The notes beneath the pieces are model-generated. The model was not told the DNA's origin. It did not search any database and saw nothing but the letters and a program-made list of their open reading frames with translations. From Acidobacteriota bacterium (GTDB taxonomy: Bacteria; Actinomycetota; Acidimicrobiia; Acidimicrobiales; Microtrichaceae): a stretch of 59,535 nucleotides of DNA. Below are positions 1 to 59,535 of this stretch, one piece after another. Where the stretch lies: NCBI GenBank assembly GCA_003577145.1, contig QEUP01000032.1:1-59535 (forward strand), written 5' to 3'. The position numbers were made by a program, and so were the translations under genes. How positions within the stretch are numbered: the first letter of the stretch is position 1; the number at the start of each line of letters is the position of its first letter.

Positions 1-526
1 AGCCGCAGCAGCGGGAGGCGAGAACCGGATCCGCGAAGCGGGGCGTTGCCTGTGGCAACGCCAAGCCAGCACTGCGGAGGCGCCAGCCGCAGCAGCGGGA
101 GGCGAGAACCGGATCCGCGAAGCGGGGTGTCACCTGCGGTGACGCCAAGCCAGCACTGCGGAGGCGCCAGCCGCAGCAGCGGGAGGCGAGAACCGGATCC
201 GCGAAGCGGGGTGTCACCTGCGGTGACGCCAAGCCAGCAGGGCCAAGCCAGCACTGCGGAGGCGCCAGCCGCAGCAGCGGGTACCCCAGAACCGGATCCG
301 CGAAGCGGGGTGTCACCTGCGGTGACGCCAAGCCAGCAGGGCCAAGCCAGCACTGCGGAGGTTTCACCGCAGCAGCGGGTGGGCGAGAACCCGATCCGCG
401 AAGCGGGGCGTCACCTGCGGTGACGCCAAGGCAGCAGGGCCAAGCCAGCACTGCGGAGGCGCCAGCCGCAGCAGCGGGTACCCCAGAACCCGATCCGCGA
501 AGCGGGGTGTCACCTGCGGTGACGCG
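1..526. repeat. Structured tandem repeat array, about six 84-99 bp units
   Basis: Units begin near 1, 85, 169, 267, 366 and 464. The first two are 84 bp and later ones 98-99 bp because of a short insertion (agcagggccaagcc). Each unit holds three inverted repeats: ccgc-agca-gcgg, ccgc-gaa-gcgg and a 9-bp stem around a TGC or TGT loop. In unit 1 that stem is ggcgttgcc/ggcaacgcc (42-50 and 54-62). In unit 5 it is ggcgtcacc/ggtgacgcc, and the other units have one G-T wobble. Both arms of the stem change together, so the fold is kept. The array runs off the left edge and ends just before the pabC stop. A 125-residue open frame crosses it but is only translated repeat. Confidence 0.85.
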
Positions 527-543
527 ATGTGACAGCCACAGCT

Positions 544-1377
544 TCAGGGGTCGAGAACGTCGCCGTATGCGGCGGTGAACGCCTCAGCCGCCGCGGCGGT
601 CAGGGGTCCGGGGCAGGGGGTCAGCGGCCGCCCGTCGATCGAGCGGATCGGCTGCACGTCGCGTGTCGATGAGCTGAGGAACGCCTCGTCTGCGCTCGAC
701 AGCGCTGACATGGCCACATCCACCTCGGTCACGTCGGTGGCTTCGATCAGCAGCTCACGGGTCACACCGGCCAGACAGCCTGCCGACAGCGGAGGAGTGA
801 CGAGGCGCCCGCCGAGGCCGATGAAGATGTTGGAGCCCGTCCCCTCACACACGTCCCCTCTCGTGTTGGCGAAGATCGCCTCGCTGGCACCCTGGCGTTC
901 AGCCCGGGCCAGCGCGACCACGTTCTCGGCATAGGAGATCGTCTTCAGGCCGGTGACAGCACTGCGCTCGTTCCGTGGCCAGGGCACGGTGATGACGTCG
1001 GTGGGGCCTTCCTCGGGCCGCCCACCGGCCGCGGCGACTATCACCGTGCTGGGCCGGTCGCCACGAGACGACCCCAGCGGACCGACCCCACCGGTGACCG
1101 TGATCCTGATCCGGCCCGCCGCGGGCCCGAACGCGTCGATCACTGCGGTCATGGCGGCGACGAGCACCGAGTCGTCGGGTACATCAAGGTCGAGAGGGGA
1201 GGACGACCGGCGGAGCCGGGCCAGGTGGCGCGTCACCGCGAAAGCCGAGCCTTGCACGACCTTGAGCGTCTCGAAGACCCCGTCGCCTACCAGCAGGCCG
1301 TGGTCGTTGTAGGGAACGCTCGCTTCCGCCTCGTCGACGAGGCGGCCGTTGATCCAGACCACCGCTCCGGAGGTCAT
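544..1377 (-). CDS. pabC: Class IV PLP aminotransferase, probable aminodeoxychorismate lyase (PabC)
   Basis: This 277-residue protein is a fold-type IV PLP enzyme. It probably converts 4-amino-4-deoxychorismate to p-aminobenzoate and pyruvate for folate synthesis. The PLP lysine is K145 in GLKTISYAENV, the ADC-lyase context, and the cofactor-binding CEGTGSNIF follows near 178-185. An in-frame start exists upstream, but ATG 1377 overlaps the pabB stop in an ATGA arrangement and gives the normal family N-terminus (VVWINGRLV), so I chose it. Translational coupling to pabB is likely. A D-amino-acid or branched-chain aminotransferase is possible from sequence alone, but the pabB neighbour favours PabC. 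Confidence 0.88.
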   Translation of the reverse strand: MTSGAVVWINGRLVDEAEASVPYNDHGLLVGDGVFETLKVVQGSAFAVTRHLARLRRSSSPLDLDVPDDSVLVAAMTAVIDAFGPAAGRIRITVTGGVGPLGSSRGDRPSTVIVAAAGGRPEEGPTDVITVPWPRNERSAVTGLKTISYAENVVALARAERQGASEAIFANTRGDVCEGTGSNIFIGLGGRLVTPPLSAGCLAGVTRELLIEATDVTEVDVAMSALSSADEAFLSSSTRDVQPIRSIDGRPLTPCPGPLTAAAAEAFTAAYGDVLDP

Positions 1378-2435
1378 AGCGTCGAGCCGATCGAGGGTCG
1401 ATGGTCGGCGTGATGCCATCCGCTGGACACCGCCAGCAGCCGACGTGCCTTCAACTGGGTTTCCTCCCACTCGTCTTCGGGGTCGGAGTCGTAGGTGATA
1501 GCACCCCCGGTGCCGAGGTTCAGCTCACCGTCCTCGATCCAGAACGTCCTTATCGCCACGTTGAGGTCTCCCCGGCGGGTGTCGGCGTCGACCCAACCTA
1601 TGGCACCGCAGTAGACCGATCGGGGTTCGGGCTCCAAGCGGGAGATGTGGTCGAGCGCGGCCAGCTTGGGCGCACCGGTCACCGAACCTGGCGGGAAGGT
1701 GGCCTCGACCAGCTCCGGCCAGCCCAGGCCGGGACGGAGGGTGCCGGCCACCGTGGACACGAGATGCACCAGCCCGGGGTGGCGCTCCAGGGACCACAGC
1801 GCCGGGACGGTCACGGACCCGTACTCGCAGACACGGGAGAGATCGTTGCGCACCAGGTCCACGATCATGACGTTCTCGGCCCGGTCCTTCTCGGTCAGCC
1901 CAGCGGGCGAGGACGCGGTGCCCTTGATGGGAGATGAGCGCACCGCATCCCCCTCCCTGGAGAGGAACCGCTCCGGTGATGCCGACGCCACTTCGAGGCC
2001 TTGTGAGGGGAGCCGTACAACTGCGCTGTAGGGCGCGGGATTGCCGATCGCCAGCGCCGCACCCAGCGCGGCTATGTCGGTCGTGCCCGCGGAGACCGCC
2101 GCTGGCAGGGGTGCACGGAGCCGACGGGTCAGGTTCACCTGGTAGACCTCGCCGGCGGCGATCGAGCCCCTTATGTCGGCCACACCGCGGCAGAAGGCGT
2201 CGTGGCCCAGGCTGCTCGACCATGTGCCGGCCGGCGGGCCATGCCACGGAAGGCCCGGCCAAGGACGTGCATCCCTGACCCGGGCGAAGCGAGCGCACAC
2301 AGGGTCACCGGAGAAGGGGAGGACCACCGCCCAGAACCCGGAGCTCTCGAGCGCGGCGAGATCGGAGGTCACATCGACCAGATCCGTGCAGAGCCGATCT
2401 CCTACCACGGCGAGCGGTGTGGACCTGTCGGGCAC
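1374..2435 (-). CDS. pabB: Aminodeoxychorismate synthase component I (PabB)
   Basis: This chorismate-binding enzyme of about 353 residues aminates chorismate in the p-aminobenzoate branch. Visible motifs are SSPIKGTASSPA (the lysine near residue 171 is the PabB-type nucleophile; anthranilate synthases differ here), DLVRNDLSRVCEYGSV, FPPGSVTGAPK and GTGGAITYDSDPEDEWEET. It is shorter than E. coli PabB at the N-terminus. GTG 2435 is preferred because a TACGCT box lies 6 nt upstream; a TTG at 2468 would add 11 residues. No amidotransferase (PabA) gene is in the window, so that subunit must be encoded elsewhere. It forms an operon with the overlapping pabC. Confidence 0.9.
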   Translation of the reverse strand: MPDRSTPLAVVGDRLCTDLVDVTSDLAALESSGFWAVVLPFSGDPVCARFARVRDARPWPGLPWHGPPAGTWSSSLGHDAFCRGVADIRGSIAAGEVYQVNLTRRLRAPLPAAVSAGTTDIAALGAALAIGNPAPYSAVVRLPSQGLEVASASPERFLSREGDAVRSSPIKGTASSPAGLTEKDRAENVMIVDLVRNDLSRVCEYGSVTVPALWSLERHPGLVHLVSTVAGTLRPGLGWPELVEATFPPGSVTGAPKLAALDHISRLEPEPRSVYCGAIGWVDADTRRGDLNVAIRTFWIEDGELNLGTGGAITYDSDPEDEWEETQLKARRLLAVSSGWHHADHRPSIGSTL

Positions 2436-2441
2436 GTGCCC

Positions 2442-2447
2442 AGCGTA
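2442..2447 (-). promoter_or_regulatory. -10 box of pabBC
   Basis: TACGCT on the minus strand ends 6 nt before the GTG at 2435, with no Shine-Dalgarno between them. This is the leaderless layout seen at several genes here. No clear -35 is visible. Confidence 0.5.
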
Positions 2448-2477
2448 GGGTGAATGTCGACCTCGCAAGGCCGCTGG

Positions 2478-2483
2478 TAGCCT
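2478..2483 (+). promoter_or_regulatory. -10 box of the LCP gene
   Basis: TAGCCT lies 8 nt before the GTG at 2492, with no Shine-Dalgarno. It sits back to back with the pabB promoter in a 56-bp divergent interval. Confidence 0.5.
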
Positions 2484-2491
2484 GCCCTTGC

Positions 2492-3973
2492 GTGATACAG
2501 GGGAAGAGGCGCCGCGGTCGACGCACCTGGCCGCAGCGCCTGCTCATCTCGTTCAACATCTTGTTGGTGGTCCTGGCCCTTCTCGGTGCCGGTGCGCTCT
2601 CACTCGTCCGCTACGAGGTGAACCAGATACCGGTCATCGAGGTTTCGGAGCACCTGGCCCCGACCCTCTCTCCCGACGAGCCGCGCAACTTCCTCATCAT
2701 CGGCACCGACAGCGCCCAGCGGCTCGACCCAAACGATCCTGCGAACAACGATCGCGAGTACCTGGGCGACTCGAAGCGGGCCGACGTGATCATGATCCTG
2801 CGCGTCGTCCCGACCGAGGAAGAGGCCTACCTGCTGTCCATCCCCCGAGACACGTACGTGGAGCTCGCCCCGAGCGGGTCGAACGGGCGCATCAACGAGG
2901 CTCTCGCCCTGCCCGAGGGCCCGGCGGCGCTGATCGACACGATCAAGCTCAACTACGGGATCGACCTCAACAACTACGTCCAGGTCGACTTCCGGGGCTT
3001 CCGCGACCTCGTCGAGGTGCTCGACGGCGTGCCCATCTACCTCGAGACGCCGGTCCGTGACCGGACGACGGGCCTGCTCATCGAGGAAGCGGGCTGTGTC
3101 ACCATGGAGCCGTTCCAGGCGCTCGCCTACGCCCGGTCCCGGTCCTTCCAGTACCAGGACGAGAACGGCGCGTGGCGCACCGATCCCACCGGTGACCTGG
3201 GTCGCATGCACCGCCAGCAGGACTTCCTGCGCAGCGCCCTGCACCGGGCCGTCGAAAGGGGCGTGCGCAACCCCGCTACGGCCCTCGAGATGCTCAACGT
3301 GGCCCAACAAGCGGTTCTCACCGACAACACCCTGAGCGTGGGTGAGTTGCTCGATGTCGGGAACCGCTTCCGGACCTTCAACCCCGATGATCTCCAGACC
3401 TTCGTGCTGCCGACCGTCTCCAACCCTTTGGGCGGTGTGGCCTACCAGGAGGTAGTGGAGGGGGAGGCCGAGCCGATCCTCGACTTGTTCCGCGGTTCGA
3501 CGACCACCACCGAGGTTCGCCCCGAGACGATCCGGGTCGAGGTCCTGAACGGGACAGGTGTCGGCGGCCAGGCGAGTGAGGTCAGCGAGGACCTGGTGGC
3601 CGCGGGGTTCTCGGTGGGCAGCACGGGTGATGCAGAGTCGCTCGATCACGAACGAACCACAATCCAGTACAGCTCGGGCCACTTCGAGGAGGCGTTGCTC
3701 GTCGCCCGGCACCTCGACGCCGATGTCGCCTTCGAGGAGGTCGGCGAGATCGCCGATGCGGAGGTGATCCTCACCACCGGTCAGGACTACGGCTCGATAC
3801 TCGCCGAACCCAGGCCGGTGGAGGACTTCGACTACGCCACCGCGCCCCCCGAGGAGGCTGCACCGGGCTCCGGGGCCGCCGCGGCAGGTGCACCCGCCTC
3901 CACGACAGTCCCGGTCGAGGAAGGTGTGGTCGTCCCCACCGGAACCGAGGAGGAGAAGGCCTCCTGCCGATGA
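2492..3973 (+). CDS. LCP (LytR-CpsA-Psr) family wall-polymer ligase with LytR C-terminal domain
   Basis: This 493-residue protein has a short basic cytoplasmic tail, one membrane segment (about residues 17-38, LLISFNILLVVLALLG) and an extracellular LCP domain. Typical LCP motifs are FLIIGTDS, ADVIMILRV, SIPRDTYVEL, NYGIDLNNYVQVDF and a YARSR catalytic region. A LytR_C-type domain follows (VEVLNGTGVGGQASEV, near 350-440), then a low-complexity acidic tail. LCP proteins move lipid-linked glycans onto peptidoglycan or arabinogalactan. It opens a sugar-nucleotide and glycosyltransferase region, consistent with attaching that polymer. GTG 2492 was chosen for the -10 box just upstream and because earlier codons would extend into the divergent pabB promoter. 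Confidence 0.93.
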   Translation: MIQGKRRRGRRTWPQRLLISFNILLVVLALLGAGALSLVRYEVNQIPVIEVSEHLAPTLSPDEPRNFLIIGTDSAQRLDPNDPANNDREYLGDSKRADVIMILRVVPTEEEAYLLSIPRDTYVELAPSGSNGRINEALALPEGPAALIDTIKLNYGIDLNNYVQVDFRGFRDLVEVLDGVPIYLETPVRDRTTGLLIEEAGCVTMEPFQALAYARSRSFQYQDENGAWRTDPTGDLGRMHRQQDFLRSALHRAVERGVRNPATALEMLNVAQQAVLTDNTLSVGELLDVGNRFRTFNPDDLQTFVLPTVSNPLGGVAYQEVVEGEAEPILDLFRGSTTTTEVRPETIRVEVLNGTGVGGQASEVSEDLVAAGFSVGSTGDAESLDHERTTIQYSSGHFEEALLVARHLDADVAFEEVGEIADAEVILTTGQDYGSILAEPRPVEDFDYATAPPEEAAPGSGAAAAGAPASTTVPVEEGVVVPTGTEEEKASCR

Positions 3974-3980
3974 GCCATTT

Positions 3981-4007
3981 CGACCACAAACCAGAGGTTT
4001 GTGGTCG
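3981..4007 (+). terminator. Strong hairpin downstream of the LCP gene
   Basis: cgaccacaaac (3981-3991) pairs perfectly with gtttgtggtcg (3997-4007) around a 5-nt loop, 8 bp after the LCP stop. There is no T-run. A second hairpin (gcggcc-ttc-ggccgc, 4021-4035) and a bulged G/C-rich one near 4085-4110 fill the rest of the gap before ugd. Confidence 0.6.
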
Positions 4008-4201
4008 AGTTCTCGAACGGGCGGCCTTCGGCCGCGCTCACTGTGGCTGGTCCTCGCGTACACGCCGCTCGGACCAGGGCGAGGGGGAAGCCGGGAGGCT
4101 CCCCCCTCCCGCACCCCCAACACCGAGCGGGCGTCTGTGGTCACGGCACTGGTAGCAGATATCGGTAGCATCAATGGGAGGCGTTGGCGCGAAAGGTTTC
4201 A

Positions 4202-5476
4202 GTGAGCAGCAGCATCGCAGTGATCGGCACTGGATACGTGGGCCTGACCACAGGCGCCTGCCTGGCCCATCTGGGCCACTCCGTCGTCTGCGCCGACGTC
4301 GACGAGGACAAGGTCACCAGGCTGAAAGACGGTGACGTCCCGATCCTGGAGGACGGGCTGGGTCAACTCGTCGGCGAGGGTCTACGGGCGGGCCGGTTGA
4401 GCTTCGTCCTCGGCGCCGCAGCGGCGGTGAACGGAGCCGAGTTCGTCTATCTCTGTGTCCCGACACCGCAGGGTCCCGACGGTTCCGCCGACCTCAGCTT
4501 CATCGAGTCGGCGGCCGAGGAGATCGGGCCCTTGCTCGATTCCGACACGATCGTCATCAACAAGTCGACGGTCCCGGTCGGCTCTACGCGCGTTGTGGAG
4601 CGCGCTTTGCACCGCGGCGATGTCCACGTCGTGTCGAACCCCGAGTTCCTCAGGGAGGGGTCGGCAGTTCACGACTTCCTCCATCCCGACAGGGTCGTCA
4701 TCGGGTGCGAGGACCAAGCCGCTGCTGTGCGGGTGGCCTCCGTCTACATCGGGATCCCGGCTCCGATCATGGTCACCGACCCTGCCTCGGCGGAGACCAT
4801 CAAATACGCCAGCAACGCCTTCCTTGCGACGAAGATCTCCTTCGTGAACGCCGTGGCCGCCGTGTGCGAGGCCGTCGGTGCCGATGTCAACGACGTCGTG
4901 CTGGGAATGGGGTACGACAAGCGCATCGGCCAGGAGTTCCTCCGGCCCGGCCCCGGCTGGGGTGGGTCGTGCTTCCCGAAGGACACCAACGCCCTCATCC
5001 GCATCGCCGAGGATGCCGGGTACGACTTCCGCCTGCTCAAGGGGGTCGTCGAGGTCAACGAGGAGCAGTTCGAACGGGTGGCCGACAAGGTGGCCGCACT
5101 GGCCGGCGGGTCGCTCGAAGGCATCACGGTGGCCGCGTGGGGCCTCACCTTCAAGTCCCGTACCGACGACATGCGTGACTCGCCATCGCTGGCTGTGATC
5201 CAGCGACTGCTCACGCGGGGGGCCACCGTCCGGGCCTACGACCCGGCGATTCGCGGTCCGCTGCACGGCATCGAAGTCGTGGACGACCCTTATGCCGCTT
5301 GTGAGGGCAGCGACGTCTTGGTGGTGCTCACCGAATGGGACGACTTCAGATGGGTCGACTTCGACAAGGTGGCCGAGGTCATGAGCCACCGGCGGGTCGT
5401 CGACGCCCGGAACCTCCTGGACCGCTCGGCGCTTCGGCGCAGGGGATTCGCCTACGAGGGCATCGGCTGCGGCTGA
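4202..5476 (+). CDS. ugd: UDP-glucose 6-dehydrogenase
   Basis: This 424-residue enzyme oxidises UDP-glucose to UDP-glucuronate with two NAD+. The N-terminal Rossmann motif is [14 protein letters not shown], the conserved lysine is K201 ([15 protein letters not shown]), and the catalytic cysteine is C257 in [14 protein letters not shown]. The C-terminal UDP-binding part has [19 protein letters not shown] 18 nt upstream is possible, but GTG 4202 has a GAAAGG ribosome-binding site 5 nt ahead and starts directly at the Rossmann strand. Its product is the substrate of the UDP-glucuronate decarboxylase 19 bp downstream, so the two genes form a UDP-xylose operon. Confidence 0.95.
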
Positions 5477-5495
5477 GGCCCGGCGAGGTAGCGCC

Positions 5496-6431
5496 ATGCG
5501 AGCGGTGGTCACAGGAGGAGCCGGCTTCCTCGGGTCGCACCTCTGTGCGGCACTGCTGGGGAGAGGCGACGAGGTCATCGTGCTCGACAACCTCGTCACA
5601 GGATCACAGGCCAACGTCGAGCACCTCTTCGGCCGGGCGGGCTTCACCTTCCACGAACACGATGTCAGCACCTACATCTGGGTACCGGGACACGTCGACG
5701 CGGTCTTGCACTTCGCATCGCCGGCGTCGCCCAAGGACTACCTCGAGATGCCCATCCAGACGCTCAAGGTGGGCAGCCTCGGCACCCACAACACCTTGGG
5801 GCTCGCCAAGGCCAAGGGCGCCCGCTACCTGCTGGCCTCGACCAGCGAGGTGTACGGCGACCCGCAGGTCCATCCCCAGCCCGAGGACTACTGGGGGCAC
5901 GTCAACCCTGTCGGGCCGCGAGGTGTCTACGACGAGGCCAAGCGCTTCGCCGAGGCCATGACCATGGCCTATCACCGCTATCACGGTGTCGATGTCCGGA
6001 TCGCGAGGATCTTCAACACCTACGGGCCACGGATGAGGCCCGATGACGGAAGGGTCGTGTCGAACTTCATCGTCCAGGCGCTCCAGGGAAAGCCGCTGAC
6101 CGTGTACGGCGACGGCGAGCAGACCCGGAGCTTCTGCTACGTGGACGACACCATCGCCGCGCTGTTGTTGTTGCTCGACTCGGACGTCGTCGAACCGCTC
6201 AACGTCGGGAACACCGACGAGTACACGATGACCGAGTTCGCCGGCATCGTCATCGAGGTCACCGGCAGTTCGAGTGAGGTGTCCCACGAACCGCTGCCGG
6301 TTGATGACCCCGGTCAGCGTCAACCCGACATCAGCCGGGCCAAGGAGCGCCTCGGCTGGGTGCCCGAGGTCAGCCTCAGGGACGGGCTCGGACGCACTGC
6401 CGCGTACTTCCGGGAGATCCTCGGCGGCTGA
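5496..6431 (+). CDS. uxs: UDP-glucuronate decarboxylase (UDP-xylose synthase)
   Basis: This 311-residue extended SDR carries the signature of UXS enzymes rather than generic epimerases: [39 protein letters not shown], and [20 protein letters not shown]. The NAD site is TGGAGFLG, the catalytic pair is Y146/K150, and E119 sits where decarboxylating family members keep a glutamate. It converts UDP-glucuronate to UDP-xylose and CO2 through a 4-keto intermediate. It directly follows ugd. UDP-xylose is uncommon in actinobacterial wall chemistry, so a xylose-containing surface polymer is a reasonable inference. Confidence 0.93.
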
Positions 6432-6443
6432 GGCTGCGGTCAG

Positions 6444-7406
6444 CTACTCGGTGCGCGCCTCGGCTTCGGCGCGATTGGCCCGGTACCAGTCGATTGTACG
6501 GGCGAGCCCTTCCCGGAAGTCGACCTCGGCTTTGAAGCCGAACTCCTTCTCGGCACGACCGGGATCGACGCGGCGCCGGGGTTGACCGTCGGGCTTGGTG
6601 CGGTCCCATTCGATCTCGCCTTCGAACCCGACCAGCTCGGCGATGGTGGTGACCAACTCGCCGATCGGCATCTCCTCGTTGGAGCCGAGGTTCACCGGCT
6701 CACCGGCGTTGTAGTGCTCGGCGGCGAGGAGGATCCCCTCGGCGGCATCGTCGACGTAGAGGAACTCACGACTCGCCTTGCCGGTGCCCCACACGACGAT
6801 GTGGCCGGCCTGCTGCTCGTGAGCCTCGACGCACTTCTTGATGAGGGCGGGGATCACGTGTGAGACGTCGGGGTGGAACTTGTCGCCCGGGCCATAGAGG
6901 TTGGTGGGCATGAGGTAGATGGCGTTCTGGCCGTGCTGATCCCGGTTGGCCTGCAACTGGACGAGTTGGGCCAGCTTGGCGATGCCGTACGGCGCGTTGG
7001 TCTCCTCGGGGTAGCCGGTCCAGAGGGAATCCTCGGTGAAGGGCACCGGGGTGAACTTCGGGTACGAGCAGATGGTGCCGATCATCACCGTCTTCGGCGT
7101 CCGGTGCAGCCGCGCCTCCTCGAGTACGTAGGTGCCCATGAGCAGGTTGTCGAGGTAGAGGTCGGCCGGCCGGGCCTGGTTGGCGCCGATGCCACCGACG
7201 CGGGCCGCCAGGTGGATCACGAGGTCGGGGGCGTGGGTGTCGAACATCTGAGCCGTAGCCTCGCGGTCGCGCAGGTCGTAGTCGGCGCTGGACAGGGCAA
7301 CCACCCGACCCGCCGACCGGCTCGCCAGGCCACGCCGCACAGCGCTACCGAGGAAGCCGGTCCCCCCGGTCACCAGTACCTTCCTGTCGGGCCAGAAGCC
7401 GCTCAT
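6444..7406 (-). CDS. fcl: GDP-L-fucose synthase
   Basis: This 320-residue SDR epimerase-reductase converts GDP-4-keto-6-deoxy-D-mannose to GDP-L-fucose with NADPH. Visible are VTGGTGFLG, LAARVGGIGANQARPADL, the GTICSYPKFTPVPFTED loop typical of WcaG/Fcl, catalytic Y140/K144 (NAPYGIAKLAQ) and SREFLYVDDAAEG. The open frame continues far upstream, but that part lies antisense to the divergent glycosyltransferase. ATG 7406 gives the family N-terminus, and a TACGCT box (7417-7422) lies 10 nt before it. The matching dehydratase, gmd, is about 8 kb away at 15528. Confidence 0.94.
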   Translation of the reverse strand: MSGFWPDRKVLVTGGTGFLGSAVRRGLASRSAGRVVALSSADYDLRDREATAQMFDTHAPDLVIHLAARVGGIGANQARPADLYLDNLLMGTYVLEEARLHRTPKTVMIGTICSYPKFTPVPFTEDSLWTGYPEETNAPYGIAKLAQLVQLQANRDQHGQNAIYLMPTNLYGPGDKFHPDVSHVIPALIKKCVEAHEQQAGHIVVWGTGKASREFLYVDDAAEGILLAAEHYNAGEPVNLGSNEEMPIGELVTTIAELVGFEGEIEWDRTKPDGQPRRRVDPGRAEKEFGFKAEVDFREGLARTIDWYRANRAEAEARTE

Positions 7407-7466
7407 CGTGACGGCCAGCGTACCGGATGCCGTCGCGCCGGCTGCATCTGCCAGACTGCGCTCGTT

Positions 7467-8567
7467 GTGGAAGCCCTGCGCGTCGCCATGACGCTGACCT
7501 CCTGCTGGCACCGGGTTCCAGGTGGCACCGCGGCGGCGGCCCTCCACATGGCCGCCGCACTCGACGAGCGTGACGACGTCGAGGTCGTCGGGGTCGCTCC
7601 TCGCCACCGGCGTGTGCCCGAGGACCCTTGGCGGCCGGCAGTCCGCACTGTCTCGCTGCCGTTGCCCCGCCACCTCCTCTACGACAGCTGGCACTACCTG
7701 GGGTGGCCTCCGGTCGAGCTTGCAGCGGGTGCGGTCGACATCGTCCACGCCACGGCGATGATCCTGCCGCCCCGGCGCTCGGCCGCGCTGGTGCTGACGG
7801 TGCACGATCTCTTCCCGCTCGAGTTCCCCGATCAGTTCACCCGCCGGGGGGCGAGGGTGATGCGCAGGGGAGCGGCGCTGGCGCGGCGGAGGGCCGACCT
7901 GGTGCTGTGCTCCTCCCGGGCGACGATGCGGGACTGCGTCGAGGCCGGCTTCGCAGAGGAGCGCCTGCGACTCGTTCCCCTCGGAGTCGAGTCCGCGGTG
8001 GCGGGCGACGACGAGGTGGCCCGGGTCAAGGCAAGCTACGGACTGGGGCGGCCCTACGTCTTGTGGGCCGGGACCGTCGAGCCACGCAAGAACCTGCCGA
8101 CGCTGCTCGAGTCGTTCAGGAAGCTCGGGAGGGCGGACCTCGACCTCGTGCTGGTGGGGCAGTTCGGATGGCGTGAGGACCTCGATCGACACATCGGCGA
8201 CCAGAGCGACCGGGTGCGCAGGGTCGGTTTCGTACCCAGCCGGGATCTCGCCGCGCTGTACCGGGGTGCAGAGGTCTTCTGCCTCCCGAGCCTGCGCGAA
8301 GGCTTCGGTCTGCCGCTGCTGGAGGCAATGGCGCAGGGAACGCCGGTCGTGACCTCGCGCGGGACCGCAACCGAGGAGGTGGTCGGCGACGCCGGCATGG
8401 TCGTGGAGCCCCTCGACGCCTCGGAGATCGCCGACGCTCTGGCGGCGCTGCTCGATGACGGAGCTTCGAGGCAGCGCTTGGGATCAGCCGGCGCCGCCCG
8501 GGCACAGCAGTTCACCTGGGCCGCGACGGCCTCGCTGATAGCCGACGCGTACCGCGAGGTGTCGTGA
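7467..8567 (+). CDS. GT4-family glycosyltransferase
   Basis: This GT-B enzyme of 366 residues retains the anomeric configuration and probably adds one sugar to a lipid-linked surface glycan. The C-terminal nucleotide-sugar site is clear: PYVLWAGTVEPRKNLPTL, then REGFGLPLLEAMAQGTPVV with the EX7E motif. The N-terminal half has VHDLFPLEFPD and LVLCSSRATMRD. GTG 7467 is chosen because it starts the first beta strand (ALRVAMTLTS); an ATG at 7488 is an alternative. It is cytoplasmic or peripheral, with no membrane segment. It heads a run of three overlapping GT4 genes. Donor and acceptor cannot be told from sequence. Confidence 0.88.
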   Translation: MEALRVAMTLTSCWHRVPGGTAAAALHMAAALDERDDVEVVGVAPRHRRVPEDPWRPAVRTVSLPLPRHLLYDSWHYLGWPPVELAAGAVDIVHATAMILPPRRSAALVLTVHDLFPLEFPDQFTRRGARVMRRGAALARRRADLVLCSSRATMRDCVEAGFAEERLRLVPLGVESAVAGDDEVARVKASYGLGRPYVLWAGTVEPRKNLPTLLESFRKLGRADLDLVLVGQFGWREDLDRHIGDQSDRVRRVGFVPSRDLAALYRGAEVFCLPSLREGFGLPLLEAMAQGTPVVTSRGTATEEVVGDAGMVVEPLDASEIADALAALLDDGASRQRLGSAGAARAQQFTWAATASLIADAYREVS

Positions 8568-9706
8568 GCAGGCCGGTGGTCGCGGTCAACCTCCTGTGGC
8601 TCGTCCCCGGAGTGGTCGGCGGGAGCGAGGGCCTGCTCGTCGCGGTCCTCGAAGGCGTCGCCGATCTCGGCCAGGACGACCTCGATATCCGCCTGCTGGT
8701 GCAGGATTCCCTGACAGAGGCGCATCCGCGGCTCATCGATTCGTTCCAGACCTACTGCTGGCACGGCTCGGGAGCCAACCGGGCCAGGCGGGTGGTCGCG
8801 GAGAACACCTGGCTCCGACGCCGGGCCACGGGCATGGGAGCCTCGCTGATCCACCACGCCGGCGGCATCGTGCCCCCGGTCCCGAGGACGCCGTGTGTCG
8901 TGACGATCCACGATCTCCAGCCACTGGAGCTCCCGCAGAACTTCGGGTTCGCCAAGCGCGCCTACATATCGAGCATGGTCGGCCGGTCGGCGCGGGCGGC
9001 TCGCGTGGTCATGACACCGAGCGAGTTCACCCGGATGTCTGTCATCGACCGTCTGCGCGTGGACCCGACCCGGGTGGTCGTCGTGCCTCACGGCGTGCAC
9101 CGCGCGGACCGGGAGGAGGACCCGGCCGAAGAGGTACTCGACCGGTACGGGATCGTCGGCAGCTACTTCCTCTACCCCGCGATCACCTACCCGCACAAGA
9201 ACCATGCGACGCTTCTGCGTGCCTTCGCCTGGCTGCTCGACGACGAGCCGGACCTGACCCTCGTCCTGACCGGCGGTGAGGGACCGTCCGAGCGCGACGT
9301 GGTGGGGTTGGTCGACTCGCTGGGGTTGGGAGACCGCGTGCGGCGGCCCGGCCGGGTACCCGACGAAGACCTCGATGCCCTCTACCGGGGGGCCACGGGC
9401 GTGGTGTTCCCGTCCCGCTACGAGGGGTTCGGGCTGCCGGTGCTGGAGGCGATGAGCCGGGGCAGTCCCGTCGTCGTGGCCGCTGCCGGAGCGCTGCCGG
9501 AGGTGGTCGGCGAGGAGCTGCCGCGAGTGGCACCCGACGACGTCGCGGGCTGGGCCGATGCGATGCGCAGGCTGGTTGCCGACGCCGCTCACCGTCGGCG
9601 CATGGGGGAACTGGCGCTCGAACGCTCGGCGACGTTCTCATGGGAAAGATCTGCCGCTGGCCTGCTGGGCGTCTACCGTCGCGGTCTGGAAGAGGCACGC
9701 GCATGA
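8564..9706 (+). CDS. GT4-family glycosyltransferase
   Basis: This 380-residue GT-B glycosyltransferase has VTIHDLQPLELPQNFG, YFLYPAITYPHKNHATLLRAF and SRYEGFGLPVLEAMSRGSPVV (EX7E) in the usual order. GTG 8564 overlaps the previous stop in a GTGA arrangement, and its own stop overlaps the next ATG. The three GT4 genes are therefore probably translated as a coupled unit. The HDLQPLELP segment resembles mannosyl/rhamnosyltransferases of capsule clusters, but the donor sugar is not determinable. No signal peptide or membrane helix is seen. Confidence 0.88.
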   Translation: MSRPVVAVNLLWLVPGVVGGSEGLLVAVLEGVADLGQDDLDIRLLVQDSLTEAHPRLIDSFQTYCWHGSGANRARRVVAENTWLRRRATGMGASLIHHAGGIVPPVPRTPCVVTIHDLQPLELPQNFGFAKRAYISSMVGRSARAARVVMTPSEFTRMSVIDRLRVDPTRVVVVPHGVHRADREEDPAEEVLDRYGIVGSYFLYPAITYPHKNHATLLRAFAWLLDDEPDLTLVLTGGEGPSERDVVGLVDSLGLGDRVRRPGRVPDEDLDALYRGATGVVFPSRYEGFGLPVLEAMSRGSPVVVAAAGALPEVVGEELPRVAPDDVAGWADAMRRLVADAAHRRRMGELALERSATFSWERSAAGLLGVYRRGLEEARA

Positions 9707-10953
9707 ACATCGTCGTGATCTGTCCCCACTTCGCACCCGACCTCGCCCCTACGGGTGAGGTGATGACCCGCATCGTCGAGGAGCTGGCCGCACGCGGTCA
9801 TCGCCTCCATGTGGTGACGTCGCTTCCCTGGTACGAGCGGCACCGCATCGAACCCGGCTGGGAGGGCTCGGTCGTGAGGCACGACGAGGTCCCCTGGGGG
9901 GTCATCAGCCGCGTCCACCCCTTCCCGACCGACAAGACCAACATCCCCGCCCGCGCCGCCGCCTTCGGCGGGTTCACGGCTCTGACGACGTTCGTGGCCC
10001 TGCTCACCCGGCTCTCACCCGATGTCGTACTGGCCATGTCCCCGCCACTGACCCTGGGGGTGGCCGGCTGGCTGGCAGCGCGGCGCCACCGGGTACCGTT
10101 CGTGTTCAACATCCAGGACGTCTTCCCCGACGTCGCCGTGGAACTGGGGGCCATCACCGACCGTCGGGTCATCTCCTTCGCGCGTTGGCTGGAGCGCTTC
10201 ACCTATTTCCGAGCCGACGCCGTGACCGTACTCTCGGACGACCTTCGTGAGAACGTCGCCGCCAAGCTCGCCGGTGACCGTCCCGACCGGGTCGTCGTCA
10301 TCCCCAACTTCGTCGACACCGACCGCATAGCGCCCGGGTCGCCGGACAACGACTACCGGGGGGAGTTCGACCTCAGCGGCAAGAGGGTCGTGATGTACGC
10401 GGGGAACGTGGGCATGTCGCAGTCGCTCGATCTGATGCTCGAAGCCGCGGCGACCTTCACCGATGACCCCGACATCCGCTTCGTCATCAACGGGTCGGGA
10501 GCCGCGCGCCCGGGCCTGATCGAGCGTGCCCGCGGCCTCGAGAACGTGGTCTTCGTCGGCATGCAGCCGCGTGAGCGCTTGTCGCAGGTCCTGGCAGCCG
10601 CCGACATCCACGTGGTCCCCCTCAAGACGGGCCTGGCCCGGTCCAGCGTGCCCTCCAAGCTCTACTCGATCCTTGCCGCGGGACGCCCGGTCGTCGCTTC
10701 GGTGGATGCTGGCACCGAGGTCGCCCGCGTCGTCGACGGCGCCGGCGCCGGCGTGTGCGTCCCACCCGAGGATGCCGAGGCGTTCACCAAGGCGCTGGCC
10801 GTGCTGCTACAGGACGACCAGCAGCGTGCGGCGATGGGGCGACGAGGCCGGTCGTTCGTAGAGGGTTGGGCATCGCCTGCTGCGGTGGCCCGACGTTACG
10901 AAGACCTGTTCGCTCAGGTGGCCGAAGAGAGGCGGGCTGGATCACACTGGTAG
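9703..10953 (+). CDS. WcaI/WbuB-like GT4 glycosyltransferase
   Basis: This 416-residue protein starts with NIVVICPHFAPDLAPTGEV and contains GWLAARRHRVPFVFNIQDVFPDVA, the pattern of WbuB and colanic-acid WcaI-type transferases. A hydrophobic stretch (about 85-125, with TTFVALLTRL and MSPPLTLGVAGWLAA) could bind the membrane. The C-terminal half has VVMYAGNVGMSQSLDLMLEA and RSSVPSKLYSILAAGRPVVAS. ATG 9703 overlaps the upstream stop (ATGA) and replaces a longer upstream start inside that gene. It is the third gene of the GT4 operon. WbuB homologues add fucosamine-type sugars in E. coli; the sugar here is unknown. Confidence 0.86.
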   Translation: MNIVVICPHFAPDLAPTGEVMTRIVEELAARGHRLHVVTSLPWYERHRIEPGWEGSVVRHDEVPWGVISRVHPFPTDKTNIPARAAAFGGFTALTTFVALLTRLSPDVVLAMSPPLTLGVAGWLAARRHRVPFVFNIQDVFPDVAVELGAITDRRVISFARWLERFTYFRADAVTVLSDDLRENVAAKLAGDRPDRVVVIPNFVDTDRIAPGSPDNDYRGEFDLSGKRVVMYAGNVGMSQSLDLMLEAAATFTDDPDIRFVINGSGAARPGLIERARGLENVVFVGMQPRERLSQVLAAADIHVVPLKTGLARSSVPSKLYSILAAGRPVVASVDAGTEVARVVDGAGAGVCVPPEDAEAFTKALAVLLQDDQQRAAMGRRGRSFVEGWASPAAVARRYEDLFAQVAEERRAGSHW

Positions 10954-11040
10954 GACTCGGTCCTTGCGGTGCGCCTGGGAGAGGCCGATCGATCTCACAC
11001 CGAGCCAGCGGGGCGCACACCGAGAGCCCTCCCTCACAGC

Positions 11041-11056
11041 TAGGTTTGAACGTTCA
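11041..11056 (+). promoter_or_regulatory. -10 box and palindrome at the start of the histidine-rich gene
   Basis: TAGGTT (11041-11046) lies 9 nt before ATG 11056. The interval is part of a perfect 10-bp palindrome, TGAACGTTCA (11047-11056), that includes the first base of the start codon. Confidence 0.4.
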
Positions 11057-11847
11057 TGGCCAAGCGAAGCAGCGACAAGAAGATCCAAAAGGTCCAGCGG
11101 GCCGGCAAGGCCGCCGGGGGCGGCGGCCGCCAGCGGCGCAACCTCGCCTACCCGTTGCTCATTGCCGCCATCGTCGTGGTCGGCGTGGGCATGGTCTGGT
11201 TCGCCCGTGAGCGGCGTTCGACCGAGGTGGAGGCAGCCCCCACCCTCGACGATCACTGGCACTCGGCGTACGGCACCTACATCTGTGACGGCTTCCAGCC
11301 CAACCTGGCCGATGTCGGTCAGGACGCCATGGGGATCCACACCCACGAGGACGGGCTCATCCACATCCATCCGTTCTCCTCGGCGGTGACCGGCGAGAAC
11401 GCCACCTTGGGGGTGTGGCTCGAGCAGGTGGGTCTGACGGCCGAGGACGACCGCTTGGTGATGCCCGACGGCACCGAGTACATCGAAGGCGAGACCAAGT
11501 GCGAGATCGACGGGAAGGAGGTCGACGCCGAGGTGGTCCTCTACAAGTGGCCCCCACAGGCCTCGCCGGAGACGGAGCCGGACTTGTTCACCAGCGACTT
11601 CGGCAGCGTGCGGCTCGCCGCCGACGGCGAGGCATACGTCTTGGCCTTCGTGCCCGAGGGTACCGACGTGCCGTTGCCGCCCAACGTTGAAGCCCTGGCC
11701 AACCCCAGCGACGAGGACCCCACCGCGCCGACCGAGACCTCCGTGGTCGAGAGCGTGCCCGGCACGGAAACCACGACCAGCACCGTCGCCACGACGAGCA
11801 GCACCGTCGCCGGAGCGGGTGGTACCGCGCCCACCGGTGGTGGCTAG
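11056..11847 (+). CDS. Membrane-anchored histidine-rich protein of unknown function
   Basis: This 263-residue protein has a very basic cytoplasmic start (residues 1-28), one membrane segment (about 31-49) and an exported domain. The first part of that domain has closely spaced histidines: H67 and H69 in DDHWHSAYGTYIC, then H95, H97, H103 and H105 in GIHTHEDGLIHIHPF. C77 and another cysteine in ETKCEID are also present. The tail is Thr/Ser/Pro-rich linker. The histidine pattern looks like a metal-binding site, but I recognise no named family. It sits between the GT4 operon and the nucleotidyltransferase gene, 4 bp before the latter, which suggests co-expression with surface-glycan genes. Confidence 0.75.
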   Translation: MAKRSSDKKIQKVQRAGKAAGGGGRQRRNLAYPLLIAAIVVVGVGMVWFARERRSTEVEAAPTLDDHWHSAYGTYICDGFQPNLADVGQDAMGIHTHEDGLIHIHPFSSAVTGENATLGVWLEQVGLTAEDDRLVMPDGTEYIEGETKCEIDGKEVDAEVVLYKWPPQASPETEPDLFTSDFGSVRLAADGEAYVLAFVPEGTDVPLPPNVEALANPSDEDPTAPTETSVVESVPGTETTTSTVATTSSTVAGAGGTAPTGGG

Positions 11848-11851
11848 TGTC

Positions 11852-12865
11852 ATGAAGGCTGTCGTCCTCGTCGGCGGCTTCGGCACGCGGCTGCGACCGT
11901 TGACGCTGGCGGTGCCGAAGCAGATGCTGCCGGTCCTCGACTCGACCATGCTCGAGTTCGTCGTGCGGGAGTTGGGGCGTCACGGCGTCGAGGAGGTGGT
12001 GCTCTCCCTCGGTTACCGGCCCGATGCGTTCGTCGCCAGCTATCCCGACGACATGTGCGAGGGTGTGCATCTCGTCTACGCACAAGAGCCTTCCCCGCTC
12101 GACACAGCCGGCGCGATACGCTTCGCCGCCGACCATGCCGGCATCACGGACCGCTTCCTCGCGGTGAACGGTGACGTGCTCACCGACATCGACATCGCCG
12201 GGCTGTGGCGGCGCCACGACGAGTTCGGAGCAGAGGCCACCATCGCGCTGACGCCGGTCGACGATCCCTCGCGCTACGGCGTGGTCCCGATCGACGATCG
12301 CAATCGTGTCCTCGAGTTCGTCGAGAAGCCGCCCCCCGGCACCGAGCCCAGCAACTGGATCAACGCCGGGATCTACGTGCTCGAGCCGTCGGTCCTGGCG
12401 CGGATCGATCCCGGCCGGCGGGTCTCGATCGAACGGGAGACCTTTCCCCGGATGGCGGCAGAGGGCACGCTCTACGCGGTCCACTGCGCCGAGTACTGGA
12501 TCGATGCCGGTACTCCCGAGTCCTACCTCCAGGCGCAGCTCGACCTGATGGATGGACGCAGGGGCACGCCCAGAGACGGCGTGTCGCCGGGAGCCGAGAT
12601 CGCCCCGGGTGCGCTCGTCGAGCACTCTGTCATAGGCGAGGGCGTGGTCGTGGAGCAGGGGGCAGTGATCAGGGAGTCCCTGGTGATGGCCCGCACCCGT
12701 ATCGGGCGAGACGCCTTGCTCGACCGTGCCCTGGTGGGCGAGGGCGCAGTGGTGGGCAGCGGCTCCAGGCTCAGTGACCACGCCGTCGTGGGCCACGACG
12801 AGAAGATCGACTCCGGGTCGATGCTCGAGCACCGGACCGTGCCCCCACCGGAGGAGTGGGAATGA
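11852..12865 (+). CDS. Sugar-1-phosphate nucleotidyltransferase, probable mannose-1-phosphate guanylyltransferase
   Basis: This 337-residue protein has an N-terminal nucleotidyltransferase fold (MKAVVLVGGFGTRLRPLT, PKQMLPVLDSTMLE, FLAVNGDVLTDIDI, VEKPPPG, NAGIYVLEP) and a C-terminal left-handed beta-helix (about 255-330, hexad repeats such as GALVEHSVIGEGVVVEQGAV). This is the ManB/GMPP layout common in Actinobacteria. It would make GDP-mannose, the precursor of the GDP-fucose and GDP-rhamnose made by fcl, gmd and rmd nearby. A glucose-1-phosphate specificity cannot be excluded. ATG 11852 follows the upstream stop by 4 nt, and its stop overlaps the next ATG. Confidence 0.85.
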   Translation: MKAVVLVGGFGTRLRPLTLAVPKQMLPVLDSTMLEFVVRELGRHGVEEVVLSLGYRPDAFVASYPDDMCEGVHLVYAQEPSPLDTAGAIRFAADHAGITDRFLAVNGDVLTDIDIAGLWRRHDEFGAEATIALTPVDDPSRYGVVPIDDRNRVLEFVEKPPPGTEPSNWINAGIYVLEPSVLARIDPGRRVSIERETFPRMAAEGTLYAVHCAEYWIDAGTPESYLQAQLDLMDGRRGTPRDGVSPGAEIAPGALVEHSVIGEGVVVEQGAVIRESLVMARTRIGRDALLDRALVGEGAVVGSGSRLSDHAVVGHDEKIDSGSMLEHRTVPPPEEWE

Positions 12866-13809
12866 GGGTGCTCGTGACCGGCGGAGCCGGCTTCATAGGT
12901 TCCAATCTCGTGGACCGCCTGCTGGTGGAGGATCACACCGTGGATGTGGTCGACGACCTCTCCTCGGGGTCCCTCGCCAACCTGGCCGACGCCAGAGCCG
13001 AGCCGGATCACCGCTTCAAGTTCCACCAGATGGACATCCGCGATCCTGCCATCGTCGACCTCTTCAAGCGCCGTGAGTACGAGGCGGTCTTCCACCTCGC
13101 CGCACAGATCGACGTCCGCTTGTCGGTCGAAGATCCCGTGCTGGACGCGATGCTCAACGTGATCGGCTCGCTGAACGTGCTGGAGGGGGCGAGGGCGGCC
13201 GGGACCAAGAAGGTCGTGTTCGCCACGAGCGGAGGCACGATCTACGGCCACATCGAGCCCGAGGACCTGCCGGTGAGCGAGTCGCATCCGATGCACCCGC
13301 TGTCGCCCTACGGCGTCTCCAAGAAGGCGGTCGTCGACTACCTGTATGCCTACCGTGAGCTGCACCAGATCGAGTACACCGCCCTGGCCCTGGCGAACGT
13401 CTACGGCCCCCGCCAGGATCCCCACGGCGAGGCGGGCGTGGTGGCCATCTTCGCCAACCGCTTCATGGGCGGCGAGGAGTGCTGGATCTACGGCGACGGT
13501 GAGCAGACACGCGACTTCGTCTACGTCGACGACGTGGTCGACGCCTTCGTCAGGGCGGCCGAGCGGGGCAGTGGCCTGCTGCTCAACATCGGCAGGGGGG
13601 TCGAGGTGTCGGTCAACCAGCTCTACCGGGCCATGGCGGCAGTCGCCGGGATCGACGAGGACCCCGTGTACAAACCGCCCCGTCCGGGCGAGCTCGAGCG
13701 TTCCGCCGTGGACCCGGCGCGAGCCAAGATCCACCTCGGCTGGGAGCCGTGGACCGATCTCGATTCGGGTGTGAAAGCCACCTACGACTGGTTCACGGCC
13801 AGCGCCTAG
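12862..13809 (+). CDS. NAD-dependent sugar epimerase, GalE-like SDR
   Basis: This 315-residue extended SDR has VTGGAGFIGSNLVDRLL, FHLAAQIDVRLSVEDP, FATSGGTIYG, catalytic YGVSKK and DFVYVDDVVDAF. It is most like UDP-glucose 4-epimerases of the short bacterial/archaeal type; UDP-glucuronate 4-epimerase is also possible given ugd nearby. ATG 12862 overlaps the nucleotidyltransferase stop (ATGA), so I prefer it to a GTG 6 nt upstream. It ends the plus-strand glycan operon, and a strong hairpin follows at 13825. Confidence 0.85.
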   Translation: MRVLVTGGAGFIGSNLVDRLLVEDHTVDVVDDLSSGSLANLADARAEPDHRFKFHQMDIRDPAIVDLFKRREYEAVFHLAAQIDVRLSVEDPVLDAMLNVIGSLNVLEGARAAGTKKVVFATSGGTIYGHIEPEDLPVSESHPMHPLSPYGVSKKAVVDYLYAYRELHQIEYTALALANVYGPRQDPHGEAGVVAIFANRFMGGEECWIYGDGEQTRDFVYVDDVVDAFVRAAERGSGLLLNIGRGVEVSVNQLYRAMAAVAGIDEDPVYKPPRPGELERSAVDPARAKIHLGWEPWTDLDSGVKATYDWFTASA

Positions 13810-13824
13810 TGCCTGCCCCTCGCC

Positions 13825-13871
13825 TTCTTGGCAGCGATTCCCGCGCATACGGGGTGTATTGCTGCCAAGAA
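13825..13871. terminator. Bidirectional terminator-like hairpin between convergent genes
   Basis: ttcttggcagcgat (13825-13838) pairs with attgctgccaagaa (13858-13871): 14 bp with one G-T wobble. The loop holds a small ccc/ggg stem. It lies between the convergent ends of the GalE-like gene and cofE and could end transcripts from both sides. Confidence 0.7.
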
Positions 13872-13878
13872 CCGCTCA

Positions 13879-14574
13879 TCAGCGGAACAGGTCTTCGGAC
13901 GGGTGGCGCACCAACCCGCTGCGGACGGTGCCCTCGCCGAACCAGGCTCGGTCCACGCCGCGGACCACGGCGACGGGCACGTTGCGGGCCTTGCCCATCA
14001 CCAGGTCCGCCGCGGCGGCTATCTCGTCGACGATCGCCACCTCGGTGACCTCCAGCTCACGGCCCAAGGCGTCGGTCGTTCCCCGCAGATCGAGGATCGG
14101 TGAGATGCCGGCGCTGCCGATGGCCACGTCGGTGACCCCGCAGCGCCAGGGCCGCCCGAACGTGTCGGACACGATCACCGCCACGTCGACCCCCGCCCCT
14201 GCCCGGATCCGGTCCCGGATCCGGCGTGCGGTGCGGTCGGGGTCCCGGGGGAGAAGAGCGGCGTGGCCCTCGGCCACGTTGGACAGGTCGACACCCGCGT
14301 TGGCGCACACGAAGCCGTGCTGGGTCTCGCTGATGATCAAGTCCCCTCGTCGTCGCAGGACGCGCACCGACTCGCGCTCGACGAGGGCCTTGTGCCCCCG
14401 TGGATCATCGGTGTCGATGGGCACTACGCGACCTTCGGCCTTCGACACGACCTTCTGGGTGACGACGACGACATCGCCGTCTTCGAGCTCAGCTCTCTGA
14501 CAGATCAGGCCACCCAGATCGTCGCCCGGGCCGACCTCGGGCAGCCCGGCGATCCCGATGATCTCGACGCTCAC
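13879..14574 (-). CDS. cofE: Coenzyme F420-0:L-glutamate ligase
   Basis: This 231-residue GTP-dependent ligase adds gamma-linked glutamates to F420-0. Motifs include DGDVVVVTQKVVSKAEGR, SETQHGFVCANAGVDLSN, VIVSDTFGRPWRCG and DEIAAAADLVMGKA, all typical of CofE. The GTG at 14574 overlaps the cofD stop (GTGA) and gives the family N-terminus; a much longer upstream frame is antisense noise inside cofD. Mycobacterial FbiB fuses this domain to a C-terminal flavin reductase domain. That second domain is absent here, so the reductase step must be encoded elsewhere. Confidence 0.94.
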   Translation of the reverse strand: MSVEIIGIAGLPEVGPGDDLGGLICQRAELEDGDVVVVTQKVVSKAEGRVVPIDTDDPRGHKALVERESVRVLRRRGDLIISETQHGFVCANAGVDLSNVAEGHAALLPRDPDRTARRIRDRIRAGAGVDVAVIVSDTFGRPWRCGVTDVAIGSAGISPILDLRGTTDALGRELEVTEVAIVDEIAAAADLVMGKARNVPVAVVRGVDRAWFGEGTVRSGLVRHPSEDLFR

Positions 14575-15497
14575 CGACCTGCCTCCAAACAGGCGCGTGC
14601 CAGATCGGCGGCCTCTCTCCTGCCATGCATCACCGTCTGGGTGACCACGCAGCGCAGCCCCTCGGCCTCCACCGCGGCGGCGAGCGCGGCGTCCTGCTCG
14701 TCGATGACGAGGGTGCCGACAAGGCCGGCGTAGAAGCGCGCGATGCCAGCCGCAGACGGTTCGTGTCCGAGCTCGAGCATGAGCCGGTCGGCGGGGCCCT
14801 TGAGGGCCCTTCCGCCGACGATGGGCGAGACGGCCACGACGCTCTCGCGGCGCGCGGCGATCGCCTCCCTGATGCCCGGAACCTCGAGGACCGGATCTAC
14901 CGAGACGATCGGGTTCGACGGGGCGATGATGACGGTGCCGGCGCCGGCGATGGCGCCCAGGACGCCCGGGGCCGGCTTGGCGCTCTCCACCCCTTCCACC
15001 CGCACGCCGGTGGCCGGGATGCTGTGACGCTCGCGGACGAAGTACTCCTGGAAGGCGATCTCGCCGAGGTCCTCGGTGGTGATGTGTGTCCGCAGGCGGT
15101 CGTTGGTCGCCGGCAGCACGGTGAGATCGAGTCCCCACGCCCGGGCGATCTCGCCGGTGACGGTGGTGAGGTCGGCGCCGTCGTGCAGCCGGCCGGTCCG
15201 GTAGAGGTGAGTACCGAGGTCACGGTCGCCCAGCCGGAACCACGTCAGGCCGCCGTAGCGCTCCAGGCTCTCCATCGCCTGCCACGACTCATCGGCGAGG
15301 CCCCAGCCCCGCTCGGGGTCGACGGCCTCGGCCAGCGTGTACAGGACCGTGTCGATGTCGGGACAGACGTAGAGGCCGTGGATCATCACGTCGTCGGCCA
15401 CGTTCACCACCGCGGTGATATAGGCCGGGGCCACGACGGCCACAAGGCCACGCAGCAGCCGCGCCGCCCCGACCCCACCTGCGATCGTCGTGATCAT
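14571..15497 (-). CDS. cofD: LPPG/EPPG:FO phospho-lactate (enolpyruvate) transferase
   Basis: This 308-residue transferase joins the guanylylated phospho-lactate or phospho-enolpyruvate donor to FO, giving (dehydro) F420-0. It opens with ITTIAGGVGAARLLRGL, then VNVADDVMIHGLYVCPDIDT, RLGDRDLGTHLYR, IIAPSNPIVSVDPVL and SPIVGGRALKGPADRLM, the CofD/FbiA signature. It overlaps cofE by 4 nt. A TAGGTT box 7 nt upstream of ATG 15497 suggests it also has its own promoter even though gmd ends only 30 bp before it. F420 serves redox enzymes common in Actinobacteria. Confidence 0.95.
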   Translation of the reverse strand: MITTIAGGVGAARLLRGLVAVVAPAYITAVVNVADDVMIHGLYVCPDIDTVLYTLAEAVDPERGWGLADESWQAMESLERYGGLTWFRLGDRDLGTHLYRTGRLHDGADLTTVTGEIARAWGLDLTVLPATNDRLRTHITTEDLGEIAFQEYFVRERHSIPATGVRVEGVESAKPAPGVLGAIAGAGTVIIAPSNPIVSVDPVLEVPGIREAIAARRESVVAVSPIVGGRALKGPADRLMLELGHEPSAAGIARFYAGLVGTLVIDEQDAALAAAVEAEGLRCVVTQTVMHGRREAADLARACLEAGR

Positions 15498-15504
15498 GCC
15501 GGCG

Positions 15505-15510
15505 AACCTA
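15505..15510 (-). promoter_or_regulatory. -10 box of cofDE
   Basis: TAGGTT on the minus strand sits 7 nt before ATG 15497 in the 30-bp gap after gmd. No Shine-Dalgarno is present, so cofD is probably read from a leaderless transcript. Confidence 0.5.
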
Positions 15511-15527
15511 CAGCAGCGCGGATCCGA

Positions 15528-17439
<1,912 letters not shown>

Positions 17440-17479
17440 GGACGAGCGCGTGAAGCGCACCCGGCAAGCATGGACCCGT

Positions 17480-17485
17480 AGTCTA
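17480..17485 (-). promoter_or_regulatory. -10 box of rmd-gmd
   Basis: TAGACT on the minus strand lies about 40 nt before ATG 17439. The same hexamer precedes secA and the ECF sigma gene. Confidence 0.45.
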
Positions 17486-17672
17486 CGGCGTGATCGAAAT
17501 CCCCCCAGAAGGCGCTACCGCCGGCAGGCCTTGGTCAGCCCGCCGAGCGCCCGGCCTCCCCACGCCATCTGGGTGCTAGCTGTAGTGATCGAGACTTTAA
17601 CAGTTGCAAGCGCCCTGGGTGGGAGCTTCGTCTGCCCTGAGTCGGTTGGAGTAGCATCGACGGGCGCACACT

Positions 17673-17718
17673 GGAAGGGGCCGCTCGTCGCGCGGCCCGT
17701 TCGTCTTTTTACCCTTCC
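17673..17718 (+). terminator. Attenuator-like hairpin with T-run before the GT2 fusion gene
   Basis: gggccgc (17678-17684) pairs with gcggccc (17692-17698), followed by TTTTT at 17706-17710, just 14 nt before the GTG. An outer pairing, ggaaggg (17673-17679) with cccttcc (17712-17718), would enclose and compete with it. A TAGCAT box at 17652-17657 could start a transcript that passes through this structure. A second box, TACCCT (17710-17715), overlaps the T-run 8 nt before the start codon. Confidence 0.5.
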
Positions 17719-17723
17719 CGTAG

Positions 17724-20700
17724 GTGGATCCGACCCTGTCTCCCGAGCACGATCCGACCAGCGAGGCCACACCCGATGCCGGTGGAGGCGAGAGCGAACC
17801 AGCGGGACCGGCGCCGGCGGGACCGGCCCCCGGTTCGTCGACTGCCGCGCCCTCCGGGGACGAACCGCAGGAAGCGGCCGCCGGCGGAGCCTCGGTGCCA
17901 GCGGTGGTGGCCGTCGTGGTCACCTACAACCCCGGCGAGTGGTTCGCCGAGACGCTGCAGGCCCTGGCTGACCAGGACTACGACAACCTCTCGGTCCTGG
18001 TCATCGACAACGCCAGCGAGCAGGACCCCACCGCGGTCGTGGCCGAGCACCTCCCCAACGCCTTCGTCAGGAGGCTCGCCGAGAACCAGGGCTTCGGGGC
18101 AGCCGCCAACACCGCGCTCGAGATGATCGAAGGGGCGGCGTTCCTGCTCTTGTGCCATGACGACTGCGCACCGGCTCCCGACGCCGTCCGGGCGATGGTC
18201 GAAGAGGCCTACCGATCCAACGCGGGCATCGTCGGACCGAAGCTGGTCGGGTGGGACGACCCCGAACGGCTGCGCCAGGTCGGCTACGCGGCCGACAAGT
18301 TCGGCTTCTACGCACCGCTGTGCGAGCCCGGCGAGCTGGACCAGGAGCAACACGACGTGGTCACCGACGTGTTCGCCCTGCCCCCGGCCTGCACGCTCGT
18401 CCGGGCGGATCTGTTCCGGGAGCTGGGCGGCTTCACCGAGGGCATCGACTTCTACGGGGAGAACCTCGACCTGTGCTGGCGCTCCCACGTCGCCGGCGGA
18501 CGGGTGCTGGTTGCCCCCGCGGCATCGGCCCGCCACCGCGAGGCCGTCGGCGAGCGAAGGGCCGGCGATGATCGCCGCCGGCTCGAGTTCCGTCACCGCC
18601 TCAGGACGATGCTGGCGTGCTACAGCCCGTTCCACCTCCTCAGGGTGGTACCGCAGGCTCTCGTGCTCGCCTTCCTCGAGGTCTTCTTCTCGCTGATCAC
18701 CGGTCGCTTCCGCCAGGCGCGAGACGTGGCCGGGGCGTGGTGGTGGGCGGTAGCGCACCCCGGGACCATCGTCGGTGATCGGCGTGGCGTGAAGCGCTTG
18801 CGTGCCGTACCCGACAGCGAGGTCCGCGAGCTGCAGGTCGCCGGCAGCGCCCGCATCTCGGCTTACATCCGCGGTCAGATCGGTGCCGAGGAAGACCAGC
18901 GGCGCTCGACGATGGCCGCCGCCGGGCGGACCGTCGTCGAGTCCCTGCGATCCGGGCCCCGCAGGGTCACCATCTTCTTGTGGTTGGCGTTCCTCGCGGT
19001 CTTCCTGTTCGGCAGCCGGCACCTGCTCACCCAGTCCATACCGGCGCTGAGGGAGTTCGCGCAGTTCCCCGACAGCCCTGCCACCCTGTGGAACGAGTGG
19101 TGGACAGGTTGGCGTGACGTCGGCACCGGGTCGACCGCCCCGGCACCCACGCTGCTCGGTGCCCTCGGCGTGCTGGGCTATGTGTTCTTCGGCGCGCTCG
19201 GGCTGTTGCGCACGGTGCTCATCGTCGGCGCAGTGCCCATCGGCGCGTTCGGGATCTGGCGACTGCTCCGCGGCACGGGTTCGTCCCGGATACGCGCGGC
19301 GGCCTTGTTCGGGTACATCCTCAACCCCTTGCCCTACAACGCCCTCGGGGAAGGGCGGTGGCAGGCACTGATCCTGTACGCCGGGATGCCCTGGGTGGTG
19401 TTCGCGCTCGCCAGAGCGCTGCGCGTCGCGCCCTTCGGCGAGCCGTGCGATGACGCGCCGACAGGCGTCCAGCGGCGGTCGTTGCGGTACCAGGTCCTGA
19501 GCCTCGGCCTGGCGACGGCGGTGCTCGCCGCCTTCGTGCCCTTCGCGGTGCTGCTGGTCGTCGGCGTCGCGGTCGTCCTCGTCGTCGGCTCGTTCTTCGC
19601 CGGCCAGCTCCGCGGTGTGCTCCGTGTGCTGGTCGTCGCCGCCGGGGCGGCGGTGGTCGCGGCGGTGCTGCACCTGCCCTGGACGCTGTCGTTCCTCCAG
19701 CCCGAGCCGAGCTGGGCGCTCGTCGGTGGACCGGAAGCACCTGTCACCGATGCCGCCAGCTTCCCCGACCTCGTCAGGTTCGCCACCGGATCGGTGGGTG
19801 GCTCACCGATCGGGTACGCGCTGGTCATCGGCGCGTTCCTGCCGGTGGTGATCGGCCGATCGTGGCGCTTCCGTTGGGCGGTGCGGGGCTGGTTCCTCGT
19901 TCTTGCCTCCTGGGCACTGGCGTGGGCATCCTCGGCGGGCCACCTGCCCTTTTCGCTCCCGACGACCGATGTCTTGCTGGCACCCGGGGCCGTCGGCCTG
20001 GCCCTGGCGGTGGCGATGGGAATGGCAGCGTTCGATCTGGACCTTGCCGACTACGGGTTCGGTTGGCGCCAGGCTGCGTCGTTCGTCGCGTTCGTCGCGG
20101 TCTTCATAGCCACCGTGCCGGTGCTGGCGGGTTCGGTCAACGGTCGCTGGTCGCTCCCCGCCGGAGATCTGGTGACGACGCTCAGCACCCTCGAGACCGA
20201 CCCCGCCGACGGGGGGTTCCGAGTGCTATGGATCGGGCGGCCCGACGATCTGCCTGTGGAGGGCCGGCCCCTCGGTGATGGGCTGGTCTATGCCACCACC
20301 ACCGGCCCGGAACCAACCGTGGGCGACCTCTACCCCGGTCCTGTCGACGACGGGAGCGAGGTGCTGGGCGACTCGCTCGAGCTCGCCCTCGCCGGTGGCA
20401 CCAACCGCTTGGGACGGCTCGTCGCTCCCTTCGGGGTCAAGTACATAGTCGTTCCCTCGCAGTGGGCTCCGACCCCCTTCGTCAGGACCGACACCCCCCT
20501 GCCGGAGGCCTTCGTCGGGACCATCTCCGAACAGCTCGACCTGGCCCAGTTCGAGGTCAACCCCGCGGTGCTGGCGTTCGAGAACGCCTCCTGGGCCCCC
20601 ACCGTCGCGGAGTACCCTGCCGGAGTACTCCCCGACAGCGATGAGGTCGATCTCCCTGCCGTCATGAGGACCGATTTCGACGCGGCGCGCCCCGCACTCA

Positions 20701-21014
20701 CCGACGAGTCCGGCTACACGAACCGCGAGGGCGACCTGGCCGAGCACTCCGACCTGTACGTGGCAACCGGCGGAGACGGCTGGTCCGTCGAGGTGGCCGG
20801 GAGCGAGCTCGACCAGCGCGGGGTGTTCGGCTGGGCCCAGGCCTACGGCGTCGGCGCGGGCGGCCGGGCCGAGCTGGCGTTCTCGACGCCGCTGTGGCTG
20901 ATCGGCGCCCACACCGCGGAGATCCTCGTCCTCGTGGTGCTCACAATGGGGTTGGCGCGGGCCCGCCGTCGCGGGGGTGGCGAGAAGGCGGCGCCGGCCG
21001 GAGGTGCGCGGTGA
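17724..21014 (+). CDS. Giant membrane glycosyltransferase: GT2 domain fused to a polytopic C-terminal region
   Basis: This 1096-residue protein starts with a disordered Pro/Ala/Glu-rich segment (1-55), then a GT2 domain (about 57-330: VAVVVTYNPGEWFAETL, VIDNASEQDP, NQGFGAAANTALE, LCHDDCAPAPDAV, FYGENLDLCWRS). A long region with many hydrophobic segments follows (first near 416-432, others at about 480-515, 589-625, 632-653 and 680-800), then an exported domain and a last helix near 1060-1085. The middle part (NEWWTGWRDVGTGSTAPAP) resembles actinobacterial GT-C-type proteins. It probably builds or extends a wall or surface glycan. It overlaps the next gene by GTGA, which indicates coupled translation. 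Confidence 0.82.
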   Translation: MDPTLSPEHDPTSEATPDAGGGESEPAGPAPAGPAPGSSTAAPSGDEPQEAAAGGASVPAVVAVVVTYNPGEWFAETLQALADQDYDNLSVLVIDNASEQDPTAVVAEHLPNAFVRRLAENQGFGAAANTALEMIEGAAFLLLCHDDCAPAPDAVRAMVEEAYRSNAGIVGPKLVGWDDPERLRQVGYAADKFGFYAPLCEPGELDQEQHDVVTDVFALPPACTLVRADLFRELGGFTEGIDFYGENLDLCWRSHVAGGRVLVAPAASARHREAVGERRAGDDRRRLEFRHRLRTMLACYSPFHLLRVVPQALVLAFLEVFFSLITGRFRQARDVAGAWWWAVAHPGTIVGDRRGVKRLRAVPDSEVRELQVAGSARISAYIRGQIGAEEDQRRSTMAAAGRTVVESLRSGPRRVTIFLWLAFLAVFLFGSRHLLTQSIPALREFAQFPDSPATLWNEWWTGWRDVGTGSTAPAPTLLGALGVLGYVFFGALGLLRTVLIVGAVPIGAFGIWRLLRGTGSSRIRAAALFGYILNPLPYNALGEGRWQALILYAGMPWVVFALARALRVAPFGEPCDDAPTGVQRRSLRYQVLSLGLATAVLAAFVPFAVLLVVGVAVVLVVGSFFAGQLRGVLRVLVVAAGAAVVAAVLHLPWTLSFLQPEPSWALVGGPEAPVTDAASFPDLVRFATGSVGGSPIGYALVIGAFLPVVIGRSWRFRWAVRGWFLVLASWALAWASSAGHLPFSLPTTDVLLAPGAVGLALAVAMGMAAFDLDLADYGFGWRQAASFVAFVAVFIATVPVLAGSVNGRWSLPAGDLVTTLSTLETDPADGGFRVLWIGRPDDLPVEGRPLGDGLVYATTTGPEPTVGDLYPGPVDDGSEVLGDSLELALAGGTNRLGRLVAPFGVKYIVVPSQWAPTPFVRTDTPLPEAFVGTISEQLDLAQFEVNPAVLAFENASWAPTVAEYPAGVLPDSDEVDLPAVMRTDFDAARPALTDESGYTNREGDLAEHSDLYVATGGDGWSVEVAGSELDQRGVFGWAQAYGVGAGGRAELAFSTPLWLIGAHTAEILVLVVLTMGLARARRRGGGEKAAPAGGAR

Positions 21015-22636
21015 AGGGTCTGCGGGTCCTCATAGTCCTGGTGCTCGTCGGCGCAGTCGTAGCGCTGACGGTTGTCGACCGGAACGAACGGGAGGTCTCC
21101 GTGCAGGCCTCCGACGCGGAGGAGTTGACGCCGGGTATCCCGACGGCGGATGCCGCCACGGCGCTGACCTCGACGTGGTATTGCGCTGCCTCCAGCGCCG
21201 GCGAGGACTCGTCGCATTCCGTGCTGGTGGCGAACCCGACCGGTGGGGAGCTGGGTGGCTCCATTGCCGCCTACGACGAGAGCGGGCAGCTCGCGGTGGA
21301 GCGCTTCGAGGTCGGACCCTGGACCCAGGAGGTCTTCGAGGTGGCCGAGATGACCGACGGTGAGGCTGCCAGCGTCGTCGTGGAGCTGTTCGGAGGCCGC
21401 GCCTCGGTTGAGCACCGGCTCCGGAACGATTTCGGCATCGACCAGCGACCTTGTGCCTCCTCGCCCTCCGGTACCTGGCACTTCGCGGCGGGTGACACGG
21501 GCAGGGACGCCACCTACCGGCTGTTCCTCTTCAATCCGTTCCCCGACGACATCACGGTCGACACGGTGGCGACCACTCCCGAGGCCATCCGCCAGCCCGA
21601 GGCGCTGAACAACCTGGTCATCAGGGGTGGGACCTCGATAGTGGTGGACTTCACCGCCGAGGAGATCCTCCCCAGGCACGACCAGGTGTCCCTGACCGTC
21701 GCAGCACGGTCGGGTCGCCTCGTGGTCGAGCGGGTGCAGACCTATGACGGGACGGAGGGAGTGGAGGGGCTGACGATGGCCCTCGGTGTGCCCCGGGCCG
21801 AGACGAACTGGGTCTTCCCGGACGGCTTCGCAGGGCCGGGCACCCGCGAGCGCTACGTGGTCTACAACCCGCCGCTCGTCGAGGACCCGACCCTGGAACA
21901 GACCGGGGGAGCTCCCGAGGAGGTGACCGGATCTGAGGGGCAACCGGAGGTCCGTCCCGCCGAGGTCGACCTGACGGTCCGCCGCTACCGCGGCGAAGAA
22001 GAGCTCGAGGCCGCTCCTTTCGAGCTGACCGTCCAGCCGGGCAGGTTCGTCGTGATCGACGTCGACGCCGAGGCCCGGGTGCCCAAGGACGGCTTCCATG
22101 CGGTGACGGTGCAGAGCCTCAACGAGGTACCGGTGACCGTCGAGCGGGTCGTCTCCATCGTCGAAGGCCGCGAGGAGGCGGAGGCTGCGGCTGAGGACGG
22201 AGGCGAATCACCGGCCGAGCCAGGCGGTGATGCCGGCGTCTCGACGACAACGACGACGTCGACCACCACGACTACCACCGCGCCCGGCGGCACCTCGCCT
22301 GACCGGGCTGTGTCCGGATCGGCCGGTGGGCTCTCGCGCCCCCGACAACCACCGGCGACCGAGCCCCCGACGACCACGACGACGTCCCCGTCCACCACAA
22401 CGACCCCGTCGACGACCACGACGACGTCCCCGTCCACCACGACGACCGGGGACGGCTCGACCGACGATGAGCTGGTCACCGAGGCGGAGCTGCTCCGCCC
22501 CGACATCGAACGGGGAGTGACCACCTCCACCGGAAGCCGTCAACCCGACGGACTCCATCGCCGTGTTCACGGTGAAGGCCGTCTACGACGACCAGGAGAG
22601 GGTCATCGAGGCCCTGACCGATGTCGAGTTGAGTGA
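21011..22636 (+). CDS. DUF5719-like exported protein, reading frame disrupted near its end
   Basis: The 541-codon frame begins with a membrane anchor (VLIVLVLVGAVVALTVV). Repeated beta-rich modules follow, each opening with an NP turn (VLVANPTGG, LFNPFPDD, YVVYNPPLVE) and ending in phrases such as VVERVQTY or TVERVVSI. A Thr-rich linker comes next, with a 31-bp direct repeat (22368-22398 and 22410-22440). After about 22520 the frame turns into an Arg/Gly-rich tail that does not look like protein. The natural last module lies in another frame (next entry). DUF5719 proteins often follow a large GT2 gene in Actinobacteria, as here. Function unknown; probably on the cell surface. Confidence 0.75.
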   Translation: MKGLRVLIVLVLVGAVVALTVVDRNEREVSVQASDAEELTPGIPTADAATALTSTWYCAASSAGEDSSHSVLVANPTGGELGGSIAAYDESGQLAVERFEVGPWTQEVFEVAEMTDGEAASVVVELFGGRASVEHRLRNDFGIDQRPCASSPSGTWHFAAGDTGRDATYRLFLFNPFPDDITVDTVATTPEAIRQPEALNNLVIRGGTSIVVDFTAEEILPRHDQVSLTVAARSGRLVVERVQTYDGTEGVEGLTMALGVPRAETNWVFPDGFAGPGTRERYVVYNPPLVEDPTLEQTGGAPEEVTGSEGQPEVRPAEVDLTVRRYRGEEELEAAPFELTVQPGRFVVIDVDAEARVPKDGFHAVTVQSLNEVPVTVERVVSIVEGREEAEAAAEDGGESPAEPGGDAGVSTTTTTSTTTTTTAPGGTSPDRAVSGSAGGLSRPRQPPATEPPTTTTTSPSTTTTPSTTTTTSPSTTTTGDGSTDDELVTEAELLRPDIERGVTTSTGSRQPDGLHRRVHGEGRLRRPGEGHRGPDRCRVE

Positions 22637-22808
22637 GGGGGGCCAGGTCGCTGTGAACCTCGGCGCCTTGGACCTGGCCGACCGGGTCACCTTCGAGGTG
22701 GCGTCCAACTCGGCTCTGGTGATCGAGAGACGTATCAACTGGACCGAGCCGTCCGATCTCTCGCAGGCGCTGGCGGTGCCCCTGGCCGGGACGCTGGAGT
22801 CGCTTTGA
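22521..22808 (+). pseudogene. Out-of-frame C-terminal module of the DUF5719-like protein
   Basis: In the frame shifted from the gene above, codons from about 22533 read EAVNPTDSIAVFTVKAVYDD and continue to ALVIERRINW and AVPLAGTLESL. This has the same NP-start and VERR-end pattern as the upstream modules and matches a normal DUF5719 ending. A TGA at 22518 closes this frame upstream, and no start with a ribosome-binding site exists. The simplest reading is one gene with a single indel between about 22520 and 22535, either real or a sequencing error. Confidence 0.7.
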
Positions 22809-22866
22809 GCCGGGACGGGCGATGGGGGATTACCCGGCTCCGGGCTGATGGGCCACACTCGGTGTC

Positions 22867-23358
22867 GTGGAACGTCTGATCATCGTTGTCGGCGTGGCGG
22901 TGGTCGCGGTGGGCATCGCCTTGCTCCTGCAGAGGCGCCAGCCCGACGCTCCCACTCAGCCGGCGCGCTACCACGTGCCACGCCAGCTCGACCGTGACGA
23001 CTTCGAGGGATCGGACCGGCAGTGGCTGGTGGCCGTGTTCACCTCGGCGACGTGCGGATCGTGCGCCGACACGATGCTCAAGGCGCGCCAGTTGGCGGGC
23101 GACGAGGTGGTGGTGCAGGAGGTAGAGGTGTCGGCTCGCAAGGACCTGCACGACCGTTACGGGGTCGACGCCGTCCCGACCGTCGTGCTGGCCGACAGCG
23201 AAGGAGTCGTCCAAGCGTCCTTCCTCGGTCCACCGACCGCCACCGACCTGTGGGCTGCGATGGCCGAGCTGAGGGAGCCGGGAACGGTGCGCAGCGAATG
23301 TGATCGGGGCAGCCCCGGTCAGTCGGCGTCCTCGTCGCCGTCCTCGGAGGGGACGTAG
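22867..23358 (+). CDS. Membrane-anchored thioredoxin-like protein
   Basis: This 163-residue protein has an N-terminal membrane segment (about 4-20, LIIVVGVAVVAVGIALLL) and a thioredoxin fold with an FTSATCGSCADTMLKA active site (CGSC near 56-59) and the cis-proline loop VDAVPTVVLAD. The tail is Ser/Gly-rich. It may act as an extracytoplasmic thiol-disulfide protein, though some related proteins stay cytoplasmic. GTG 22867 has no Shine-Dalgarno; a weak CACACT box lies 7 nt before it. Its last 40 bp overlap the end of ftsH on the other strand. The substrate is unknown. Confidence 0.8.
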   Translation: MERLIIVVGVAVVAVGIALLLQRRQPDAPTQPARYHVPRQLDRDDFEGSDRQWLVAVFTSATCGSCADTMLKARQLAGDEVVVQEVEVSARKDLHDRYGVDAVPTVVLADSEGVVQASFLGPPTATDLWAAMAELREPGTVRSECDRGSPGQSASSSPSSEGT

Positions 23359-25361
23359 GCCGGCCGGCGGGCTTCACCCTCGGCTTCGGCCTCACCTCGG
23401 AACGGGGTGTCGGTCGCGGTCTCGGCTACGGCCGGCTCTTCGCCGGGCGCCCCGTCGGCGGGCACGTTGCCCCGGCCCACCTCGATCAGTCGGTTGACCT
23501 CGAGGCCGTCGATGGTCTCGTGCTCGAGCAGTGCCCGCGCCACCAGGTCGAGTCCGTTGCGCTCCTCGGTGAGGAGATCGCGACAACGGTCTTCCATGTT
23601 CCTGAGGATGTGCTCGACCTCCTCGTCGATGATGTGCGCGGTCGTGTCGCTGTAGTCGCGGGTGTGCATGAGCTCCTCGCCGAGGAAAACCTGTCCCTGC
23701 GCACCCCAGGCCATCGGCCCGATCCGGTCGCTCATGCCCCATTCCCTTACCATCCGGCGGGCCATCTCGGTGGCCCCCTGCAGGTCGTCCTGGGCTCCGG
23801 TGGACACCACTCCGAAGACGAGATCCTCGGCGATGCGCCCGCCCAGACGCATCACGAGCATGTCCTCGAGATAGTCCTGGCGGTGGATGTGGCGGTCCTC
23901 TTCGGGCAGCGTCATGGTCACGCCGAGCGCCATGCCGCTGGGGATGATGGTGACCTTGTGCAGCGGATCGGTGTTGGGGAGGGCGGCGGCGCACACGGCG
24001 TGACCGGCCTCGTGGTAGGCGACAGCCTCCTTCTCCTCGTCGGAGAGCACCAGCGACTCGCGCTTCTGTCCCATGAGGACCTTGTCACGCGCCATCTCGA
24101 AGTGCTTCATGTGGATCTCGTCGCAACCATCGCGAACCGCAGCGAGAGCGGCTTCGTTCACGAGGTTGGCGAGGTCGGCGCCACTCATCCCGGGGGTGCC
24201 GCGGGCGATGACGTCGGGGTCGACGTCGTCGGCCAGACGCTTGTGCTTGACGTGCACGTCGAGGATCCTGCGGCGATCCTCGAGCTCGGGGAGCGGCACC
24301 ACCACCTGGCGGTCGAAACGGCCTGGTCGCAACAGGGCAGGATCGAGGATGTCGGGGCGGTTGGTGGCCGCCATCATGACGATGCCCTCGGTGGTCTCGA
24401 AGCCGTCCATCTCCGACAGCATCTGGTTCAAGGTCTGCTCGCGCTCGTCGTGACCACCGCCGAGCCCGGCCCCGCGTTTGCGGCCGATCGAGTCGATCTC
24501 GTCGATGAAGATGATCGCCCGCCCCATCTTGCGGGCGGACTCGAACAGGTCGCGTACCCTGCTGGCACCGACGCCGACGAACATCTCCATGAAGTCCGAG
24601 CCGGTCACCGACAGGAACGGCACTCCGGCCTCACCGGCGACGGCTCTGGCTATCAGGGTCTTGCCCGTGCCGGGAGGCCCGACCAGCAGGACGCCCTTGG
24701 GTATGCGCGCCCCGACCTCGGCGAAGCGCTCGGGCTCGCGCAAGAAGTCCACCACCTCGGTGATCTCGGCCTTGACTCCCTCGTAGCCGGCCACGTCGGC
24801 GAAGGTCGTGCCGGGCCGCTCTGTCGAATAGGTCTTCGCACGGGACCGACCGATGGACATGATCCCGCTCATCTGGCCCTGCGCCCGGCGCTGCATCCAC
24901 CAGAAGAAGCCGATCAGCAAGCCGACCGGGAGGATGAGGGGCAGCAGTTGGAGGAAGATGTTGGTCTGAGGCGTCTCGAAGGTGACCTTGACGTCGTTGT
25001 CGTTCAGGACCTCGAGGTCATCGGGTGGGGGCTCGAGGGGGCCGGTGGTGGCGAACTCCTCTCCCTCCGAAGCACCTTCGTCGGGTTTGAACTTCCCGGT
25101 GATCTCGCCCGAGAGGTTGTCCCAGGTGATCTCGTCGACGCGGCCCTTCTCGGCGTCCTCGAGGAACTCGTTGTAGGAGATCTGGTCACCCTGGGTGGTG
25201 CCGAACAGCGAGGGGCCCAGGAAGGCGGCGACCACGATTCCCAGCAGCAGCCAGAGAGTCCACCGGGGCAGTCCCTGGTCGGACCGGCCGAACCCACCGT
25301 CGCGCTGCTTCGGTGGGGGTGGCGGCGGTGGGGGTGGCGGTTGGGAACTGCCGTTCGACAT
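23319..25361 (-). CDS. ftsH: ATP-dependent zinc metalloprotease FtsH
   Basis: This 680-residue membrane AAA+ protease degrades damaged or short-lived membrane and cytosolic proteins. It has a poly-proline N-terminus (8-17), a first membrane helix (34-50), an extracytoplasmic domain, a second helix (136-156), Walker A GPPGTGKT (228-235), Walker B IIFIDEID (283-290), the SRH region [19 protein letters not shown], and the zinc site HEAGH (450-454). The tail is acidic. The TAGGCT box 7 nt before the ATG supports this start. The poly-proline run is longer than usual. Its 3' end overlaps the thioredoxin-like gene. Confidence 0.97.
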
Positions 25362-25368
25362 GCCTTCC

Positions 25369-25374
25369 AGCCTA
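25369..25374 (-). promoter_or_regulatory. -10 box of ftsH
   Basis: TAGGCT on the minus strand lies 7 nt before ATG 25361. The spacer GGAAGGC could also serve as a weak ribosome-binding site if transcription starts further upstream. Confidence 0.5.
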
Positions 25375-25509
25375 GGAGTGGACGGGGACGGTGCGGTCTC
25401 GGGTGCCTGATGGCACCTTCAGGAAAAGTGGCTCGTGAAGCTCCGGTCCCACCCGCGAGCCTCCCACAGATGGTGCCGGGAGTGCCACCGCTCCTGACGC
25501 CGGTACCGC

Positions 25510-25515
25510 TAACGT
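25510..25515 (+). promoter_or_regulatory. -10 box of the DUF3499 gene
   Basis: TAACGT lies 8 nt before ATG 25524 with no Shine-Dalgarno, matching the leaderless layout. Confidence 0.45.
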
Positions 25516-25523
25516 CGGCTGCC

Positions 25524-25754
25524 ATGACCCGCCAGTGCGCCCGGCCGAGCTGTGACCGTCAGGCGGTCGCCACGCTCAGCTACCAGTATTCGGCGTCGGT
25601 GGTGTGGCTGGAATCCCTCGCGCCCGAGCCGCATCCCATGACCCACGACCTGTGCGACCTGCACGCCGAATCGCAGTCGGTTCCGATGGGATGGGAGCTG
25701 AGGGACGAGCGCGTACCTCGACTCCCGCTGGCAGTGGCCGCCGAGATCGGCTGA
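25524..25754 (+). CDS. DUF3499 family small zinc-site protein
   Basis: This 76-residue protein begins TRQCARPSCDRQAVATLSY and has CDLHAESQSVPMGWE later. CxxxxC plus CxxH could hold one zinc ion. This short family is conserved across Actinobacteria and its function is unknown. In many actinobacterial genomes it lies next to phosphomannomutase; here that gene is 7 kb away. A longer in-frame extension upstream is antisense or intergenic. The next gene begins in the same frame only two codons after its stop. Confidence 0.85.
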   Translation: MTRQCARPSCDRQAVATLSYQYSASVVWLESLAPEPHPMTHDLCDLHAESQSVPMGWELRDERVPRLPLAVAAEIG

Positions 25755-25760
25755 GGATCC

Positions 25761-26507
25761 ATTCACAGCCAGGACGATACCGACCTACCGGCGCCTTCGT
25801 GGGGGCTCGGTGACGTACTCATCGGGCTGGTAGCCGGGTTCCTGGCCAGTTTCGCGGCGCTGTCGGTGGTCGTGGCCGTCGGAGGGTACAGCGATGTCGA
25901 CGCGCTTCCCCTGAGCGCGGTGGTGATCGCCCAGACCCCGCTTTGGGTCGTGAACCTCGCCTGGCCCGTGCTGGTGGCCCGCCGGAAGGGCAACGGCGCG
26001 GTGAGGGACTTCGGCTTGACCATGCGATGGACCGATGCGCCCCTCGGTCTCTCGATCGGCGTGGCCACCCAACTGGTGGTCCTCCCGCTGCTCTACCTCC
26101 CGCTGCTTTGGCTGCTGGGTGACAGGGATGTGAGCGAGGCGGCCCGCCAGCTCACCGAGCGGGCCGACGATGCGCTCGGAGTGGTGCTGCTCGTGGTGAT
26201 GGTGGGCATCGCCGCACCCATGACCGAGGAGATCTTCTACCGCGGGCTGTTCCTGCGGGCACTGGAACGTCGCTTCGCCAACGCCAGGTCCGCCGGGTAT
26301 TGGCGCAGTCACGCCCGGGCCATGTCGGTGGTCGTGTCGGCGCTGGTCTTCGGTGCTGTGCACTTCCAGGCGCTCCAGTTCCTCGGGCTGTTCGCCTTCG
26401 GCCTGATCGCCGGGACGTTGACCGTGCGCTTCGGCCGCCTCGGGCCGGCGATGTGGGCTCACCTGGGCTTCAACCTCACCACCGTCGCGCTGCTGCTGTG
26501 GTTCTGA
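25761..26507 (+). CDS. CPBP-family intramembrane metalloprotease, possible ATT start
   Basis: The protein has several membrane segments and the CPBP/Abi motifs EEIFYRGLFLRALERR, then VHFQALQF and a late HLGFN. Family members cleave membrane proteins (the Rce1 type), and many bacterial ones have unknown substrates. The first conventional start, GTG 25866, falls inside the first hydrophobic segment. The open frame extends back to the DUF3499 stop, and those codons read SWGLGDVLIGLVAGFLASFA, a natural first helix. No ATG, GTG or TTG occurs there. ATT 25761 sits 3 nt after GAGGA, so it is the likely start (248 residues). Otherwise the protein is 213 residues. Confidence 0.78.
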   Translation: MHSQDDTDLPAPSWGLGDVLIGLVAGFLASFAALSVVVAVGGYSDVDALPLSAVVIAQTPLWVVNLAWPVLVARRKGNGAVRDFGLTMRWTDAPLGLSIGVATQLVVLPLLYLPLLWLLGDRDVSEAARQLTERADDALGVVLLVVMVGIAAPMTEEIFYRGLFLRALERRFANARSAGYWRSHARAMSVVVSALVFGAVHFQALQFLGLFAFGLIAGTLTVRFGRLGPAMWAHLGFNLTTVALLLWF

Positions 26508-26560
26508 GGCCACCGGCTGCCCCGGCTCGGCCGCTCTTCGACGGACCGGCTGGAGGCGGG

Positions 26561-27709
26561 TCAACGGGCGGCGAGGATGTGGATCACGCAGACCGCCCCC
26601 ACGCCGACCATGTGGGCAAGACCGATCCGGGACCCTGGATGTTGGCGTGGTGCTGCCTCGCCGCGTAGCTGGCGGGTGATCTCGACGATCTGCCCCACTC
26701 CGGTGGGTCCGATGGGGTGCCCCATGGCGAGCAGCCCCCCTGAAGGGCTGACCGCGCATTCACCGCCGATTTCCCAGGCACCCTGCGAGAGGCGCAGCGG
26801 GGCCGTGCCCGGATCGCAGAGCCCCAGTGCCTCGATGTAGAGAAGCTCCTCGATGCTGAACGCGTCGTGGACCTCGAGCACATCGATCTCCTGCGGTGAG
26901 ATCCCTGCCTGCCCGAACGCCAAGGCGCCGGTCTCGGCAGTCAGCGCGGCATCGTGATCGTGGCCCGCTGCGTAGACCCGCTCGGTGCGGGTGACCGAAG
27001 CGAGGACTCGGACAGCTCGCGCCGGGTCGAGAGCGAGGCGATCGATTGCGTCGTCGGAGGCGACGATTGCCGCCGCCGCCCCTTCCCCGATGGGGCAGCA
27101 CTGGAGACGGGTCAACACGCCGGCCAGTGGCGCCTCACCCATCACCTCGTCGAGCGTGCGTGTTCGCCGGCGTTGGGCGTTGGGATTCAGAGCGCCGTTG
27201 TGGTGGTTCTTGACGGCCACGGCAGCGAGATCCTCGGCCCGGTGGCCGTACCTGTGCATGTACTCGTCAGCGAGCAGTGCGAAGTGGGCGACGGGGAGGA
27301 GTCGTGACGCTGTCAGGTCGCGTATCCCGGTCTTGGTGGGTGCCAGGTCGGGTAGGGCCGGTTTGTCGACCCCCAAAGCCAGCGAGACCTCTCGAATGCC
27401 GGACGCGACGTCGAGGCAGGCCTGGGCGAAGGCAGTCGAGCCCGATGCAGAAGCGTTCTCGACCTGAGCCATCGGTATCCCGGTGGCACCGAGATGGCGG
27501 AGCATCACGCGACCGCTGGCGAAGCCGAGGTTCACGTTGCCCACGAAGGATGATTCGACGTCCGCCCAAGCCATGCCGGCATCAGCGAGCGCCTCCCGTA
27601 CCGCGGTCAGCCCGAGATCCACATAGGGCGTCTCACTGCCGCGCCGGTATGGATGAAGGCCGATACCGACGACATGGACAGGTCGCAGATCCGAGAGGTC
27701 AGCCGACAT
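26561..27709 (-). CDS. Thiolase-superfamily protein (SCP-x/Ltp-like), nucleophile cysteine replaced by serine
   Basis: This 382-residue protein has the thiolase fold: VENASASGSTAFAQACLD, DEYMHRYGHRAEDLAAVAVKN, VLEVHDAFSIEELLYIEAL, and CAVSPSGGLLAMGHPIGPTGVGQI. The usual Cys of the (N/E)NxCxTGS loop is S87, so normal Claisen thiolysis is doubtful. It overlaps a DUF35 gene by 11 bp. In steroid side-chain degradation, Ltp2-type thiolase-like proteins join a DUF35 partner to form an aldolase that releases a ketone from a CoA thioester. A similar retro-aldol role is possible here but unproven. It probably acts in CoA-linked lipid or sterol metabolism. Confidence 0.85.
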   Translation of the reverse strand: MSADLSDLRPVHVVGIGLHPYRRGSETPYVDLGLTAVREALADAGMAWADVESSFVGNVNLGFASGRVMLRHLGATGIPMAQVENASASGSTAFAQACLDVASGIREVSLALGVDKPALPDLAPTKTGIRDLTASRLLPVAHFALLADEYMHRYGHRAEDLAAVAVKNHHNGALNPNAQRRRTRTLDEVMGEAPLAGVLTRLQCCPIGEGAAAAIVASDDAIDRLALDPARAVRVLASVTRTERVYAAGHDHDAALTAETGALAFGQAGISPQEIDVLEVHDAFSIEELLYIEALGLCDPGTAPLRLSQGAWEIGGECAVSPSGGLLAMGHPIGPTGVGQIVEITRQLRGEAAPRQHPGSRIGLAHMVGVGAVCVIHILAAR

Positions 27710-28166
27710 CGCGCGTCCCGGGTCCTGCCGGTGCGAACCGGAGCTCGACGATCTCGGTGCCCTCGCTGTCGGTGCCGGCCGGCGTCAGGACGGCCTGCAT
27801 CCTCAGCCCCGGCTCGAGGCACTGAGCCTCGGTCTCCCCCGCGCCGACCAGCAAGGAACGGATAGCCGGGCCGTCATCGAGCAGTATCGACGCGACCGTG
27901 AACGGAGTGGTCGGCTCCTGCAGCGGGTGGAAGTAGACCGTTACACAGGCGAGGAGGGTGCCAGTGCCCTTCAGTTCGGCCGGCACGAGCTGATCTGCGG
28001 CGGCGCCGCACCGCTCGCAACCGAAGTCCTGGGGAGGGAAGAACACGTATCCGCAGGCCGCGCAGCGGCGTCCGCGCAGCCTGGCCGCTGAGCCGGGAGG
28101 CCCTGCGGGGTAGAGGGTGGGCTGCGCGGAGATGGGCTGGGGCATGTCGGGAACCTCGGGCCTCAC
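27699..28166 (-). CDS. DUF35 OB-fold/zinc-ribbon partner protein
   Basis: This protein of up to 155 residues has a rubredoxin-like zinc ribbon (CAACGYVFFPPQDFGCERCG) followed by an OB-fold (GTGTLLACVTVYFHP, PFTVASILLDDGP). Such DUF35 proteins bind acyl-CoA and pair with thiolase-like enzymes, as with the overlapping gene here. Two starts compete. GTG 28166 has a TAGGCT box 9 nt upstream, and ATG 28145 has GAGG 8 nt upstream. I kept the longer form. The pair forms a two-gene operon on the minus strand. Confidence 0.87.
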   Translation of the reverse strand: MRPEVPDMPQPISAQPTLYPAGPPGSAARLRGRRCAACGYVFFPPQDFGCERCGAAADQLVPAELKGTGTLLACVTVYFHPLQEPTTPFTVASILLDDGPAIRSLLVGAGETEAQCLEPGLRMQAVLTPAGTDSEGTEIVELRFAPAGPGTRDVG

Positions 28167-28175
28167 GTCGCGGTC

Positions 28176-28181
28176 AGCCTA
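28176..28181 (-). promoter_or_regulatory. -10 box of the DUF35-thiolase pair
   Basis: TAGGCT on the minus strand lies 9 nt before GTG 28166. The rest of the divergent gap (28182-28377) shows no clear structure beyond scattered G/C-rich inverted repeats. Confidence 0.45.
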
Positions 28182-28377
28182 GGAGAGCGAGGTCGAGCGA
28201 CCGCAGGACCGCGGCGCTCAACTGGGCGATGCGCCACGCCGGCTCTGCCCCCGGCGCTGCTTCTCCCGTTGAGCCAGGCGGCTCCCGGAGAGTGAAACAA
28301 ACGCGCTCCGTGCCCTAAAGACCCACGGCGCGTGACCGATGGAGGCAGACCACACGGCGAGGCAAGGGACGAACCCC

Positions 28378-28584
28378 ATGAAGACCCGGCAATGCCCCAG
28401 GTGCGACGCTCCCCTGGTTGAGATAGCGATCCTCATCGACGGTGACGAGGTCAAGATGCGGTCGTGCACGGTCTGCGACAGCCGCAGTTGGCACCGCTTC
28501 GACCGCCCGACCGACCTCGGCGAGGTGCTCGACGGCCTGACCGACGAGACGGAGCGACGCAAGAACGCCGCCGCTCGGCGCTGA
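28378..28584 (+). CDS. Small zinc-ribbon protein
   Basis: This 68-residue protein has two CxxC knuckles, CPRCDAPLVEI and CTVCDSRSWH, 19 residues apart between the pairs. This is a compact zinc ribbon. A charged helix with TDETERRKNAAARR follows. ATG 28378 is preferred because AAGGGA lies upstream; an earlier in-frame start at 28339 has no such site. I recognise no named family; similar small proteins in Actinobacteria are uncharacterised. It may bind nucleic acid or another protein. It is transcribed toward the GT-C-like gene. Confidence 0.75.
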   Translation: MKTRQCPRCDAPLVEIAILIDGDEVKMRSCTVCDSRSWHRFDRPTDLGEVLDGLTDETERRKNAAARR

Positions 28585-28695
28585 TCGAGCAGGTCCCGCC
28601 CCGCGCTCGTCGCCGCCGGCGCGGGGGATGTGCCTTCGGTGCTACATGTGGCGCCCCCGGTGATGCCACCATTGTGGCCGCCACCTCGCACCACC

Positions 28696-31458
28696 ATGGA
28701 CACCACATCCCCCTCACCTGCCGATCTCGACGAAGACGACGAGCCCGTCGCGCCTGCCCCATCGGCGCCGCTTGCCGCAGAAGAGGTTGTGGCCGGACCC
28801 GAGCGGCCTGGCGGCTGGCGCCTGTTCCGTGCTCGGGCCGCTGCCCCCTGGGCCCGGTTCAAGCAACGCCCCGATGAAGAAAGGCGGCGAGCCGCGATCC
28901 AGGGCGCGACCACCGCGGTGCTGGTCACCGCGTGCTGCACCTTCGTCTTCTTCCACCTGCATCCCAACCTGATCTTCGCCGGGACCACGCCCGCGGGCGG
29001 CGACATGGGTGCACACGTCTGGGGGCCGGCATACCTCCGAGACGAGCTGTTGACCAGCTTCCGGCTGACGGGCTGGACGCCCGACTGGTACGCGGGCTTT
29101 CCCGCTTACCACTTCTACATGGTCGTCCCGTCCCTTCTCATCGTGGCGCTCGACCTGGGTCGGTTCCCGCTCAACCTCATCGGCCTGCTCGTGGCGGGCT
29201 ATCTGATCTACAGCGCCGTGGTGTCGGACAGCGGGCGTCTGGTCAGGACCGCCCTCGGTGTGCTGGCGGGACTGCTCCTGTTGATCTCGGTACCCGTCCC
29301 TTACGGGATCGCGTTCAAGATCGTCACGGTCCTCGGCGTGGTGTTCATGCCGCTGGCCGCCTATGCCATGGGCCGCCTGATGGATCTGAGGTTCCCCGGT
29401 CCGGCCCTTTTGGCGGTAGCCACCCTGCCGTTTCTCTTCGAGACCGTCGGCGACGCGGGATTCACCATCCTCGGTGGCAACATCGCCTCGACAATGGCCG
29501 GCGAGTTCGCCTTCTCGATCTCACTCACGCTGGCCCTCGTGTACCTGGGGGTTGTCGCCCGCGGGCTCGAGACCGGCCGCCACCGGGCGCTCGCCGCGGT
29601 CCTGCTGGCCCTGATCGGCCTGTGTCACATCATCCCGGCGTTCTTCGCGCTCATCGGTACCGCGGTGCTGTTCATCCTGCGACCCGGAAAGGCCCGCTTC
29701 GGGTGGGTGGCCTCGGTCGGCGTCATCGGTGGCCTGCTGAGCGCCTTTTGGATCCTTCCGTTCTACTGGCGGCGCGCCTTCCTCAACGACATGGGATGGG
29801 AGAAGAAAGGAGGTCCCCTCACGGTCCAGATCGGTGACCTGTTCAGCGACCCGGCAACGTTCTTCATCGACCTGCGCGACGGCCTGTGGACGTACTTCGA
29901 GTTCCTGTTCCCCTCCGACATGCAGCACATGGCGTGGATCTACGCCTTCGCGGCCGTCGGCCTCGTCCTGTCGTTCGTCTTCCGGGTACGTGCCGGGATG
30001 TTCCTGGCGATCACCGGCGTCATCACCGCGGTCGCCTTCGTGGTCGTCCCACAGGGCAGGCTGTGGAACGCTCGCCTGCTGCCGTTCTGGTACCTCTGCA
30101 TCTACCTGCTCGCCGGCCTCGCGGTGGCGCTGCTCGCCCGTGCCGCCGCCACGCTCCTCGCCCGTGATCTGCGAAGACCACTGCTCACGGTGCGGGCAGG
30201 CACGGCGGTGGCGGCGTTCCTGGTCGTGTTCGTCATCGTGAGCCTCCCCCTCCAGGCCCTGCCCTTCGGGAAGGTCGACGTCGGGGCGGCCGAGGACGGC
30301 GGCGACGTCTACAAATGGCTCTGGTTCAGTGCCGAGTCCTCCAACTTCGTCGACGGATGGGCGACCTGGAACTTCAACGGCTACGAGTGGAAGCCCTCCC
30401 GCGACGACACGTCCGACTACCAGGAGTACAGCGGGGTGATCACGACCATGAGCGAGGTCGGAGCCGAGTACGGCTGCGGTCGTGCCATGTGGGAGTACGA
30501 ACCCGATCTGAACCGCTACGGCACTCCGATGGCGCTCATGTTGTTGCCGTACTGGACCGACGGCTGCATCGGCTCCATGGAGGGGCTGTACTTCGAGGCG
30601 TCCTCCACGACCCCCTACCACTTCCTCAACCAGTCGGAGCTGTCGACACAACCGTCACGGGCCCAGCGTGACCTGCCGTACCGGGGCTTCGACATCGACA
30701 AGGGGATTGAGCACCTCCAGCTACTCGGCGTCAAGTACTACCTGGCGACCTCGGAGCGGGCCATCGAAGATGCCCGCGGCCATCCCGCGCTCAGCGAGGT
30801 GGCCACCTCGGGCCCGTGGGTCGTCTTCGAGGTCGCCGACAGCGAGCTGGTCGAGCCGCTGGCCAACCTGCCGGCGGTCTGGACCGATGTCGGGCACTCG
30901 ATCCACGAGTGGCTCGATCCCTCGGTCGACTGGTACCAGGACTCCGATGAATGGGATGTGTTCCGAGCGGTCGACGGCCCCGACGAGTGGCAGGAGATCG
31001 AGGTCGGTGAGGACCCTGAACGCGTGCCGGTGGCACCGACCGAGGTGAGCGGTATCGACGCGACAGGCGACACCATCTCCTTCGACGTCGACGAGGTGGG
31101 CACTCCGGTTCTGGTCAAGGCGTCCTACTTCCCCAACTGGAAGGTGCGCGGTGCCGACGGTCCCTATCGCGTCACCCCCAACCTGATGGTCGTCGTGCCG
31201 ACCGAGCGCCACGTCGAGCTCTACTACGGACGGACCCCGGTCGACATCGTGAGCATCCTCTTGTCGGTTGCCGGGCTCGTCCTCGTCGGCCTTCTCCTGG
31301 CGAGGCCCGACCCGGCATGGCCTGCTTCGCGGCCCTACGCCGGTGACCGCGAGTGGTACTCCGAGGAGGGTTCAGGAGTGTTCGACCTTCCCGCCGCGCC
31401 GGCCCTTCCCGCCGCGCCGGCTGTTCCCGCCGAAGATATCGCCGACGGCGACGAGTAG
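28696..31458 (+). CDS. Large polytopic membrane protein, GT-C glycosyltransferase-like
   Basis: This 920-residue protein has an acidic N-terminus, about a dozen hydrophobic segments up to residue 540 (first around 74-92), and a large exported C-terminal domain (about 550-860) with a final helix (VDIVSILLSVAGLVLVGLLLA). An aspartate in the first outside loop (TPAGGDMGAHVWGPAYLRDE) sits where GT-C enzymes carry their catalytic acid, and NWKVRGADG appears in the C-terminal domain. It probably uses a lipid-phosphate sugar donor to modify an exported glycan or protein. The downstream GtrA-GT2 fusion could make that donor. ATG 28696 lacks a visible ribosome-binding site; a GTG at 28630 is possible. 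Confidence 0.8.
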   Translation: MDTTSPSPADLDEDDEPVAPAPSAPLAAEEVVAGPERPGGWRLFRARAAAPWARFKQRPDEERRRAAIQGATTAVLVTACCTFVFFHLHPNLIFAGTTPAGGDMGAHVWGPAYLRDELLTSFRLTGWTPDWYAGFPAYHFYMVVPSLLIVALDLGRFPLNLIGLLVAGYLIYSAVVSDSGRLVRTALGVLAGLLLLISVPVPYGIAFKIVTVLGVVFMPLAAYAMGRLMDLRFPGPALLAVATLPFLFETVGDAGFTILGGNIASTMAGEFAFSISLTLALVYLGVVARGLETGRHRALAAVLLALIGLCHIIPAFFALIGTAVLFILRPGKARFGWVASVGVIGGLLSAFWILPFYWRRAFLNDMGWEKKGGPLTVQIGDLFSDPATFFIDLRDGLWTYFEFLFPSDMQHMAWIYAFAAVGLVLSFVFRVRAGMFLAITGVITAVAFVVVPQGRLWNARLLPFWYLCIYLLAGLAVALLARAAATLLARDLRRPLLTVRAGTAVAAFLVVFVIVSLPLQALPFGKVDVGAAEDGGDVYKWLWFSAESSNFVDGWATWNFNGYEWKPSRDDTSDYQEYSGVITTMSEVGAEYGCGRAMWEYEPDLNRYGTPMALMLLPYWTDGCIGSMEGLYFEASSTTPYHFLNQSELSTQPSRAQRDLPYRGFDIDKGIEHLQLLGVKYYLATSERAIEDARGHPALSEVATSGPWVVFEVADSELVEPLANLPAVWTDVGHSIHEWLDPSVDWYQDSDEWDVFRAVDGPDEWQEIEVGEDPERVPVAPTEVSGIDATGDTISFDVDEVGTPVLVKASYFPNWKVRGADGPYRVTPNLMVVVPTERHVELYYGRTPVDIVSILLSVAGLVLVGLLLARPDPAWPASRPYAGDREWYSEEGSGVFDLPAAPALPAAPAVPAEDIADGDE

Positions 31459-31461
31459 CTC

Positions 31462-32661
31462 GTGAGGCTGGCGCTGCGCCGATTCTTCGCGGTTGGCCTG
31501 CTGGTCACCGCGGTCGACCTGGGCCTGTTGTTCGGCCTGGTCAGTGGAGCCGGGTGGCCTCCGGTGCTCGCCGACGCCTTGTCTGTCGGTTGCGCCTCGG
31601 CTCTGTCCTACGTGCTGCATCGTTTCGTCACTCTCCGAGCCGGCAGGCACTCCGATCCTGCCCAGCGTTGGTACCACGACCCGCGCCGGGTGCTGCTCAC
31701 CGCGCTGGTCGCCGGTGCCGCCGACGTGGCCACGTTCGTCGCGCTGCTGGCTGTCATGGGCTCGCACAGCGTCGGCGCGCTGGTGTCGGCCAAGCTGGTG
31801 GCGCTGCTGGCCGCCTTCCTGATCCGGCTGACCGGGTACCGGCGCGTGATGGCGGCGAACATCCGCCGGGACCAGCATCAGCCACTGCACCGCGGTGTCG
31901 CCGCAGGCGAAGTGCGGCTGAGCGTCGTGGTGCCTGCGTTCTGCGAGGCGGAGGGCATCGGGGGTGCGGTCATCCGCATCAAGGACGCTCTCGACGGGCT
32001 CGACATCGACGGCGGTCACGAGGTCATCGTCGTGGACGACGGGTCGAGTGACGCGACCGCTGAGCTGGCCGAATCGGCCGGCGCCGACCGAGTCCTGCGA
32101 TTCCCGTCCAACCGCGGCAAGGGTGCGGCCGTCCGGGCAGGGGTTCAGGTCGCGCGCGGGCGGACGATCGCGTTCACCGACGCCGATCTCGCCTACCCGC
32201 CCGGACAGATCGCCGAGCTGCTGGCCAAGGTCGAGGAGGGCTATGACGTGGTGGTCGGCACGCGGCGTCACCCGGAGGCCCGTACCGTTGTCAGGACCAG
32301 TCGGCTGCGCCGGCTCGGAGGAGCGGCGGTGAACGTGCTGACCACGTTCATACTCCTCGGCAACTACAGGGACACCCAATGCGGACTGAAGGCGTTTCGC
32401 TCGGACGCAGCCAAGCTGGTGTTCACCAAGTGCCGCATCGACGGTTTCGCCTTCGACATAGAGGTCCTTCACCTCGTCGAGCGCTACCGCCTGACGCTCG
32501 CCGAGGTGCCCGTTGACGTCGTCTACGGATCGAGGTCGACGGTGAGGGTGACCCGCGACGCCTACCGCCTCATACGTGACGTGTTCAGGATCCGGGCGCT
32601 GGCCAATCGCGGCGTCTACGAGCTCGATGTCGACGGGGCCCCGCTGATCTCGGACCGATAG
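31462..32661 (+). CDS. GtrA-like membrane domain fused to a GT2 polyprenyl-phosphate glycosyltransferase
   Basis: The first 135 residues hold four hydrophobic segments of the GtrA type (FFAVGLLVTAVDLGLLFGLV, CASALSYVLHRFVTL). Residues about 150-390 form a GT2 domain: LSVVVPAFCEAEGIGG, VIVVDDGSSDATAEL, NRGKGAAVRAGV, AFTDADLAYPP (DxD) and DTQCGLKAFR. This GT2 matches dolichyl- or polyprenyl-phosphate glucosyl/mannosyltransferases. GtrA proteins usually stand alone or at the C-terminus of such enzymes, so the N-terminal placement is unusual. It could make and flip a polyprenyl-phosphate sugar for the GT-C-like protein ending 3 bp upstream. Confidence 0.88.
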   Translation: MRLALRRFFAVGLLVTAVDLGLLFGLVSGAGWPPVLADALSVGCASALSYVLHRFVTLRAGRHSDPAQRWYHDPRRVLLTALVAGAADVATFVALLAVMGSHSVGALVSAKLVALLAAFLIRLTGYRRVMAANIRRDQHQPLHRGVAAGEVRLSVVVPAFCEAEGIGGAVIRIKDALDGLDIDGGHEVIVVDDGSSDATAELAESAGADRVLRFPSNRGKGAAVRAGVQVARGRTIAFTDADLAYPPGQIAELLAKVEEGYDVVVGTRRHPEARTVVRTSRLRRLGGAAVNVLTTFILLGNYRDTQCGLKAFRSDAAKLVFTKCRIDGFAFDIEVLHLVERYRLTLAEVPVDVVYGSRSTVRVTRDAYRLIRDVFRIRALANRGVYELDVDGAPLISDR

Positions 32662-32691
32662 TTCGCGCTGCGCTGGATGTCGACGGGGCCC
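32626..32691 (+). repeat. 16-bp direct repeat spanning the gene end
   Basis: gatgtcgacggggccc occurs at 32626-32641 inside the coding end of the GtrA-GT2 gene and again at 32676-32691 after its stop, 50 bp apart. It may be the trace of a small duplication. Confidence 0.5.
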
Positions 32692-32708
32692 TCCACTTGA
32701 CCCCCGAG

Positions 32709-32714
32709 TAGGGT
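32709..32714 (+). promoter_or_regulatory. -10 box of manB
   Basis: TAGGGT lies 9 nt before ATG 32724 with no Shine-Dalgarno. Confidence 0.45.
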
Positions 32715-32723
32715 GACCAGGCC

Positions 32724-34076
32724 ATGGGTGATTACGACTCGGTCTTCTTGGCCTATGACGTGCGGGGGACCGTTCCGGACCAGCTCGACCCGGGCATGTG
32801 CCGTGAGATCGGCGGCGCCTTTGCCGAGTTCGCACGCCGTGAGGAGGGTGATGTCGACACGGTCATCGTGGCGCGCGACATGCGTCCCAGCGGCCTCGAG
32901 CTCGCAGCCGCCTTCGTCGACGGCGTCACCGGAGCCGGGGTGGACGTTCTCGACATCGGCCTGGCGTCCACCGACCTGCTCTACTTCGCAGCTGGAAGGC
33001 TCGACGCTCCCGGTGCGATGTTCACCGCTTCGCACAACCCTGCGCAGTACAACGGCATCAAGTTCTGTCTCTCAGGGGCCCGCCCGGTGGGCCAGGAGAC
33101 GGGGTTGGAGTGGATCCGGGACCGTGCCCGGCACGGAACCGAGCACGTCGTCACGCCGGGGCGTCGTACCGAGGCCGAGCTGCTGCCCGAGTACGTGGCG
33201 CACGTGCACGGCTTCGTCGACCTGGCGACCCTGAAGCCGCTCAAGGTCGTAGCCGACACAGCCAACGGCATGGGCGGTCTGGTCGTACCGGCAGTGTTCG
33301 CCGACCTCCCCTTCGATCTCGAGGTCATGTACCCGGAGCTGGACGGGACGTTCCCCAACCATCCGGCCGATCCGATACAGCCCGAGAACCTGCAGGATCT
33401 GCGAGCTCGGGTGGTCGAGGTAGGGGCCGACCTGGGGTTGGCCTTCGACGGCGACGCCGACCGGGTCTTCCTGGTCGACGAGAAGGGGGAAGGGCTCTCC
33501 GGCTCGACCACGACCGCCATCGTTGCCGCGGCCGTGCTCCAGCGGAACCCCGGGGCCAGGATCATCCACAACCTGATCTGCTCCAAGGCTGTGGCCGAGG
33601 TCATCCGCGAGGCCGGCGGCGAACCCGTGCGGTCCCGTGTCGGCCATTCCTTCATCAAGCAGGTAATGGCCGAGACCGGGGCCGCCTTCGGCGGGGAGCA
33701 CTCGGCGCACTACTACTTCCGCGACAACTGGCGGGCGGACTCGGGAATGATCGCCAGCCTGGTCGTGCTCGAGCGGCTCTCGGTCGCCGGGATCCCGCTG
33801 AGCGAGTTGCGCCGGCCCTACGAGCGCTATGCGGCATCAGGCGAGATCAACACGGTGGTGGGCGACCAGCAGGCGGTCATGGAAAAGGTCGCGGAGGCGT
33901 ACTCCTCGGGAGCGCAGGATCGTCTCGACGGGCTGACCGTCGACATGGGTGACTGGTGGTTCAACCTGCGGCCGTCGAACACAGAGCCTCTGCTGCGCCT
34001 CAACCTCGAGGCAAGCACGGACGAAGAGGTGGATCTACGGGTGGCAGAAGTCCGGTCGCTCTTGACCGGAGGATGA
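32724..34076 (+). CDS. manB: Phosphomannomutase/phosphoglucomutase
   Basis: This 450-residue alpha-D-phosphohexomutase interconverts mannose-6-P and mannose-1-P. The phosphoserine loop is FTASHNPAQYNGIKFC, the metal site is LAFDGDADRVFLVD, the sugar-binding loop is FGGEHSAHYYFRDN, and the phosphate-binding loop is LRPSNTEPLLRLN. It lies upstream of a Trm112-like gene and a phosphomannose isomerase gene, the usual actinobacterial arrangement, so mannose-1-P for GDP-mannose synthesis is the likely product. Activity on glucose phosphates is common in the family. Confidence 0.95.
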   Translation: MGDYDSVFLAYDVRGTVPDQLDPGMCREIGGAFAEFARREEGDVDTVIVARDMRPSGLELAAAFVDGVTGAGVDVLDIGLASTDLLYFAAGRLDAPGAMFTASHNPAQYNGIKFCLSGARPVGQETGLEWIRDRARHGTEHVVTPGRRTEAELLPEYVAHVHGFVDLATLKPLKVVADTANGMGGLVVPAVFADLPFDLEVMYPELDGTFPNHPADPIQPENLQDLRARVVEVGADLGLAFDGDADRVFLVDEKGEGLSGSTTTAIVAAAVLQRNPGARIIHNLICSKAVAEVIREAGGEPVRSRVGHSFIKQVMAETGAAFGGEHSAHYYFRDNWRADSGMIASLVVLERLSVAGIPLSELRRPYERYAASGEINTVVGDQQAVMEKVAEAYSSGAQDRLDGLTVDMGDWWFNLRPSNTEPLLRLNLEASTDEEVDLRVAEVRSLLTGG

Positions 34077-34144
34077 CGGGACGGCACCGTTGCACCCTGA
34101 ACGGTGGTAGCTCAACGCCGGTGCCCGCACGAGGGAGTGAGATC

Positions 34145-34381
34145 ATGGCCCTGGACCCGCAGCTTCTCGAGATTCTGGCCTGCCCCGAGGACAAGGGGCC
34201 CCTGCTCTACTTCGAAGCGGAGGACAGCTTGTACAACCCGAGGTTGCACCGTCGCTACCTCATCCGCGACGACATCCCGATCATGTTGATCGACGAGGCC
34301 GAATCGGTCGACGACGAGGAGCACCAGCGGCTCATGGCCAAGGCCGAGTCCGAGGGCATCGAACCCACCTTCAGCGCATGA
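34145..34381 (+). CDS. Trm112-like (UPF0434) small protein
   Basis: This 78-residue protein begins LDPQLLEILACPEDKGPLLYF and continues LHRRYLIRDDIPIMLIDEAES, the UPF0434/Trm112-like pattern. Only one cysteine of the usual zinc pair remains (CPEDKG), so zinc binding may be lost. Family members activate methyltransferases in eukaryotes and archaea; the bacterial role is uncertain. GAGGGAG lies upstream of ATG 34145, and its stop overlaps the next ATG. The position between manB and the isomerase is conserved in many Actinobacteria. Confidence 0.85.
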   Translation: MALDPQLLEILACPEDKGPLLYFEAEDSLYNPRLHRRYLIRDDIPIMLIDEAESVDDEEHQRLMAKAESEGIEPTFSA

Positions 34382-35415
34382 CGCGGTTCGTGGCCCCGCT
34401 GGACACCCTGGGGATGTTCTCCGCGGCGGCCGGGATGCCCGAGCAGATCGAGGAGGCGGCTCGGGTTGCGGCAGAGGTCACCGACCTCCCCGAGCCCGAC
34501 GGCATCGCCAGCGTCCTCGTTCTGGGCATGGGCGGAAGCGGCATGGCCGGCGACCTCCTGGCCGCGACTGCCGGCCCGTTCCTCCCGGTGCCGGTCGTCG
34601 TCAGCAAGGGCTACACGCCGCCCTCGTTCGTCGACGAGAACACTCTCGTGTTCGCTATCTCGTTTTCGGGGAACACCGAGGAGACGTTGAGCGCGACCGA
34701 GATGGCCGTGGGTGCGGGAGCCAGGATCGTCGCCATAGCAGCCGGTGGCGAGCTGGCGCATCTGGCGTCGCACTGGCACGCCCCGGTCATCCCCATCGAC
34801 GCGTCCATCCCCATGCCACGAGCCGGGCTGGGCGCGGTTGCCATCCCACCCATGGTCGTGCTCGAGCGGCTCGGGCTGTTCACGGGCGCAACCGAGTACG
34901 TCGGTCGTGCGGTCGACCAGTTGCGTTCGCGCAGGGATCAGCTGGTTCTCGACGGCAACCCCGCACAGGAGATGGCTCGCAGGATCGGCCGGTCGGTGCC
35001 CGTCATCTACGGGGGAGGCGAGATCGGCGCAGTCGCGGCGCTGAGGTGGAAGTGCCAGTTCAACGAGAACGCCGAGCTGGCAGCCTTCACCAACCAGGTG
35101 CCCGAGATGTGCCACAACGAGATCTGCGGCTGGGGCCGGGACGGTGACAGCACCGGGCAGGTGTTCACCCTCGTGGAGCTGCGCCATGACCACGAGCATC
35201 CCCAGGTGATGAGGCGCTTCGACATCATCAGCGAGTTGCTGGACGACCGGATGGCGGTCGAGACCGTGACCGCCGCAGGCGACGGTGAGCTGGCCCAGCT
35301 GCTCGACCTCGTCCTCTTCGGCGACTTCGTCTCACTGCATGCCGCAGTGGATGCCGGGCTCGACCCGGGTCCGGTGCCGGTGCTCGACGACATCAAGGCG
35401 GCTCTCAGGCCCTGA
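34378..35415 (+). CDS. Bifunctional phosphoglucose/phosphomannose isomerase
   Basis: This 345-residue SIS-domain isomerase of the Pgi/Pmi family interconverts fructose-6-P with glucose-6-P and mannose-6-P. Motifs are VLVLGMGGSGMAGDLL, FAISFSGNTEETLSA, IPMPRAGLG and KCQFNENAELAAFTNQVPEM with HNEICGW, which are diagnostic. ATG 34378 overlaps the preceding stop (ATGA). With manB and the nucleotidyltransferase at 11852 it completes a route from central metabolism to GDP-mannose. Confidence 0.93.
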   Translation: MTRFVAPLDTLGMFSAAAGMPEQIEEAARVAAEVTDLPEPDGIASVLVLGMGGSGMAGDLLAATAGPFLPVPVVVSKGYTPPSFVDENTLVFAISFSGNTEETLSATEMAVGAGARIVAIAAGGELAHLASHWHAPVIPIDASIPMPRAGLGAVAIPPMVVLERLGLFTGATEYVGRAVDQLRSRRDQLVLDGNPAQEMARRIGRSVPVIYGGGEIGAVAALRWKCQFNENAELAAFTNQVPEMCHNEICGWGRDGDSTGQVFTLVELRHDHEHPQVMRRFDIISELLDDRMAVETVTAAGDGELAQLLDLVLFGDFVSLHAAVDAGLDPGPVPVLDDIKAALRP

Positions 35416-35427
35416 GGCGGGCGGGGT

Positions 35428-35433
35428 TAGACT
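35428..35433 (+). promoter_or_regulatory. -10 box upstream of the ECF sigma gene
   Basis: TAGACT at 35428-35433 is about 105 nt before the GTG at 35539, leaving a G-rich untranslated leader. The same hexamer is found at secA and rmd. Confidence 0.4.
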
Positions 35434-35538
35434 GAAACCAGCCGGGGGTGTCATCCGCCCGGTCCGGTGATGCGAGTAGATGGGTGGAGTTGTGGGTTTC
35501 GGGGGAGACCTCTTGAACGGTATTGGGGAGCGTCGGCG

Positions 35539-36051
35539 GTGAAACAGGCCGATGATCGCCTGCTGTTCGAAGCATTTTTCGCATTGGAGTACCGGTCCGT
35601 GGTCAGTCTCGGTTTCGTCCTCAGCGGCTCCTGGGAGGCGGCAGAGGATCTGGCTCAGGATGCCTTCGCGGCCGCCCACCGCGACTGGCAGCGAATCGGC
35701 TGCTATGACAAGCCGGGCGCGTGGGTGCGGCGAGCGGTCTCCAATCGGGCGATCTCTCTACGGCGCAAGCGCGCGTCGGAGCACGACATCGCCCGCAGGC
35801 TCGTGGGAACCAGCTCGCCTGATGACCAGCTGAGTCCCGCAGACCACGAGCTGTGGGCTCGTGTCCGCTGCCTTCCACGGCGCCAGGCGCAGCTGGTGGC
35901 GTTGGTCTACCTCGAGGACCGGTCGGTGAAGGAGGCCTCCGACATCCTCGGCATCTCGGAACCGACGGCCAAGACCCATCTCCAACGCGCTCGTCGCCGG
36001 CTCGCCGAAGAGCTCGAGATCGAGGAGCAGAGCGAGATGGAACAGACATGA
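35539..36051 (+). CDS. ECF sigma factor, SigE-like family
   Basis: This 170-residue sigma-70 family member has region 2 (LLFEAFFALEYRSVVSLGFV, AAEDLAQDAFAAAHRDWQRI, GAWVRRAVSNRAISLRRKRA) and region 4 (LPRRQAQLVALVYLEDRSVKEASDILGI, with AKTHLQRARRRLAEEL). The frame opens 72 nt earlier, but GTG 35539 has GGGGAG 8 nt upstream and starts at the normal family position. It overlaps the next gene by ATGA. That gene encodes a single-pass membrane protein, the common sigma/anti-sigma layout. The signal it answers to is unknown. Confidence 0.9.
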   Translation: MKQADDRLLFEAFFALEYRSVVSLGFVLSGSWEAAEDLAQDAFAAAHRDWQRIGCYDKPGAWVRRAVSNRAISLRRKRASEHDIARRLVGTSSPDDQLSPADHELWARVRCLPRRQAQLVALVYLEDRSVKEASDILGISEPTAKTHLQRARRRLAEELEIEEQSEMEQT

Positions 36052-37292
36052 ACCTCGACCAGCGGCTCCGCTCGTCTGCGGCTCGGGTCCGATCTGCCGC
36101 CGACGAGATCACGATGCCCGACGCTACCGGCCTGGTGCCGGCCAGGAGCAGACGGCCGCTTCTCGCTGCGGCTGCCGCGCTGGCGCTGACCGCCGCGGTG
36201 GTCACGGTGGTGCTGCTGCTCGGTGCGCGGGAGGCTACCGAATCGGTGGCGACCGAGCCCTCCGCTCCCGAGCTCGCCACCGTTCCCCCCGAGCAGGACA
36301 CCTACGATCCGGACCACCTGGACGTCGTCGCCAGGTCCACGCCGGGCATCTCCGGCGCGGAGCTGGTCAACGAGCTCCAGAGGATCGAGCGCGCCGGGAA
36401 CCCCACGGTCGAGCCGCTGGTGTACGCGGGGCTGCGCGGGCCATTCTTCACCGAACATTGGGAGCTGGCTTCTGGTGGGTCATTCACGGTCACGACCGTT
36501 CGACCCGAGGATCTCGACACCCTGCTCGCAAACCTCACCCACGACCGTGCGCCGACCGACCTCGACGAGCCTGCGCCCGGAGCGCGTCGCTGGGAGCCCG
36601 AACTGGTCGGCGACCAGTGGGTGATCGCCTGGGAGGATCCCCGGGACGACATCGCGGTTGTCGTCACCGCGACGGCCGTCATCGGGCCCGATGTGGTTGA
36701 CGCGATCGCAGCCTCGACTCACACCGCCGTCTACCAGCCGAGGTCGACCGATGGTCGCCTCGAAGGCGACATGTACCGAGGAGTATGGGTGCTCGACGAC
36801 GTCCCATGGGTCGAGTCCCTCACGGGCCCGACGGCCCTCGACGCGGTGATCGGTACGCCGCCGCTGCTCGAGGTAGCCGGCGGCCTGGTGGGTGAGGGGG
36901 AGCACGGCGGGCGCCGCTACCTCAGCTACGCGGTGGTTGACCGAGAGGGTTATGCCAACTTCAGCCACCGCATCGGAGAGATCGATTCGTTTCCCGCCTT
37001 CGACGCCACCAGCGTGGTTCGGACTGCCGACTGGCAGGTCGGATTCGGGCCCCTCTCGAAGCTCGACGAGCCGGGGGAGGAGACCTATGTCTTCGGGATC
37101 GCCCCTGAGGGCGCGGTCGCCATCCGGCTGGTATTCGAGGACGGCAGTGAGGTGCACGCCGAGCTCGACCAACCGGCTTACGGAGTGTCGAGCATCTTCG
37201 TGCCCGTCGACCCCTCGCCGACCGGCTACGACCCGGTGGCCATCGACGCCCTCGACGACGCTGGTGCCGTGCTCGCCACCTGGCGCGCATGA
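36048..37292 (+). CDS. Single-pass membrane protein, putative anti-sigma factor
   Basis: This 414-residue protein has a 36-residue cytoplasmic part, one membrane helix (about 38-61, LLAAAAALALTAAVVTVVLLLG) and a large exported domain of unknown fold rich in Asp, Glu and Val. The ATGA overlap with the ECF sigma gene and the membrane topology suggest an anti-sigma factor or sensor. No HxxxCxxC zinc anti-sigma motif is present, so the inhibitory mechanism would differ. An in-frame upstream extension lies inside the sigma gene and is not real. Confidence 0.65.
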   Translation: MNLDQRLRSSAARVRSAADEITMPDATGLVPARSRRPLLAAAAALALTAAVVTVVLLLGAREATESVATEPSAPELATVPPEQDTYDPDHLDVVARSTPGISGAELVNELQRIERAGNPTVEPLVYAGLRGPFFTEHWELASGGSFTVTTVRPEDLDTLLANLTHDRAPTDLDEPAPGARRWEPELVGDQWVIAWEDPRDDIAVVVTATAVIGPDVVDAIAASTHTAVYQPRSTDGRLEGDMYRGVWVLDDVPWVESLTGPTALDAVIGTPPLLEVAGGLVGEGEHGGRRYLSYAVVDREGYANFSHRIGEIDSFPAFDATSVVRTADWQVGFGPLSKLDEPGEETYVFGIAPEGAVAIRLVFEDGSEVHAELDQPAYGVSSIFVPVDPSPTGYDPVAIDALDDAGAVLATWRA

Positions 37293-37448
37293 CGTCGTGG
37301 GGCGGCCCCCGGGGCTGCGACGTCTGCCTACCGTCCGGTAGCCTGGCTCGCGGAGCCTGTCGGCTCGTGGGCTGCGTGATCTGGTGCCGGATGGCCCCAG
37401 CCCGCAACTGAAGAGACAATTGCCTACTTCTGTCGCGGGAGGACCGCT
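37291..37448 (+). promoter_or_regulatory. ahcY promoter and structured leader
   Basis: A hairpin with outer arms gacgtcg (37291-37297) and cgacgtc (37318-37324) may end the sigma operon. TAGCCT at 37339-37344 is a likely -10, giving a leader of about 97 nt. Near the gene, cccgcaactgaag (37401-37413) pairs with cttctgtcgcggg (37427-37439) with two mismatches and a 13-nt loop. The right arm covers the first three bases of the SD GGGAGGA (37437-37443), so folding could limit translation. It does not match the SAH riboswitch consensus that I know. Confidence 0.5.
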
Positions 37449-38888
37449 GTGAGCTTCACTGATTTCAAGGTGGCCGATCTGTCGTTGGCCGAGTTCGGGC
37501 GCAAGGAGATCCGCCTTGCCGAACACGAGATGCCCGGCCTGATGGCGACACGTGCCGAGTACGTCGACTCTCAACCCCTGAAGGGGGCAAGGATCACCGG
37601 CTCGCTGCACATGACAGTGCAGACGGCCGTGCTGATCGAGACCCTCGTCGCCCTCGGAGCGCAGGTCCGCTGGGCGTCCTGCAACATCTTCTCGACCCAG
37701 GACCACGCCGCCGCGGCGGTGGCCGTGGGTCCTGCAGGTACTCCCGACGAGCCGCTGGGCGTGCCGGTCTATGCGTGGAAGGGCGAGACGCTCGACGAGT
37801 ACTGGTGGTGCACCCAACGGGTCCTGCGCTGGCCCGACGGTCGAGGGCCGAACATGATCCTCGACGACGGCGGTGATGCGACCCTCCTCGTGCACAAAGG
37901 CACCGAGTTCGAGAAGGCGGGCACCGTGCCGGAGCCGAGCGAAGACGACCCCGAGGAGTGGGCCGTCGTTCTCTCAGTCCTTCGCGAGACGATGGAGGAG
38001 GACACGACCCTCTGGACCAGCATCGGTGCCGGGGTCAAGGGAGTCACCGAGGAGACGACCACGGGCGTCCACCGCCTCTACCAGATGTTCGACAACGGCG
38101 AGCTGCTCTTCCCCGCCATCAACGTGAACGACTCGGTCACCAAGTCGAAGTTCGACAACCTCTACGGCTGCCGGCACTCGCTCGTGGACGGGCTCAACCG
38201 GGCCACCGATGTCATGATCGGTGGGAAGACCGCACTCGTCTGCGGGTACGGCGACGTCGGCAAGGGGTGCGCCCAATCGCTGCGCGGCCAGGGTGCCCGG
38301 GTGATCATCGCCGAAGTCGACCCCATCTGCGCCCTCCAGGCGGCGATGGAGGGCTACGAGGTTCGCACGCTCGAGGATGTCGTGGAGACCGTCGACATCT
38401 TCATCACCGCCACGGGCAACCGCGACATCATCAGTGCCGAGCACATGGCGCTGATGAAGCACCAGGCGATAGTTGCCAACATCGGCCACTTCGACAACGA
38501 GATAGACATGGCGGGGCTCCAAAAGATGTCCGACGTGCAGCGCGTGAACATCAAGCCGCAGGTCGACGAGTACGTGTTCCCCGACGGGCATTCGGTACTG
38601 GTTCTCGCCGAGGGTCGGCTGATGAACCTCGGCTGCGCCACCGGACACCCGAGCTTCGTGATGTCCAACAGCTTCACCAACCAGGTCATCGCCCAGATCG
38701 AGCTGTTCAACAACACAGACGACTACCCGTTGGGTGTCTACACGCTCCCCAAGCATCTCGATGAACGGGTCGCACGACTGCACCTCGATGCCTTGGGTGT
38801 GAGGCTGACCAAGTTGACCAAGGCGCAGGCCGACTACATCGGTGTCCCGATCGAGGGCCCGTACAAGCCCGATCTGTACCGCTACTGA
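37449..38888 (+). CDS. ahcY: S-adenosylhomocysteine hydrolase
   Basis: This 479-residue enzyme reversibly splits S-adenosylhomocysteine into adenosine and homocysteine, relieving inhibition of methyltransferases. Seen are [11 protein letters not shown], the [15 protein letters not shown] substrate loop, the NAD-binding [20 protein letters not shown] (near 266), [13 protein letters not shown] and [13 protein letters not shown], ending in KPDLYRY as usual. GTG 37449 is led by a strong GGGAGGA. Length matches the long actinobacterial form. The leader can fold over the SD. Confidence 0.97.
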
Positions 38889-38921
38889 CCCCGGTTTCCA
38901 CCGCTACAGGCAGGGTGCGAA

Positions 38922-39770
38922 ATGGAGAATCTCGACGAGAAGGTCGTGCTGGTCACCGGTGGTGCCAGCGGCATCGGCCGGGCGATGGCCGAAGCTTTCG
39001 GGGCGCGAGATGCCCGGCTGGTGATGGCCGACATCGAAGAGGACGCCCTCAGGTCGACAGCAGAGGACATGCGTGCCAATGGCAGCACCGTCCTCGAAGT
39101 CCTGACCGACGTGTCCGATGCCGGGTCGATGGACCGGCTCGCCGCCACGGCCCTCGACGAGTTCGGTCGGGTCGACGTCATCTGCCTCAACGCGGGTGTC
39201 GGCGGCGGCGGGACCATGTGGGATCTCTCCACCGGCGACTGGGAGTGGGTGATCGGCGTGAACCTGTGGGGGGTGATCCACGGCATCAGGGTGTTCGTGC
39301 CCCATCTGGTGGCCCAGGGCTCGGGACACGTGGTCATCACTGCCTCGATCGCCGGCCTGGTGTCCGCCCCGGGACTCGGGCCCTACAACGCGACGAAGCA
39401 CGCCGCTGTGTCGATCGCCGAGACGCTCAGCGGCGAGCTCGTGCAGGCGAACCTCGACATCGGGGTCTCGGTCCTGTGTCCCAGCTTCGTGAAGACCCGG
39501 ATCTGGGACTCCGAGCGGAATCGCCCCGCCCACCTCAGCGGAGGCGGCGAGGGCCTGACGGTGGAGGAGCGGGCTGCGCTGGCCGACGCAGCCGAAGCCT
39601 ATTTCGCCGAGGCGCTCGATCCCGCGGTCGTCGCCGAGCAGGTCGTCGAGGCAGTGGAGCAGAGGCGCTTCGCCATACTGCCGAACCCCGAGCTGAACGA
39701 TCTGGTGCGTGCCGACGTCGAGCGCCTGTTGAGCGGTGAGGGCCCGTCGGGGGAGAACCCGTTCTTCTGA
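38922..39770 (+). CDS. Short-chain dehydrogenase/reductase
   Basis: This 282-residue classical SDR has VTGGASGIGRAMAEAFG, LNAGVGGGGTMWDL, catalytic serine in ITASIAGLVSAPG and YNATK for the Tyr/Lys pair, then LCPSFVKTRIWDSERNRP. It is most like actinobacterial SDRs acting on lipids, steroids or xenobiotic alcohols; the substrate is unknown. It is followed after 14 bp by a paralogue with the same layout, so the two arose by tandem duplication. It starts 33 bp after ahcY and may share its transcript. Confidence 0.88.
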   Translation: MENLDEKVVLVTGGASGIGRAMAEAFGARDARLVMADIEEDALRSTAEDMRANGSTVLEVLTDVSDAGSMDRLAATALDEFGRVDVICLNAGVGGGGTMWDLSTGDWEWVIGVNLWGVIHGIRVFVPHLVAQGSGHVVITASIAGLVSAPGLGPYNATKHAAVSIAETLSGELVQANLDIGVSVLCPSFVKTRIWDSERNRPAHLSGGGEGLTVEERAALADAAEAYFAEALDPAVVAEQVVEAVEQRRFAILPNPELNDLVRADVERLLSGEGPSGENPFF

Positions 39771-39784
39771 AGGGGAGGAATGAC

Positions 39785-40639
39785 ATGGACGACTTCGAGG
39801 GCAAGACGGTGGTGGTCACAGGGGGAGCCAGTGGCATAGGTCGGGCGCTGGCGCAGCGGTTCGGCCGCGCGGGCATGAAGGTCGTGCTGGCTGACATCGA
39901 GGCGGAGGCGCTCGACAAGGTCGTCGCCGAGCTCGAAAGTGACGGTGTCGACACCCTGGGCAGGGTCACCGACGTCGCCGATGCAGACGATGTCGAGGGG
40001 CTGGCGCTGGACGCCATGGACCACTTCGGTGCGGTCCATGTCGTGTGCAACAACGCAGGGGTGGCCGGCGGGGGGCGATTGTGGGAGATCCCCCTCAACG
40101 AGTGGAAGTGGGTGCTGGGTGTCAACCTGTGGGGTGTGATCCACGGGGTGCGCAGCTTCGTGCCCCGTATCATCGAGGCAGGTGGGGGACACGTCGTGAA
40201 CGTCGCCTCCATGGCGGGGATGGTGTCGGCGCCGGGCATGTCGCCCTACAACGTCTCCAAGTTCGGGGTGGTGACGCTCTCGGAGGCGCTCTTCTTCGAG
40301 TTGGCGATGACGCAGCCCGGCATCGGGGTCAGCGTGGTGTGCCCCGGTTGGGTGAACACGCGCATCCACGAGGCCGATCGCAACCGCCCGGCCGAGCTCG
40401 CGCCGGAGGAGGAGCGCCGGCTCACGCCCGACGAGGAGATGCTGCGGGGCATGATCGAGCAGCTGATCACCTCGGGGATCGATCCCGCCGAGGTTGCCGG
40501 GCTCGTCTTCGACGCGGTTCGTGACAACCGGTTCTACGTCTTCACCGGGGAGTCATGGATCGAGGCGGCCCGGCAGCGCTTCGGCCGGATCGTCGCGGGA
40601 GAGAACCCGCAGATGGCGATTCCCACTGCTGACGACTGA
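39785..40639 (+). CDS. Short-chain dehydrogenase/reductase, tandem paralogue
   Basis: This 284-residue classical SDR has VTGGASGIGRALAQRFG, CNNAGVAGGGRLWEI, NVASMAGMVSAPGMSPYNVSKFG and VCPGWVNTRIHEADRNRP. These parallel the preceding protein segment by segment, including the rare NRP stretch after the catalytic region, which marks recent common ancestry. AGGGGAGG lies before ATG 39785. The two could act on related substrates or form a heteromer. The substrate is unknown. Confidence 0.88.
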   Translation: MDDFEGKTVVVTGGASGIGRALAQRFGRAGMKVVLADIEAEALDKVVAELESDGVDTLGRVTDVADADDVEGLALDAMDHFGAVHVVCNNAGVAGGGRLWEIPLNEWKWVLGVNLWGVIHGVRSFVPRIIEAGGGHVVNVASMAGMVSAPGMSPYNVSKFGVVTLSEALFFELAMTQPGIGVSVVCPGWVNTRIHEADRNRPAELAPEEERRLTPDEEMLRGMIEQLITSGIDPAEVAGLVFDAVRDNRFYVFTGESWIEAARQRFGRIVAGENPQMAIPTADD

Positions 40640-40705
40640 TCACTCTCAGTGGTCCGGGCGTGTGGATGAGTTGAAATCGGCGCGTCCCTGCCGACGGGAG
40701 GGGGC

Positions 40706-42331
40706 ATGGCGCTCGCACAGGCAGTGGAACCCCCCACCGACAGCTCCGCCGCGCAGGGGAAAACGACCCACAGCATCCGCTTCTGGCTGTTCATGGTCGG
40801 CGCGGTCACCGCGGCCGCCGGTCTGCTGTTCGGGTACGACCAAGGAGTCATCTCCGGGGCCCTCGACTTCATCAAGGAGGACTTCCACCTCAGCACGACA
40901 CTGGTGCAGGTCGTCACCTCCTGGGTCGCGCTCGGCGCTCTTGTGGGGGCGGCGACGGGGGGCTGGATCGCCGACTCGATCGGTCGTCGCCGAGCAGGGA
41001 TGCTCGGAGGGGTCCTCTTCATCGTCGGGGCGCTGATCCAGGCCTTCTCGCTCGACACCGGCATGCTCGTGCTCGGTCGGTTCGTGATCGGCTCCGGCGT
41101 GGGAGTGGCGTCGGTTGCAGCGCCGCTCTACGCCGCTGAGATGGCGCCGTCGAAGCTCCGCGGGCGATTCGTCTCGACCTACCAGCTCGCCATCACGATG
41201 GGCATCCTGTTTGCCTACATCGTAGATGCGATCCTCACGCGAACCGGCAACTGGCGGCTGATGCTGGGTGTCTCGGCAGTCGTGGGCGTGCTGCTCGTGA
41301 TCGGGATGTTCGTGGTCCCCGAGACGGCGCGCTGGCTCATCCGACAGAAGCGCAGCGACGAAGCCCGTCAGACGCTCGAGAAGGTGCGCCCGGCCGAGCT
41401 CGTCGACGAGAAGCTCCAGTCGATCGCCGGCGAGATCGATGAGGAGGAGGTGGGGAGGTTCCGGGAGCTCTTCCAGCCTGCCCTGCGCCGGCCGCTCTAC
41501 ATCGGCGTCACCCTTGCCATCCTGCAGCAGGTGACCGGCATCAACGCCATCATCTACTACGCCGACGAGATCTTCGCCGACGCGGGATTCACATCGGTGG
41601 AGGCCCAGGCGGACGCAACCCTTGTCGCAGTCGGAGTCGTGAACGTCCTCGCCACCCTGATCGCGGTCGCCTTCATCGACAAGGTGGGGAGGCGACCGCT
41701 GCTGTTCGCGGGTCTCACCGGCATGTTCGTCGCTCTCACGGGAGCAGCCCTGGCCTTCCTGTTCATCGACCCCGACATGCATCCGACCGGGCCGAGCGTC
41801 CTCGGCATCGCGACCATGGCGTGTGTGGTGGTGTTCATAGCTTCGTTCGCGTTCTCCATGGGACCGATCACCTGGACGATCATCAACGAGATCTACCCGA
41901 CACGCATTCGAGGGAAGGCGGTCGCTCTGGCCACGAGCGTCAACTGGCTCGGGGTCTTCCTGGTCAGCCAGTTCTTCCTGACCTTCGTCGACACCGTGGG
42001 GACGTCGGTGACCTTCGGGCTGTTCGCGGCAATGACGGTGCTGACCTTCCTGTTCGTGCTCACGAAGGTCCCCGAGACCAAGGGCTACACGCTCGAGGAG
42101 ATCAGCGGGATCTGGGAGTCCCCCGCAGGCAGGCGGCCCGCGCCGGCCGGGGGCATCCGTGGCCTCGCGGTGCCCGACAGCTATGTGACGGACTCCCTCG
42201 ACGCCGTTGCCGAGCGCGACGCGGTCGAGACCCTCGAGCGGCTGGGCAAGACCCCGCCGGCAAGGCCCCGCGGCGACCGCCGAGACGCGGCGACGGTGGA
42301 GGAACCGGGTGGGAACGGATCCGGCGGCTGA
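40706..42331 (+). CDS. Sugar-porter MFS transporter
   Basis: This 541-residue protein with about 12 membrane helices belongs to the MFS sugar porter family: LLFGYDQGVISGALDFI, DSIGRRRAG, PETARWLIRQKR, QQVTGINAIIYYADEIF, DKVGRRPLL and VPETKGYTLEEI. It probably imports a sugar or polyol with protons. The cytoplasmic N-terminus and an extended 70-residue C-terminal tail (Arg/Pro/Gly-rich) flank the core. GGAGGGGG lies before ATG 40706. The stop codon falls in a 12-bp triplication (42318-42353). The substrate is unknown. Confidence 0.92.
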   Translation: MALAQAVEPPTDSSAAQGKTTHSIRFWLFMVGAVTAAAGLLFGYDQGVISGALDFIKEDFHLSTTLVQVVTSWVALGALVGAATGGWIADSIGRRRAGMLGGVLFIVGALIQAFSLDTGMLVLGRFVIGSGVGVASVAAPLYAAEMAPSKLRGRFVSTYQLAITMGILFAYIVDAILTRTGNWRLMLGVSAVVGVLLVIGMFVVPETARWLIRQKRSDEARQTLEKVRPAELVDEKLQSIAGEIDEEEVGRFRELFQPALRRPLYIGVTLAILQQVTGINAIIYYADEIFADAGFTSVEAQADATLVAVGVVNVLATLIAVAFIDKVGRRPLLFAGLTGMFVALTGAALAFLFIDPDMHPTGPSVLGIATMACVVVFIASFAFSMGPITWTIINEIYPTRIRGKAVALATSVNWLGVFLVSQFFLTFVDTVGTSVTFGLFAAMTVLTFLFVLTKVPETKGYTLEEISGIWESPAGRRPAPAGGIRGLAVPDSYVTDSLDAVAERDAVETLERLGKTPPARPRGDRRDAATVEEPGGNGSGG

Positions 42332-42353
42332 TCCGGCGGCTGATCCGGCGGCC
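42318..42353 (+). repeat. 12-bp unit repeated three times across the transporter stop
   Basis: gatccggcggct occurs at 42318 and 42330, and with its last base changed at 42342. The TGA stop (42329-42331) spans the first junction, so a second in-frame TGA follows one unit later. Confidence 0.8.
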
Positions 42354-42394
42354 GTGGGGCCGGCTGTCCCTGGCCGCTCGTACTGTGGTTGTCG

Positions 42395-43390
42395 ATGCTG
42401 TTCCCAGGTCGTTGCCCGGTATGTCAACGCGTCGGTGACTCACCGTGCTCGGAGTGCCTGTCGTGGCTGAGCCTCGAGGGACGCGTCGACCCGCCCGCCG
42501 GGCTCGATCGCTGCTACTGCGTGCTTCGCTACGACGAGCACGGCCGGCGCCTGATAGCCGGGCTGAAGTTCAAGAACCAGCGTGCCGGTCTCGGTCGGCT
42601 CGCCGCCGCGATGGCCCGTCTCGTGTCGGGCGAGGGCAGCGATCTGGTCACGTGGGTGCCGACCACTGCTGCTCGGCGGCGTCGCCGGGGCTACGACCAG
42701 GCCGAGTTGCTGGCCCGGGCAGTGGGCAAGAGGCTGCTCGTGCCGGTCGCGGCCGGACTCGTGCGCGAGCCCGGCCCACCGCAGACAGGCCGCCGGAGGG
42801 CCGAACGCCTGGAAGGGCCGCGGTTGCGGCCGCGACGACCCGTCCGCGGGGCAGTGCTGGTCGTCGACGACGTCCTCACCACTGGAGCGACTCTCACCGC
42901 CGCCGCCGGCGCGCTCAGGAGTGGGGGAGCCTCGCACGTCGTCGGCCTGACCCTCGCGCGTACCCCGCGTCCAGTAGGCGTGGGCGGCCCCCGACGGCGC
43001 GCCCACCCGGTCGGGGTGCCGGGGGGCTCGGTAGTGTCACATCGCGGCTTCGAGGAGGAACAGGTGGAGATATCGGTGAGTGCCCGCCACACGGAGATCC
43101 CGCCTGCATTGCGTGAGGCCGTGGTTCAGAAGGTGGGCCGGCTCGACCGCCTCCTCCCCCAGCTCGATCGCGCCCAGGTGCTCTTCGACGAGGAGAAGAA
43201 CCCACGGATCAGCGACAAGGAGATCTGCGAGGTCACAGTGGAAGGCCGCGGTCATCGTGTCAGGGGCAAGGCTCGTGGTCCTGACGGCTTCGTCGCGGTC
43301 GATCGCGCCGTCGAGAAGCTCGCACAGCAGCTCCACAAGCTCAAGACCAAGCTCGACCGCCGGCACAGGGGTGGAGGCACGATCAGGTGA
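42395..43390 (+). CDS. ComF-like phosphoribosyltransferase fused in frame to HPF
   Basis: The first 210 or so residues are ComF: an N-terminal zinc finger (CPVCQRVGDSPCSEC), YDEHGRRLIAGLKFKNQ, VPTTAARRRRRGYDQAELLAR and the PRPP loop VLVVDDVLTTGATLTAA. ComF family proteins support DNA uptake or have unknown phosphoribosyl roles. The domain ends near LTLARTPR, but no stop follows. The same frame crosses about 30 residues that look like translated intergenic DNA (VGVGGPRRRAHPVGVPGG) into a complete HPF domain. ATG 42395 is preferred over TTG 42389. A lost stop or a sequencing indel could explain the fusion. Usually these are two adjacent genes. Confidence 0.82.
   Translation: MLFPGRCPVCQRVGDSPCSECLSWLSLEGRVDPPAGLDRCYCVLRYDEHGRRLIAGLKFKNQRAGLGRLAAAMARLVSGEGSDLVTWVPTTAARRRRRGYDQAELLARAVGKRLLVPVAAGLVREPGPPQTGRRRAERLEGPRLRPRRPVRGAVLVVDDVLTTGATLTAAAGALRSGGASHVVGLTLARTPRPVGVGGPRRRAHPVGVPGGSVVSHRGFEEEQVEISVSARHTEIPPALREAVVQKVGRLDRLLPQLDRAQVLFDEEKNPRISDKEICEVTVEGRGHRVRGKARGPDGFVAVDRAVEKLAQQLHKLKTKLDRRHRGGGTIR
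43064..43390 (+). CDS. hpf: Ribosome hibernation-promoting factor, short form, internal start
   Basis: This 108-residue protein (EISVSARHTEIPPALREAVVQ, then EEKNPRISDKEICEVTV and VAVDRAVEKLAQQLHKLKTK) is an HPF/YfiA domain that binds the 30S decoding region and idles ribosomes. GTG 43064 has a strong GAGGAGG (43052-43058) with a 5-nt spacer, so it can be made alone although it is in frame with comF. A TAGTGT box lies at 43032-43037. Most Actinobacteria carry a long HPF with a C-terminal dimerisation domain; that domain is absent here. Confidence 0.88.
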   Translation: MEISVSARHTEIPPALREAVVQKVGRLDRLLPQLDRAQVLFDEEKNPRISDKEICEVTVEGRGHRVRGKARGPDGFVAVDRAVEKLAQQLHKLKTKLDRRHRGGGTIR

Positions 43391-43531
43391 GGCGCGCGGT
43401 TTGGCGCTCGCCTGACACGGCAAGCGAGGCCCGAAGGCGTATCGTCGTTGGGGTGACAGCCGTTGCCGCCGACCGATCTCGCTGCGGTCGAGCGCGGTGG
43501 CTCCGAGTGCCCTCTGGTGAGGAGTGAAGCG

Positions 43532-45724
43532 ATGTCGTTTTGCACCAACTGCGGGACCGAGAACTCCGACGAGTCGCGCTTCTGCTCCGACTGCGGGGGC
43601 GTCCTCGAGGCTCCCGCACCGGCGGGCGAGACCCAGGGTGGGGACCTCGGCCAGGGTGGGCCTCCCGGCCATCCGCCGGTACCGCCCGACCCGACTTCCC
43701 CAGGGGCCGGATACGGCGCCCAGCCCCCGCTGGGTGGTGAGCCACCGGGCCCGTTTCCCGCTGCATCACCGCCGGGAGGGGGCCGCCGCAACGGGCTCAT
43801 CATCGGGGCGGTCGTTGCAGTCGTCGTGGTGGCCGCCGTCGTAGCCGGCTTCCTCCTGTTGCGTGACGGCGACGGTCAGAGCCAGATCAGCTCCGAGGAG
43901 ACCACAACCACAACCGTCTCCCCGGCCCGCTCGGGTGAGGGTTGGACGGTGCTGGTCTACATGATCGGGGACACCGACCTGGAGCCCTGGGCGCTCATCG
44001 ACATCGAGGAGATGGCTGCGGCTGCGGGTCAAGCCGAGGACCTGAACATCGTCGTGCTCGCTGATCGCTCCCCGGACTACACCTCAGAGGGCGTCATGAA
44101 CCTCTCCGACTGGGAGACCGGGAAGGTCATCGAGGTCGGTGGGACCGAGCTCAGCGAGGTCGACGACCTCGGTGAGGTCAACATGGGCGACCCCGCCACC
44201 CTCGCCGACTTCATCGAGTTCGGCGTCAGCGAATACCCCGCCTCCAAGTACAGCATCGTCCTCTGGGATCACGGTGCGGGGTGGCCGGGCATGGGCCCCG
44301 ACGAGACCGACGGAGCCGACATGCTCACCACCGCGGAGATCGCCGAAGGCCTGGGCAGCGGGCTCGAGGCAAGCGGGCTCGATCGCTTCGACATGCTCGG
44401 CTTCGACGCCTGCCTCATGGCGAACTACGAGGTGGCTGCTGCGATGGCCCCCCACGCCCAGTACTTGGTCGCATCCGAGGAGCTCGAACCCGGTCACGGG
44501 TGGAACTACGAGGGTCTCGCCGCCGCCGCGGGGGAGGCCGACACACCCGATCTGGGGCAGGAGATCCTCGATTCGTTCCAGGCCCAGGCCGAGAGCGAGC
44601 AGGAGGGTGAGGCGATCACATTGTCGGTGGTCGACCTGGCCCAGATGGACGCGCTACAGGATGCTCTGGGCAACTGGACCGAGGCCGTGGGTGCCGACAT
44701 CGAGACGTATGCGCCCACCCTGGGCGAGGTCCGCGCCCAGGCACTCAGCTTCGGCCGCAGCCCCGATGACACCTTCGACTCGCAGCTGACCGATCTCGGG
44801 TCCATCGTGTCGGGTGTGGGCGAACAGCAGTCGGACCTGGCGGCAGCCTCCGAAGAGGTCAGCGCGGCGCTCGAAGGCATGGTCCTGTCCACCATCAGTG
44901 GCCCGGCCACCAGCGAGGCGACCGGCCTGTCGGTCTACTTCCCGCCGTATCTGGACCTCTACGACCAAGAGCACGCCGAGCTCGAGGGGATCGAGGCCTG
45001 GGAAGGCCTGCTCACCCGCTTCTACGAGGCCGGCGAGGCCATCCCCGAAGCCGAGCAACCGGCCTTCGACACCGAACAGGTGAGCGACCACTTCTTCGAC
45101 GAGGACGGTCTGAACATATTCGCCACCTTCGATCCATCGATCGAAACCAACCTGGCCGAGGCCACCATCTTCTACGGGATCGTCGACGAGACCGACGGGT
45201 CGGTCATGTTCCTCGGCGAGGAGCCGGGCTCCATCCTCGAAGACGGCCAGGCCGCGGCCATCTACGACCTCACCTTCCTCCAGATCTCCGACGGCCAGGA
45301 CACCATGGCTGCCTACGCTGCCATCACCTTCGACGAGGAGAGCGGCCTTTTCCTGGTGGACATCCCGATGGCGTACTACCCCCCGGGTAGCGAGGAGTAC
45401 ATCGACGCACTCCTCGAGCTCGTCGTCGATCCCGAAGACGGGGTGATCCTCAGCGAGACCTACTACGTCGTGGAGGAGGAGGGCACCTTCGGCGAGTTGA
45501 CCGCCGACCCCGAGGGGATCGTCGTGCCGATCGTCGTCAAGCTCTACCCCGACGGGACCTCGGAGTGGGTCCCCACCTCTGACGTCGGGCTCTACGCCGA
45601 CCTGCCCAACCTGAGCTACGAGTTCGTGCCGCTCGATCCGGGTACGGAGATCTATGCCGAGCTCCAGATCACCGACTACGGCGGGAACTTCGACTCCGTG
45701 TTCGTGCAGGACGCTGTTCCCTAG
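43532..45724 (+). CDS. Membrane-anchored clostripain-type (C11) peptidase with N-terminal zinc ribbon
   Basis: This 730-residue protein has a zinc ribbon at the extreme N-terminus (C4, C7, C18, C21 in CTNCGTENSDESRFCSDC), a Pro/Gly-rich linker, a membrane helix (88-110), a Thr-rich spacer and an exported C11 domain. The catalytic dyad is H247 in IVLWDHGAGWPG and C294 in GFDACLMANYE. The last 250 residues form an acidic beta-rich domain. C11 enzymes cut after Arg or Lys; this one would act outside the membrane while the ribbon stays inside. ATG 43532 follows GAGGAG; an earlier start at 43463 has none. The substrate and the ribbon's role are unknown. Confidence 0.88.
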   Translation: MSFCTNCGTENSDESRFCSDCGGVLEAPAPAGETQGGDLGQGGPPGHPPVPPDPTSPGAGYGAQPPLGGEPPGPFPAASPPGGGRRNGLIIGAVVAVVVVAAVVAGFLLLRDGDGQSQISSEETTTTTVSPARSGEGWTVLVYMIGDTDLEPWALIDIEEMAAAAGQAEDLNIVVLADRSPDYTSEGVMNLSDWETGKVIEVGGTELSEVDDLGEVNMGDPATLADFIEFGVSEYPASKYSIVLWDHGAGWPGMGPDETDGADMLTTAEIAEGLGSGLEASGLDRFDMLGFDACLMANYEVAAAMAPHAQYLVASEELEPGHGWNYEGLAAAAGEADTPDLGQEILDSFQAQAESEQEGEAITLSVVDLAQMDALQDALGNWTEAVGADIETYAPTLGEVRAQALSFGRSPDDTFDSQLTDLGSIVSGVGEQQSDLAAASEEVSAALEGMVLSTISGPATSEATGLSVYFPPYLDLYDQEHAELEGIEAWEGLLTRFYEAGEAIPEAEQPAFDTEQVSDHFFDEDGLNIFATFDPSIETNLAEATIFYGIVDETDGSVMFLGEEPGSILEDGQAAAIYDLTFLQISDGQDTMAAYAAITFDEESGLFLVDIPMAYYPPGSEEYIDALLELVVDPEDGVILSETYYVVEEEGTFGELTADPEGIVVPIVVKLYPDGTSEWVPTSDVGLYADLPNLSYEFVPLDPGTEIYAELQITDYGGNFDSVFVQDAVP

Positions 45725-45852
45725 TCCTGACGGGCGGCCTTTGGGCCGGGCCGGTCGTGGCTACCCGGCTGGCACCCCTCGCTCCGCGGTCGATCCGTCG
45801 GGGAACCAGCCGGCTGCCAGTAGCCTGGAAGGCCTAGCCCACCGCACTCGAA

Positions 45853-45873
45853 AGGATGATCCGGGATCATCCT
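45853..45873. promoter_or_regulatory. Perfect 21-bp palindrome abutting the response-regulator start
   Basis: aggatgatcc (45853-45862) and ggatcatcct (45864-45873) are perfect inverted copies around one G, and ATG 45874 follows at once. A TAGCCT box lies upstream near 45821-45826. It may be a dimer operator, possibly autoregulatory, or an RNA hairpin that hides the AAAGGA ribosome-binding site. Confidence 0.6.
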
Positions 45874-46572
45874 ATGGATGACGATCTACTGGTCCCCGAA
45901 GACTGGTCCGATGAGGCCATCCGGGTCATCATCTGTGATGACCATGCCCTCTTCCGGAGGGGTCTGCTCATGGTTCTCGAAGCCGAGGGTGGCATCGAGG
46001 TCGTGGGAGAGGCCGCCGACGGCCACGAGGCCGTGGCCACCGCGACCGAGCTCACGCCGGATGTGGCACTGATGGACGTACGGATGCCGATCCTGAGCGG
46101 GATCGACGCGACGAGGGCCATCAACGAGGCGGTGCCCGCCTGCAAGATCATCATGCTCACGGTGAGCGACGACGAGGACGACTTGTTCGAGGCCATCAAG
46201 GCCGGCGCGACGGGCTATCTGCTCAAGGAGATCTCGATCGAGGAGGTGGCCGACGCGATCCGTGCGGTCCAGGGCGGCCAGAGCCTGGTCACCCCGTCGA
46301 TGGCATCCAAGCTGTTGGTCGAGTTCACGAACCTCTCCAAACGTGCAGACAGCCCCGATCATGCCGGCACCCCGAGGCTCACCGATCGCGAGCTCGAAGT
46401 GCTCAGGCTGGTCGCCGAAGGGATGAGCAACCGCCAGATCGCCGAGGAATTGGGAATCTCGGAGAACACCGTCAAGAACCACGTGCGCAACATCCTCGAG
46501 AAGCTGCACCTTCACTCCCGCATGGAGGCGGTGATCTACGCCGTCCGAGAGAAGATCCTCGACATCTCCTGA
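45874..46572 (+). CDS. Orphan NarL/LuxR-family response regulator
   Basis: This 232-residue regulator has a receiver domain with acidic pocket D22/D23 ([18 protein letters not shown]), phosphoacceptor D68 ([13 protein letters not shown]), a switch threonine in [11 protein letters not shown] and lysine in GYLLKEIS. A LuxR helix-turn-helix follows (LTDREVEVL-like [20 protein letters not shown], then [16 protein letters not shown]). No histidine kinase gene is adjacent. An ATG at 45856 would add six residues but lies inside the palindrome; ATG 45874 follows it directly. It precedes secA on the same strand. Target genes are unknown, and autoregulation is plausible. Confidence 0.92.
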
Positions 46573-46612
46573 GGATCACCGGACCCGGAGTCGGGCCACC
46601 CCGAAGCAGTCG

Positions 46613-46618
46613 TAGACT
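46613..46618 (+). promoter_or_regulatory. -10 box of secA
   Basis: TAGACT lies 10 nt before ATG 46629; the spacer has GGAGA as a possible weak ribosome-binding site. Confidence 0.45.
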
Positions 46619-46628
46619 CGGAGACGAC

Positions 46629-49343
<2,715 letters not shown>

Positions 49344-50468
49344 ATGCAGGATTTCTCAGGGCCGCTGGCCGAGCTCGCCAAGCGGCTCGGTGAGGCAGAG
49401 ACCTATCTCAAGATCACCGAGTTGCGGGATCGCATGCCCCAGCTCGAGGCCGAGATCGGCCGTCCCGGCCTCTGGGACGACCCCGACAACGCCAAGCGCA
49501 TCCAAAAGGAGCTCTCGGCGGTGAGCGACGACCTCGCGCTCTACGACAAGCTGCGTACGCGACTAGAGGACGCCAACACGCTCTACCAACTGGCGATCGA
49601 AGAGGACGACGACTCACTGGCACCGGAGATCGAGGAGGCGGTGGCCTCGCTTCAGCGCGAGCTCGACGGCCTGGAACTGCGGGCGATGTTCACCGGTGAG
49701 TACGACTCGGGTGACGCGGTCGTCGACGTCCATTCGGGTGCGGGCGGAACGGACTCCCAGGACTGGGCCGGGATCCTGTTGCGGATGTACCAGCGCTGGG
49801 CGGAGCGCAGGGGTTTCGAGCTGGAGATGGACGAGGTGTCGCCGGGACAGGAGGCGGGCATCACCACCGCGACCTTCATCGTCAAGGGTCGCTATGCCTA
49901 CGGGCTGCTGCGTGGCGAGCACGGCGTCCACCGTCTGGTGCGGATATCCCCCTTCGACAGCAACGCGCGTCGCCACACGGCCTTCTCCTCGGTCTCGGTC
50001 ACGCCGTTCGTGGAACACGCAGAGGAGGAGATCGAGATACCCGAGAAGGATCTTCGTATCGACACCTACCGCTCGTCAGGGGCCGGTGGCCAGCACGTCA
50101 ACGTCACCGATTCGGCCGTTCGGATCACCCACCTGCCCACCGGCATCGTCGTCTCCTGCCAGAACGAGCGCAGCCAGCACCAGAACAAGGACCGGGCAAT
50201 GCAGATCCTTGCGGCCAAGTTGCTCGAACTGCAGCGGGCCAGGCGGGCCGAGGAGCTGGCGCTGATCAAAGGCGATCAACAGTCGATCGAGTGGGGTAGC
50301 CAGATCCGGTCCTATGTCCTGCACCCCTACCAGCAGGTGAAGGACCATCGGACAGGAATCGAGATCGGCAACGTCGAGGGCGTGCTCGACGGCGACCTCG
50401 ACGGGTTGATGGAGGGCTACCTCCGCTGGGCGCGGGCCAATCCGCCTGAGGGTCCGGACCACCAGTGA
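49344..50468 (+). CDS. prfB: Peptide chain release factor 2
   Basis: This 374-residue class I release factor ends translation at UGA and UAA. The anticodon-like tripeptide SPF is in VRISPFDSNARRHTAF, and the catalytic GGQ is in YRSSGAGGQHVNVTDSA (near 247). The gene is one uninterrupted frame, without the in-frame UGA and programmed frameshift that regulate RF2 in E. coli and many bacteria. It starts immediately after the secA stop, so it is probably co-transcribed. A hairpin follows at 50490. Confidence 0.96.
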   Translation: MQDFSGPLAELAKRLGEAETYLKITELRDRMPQLEAEIGRPGLWDDPDNAKRIQKELSAVSDDLALYDKLRTRLEDANTLYQLAIEEDDDSLAPEIEEAVASLQRELDGLELRAMFTGEYDSGDAVVDVHSGAGGTDSQDWAGILLRMYQRWAERRGFELEMDEVSPGQEAGITTATFIVKGRYAYGLLRGEHGVHRLVRISPFDSNARRHTAFSSVSVTPFVEHAEEEIEIPEKDLRIDTYRSSGAGGQHVNVTDSAVRITHLPTGIVVSCQNERSQHQNKDRAMQILAAKLLELQRARRAEELALIKGDQQSIEWGSQIRSYVLHPYQQVKDHRTGIEIGNVEGVLDGDLDGLMEGYLRWARANPPEGPDHQ

Positions 50469-50489
50469 GCTCCCTATATCCGATGGGCC

Positions 50490-50509
50490 GGCCTGGGTGC
50501 GCCCAGGCC
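50490..50509 (+). terminator. Hairpin after prfB
   Basis: ggcctggg (50490-50497) pairs with cccaggcc (50502-50509) around TGCG, followed shortly by TTT (50513-50515). It lies 22 bp after the prfB stop and separates secA-prfB from ftsEX. Confidence 0.6.
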
Positions 50510-50609
50510 CGGTTTGGGGCCCATCCCCGTTCCGACAGTAACCTAACCGTAACATTGGTCGGTCGGGTCCACCCCGACCCCTGCACCGGTCCCTCAATCC
50601 TGTAGCACC

Positions 50610-51287
50610 GTGATCAAGCTCGAGAACGTCTCGAAGATCTACAAAGGCGACGTGAGCGCGTTGCTCGAGGCGAGCGCCGACATCCAGAAGGGCGAGTTCG
50701 TCTTCCTCGTCGGTCCCTCCGGCAGCGGCAAGTCGACCTTCCTGCGCCTCCTCACGAGGGAGGAGGTTCCGACGCGGGGCAAGATCTTCGTCGCCGGCAA
50801 GGACATCGGCGACCTGTCGAAATGGAAGATCCCCTTCCTGCGGCGCAACATCGGCAGCGTCTTCCAGGACTTCAAGCTGTTGCCCAACAAGGACGTCGCC
50901 GAGAACGTCGCTTTCGCCCTCGAGGTGATCGGCAGGCCGAAGCACGTGGTCAAGACTCAGGTGCCGGCGATCCTCGAGCTGGTGGGGCTGTCGGACAAGG
51001 CGCAGAACATGCCCAACGAGCTCTCCGGCGGGGAGCAGCAGCGCGTGAGCATCGCCCGGGCGTTCGTGAACAGGCCCCTGATCCTGCTCGCCGACGAGCC
51101 GACGGGAAACCTCGACCCCGCCACGTCTGTCGGCATCATGAAGCTGCTCGATCGCATCAATCGCACTGGCACGACCGTTGTGATGGCCACCCACGATCGC
51201 GGCATCGTCGACACCATGCGTCGTCGCGTAATAGAGCTCGACCGGGGAAAGATCGTGCGTGATCAGGCCCGAGGCGTGTACGAGTAG
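50610..51287 (+). CDS. ftsE: Cell division ATP-binding protein FtsE
   Basis: This 225-residue ABC ATPase joins FtsX at the septum to control peptidoglycan hydrolases. It has Walker [10 protein letters not shown] (36-44), the Q-loop region [19 protein letters not shown], signature [15 protein letters not shown] and Walker [15 protein letters not shown]. The start is GTG 50610 with no clear ribosome-binding site. The 140-bp gap before it holds the prfB hairpin and an AT-richer stretch (50537-50556, taacctaaccgtaacatt) that may contain its promoter. ftsX follows after 20 bp. Confidence 0.95.
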
Positions 51288-51307
51288 GAAAGGCTCAGCT
51301 CCCTGAC

Positions 51308-52195
51308 ATGGCCCTCAAGGTCGACTACCTGGTCCGCGAGACCGGACAGAATCTGCGGCGCAACATCACGTTGACAGTCGCGGCCGTCCTCACCATCGCG
51401 GTGTCGTTGTTCCTGGTCGGTTCGGGGCTGATGATCCGCCAGGGTGTGCAGAACGCCTTCCAGCGTTGGGAGGGTGGCATCGAGTTCATCATCTTCATGA
51501 ACCCCGACGCCACCGAGGAGCAGGTCCAGTCGATCGAGGACGAACTGGGCAGCAACCCGCAGATCAAGGACTACACCTTCGTCGACCAAGAGGAGACCTA
51601 CGACGAGTTCGTCGAGTTGTTCTCCGATCAGCCGAACATGGTCGAGTCGGTCGAGGCCGAGGACCTCCCACCCTCCTTCAGGGTCATCCCCACCAACACC
51701 GACGCCGATTTCGTCAGTGAGTTGGGCAAGAACTTCGAGGCGAGCGCAGGCGTGCGCAGGGTCATCTTCGCAGCCGATTCCATCAAGCAGGTTCAACGGG
51801 TCGGTGCCTGGATCAGCACGGGTGTGCTCGTGATGGCGATCGTGTTGCTCACGGCTGCGAGCCTTCTGATCCTCAACACCATTCGCATGGCGATGTTCGC
51901 GCGCCGCAACGAGATCGAGATCATGAAGCTGGTGGGTGCGACCAACTCGTACATCCGGATCCCGTTCATCCTCGAGGGTCTCGTGCACGGCCTTGTCGGC
52001 ATGGTCATCGCGGCGTCGTTGCTGTTCGGAGGCCGCGCGGTCCTGAGTGATCGGGTGCTGGACCTGCCGATACTCGAGAACTTCGTCGTGACCGTCAACG
52101 AGACCTGGGTGACCGTGCTGGTTCTCCTGCTGGTCGCGATCGTCGTCGGAACGGTCGGGTCCGCGATAGCGGTGTCGCGCTTCCTCGACGTCTAG
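51308..52195 (+). CDS. ftsX: Cell division protein FtsX
   Basis: This 295-residue permease-like partner of FtsE has a cytoplasmic start (DYLVRETGQNLRRN), a first helix (about 19-41), an extracytoplasmic domain (about 45-165) that in other species contacts cell-wall hydrolase regulators, and three further helices near 176-198, 225-245 and 265-290. The segment RNEIEIMKLVGATNSYIRIPF is the conserved FtsX loop that couples to FtsE. It is the last gene of the ftsEX operon. The smpB gene that often follows in Actinobacteria is not seen. Confidence 0.94.
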   Translation: MALKVDYLVRETGQNLRRNITLTVAAVLTIAVSLFLVGSGLMIRQGVQNAFQRWEGGIEFIIFMNPDATEEQVQSIEDELGSNPQIKDYTFVDQEETYDEFVELFSDQPNMVESVEAEDLPPSFRVIPTNTDADFVSELGKNFEASAGVRRVIFAADSIKQVQRVGAWISTGVLVMAIVLLTAASLLILNTIRMAMFARRNEIEIMKLVGATNSYIRIPFILEGLVHGLVGMVIAASLLFGGRAVLSDRVLDLPILENFVVTVNETWVTVLVLLLVAIVVGTVGSAIAVSRFLDV

Positions 52196-52232
52196 CCCCT
52201 GATCAAGGGTCGCCTCGGCGCTCGAGGGTCCC

Positions 52233-52312
52233 GTGGCGACCGTGGGCTGTGGCGACCGTGGGCTGTGGCGACCGTGGGCTGTGGCGACCGTGTGCTGTGG
52301 CGACCGTGTGCT
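52233..52312. repeat. Five tandem 16-bp repeats
   Basis: Units gtggcgaccgtgggct (three) and gtggcgaccgtgtgct (two) run without gaps from 52233 to 52312, then decay into gtagcgca. The copy number could vary between strains. Confidence 0.9.
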
Positions 52313-52548
52313 GTAGCGCAAGGGTTTGACGCAGAGCGGCGTTAACCCTGATTATTCACGGTGAGGGCCCGAGCCCCGCCAGACCCCGACAGCACAAGCG
52401 TTCTTGGACGGCGTGACGCTCGAGAACATTCACCTTCGAGGTGCCCCGACCCGTTGGCATCTCTTGTGTTGCCCAACTTGGATCCTCCAAGGCTGAGAGG
52501 GTTGTAACCGTCCTGCTGCGAGTTGCTCGTGCGAGAAGGGGTCCCAAC
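52313..52548. other. Intergenic region after ftsX
   Basis: With the repeats this forms a 353-bp gap. It contains an imperfect hairpin near 52320-52348 (agggtt with aaccct) followed by an AT-richer stretch (gattattcac) that may end ftsX transcripts. I see no gene, tRNA or tmRNA in the remainder. Confidence 0.6.
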
Positions 52549-53166
52549 TCAGCCTGCGCGCCGGGCGAGGATCAGCGTGTCGATCGCTTCACGTGTCCCC
52601 TCCTCGGTCTCGACTTGGCGGATGACCCGTTCGGCCTTGATGATCTCGATCTCGGTCTCCTGGTCGAGGGTGGTGAGCAGCTCTGTCATCGCCTCGGGTG
52701 TCGTCAACACCTCGGGTGCCTGAGGGCCGCCGTAACCGTGTTCGATGTTGTCCAGGTCGTGTCCCACATACAAGAGCAGGCCGCCGGTTTCGAGGCCGGA
52801 GACGCATTTCCCGAAGGCCCGCCGCCGGCTGTCGGCCGGTAGCTGCAGGTACAGCACGATCACGAGGTCGTAGGCCGATGGCCGGGGCTGGTACTCGGTC
52901 ACGTCCGCAAGGATCCATTGGACCTCTACCCCGCGGGACTCGGCGAGCTTGCGACCCTTCTCCATTCCCACTTCGGAGAAGTCGACGGCGGTCACCATCC
53001 AGCCCTGCTCGGCCAGCCACACGGCGTTACGCCCTTCGCCCGAAGCGACATCGAGCGCTCTTGCCGGCGTCAGCCCGGCGGTCTCGGCGACGAGAAACCG
53101 ATTCGGTGTGACGGACCAGACGAACTCACTGCTGCGATACCGCTCATCCCAGTCCCCGCTGTCCAT
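52549..53166 (-). CDS. Class I SAM-dependent methyltransferase
   Basis: This 205-residue protein has the SAM motif ARALDVASGEGRNAVWLAEQG, an acidic motif II (MVTAVDFSEVGMEKGRKLAE), and YDLVIVLYLQLP, similar to TehB-like methyltransferases. It starts WDERYRSSEFVWSVTPNRFL, a common opening for this group. GGGAGGG lies before ATG 53166. The methyl acceptor is unknown; TehB relatives act on small oxyanions or metabolites. It lies downstream of an AhpC/TSA gene but is separated from it by a long palindromic terminator. Confidence 0.88.
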   Translation of the reverse strand: MDSGDWDERYRSSEFVWSVTPNRFLVAETAGLTPARALDVASGEGRNAVWLAEQGWMVTAVDFSEVGMEKGRKLAESRGVEVQWILADVTEYQPRPSAYDLVIVLYLQLPADSRRRAFGKCVSGLETGGLLLYVGHDLDNIEHGYGGPQAPEVLTTPEAMTELLTTLDQETEIEIIKAERVIRQVETEEGTREAIDTLILARRAG

Positions 53167-53187
53167 GTCCCTCCCGGAGCAGCTCGT

Positions 53188-53226
53188 TTTGTGAACCGAA
53201 AAGGCCCCTATAGGGGCCTTTTCGGT

Positions 53227-53233
<7 letters not shown>
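53188..53233. terminator. 46-bp perfect palindromic terminator
   Basis: The arms 53188-53210 and 53211-53233 are exact inverted copies of 23 bp. The core is ggcccc-tata-ggggcc flanked by AAAA and TTTT, which gives an intrinsic terminator on either strand. It overlaps the stop codon of the AhpC/TSA gene (53227-53229) and sits 21 bp before the methyltransferase start. Confidence 0.92.
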
Positions 53234-53808
<575 letters not shown>

Positions 53809-54062
53809 TGACGACCTCCTTGGATCTCGGGCCCTGAGAGAGCGTGTTACCTGTGACCGACATCCTCAGCGAGTCTGCCTCATCGACGATGCGTTCGCAG
53901 CATCGGTCCGGCATGACCTCGATCGGGAGATCGTCGAGGGTCGGTGGATCGGGTGACCCACCTCGAGCGCACCGCATCGCCGGGACCTTCGGCCCTGCCG
54001 GATCACTCAGCCGCTCCCTACGGTGCGGCGGTGTGGGCTGATTCCCGCCACCGGAGGTCATG
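53809..54062. other. Divergent intergenic region
   Basis: This 254-bp gap separates the AhpC/TSA gene (minus) from the DUF6777-like gene (plus). It holds only small inverted repeats (ggtgg/ccacc near 53941-53962). Open frames crossing it lack starts or ribosome-binding sites. Confidence 0.5.
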
Positions 54063-55025
54063 ATGGCAGAACCTACCCGTGCCGCCGCGCCGAAACGGAG
54101 CGCATTCTCCATCGTGTCGCTCGTTGTCGGTGTCATCGGCCTTATTGCCGCCGGTGTCATGGGTGCCGTCCTTGTCACGAACGACGACGACGAGGACCTC
54201 AGCCTGGAGACGGGTGACTACGTCGCGACGTCGGAGGGTTTCGTCATCGAGCCGGATGATCGCGCCGGTCCCGATGCGTTCACGGCCCCGGTGAACACGG
54301 CAGCCGACGGCGCCTGCGACCCCGAGGCTCTCATCGCAGAGCTGGAGAGCCGGCCCGACGCCCACCGCGAATGGGCAGAGGTGCTCGGAGTGCCCGAGGA
54401 GGAGGTCGCGACCTACATCCTTGCCCTCGAGCCACGGGTCCTCGGCCAGAACACTGCCGTCACCAACCACGGCTTGCACGACGGGCAGGCATACGCCAGG
54501 CCCTCCGAGCTCGAAGCGGGCACAGCGGTCCTCGTCGACGCGAACTACCCCTACACGGCCAGCATGCTCCCCCCGGACGACGTCTACGTCCCGCCCGACG
54601 AATCGACCTCGTCGAGCTCGGAAACCACGTCCACCCTGCCGACCACAACCGGCCCCCCGGAGCAGCCGACCACAACCGGTCCGCCCGGTGAGGAGCAGCC
54701 GGTCACCCGCTGCAAGTGCGGCAACCCGCTGCTTCCCGCGTATCAGAACGAGCCACCGGCGCCGCTGGAGACGACCACCACGACCGAGATCGTGCCAGCC
54801 GATGACACCTCACCCGACGAGCCATCCGATGACACCTCACCGGACGACACCTCACCCGACGAGCCATCGGACAACACCACACCGGACGACACCTCACCCG
54901 ACGAGCCATCGGACGACACCTCACCCGACGAGCCATCGGATGACACCACACCGGATGACACCTCGGACGACAACGTGACGCCGTCATATCGTCCGTCGGC
55001 CTGGATCGCGGGCCAACGGTGGTGA
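54063..55025 (+). CDS. DUF6777-like membrane-anchored protein with acidic repeat tail
   Basis: This 320-residue protein has a basic start, one membrane helix (about 15-38) and an exported domain. That domain includes EWAEVLGVPEEEVATYILAL, NHGLHDGQAYARPSELEAG, TAVLVDANY and, later, TRCKCGNPLLPAYQNE. These match DUF6777-type proteins of Actinobacteria, although a Ser/Thr/Pro linker splits the two halves. The tail is a repetitive Asp/Pro/Thr/Ser segment (DDTSPDEPS units, 54801-54966 in DNA). ATG 54063 is used because GGAGG lies 5 nt away; ATG 54060 is adjacent. Function unknown. Confidence 0.75.
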   Translation: MAEPTRAAAPKRSAFSIVSLVVGVIGLIAAGVMGAVLVTNDDDEDLSLETGDYVATSEGFVIEPDDRAGPDAFTAPVNTAADGACDPEALIAELESRPDAHREWAEVLGVPEEEVATYILALEPRVLGQNTAVTNHGLHDGQAYARPSELEAGTAVLVDANYPYTASMLPPDDVYVPPDESTSSSSETTSTLPTTTGPPEQPTTTGPPGEEQPVTRCKCGNPLLPAYQNEPPAPLETTTTTEIVPADDTSPDEPSDDTSPDDTSPDEPSDNTTPDDTSPDEPSDDTSPDEPSDDTTPDDTSDDNVTPSYRPSAWIAGQRW

Positions 55026-55057
55026 GGTTTCACCGAGCCCGAGTCACCCGAGAGCGC

Positions 55058-56620
55058 TCAGAAGGGTGAGCCGTCGGAGTAGGAGTTGTTCGCCCAGGTG
55101 ATGCCGGCCCCGTCGGTGGTCTTGAGCGGGCCGTACTGCCAGGAGTCCAGGACGAAGGTGTTGCCGGTCACCACGAAGTTCTGTGGCGGGCTCTGACCGC
55201 TCTTGGCCGTGATGTACAGCGAGAACCCTCCCCCGGAGATGCGGTTGTCCGAGATGGTGTAGTCGCGCATGTCACCGCCGTGGTTGGCGAGGATCAGAGC
55301 CGAAGTGCTCTGCTGCCAGGGCCCCTCGATGTTGTTCCCGATGATGTCGACGTTCTGGCCACCCGTCGACTGGATCCCGTCGTTGTGCGATCCCTCGAAC
55401 TTGTATAGGTCGTGGATCCAGGAGTCGGCGAGTGTCTGGTTCGAGCTCACCTTGACCCCATCGGCGAATCCGGTGACCTCGAGGCGGCGGGCCGTCCATT
55501 CTCCGTAGGGCGGTATGCCCGAGCTGCGCTCACCGGAGATCCCGAGGATCTCGGTGTCCTCGATGAGCAGACCTGTGTAGCCGTTGGTCGTCTCTATGCC
55601 GTAGCGGCCCGTTCCTCTGACCCGGACGTTTCGGACCGTCACGTTGTTCGCCTGGATCTTCAACGTTCCGGTGATCTCGAGGTTCTGGACGACGGTGCCA
55701 TTGCTGGTGACCGTCACCGAACCTGACGGGACGAGTGCCGACTCGTTGGTAACCCCGGTGTTCTGTGGACCCGGGACATCCCCGCCGGGCTCTGGTTCCG
55801 GCTCCGGCTCTGGTTCCGGCTCTGGCTCGGGTTCGGGTTCCGGCTCGGGTTCGGGCTCTGGCTCGGGCTCCGGCTCGGGTTCGGGTTCGGGTTCGGGCTC
55901 TGGCTCGGTGGAACGAAGCAGCGCATAGTCGGCGAGGAAGTGCTCACCGTAGGACGCGTCGTCGATGAAGATCCGCAGCACGGCGTGGTCGGCCCCTGCG
56001 GGCGCGGTCGCCTCGCAGTCGAGCCTGGTCCATTGGCCCACCGATGTCGGCGTGTCGTCACCAGGGACGGTGGTCTGCAGGGCGTTGCCGTCGTAGAAGC
56101 GGATCTCGCAGCGAGCGACTCGTGGCGCGGTCTGAGGATTGACGAAGACGAAACCCTCGAAGGACCCTCCGGTGATGGGGACGCCGCCGGTCTGTTGAGG
56201 AGTGCCCACCCTTGCGGTTCTGGTGGTGTCGGGCCACGGACCGGAAGCATCGACCGTGATCTCCAGAGCCCCGGTTCCCGACAGGGAATCGATTCCGGCG
56301 GCATGGGAGACGGTCGTGTTGCCCTGGGGCACCCAACCGTTCCCGGTCTCGAACTCGGCCATGTTCTCGGCAAGCAGGTTGCCCTCGACCGGCGGGAGTT
56401 CCGGCTCGGGCTCCGGTTCCGGCTCCGGTTCCGGCTCGGGCTCGGGCTCCGGCTCGGGCTCCGGGTCGGGTTCGGCGGGTGGCGGATCGGGGTGCGGCTC
56501 CGGAGCGATCGCGTCTCCAGACACGTTGCACGCCGAGATCAGCAGTGCAAGACCGGCGAACCCGGCCATTAGCCCCAGCGGCGCCCCCCTCCGCTTGCGG
56601 AAGCGAAGGTTCGGACGCAT
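55058..56620 (-). CDS. Beta-helix lipoprotein with carbohydrate-binding-like domain and two Pro-Glu spacers
   Basis: This 520-residue exported lipoprotein has a lipobox ISAC with C31, then a PEP spacer (DNA 56398-56470). A jelly-roll-like domain follows (about 75-235: [31 protein letters not shown]), then a second longer (EP)n spacer (DNA about 55793-55909) and a right-handed beta-helix (about 290-510: [41 protein letters not shown]). Such helices often bind or cleave polysaccharides, and pectate-lyase-like folds are one example; no catalytic set can be assigned. It is transcribed away from an SGNH lipoprotein gene. Confidence 0.82.
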
Positions 56621-56744
56621 ATCGAGTTACCTCAACAAGGGGTTTCGACCGGCTGGGACCGCCACTCAAGGTGACTTTGGTAACGAAGTCCGTTTACGCC
56701 GATGAACGGGAGTCGTCGCAGGTTTCGAAATCGCTGGTGTTCGC

Positions 56745-56750
56745 TATCCT
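56745..56750 (+). promoter_or_regulatory. -10 box of the SGNH gene
   Basis: TATCCT lies 7 nt before GTG 56758 with no Shine-Dalgarno. A possible -35 (tttcga) lies at about 56722-56728. Confidence 0.5.
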
Positions 56751-56757
56751 GCGGCGG

Positions 56758-57399
56758 GTGGGGCACTTGGTGTTTCGGCCTTCCCGTAGGCACCTCTTCG
56801 CTGCGCTGCTCGCGCTCGCAGCTCTCGTGGGTGCGGCGTGCAACCCGGTCGACACACCCGCGGACCGAGCCGGACGCTGCCAGGTCGGCGTCGTTGGTGA
56901 CAGCCTCACCGTCGGCGCGAGGGACTTCGGCTCTCTCTCGAGCAAGTTCTCAGGTCAGGGATGCACTGTCACCGCAATCGACGCCCGGGTGGGCCGCCCG
57001 ACTTCCGAGGGTGCGTCGATCATCGAATCCTGGGCCTCCCAGGGCAGCCTGCCTGACATCCTCGTGGTTGCCCTCGGCACGAACGACTGTGACCCGGCCG
57101 GCTTCCTCGCGCAGATGCAGAGGATCTTCCTCGCCACCGGGTTCACCCAGCCGGTCGTTTGGGTCAACACCTGGCGTCCCGGATGCCATGAGGGGATCAA
57201 CGACATGCTTCACCGAGTGCAGTTGCTGTTCAACCGCCTCCAGCCCGCTCTGGGGAGCCTCTGGATCGTCGACCACGAGCAGTGGATCTCGCAGAACCGC
57301 GTCCTTCTCGCCGGAGACGGGATCCACCTAACAGGTGACGGCTACCGCGCCTACGCCGAGCGGATCGTCGAGGCGGTTCTCGAGGCGCCCTACGAGTGA
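56758..57399 (+). CDS. SGNH/GDSL-family esterase lipoprotein
   Basis: This 213-residue exported protein has a signal peptide (RRHLFAALLALAALVGAAC) with lipobox cysteine C28. The catalytic serine is S49 in VGVVGDSLTVGA, the block with Asn is VALGTNDCDP, and the Asp/His pair is in GDGIHLTGDGYRAYAE, the full SGNH set. It is probably a surface carbohydrate or lipid esterase. The frame is open further upstream, but GTG 56758 gives the signal peptide its normal length and follows the TATCCT box. It diverges from the beta-helix lipoprotein gene. Whether it acts on the same polymer is unknown. Confidence 0.88.
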   Translation: MGHLVFRPSRRHLFAALLALAALVGAACNPVDTPADRAGRCQVGVVGDSLTVGARDFGSLSSKFSGQGCTVTAIDARVGRPTSEGASIIESWASQGSLPDILVVALGTNDCDPAGFLAQMQRIFLATGFTQPVVWVNTWRPGCHEGINDMLHRVQLLFNRLQPALGSLWIVDHEQWISQNRVLLAGDGIHLTGDGYRAYAERIVEAVLEAPYE

Positions 57400-57412
57400 G
57401 GTGCCGCAGCAA

Positions 57413-57520
57413 TCAGAACGGCTCGATGCCGGCACCGCAGGTCGCCCAGCCGATCCACCTGAGGGTTGCTTGCATCGACAGGTTGGCGCCCCGGGCTCCG
57501 GTGTCCGTTGCGACAGACAT
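57413..57520 (-). CDS. Possible 35-residue small protein
   Basis: An ATG at 57520 preceded by AAGGAGG (57524-57530, spacing 3 nt) opens a 35-codon frame on the minus strand. It reads MSVATDTGARGANLSM and continues LRWIGWATCGAGIEPF to a TGA. Third-position GC is high, as in real genes here. It lies in the 200-bp gap between two plus-strand genes. I recognise no family. It could be a small regulatory or modified peptide, or chance. The SD spacing is short. Confidence 0.35.
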   Translation of the reverse strand: MSVATDTGARGANLSMQATLRWIGWATCGAGIEPF

Positions 57521-57599
57521 GAGCCTCCTTCCCTGGGCAAGGCCAGTTCCCCGGGACGCGGGTTCGGGGGATGGCTAGATTGCCTGCGGAGGTGAGCCG

Positions 57600-57896
57600 T
57601 TGTCAGAGCTGTTGCCCAACGCGGTGATGATCGACCCTGCTGACAACGTCGCCACGCTGCTCACCTCCGTGGCGGCGGGCGATGTCATCGCCTGCGAGGA
57701 AGGACGGGAGGTCCTCGCCCGGGGCGCGATTGCCGAGGGCCACAAGGTGGCGCTCACTGACATCGCCGAGGGGGAAGCGGTGTACAAGTACGGGCACCCG
57801 ATCGGTCATGCCGGCTGTGACATCGCTACGGGTGAGCACGTGCACATCCACAACCTGGCGCGGGACGACTCAGGTTTCGACGAGGGGGAGGACTGA
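57600..57896 (+). CDS. UxaA-type dehydratase small subunit (SAF domain)
   Basis: This 98-residue SAF-domain protein reads PADNVATLLTSVAAGDVIAC, KVALTDIAEGEAVYKYGHPI and GEHVHIHNL, matching the N-terminal part of altronate dehydratase UxaA and of the split enzyme SuyA. TTG 57600 is led by GGAGGTGA. It precedes the large subunit gene by 1 bp. The pair would remove water (or sulfite, in SuyAB) from a sugar acid or sulfolactate. Which substrate is used cannot be decided here. Confidence 0.85.
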   Translation: MSELLPNAVMIDPADNVATLLTSVAAGDVIACEEGREVLARGAIAEGHKVALTDIAEGEAVYKYGHPIGHAGCDIATGEHVHIHNLARDDSGFDEGED

Positions 57897-57897
57897 G

Positions 57898-59052
57898 ATG
57901 GGGTTCCTCGGCTACCGGCGGAGCGACGGGCGGGTGGGGGTCCGCAACCACGTCGTGGTGCTGCCGTCGGTGAGCTGTGCGAACGGGGTCGTGCAGGGCA
58001 TCGGGAGGGAGGTGCCCGGCGTCAAGATCCTCACCCACACCGAAGGCTGTGGGCGGGGCCCTCGCGACTTCCCGATGGCTCTGCGGACCCTCGTGGGCGT
58101 AGCCCGCCACCCGAACGTCTCTGCTGCGCTCGTCGTCGGACTGGGGTGCGAGGGCCTCAAGGCCGAGTTCATCGCCGGCGGCGCCGGCGAGAACGCTGGA
58201 GGGGTCGAGTTCATCGGCATCCAGGAGGAAGGAGGCACTCCGAACAGCATCCGCCGCGGGACAGAGATAGTCAGAGAGATGCTGGACGAAGCCGGGAACC
58301 AGTCCCGCGAGGAGGCTGGTTTCCACGAGCTGACGCTGGCAATGGAATGTGGGGGCAGCGACGCCTTCTCCGGTCTCACCGCGAACCCCTGCGTGGGAAC
58401 GGTGGCCGACTGGCTGATCGGGGAAGGTGGCACAGTGATCCTGAGCGAGATCACAGAGTTCCTCGGTACGGAAGACATACTCGCGGGCCGCTGCGCGACA
58501 CCGGAGGTACGCGGCCGTCTTCTCGGGCTGCTCGGCGAGCACCGCCGCTACGTCAAACAGGAACTCGGCCCGCTCGCGAACATGGTCATCGCTCCGGGGA
58601 ACATGGATGGCGGGCTGTCGAGCATCAGCGAGAAGTCGCTCGGTTGCATCCGCAAGGGCGGCACCAGCCCGATCCGACAGGTCGTCGACTACGCCGAAGT
58701 GCCGACCGAGAAGGGGTTGGTGATCATGGACACGCCGGGCTCGGACATATTCTCGATGACGGGGAAGATCAGCGGGGGAGCCCAGGTGCTGCTGTTCACA
58801 ACCGGTCGGGGCTCACCGGCGGGCTCACCGATAGCACCCGTCGTCAAGATCGCCACCAACTCGAAGTTGTTCGAGCACATGCCCGACGACATGGACTTCG
58901 ACGCAGGCGAGGTCATCGCAGGTCGCAGTATCGCCGAGGTCGGCGCCGACCTCCGCGACTACGTCATCGGCGTGGCGAACGGCGCGCCCACCAAGCCCGA
59001 GCTGACGCTCACGGAGCTGTTCGCCATCAACACGGTGTCGGAGCCCTTCTGA
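57898..59052 (+). CDS. UxaA-family dehydratase large subunit
   Basis: This 384-residue protein starts FLGYRRSDGRVGVRNHVVVL and has VSCANGVV, THTEGCGRGPRDFP, LGCEGL, MECGGSDAFSGLTANPCVG and APGNMDGGLSSISEKSLGCI. Conserved cysteines such as these hold metal or an iron-sulfur centre in altronate/galactarate dehydratases. Split large subunits of about 390 residues also occur as SuyB sulfolactate sulfo-lyase. ATG 57898 follows the small-subunit stop by 1 bp (TGAGATG). Lyase nature is clear from the family; substrate is unknown. Confidence 0.87.
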   Translation: MGFLGYRRSDGRVGVRNHVVVLPSVSCANGVVQGIGREVPGVKILTHTEGCGRGPRDFPMALRTLVGVARHPNVSAALVVGLGCEGLKAEFIAGGAGENAGGVEFIGIQEEGGTPNSIRRGTEIVREMLDEAGNQSREEAGFHELTLAMECGGSDAFSGLTANPCVGTVADWLIGEGGTVILSEITEFLGTEDILAGRCATPEVRGRLLGLLGEHRRYVKQELGPLANMVIAPGNMDGGLSSISEKSLGCIRKGGTSPIRQVVDYAEVPTEKGLVIMDTPGSDIFSMTGKISGGAQVLLFTTGRGSPAGSPIAPVVKIATNSKLFEHMPDDMDFDAGEVIAGRSIAEVGADLRDYVIGVANGAPTKPELTLTELFAINTVSEPF

Positions 59053-59074
59053 ACGCGAGATCGCCCGTGGCGCT

Positions 59075-59317
59075 CTACTCGTACCCGGCTCGCTTCTCCT
59101 TCTTGGCCAGAGCGTCCATGTAATCCTTCTGAGAGTCCATCACGGGCCCGACCTTGTCGAGCCATTGCTGTTGCTGCTCAGCAGTGAAGTTCATTGACTT
59201 GTCGACCATCTGGTCGGCCTTGTTCCAGCTCCACTTCATCGCGACCACGGTGAACGCGATGCTGATGATCGTCACCACCACGATGGAGAAGACGATCCAG
59301 AAGACGAGGTTGTTCAC
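59075..59317 (-). CDS. Small single-pass membrane protein
   Basis: This 80-residue protein has an N-terminal hydrophobic helix (about 4-28, LVFWIVFSIVVVTIISIAFTV) followed by a charged, Gln-rich helical tail (WSWNKADQMVDKSM, AEQQQQWLDKVG). GGAGG lies 8 nt before the GTG start. No family is recognised. Small phage-shock or respiratory accessory proteins have this shape, but nothing here assigns a function. It converges on the UxaA large-subunit gene. Confidence 0.75.
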   Translation of the reverse strand: MNNLVFWIVFSIVVVTIISIAFTVVAMKWSWNKADQMVDKSMNFTAEQQQQWLDKVGPVMDSQKDYMDALAKKEKRAGYE

Positions 59318-59417
59318 GGCAGGGGCCTCCTTCCTCGCATGGACTTCCTATCGGGCTCTCACCGCCCATACATGAGGAAACAGGCTCAACTGCACCAGCA
59401 GATCGGTCGGATCAGTC

Positions 59418-59439
59418 GTGAGTGAGTGAGTGAGTGAGT
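59418..59439. repeat. GTGA microsatellite
   Basis: GTGA is repeated five times (59418-59437) followed by GT. The remaining sequence to the window end (59440-59535) shows no gene. Confidence 0.85.
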
Positions 59440-59535
59440 CAGGTCTTCACCGAAGGTGCTGACCTGCGGGGACGGGGATCGTTTTGGGATCTGACCGCGG
59501 GCTAACGGGTTGGTGACCGCGGTGTTCATCTGGGC

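Follow-up and report, generated by a model that had tools for sequence, protein, structure and literature searches.

In the window, i.e. the whole 59,535-nt stretch of DNA analysed here, comF and hpf are joined in a single open frame, which runs on the forward strand from ATG 42395 to TGA 43388-43390 and consists of a complete ComF, a linker and the N-domain of HPF. The arrangement appears to have arisen when a stop codon was lost by chance, and not to be a bifunctional protein by design. Probably, the stop codon of comF was lost neutrally, the resulting fusion is tolerated, and free HPF is produced from its own promoter and from GTG 43064. If the bases are right, the locus provides a snapshot of the fusion of neighbouring genes in GC-rich genomes, in which one stop loss suffices and the downstream gene survives by its own promoter and start. 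In a literature search, neither a ComF-HPF fusion nor an HPF with an internal start was found.

The ComF-HPF open frame

The whole frame (42395..43390, + strand) comprises 331 codons plus TGA. The open stretch extends from 42389 to 43390 and offers TTG 42389 as an alternative start, with ATG 42395 being the likelier one. The in-frame run-on from ComF into HPF, which was the core of the original prediction, was confirmed by translation and by domain matches, and ComF was indeed found to end at its usual place without a following stop. ComF is encoded by the first 191 codons (42395..42967, + strand), which fit a purpose-built ComF profile over positions 1-191 of 192; against PF00156, the general PRT model of Pfam, their product scores weakly and below the cut-off (22.8 vs. 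26.3 bits). Hallmarks of ComF/ComFC proteins are a four-cysteine zinc finger and a PRT domain with a PRPP loop, as described in excerpts of PMC9005727. In the window protein, CPVC...CSEC was recognized by eye as the cysteine set of the zinc finger and VVDDVLTTGAT as the PRPP loop; the protein has the domains of a ComF/ComFC protein and is predicted to play a role in DNA uptake.

The hpf part (43064..43390, + strand) starts with GTG at 43064-43066 and encodes a short HPF of 108 codons plus stop, which has the N-domain only and matches PF02482 over positions 1-87 of 88 (62.1 bits; cut-off 23.7 bits). Between the two lies the former intergenic gap (42968..43063, + strand), which now forms a linker of 32 codons with a non-coding-like codon score. 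An AlphaFold2 model of the fused chain, calculated from a 44-row alignment, had a mean pLDDT of 89.6 and a pTM of 0.64. ComF is folded confidently in this model, and the linker residues 197-211 and 216-220 had a pLDDT below 50; the linker is thus predicted to be disordered between two folded domains. In the assembled sequence, comF has no stop codon of its own, and every ribosome that reaches its end will necessarily produce ComF-HPF.

Further downstream, hpf is followed by a gene for a zinc-ribbon and clostripain-type peptidase (PF03415; 43463-45724), a response-regulator gene (45856-46572) and secA (46629-49343; named by eye).

Comparison with related genomes

Fusions were sought in overlapping sets of 61 genomes near the window, 40 genomes near genome G037 and 397 genomes of the order, as well as in 33 genomes of the window's family and 396 of the phylum. 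In total, 184 loci were read, 171 of which had a ComF match, and in 87 distinct loci comF was closely followed by hpf in the same orientation; ComF without a downstream hpf was found in 62 rows, which were not reduced to distinct loci and lie in part at the ends of contigs or stretches. A stop codon separates comF from hpf in 85 of the 87 distinct neighbour pairs of the order. The two open frames are those of the window (L001) and of G037 (L004). Among the matches listed for the order set, 21 cover ComF and HPF within a single frame, and two of these, again the window and G037, are stop-free; among those listed for the phylum set, 12 are spanning and only the window is stop-free. The 87 loci are a partly ranked sample that favours in-phase pairs, with phase counts of 35/33/19 leaning to phase 0, so that an excess of open cases would be expected rather than a deficit. 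Two further candidates, L103 (G212) and L104 (G274), were rejected as fusions because the profile had aligned over a TGA at the end of ComF.

The orthologue search that had been proposed as a check thus yielded 85 of 87 pairs with a stop and two without. A stop in all close relatives, which had been named as evidence against the fusion, was present in all three members of the window's family with adjacent genes (G005, G008, G022), but this does not extend to G037 from another family, in which the frame is open. No second genome of the window's genus was present among the 33 family genomes searched.

A tree of ComF and HPF was calculated from 86 of the 87 loci, with L101 being dropped for its partial ComF match. 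The G037 locus clusters with L106, L148 and L102, all of which have TGA, inside a clade of 15 loci (support 0.946). The window locus clusters weakly (0.628) with L038, L118 and L023, all having stops. A single common origin of both open frames was rejected, as the loci are not sisters on this tree, and two independent stop losses are the likelier history. Like the frame of the window, that of G037 is open through the linker and contains an internal ribosome-binding site as well as a -10-like box (TACCAT, 38 nt before GTG). It differs in family and tree branch, in the length of the gap (48 nt vs. 90 nt in the window) and in its HPF, which is long and has a C-terminal domain, whereas that of the window is short. 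With two open frames in 87 loci that are not sisters, there is no fusion kept among related genomes as would be expected of a selected gene fusion.

The same comparison bears on the possibility that the frame is an artefact, i.e. that a wrong base or a small indel at about 42955-43063 hides the stop codon of comF, in which case comF and hpf would simply lie side by side as separate genes. In its favour, the genome to which the window belongs as contig C2 is a draft (4.05 Mb, 68 contigs, 96.6% complete), a TAG is located one frame over at 42975, 7 nt past the end of ComF, the linker contains homopolymers of five C (42988) and six G (43021), and 85 of 87 related loci have the stop. However, the two domains are undamaged and share a reading frame, the unrelated assembly G037 has the same kind of open frame, and the in-frame ComF ending ARTP just before the gap matches those of G037 and G256. 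An error in sequence or assembly is therefore regarded as unlikely.

Chance expectation and coding signal of the linker

The number of open frames that would arise without selection was estimated by combining each comF-hpf gap with the ComF tails of the other loci, with one phase in three being in frame and the tails of L103 and L104 entered by hand as 0. Random tail lengths and phases led to 1.7-1.9 expected open cases, compared to two observed, and at least two open cases arose in 51% of the simulations. Among the tandem gene pairs in 376 kb of the genome, the loss of the upstream stop codon would lead to an in-frame fusion in 27 of 92 cases if the gap measures 1-150 nt, and in 5 of 35 if it measures 61-150 nt. 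By itself, the open frame does not exceed chance expectation.

The linker has a codon score of -0.085 per codon. Coding windows have a mean score of 0.247 (sd 0.171), with 4% scoring as low as the linker, and stop-free non-coding windows have a mean of -0.124 (sd 0.281), with 42% scoring as high. For stop-free windows in a wrong frame, the mean is -0.389, and a score as high as that of the linker was reached by only 3% of them; the real frame of the linker also outscores its two other frames. As the linker beats nearly all stop-free wrong-frame windows, it may carry some weak coding signal.

The suggestion that the fusion has a job of its own was not supported, given its lack of conservation, its chance-level frequency and the non-coding-like linker. 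A selected two-function protein, in which ComF would position the HPF domain or HPF would bring ComF to ribosomes, with the internal start giving free HPF, has in its favour that the motifs are kept in both domains, that the model predicts a confident fold for each of the two domains of the single chain, and that G037, as a second and independent open case, joins ComF to a long HPF. It is nevertheless a decidedly improbable explanation, because in addition to the frequency and the linker score, the promoter box and the ribosome-binding site of hpf have been retained inside the frame, as would be expected for a free protein.

Expression of hpf

A TANNNT motif at positions -55 to -25 of hpf was found in 51 of 87 loci, compared to 11.6 expected from shuffling; the corresponding numbers for a purine-rich ribosome-binding site (-25 to 0) are 66 of 87 loci and 7.2. 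Both signals are retained in the window: a -10-like box, TAGTGT (43032..43037, + strand), is located 32 nt 5' of the hpf start codon, and the ribosome-binding site GAGGAGG (43052..43058, + strand), of the kind seen in these 66 loci, places GTG 43064 5 nt past its AGGAGG. Scanning of 42300-43560 for a sigma-70 consensus promoter and for terminators gave no hit, so the case for the hpf promoter rests on comparison. As the -10-like box and the ribosome-binding site are typical of the order, hpf is probably transcribed on its own.

The internal GAGGAGG and GTG described in the original prediction are thus present and of a kind conserved for hpf, and both a fusion and a free HPF are expected. The idea that both products come from one message was not borne out, because each gene has its own promoter-like box; two messages, a comF mRNA leading to the fusion and an hpf mRNA leading to free HPF, appear likelier.

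According to the neutral stop loss favoured here, comF and hpf would be old neighbours with separate promoters, and the stop codon of comF would have been lost in this lineage via a substitution or a small indel. With stops being rare in GC-rich DNA and the gap being in phase, translation of comF would continue into hpf and cross the hpf promoter and ribosome-binding site on the comF mRNA. The fusion produced from this mRNA would probably be a minor product tied to the expression of comF, and most HPF would arise as a free protein via the promoter of hpf and GTG 43064. ComF-HPF would then be tolerated rather than selected.

Translational coupling, in which ribosomes translating comF would aid initiation at the hpf GTG with the fused product being incidental, is suggested by six of 87 loci (L018, L038, L039, L150, L157, L166), where the two genes overlap, with the end of comF lying just within hpf in a different phase. 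Coupling usually needs termination close to the downstream start, but this is missing in the window. In addition, the gaps between comF and hpf vary from 29 to 616 nt across the loci, and hpf is equipped with a promoter-like box of its own as well as a strong ribosome-binding site. Coupling is thus very improbable as the explanation of this locus.

The putative promoter of comF

Upstream of comF, the motif TGTC-N12-TANNNT was found at one fixed spacing in 59 of 127 genes, compared to 0.38 expected. In 47 of these 59 cases, the first start codon follows 6-7 nt past the box, and ribosome-binding sites are rare upstream of comF (1 of 69 vs. 4.0 expected). Based on the close start codon and the scarce ribosome-binding sites, the comF promoter is apparently of the leaderless type. 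Variants of the PafBC motif listed in excerpts of PMC8151990 have the form TGTC(GG/AG/AC)-N10-TA-N3-T, and 35 of 127 comF genes match one of these exactly, compared to 0.055 expected. PafBC works via the RecA-NDp motif in the DNA-damage response, as reported in excerpts of PMC6789036 and PMC8223512.

In the window, the promoter-like box TGTCCC-N10-TACTGT (42365..42386, + strand), with the start of comF 8 nt downstream, resembles the PafBC (RecA-NDp) motif. It has the right spacing, and at letters five and six it deviates from every PafBC variant in the excerpts of PMC8151990. As 0.92 loose matches, i.e. about one, are expected by chance in the 59.5-kb window, the case for a PafBC box is carried by its position and by the relatives. 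The box of comF is the only one located 3-9 nt before the start of a frame of at least 60 codons in the 376 kb examined, and a box of this type was found in none of 87 hpf upstream regions. From these comparisons, transcription of comF in the order seems to start at a leaderless promoter that carries a PafBC (DNA-damage) motif. HTH_PafC matches over the cut-off were found in the genome on contigs C55 and C8, with the same search also giving matches in Escherichia coli and Bacillus subtilis. Each of these two PafC-type HTH frames (L214, L215) has a second frame beside it that appears WYL-like by eye.

The literature search retrieved papers on PafBC and RecA-NDp, and comF was not mentioned in what these sources provided. 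In Helicobacter pylori, competence genes are raised by DNA damage according to excerpts of PMC2912397, so that a link of comF to damage has a precedent, albeit of another kind. The putative PafBC-type leaderless promoter of comF offers a testable tie between DNA damage and a DNA-uptake gene. A more far-reaching proposal would be a two-headed ComF-HPF, in which damage-induced expression of comF from the PafBC-type promoter ties uptake or repair to ribosome shutdown, and the internal start gives free HPF otherwise; there is only a slim chance that this applies.

Short and long HPF

The HPF encoded beside comF is long in 72 of the 83 loci that are complete (4 of 87 are cut off) and short, with 108-119 codons, in 11 loci including the window. 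The short forms (L001, L006, L013, L035, L107, L109, L116, L157, L166, L172, L176) are scattered over families, which suggests that the dimerisation domain of the comF-adjacent HPF has been lost repeatedly. This C-terminal domain (PF16321) was not found in the window protein, which is not an HPF-long. The only two PF16321 matches of the genome are located in one frame on contig C13, together with a second PF02482 domain. This second HPF (G000:C13:54478-55215; L002) has two C-terminal repeats and is encoded near a short frame whose product, judged by eye, resembles a CBS-domain protein. In mycobacterial RafH, the C-terminal domain alone resembles the HPF-long dimer, as stated in excerpts of PMC10799931; compared to this domain, the two C-terminal repeats make the C13 protein look RafH-like.

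Gene order and relation to known systems

The order comFC - raiA RNA (ModT, RF03072) - raiA/hpf is known from Bacillota and Actinomycetota, and of the ModT loci, 74% are preceded by comFC and 66% are followed by raiA (excerpts of PMC11706538). Of 45 loci scanned, which were chosen mainly for long gaps and not at random, 16 had the raiA RNA in the comF-hpf gap (4/5, 12/20 and 0/20). These 16 loci are L008, L013, L014, L017, L035, L081, L120, L123, L124, L126, L129, L130, L131, L137, L139 and L141. A raiA RNA in the window gap was rejected, as there was no RF03072 match above the gathering score in L001; a genome-wide search gave no match in the window's genome (G000) or in G037, but as it gave none in any control genome either, it does not establish absence. 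The PafBC-like promoter of comF and the raiA RNA seen in the gap of related loci could prove more useful than the fusion itself. The window agrees with the published arrangement in both protein genes and in their order; it differs in having no raiA RNA match between them and in that the genes share one frame.

HPF-long and RafH share the family of their ribosome-binding N-domain with the window HPF. HPF-long requires its C-terminal domain for the pairing of ribosomes (excerpts of PMC5620043), whereas the window HPF is devoid of this domain and would act on single 70S ribosomes without a pairing of the HPF-long type. It corresponds to short HPF/YfiA, which consists of a single N-domain, as does the 108-codon protein of the window. 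In contrast to the 10 further short loci among the 83, this short HPF is preceded by a stop-free comF frame.
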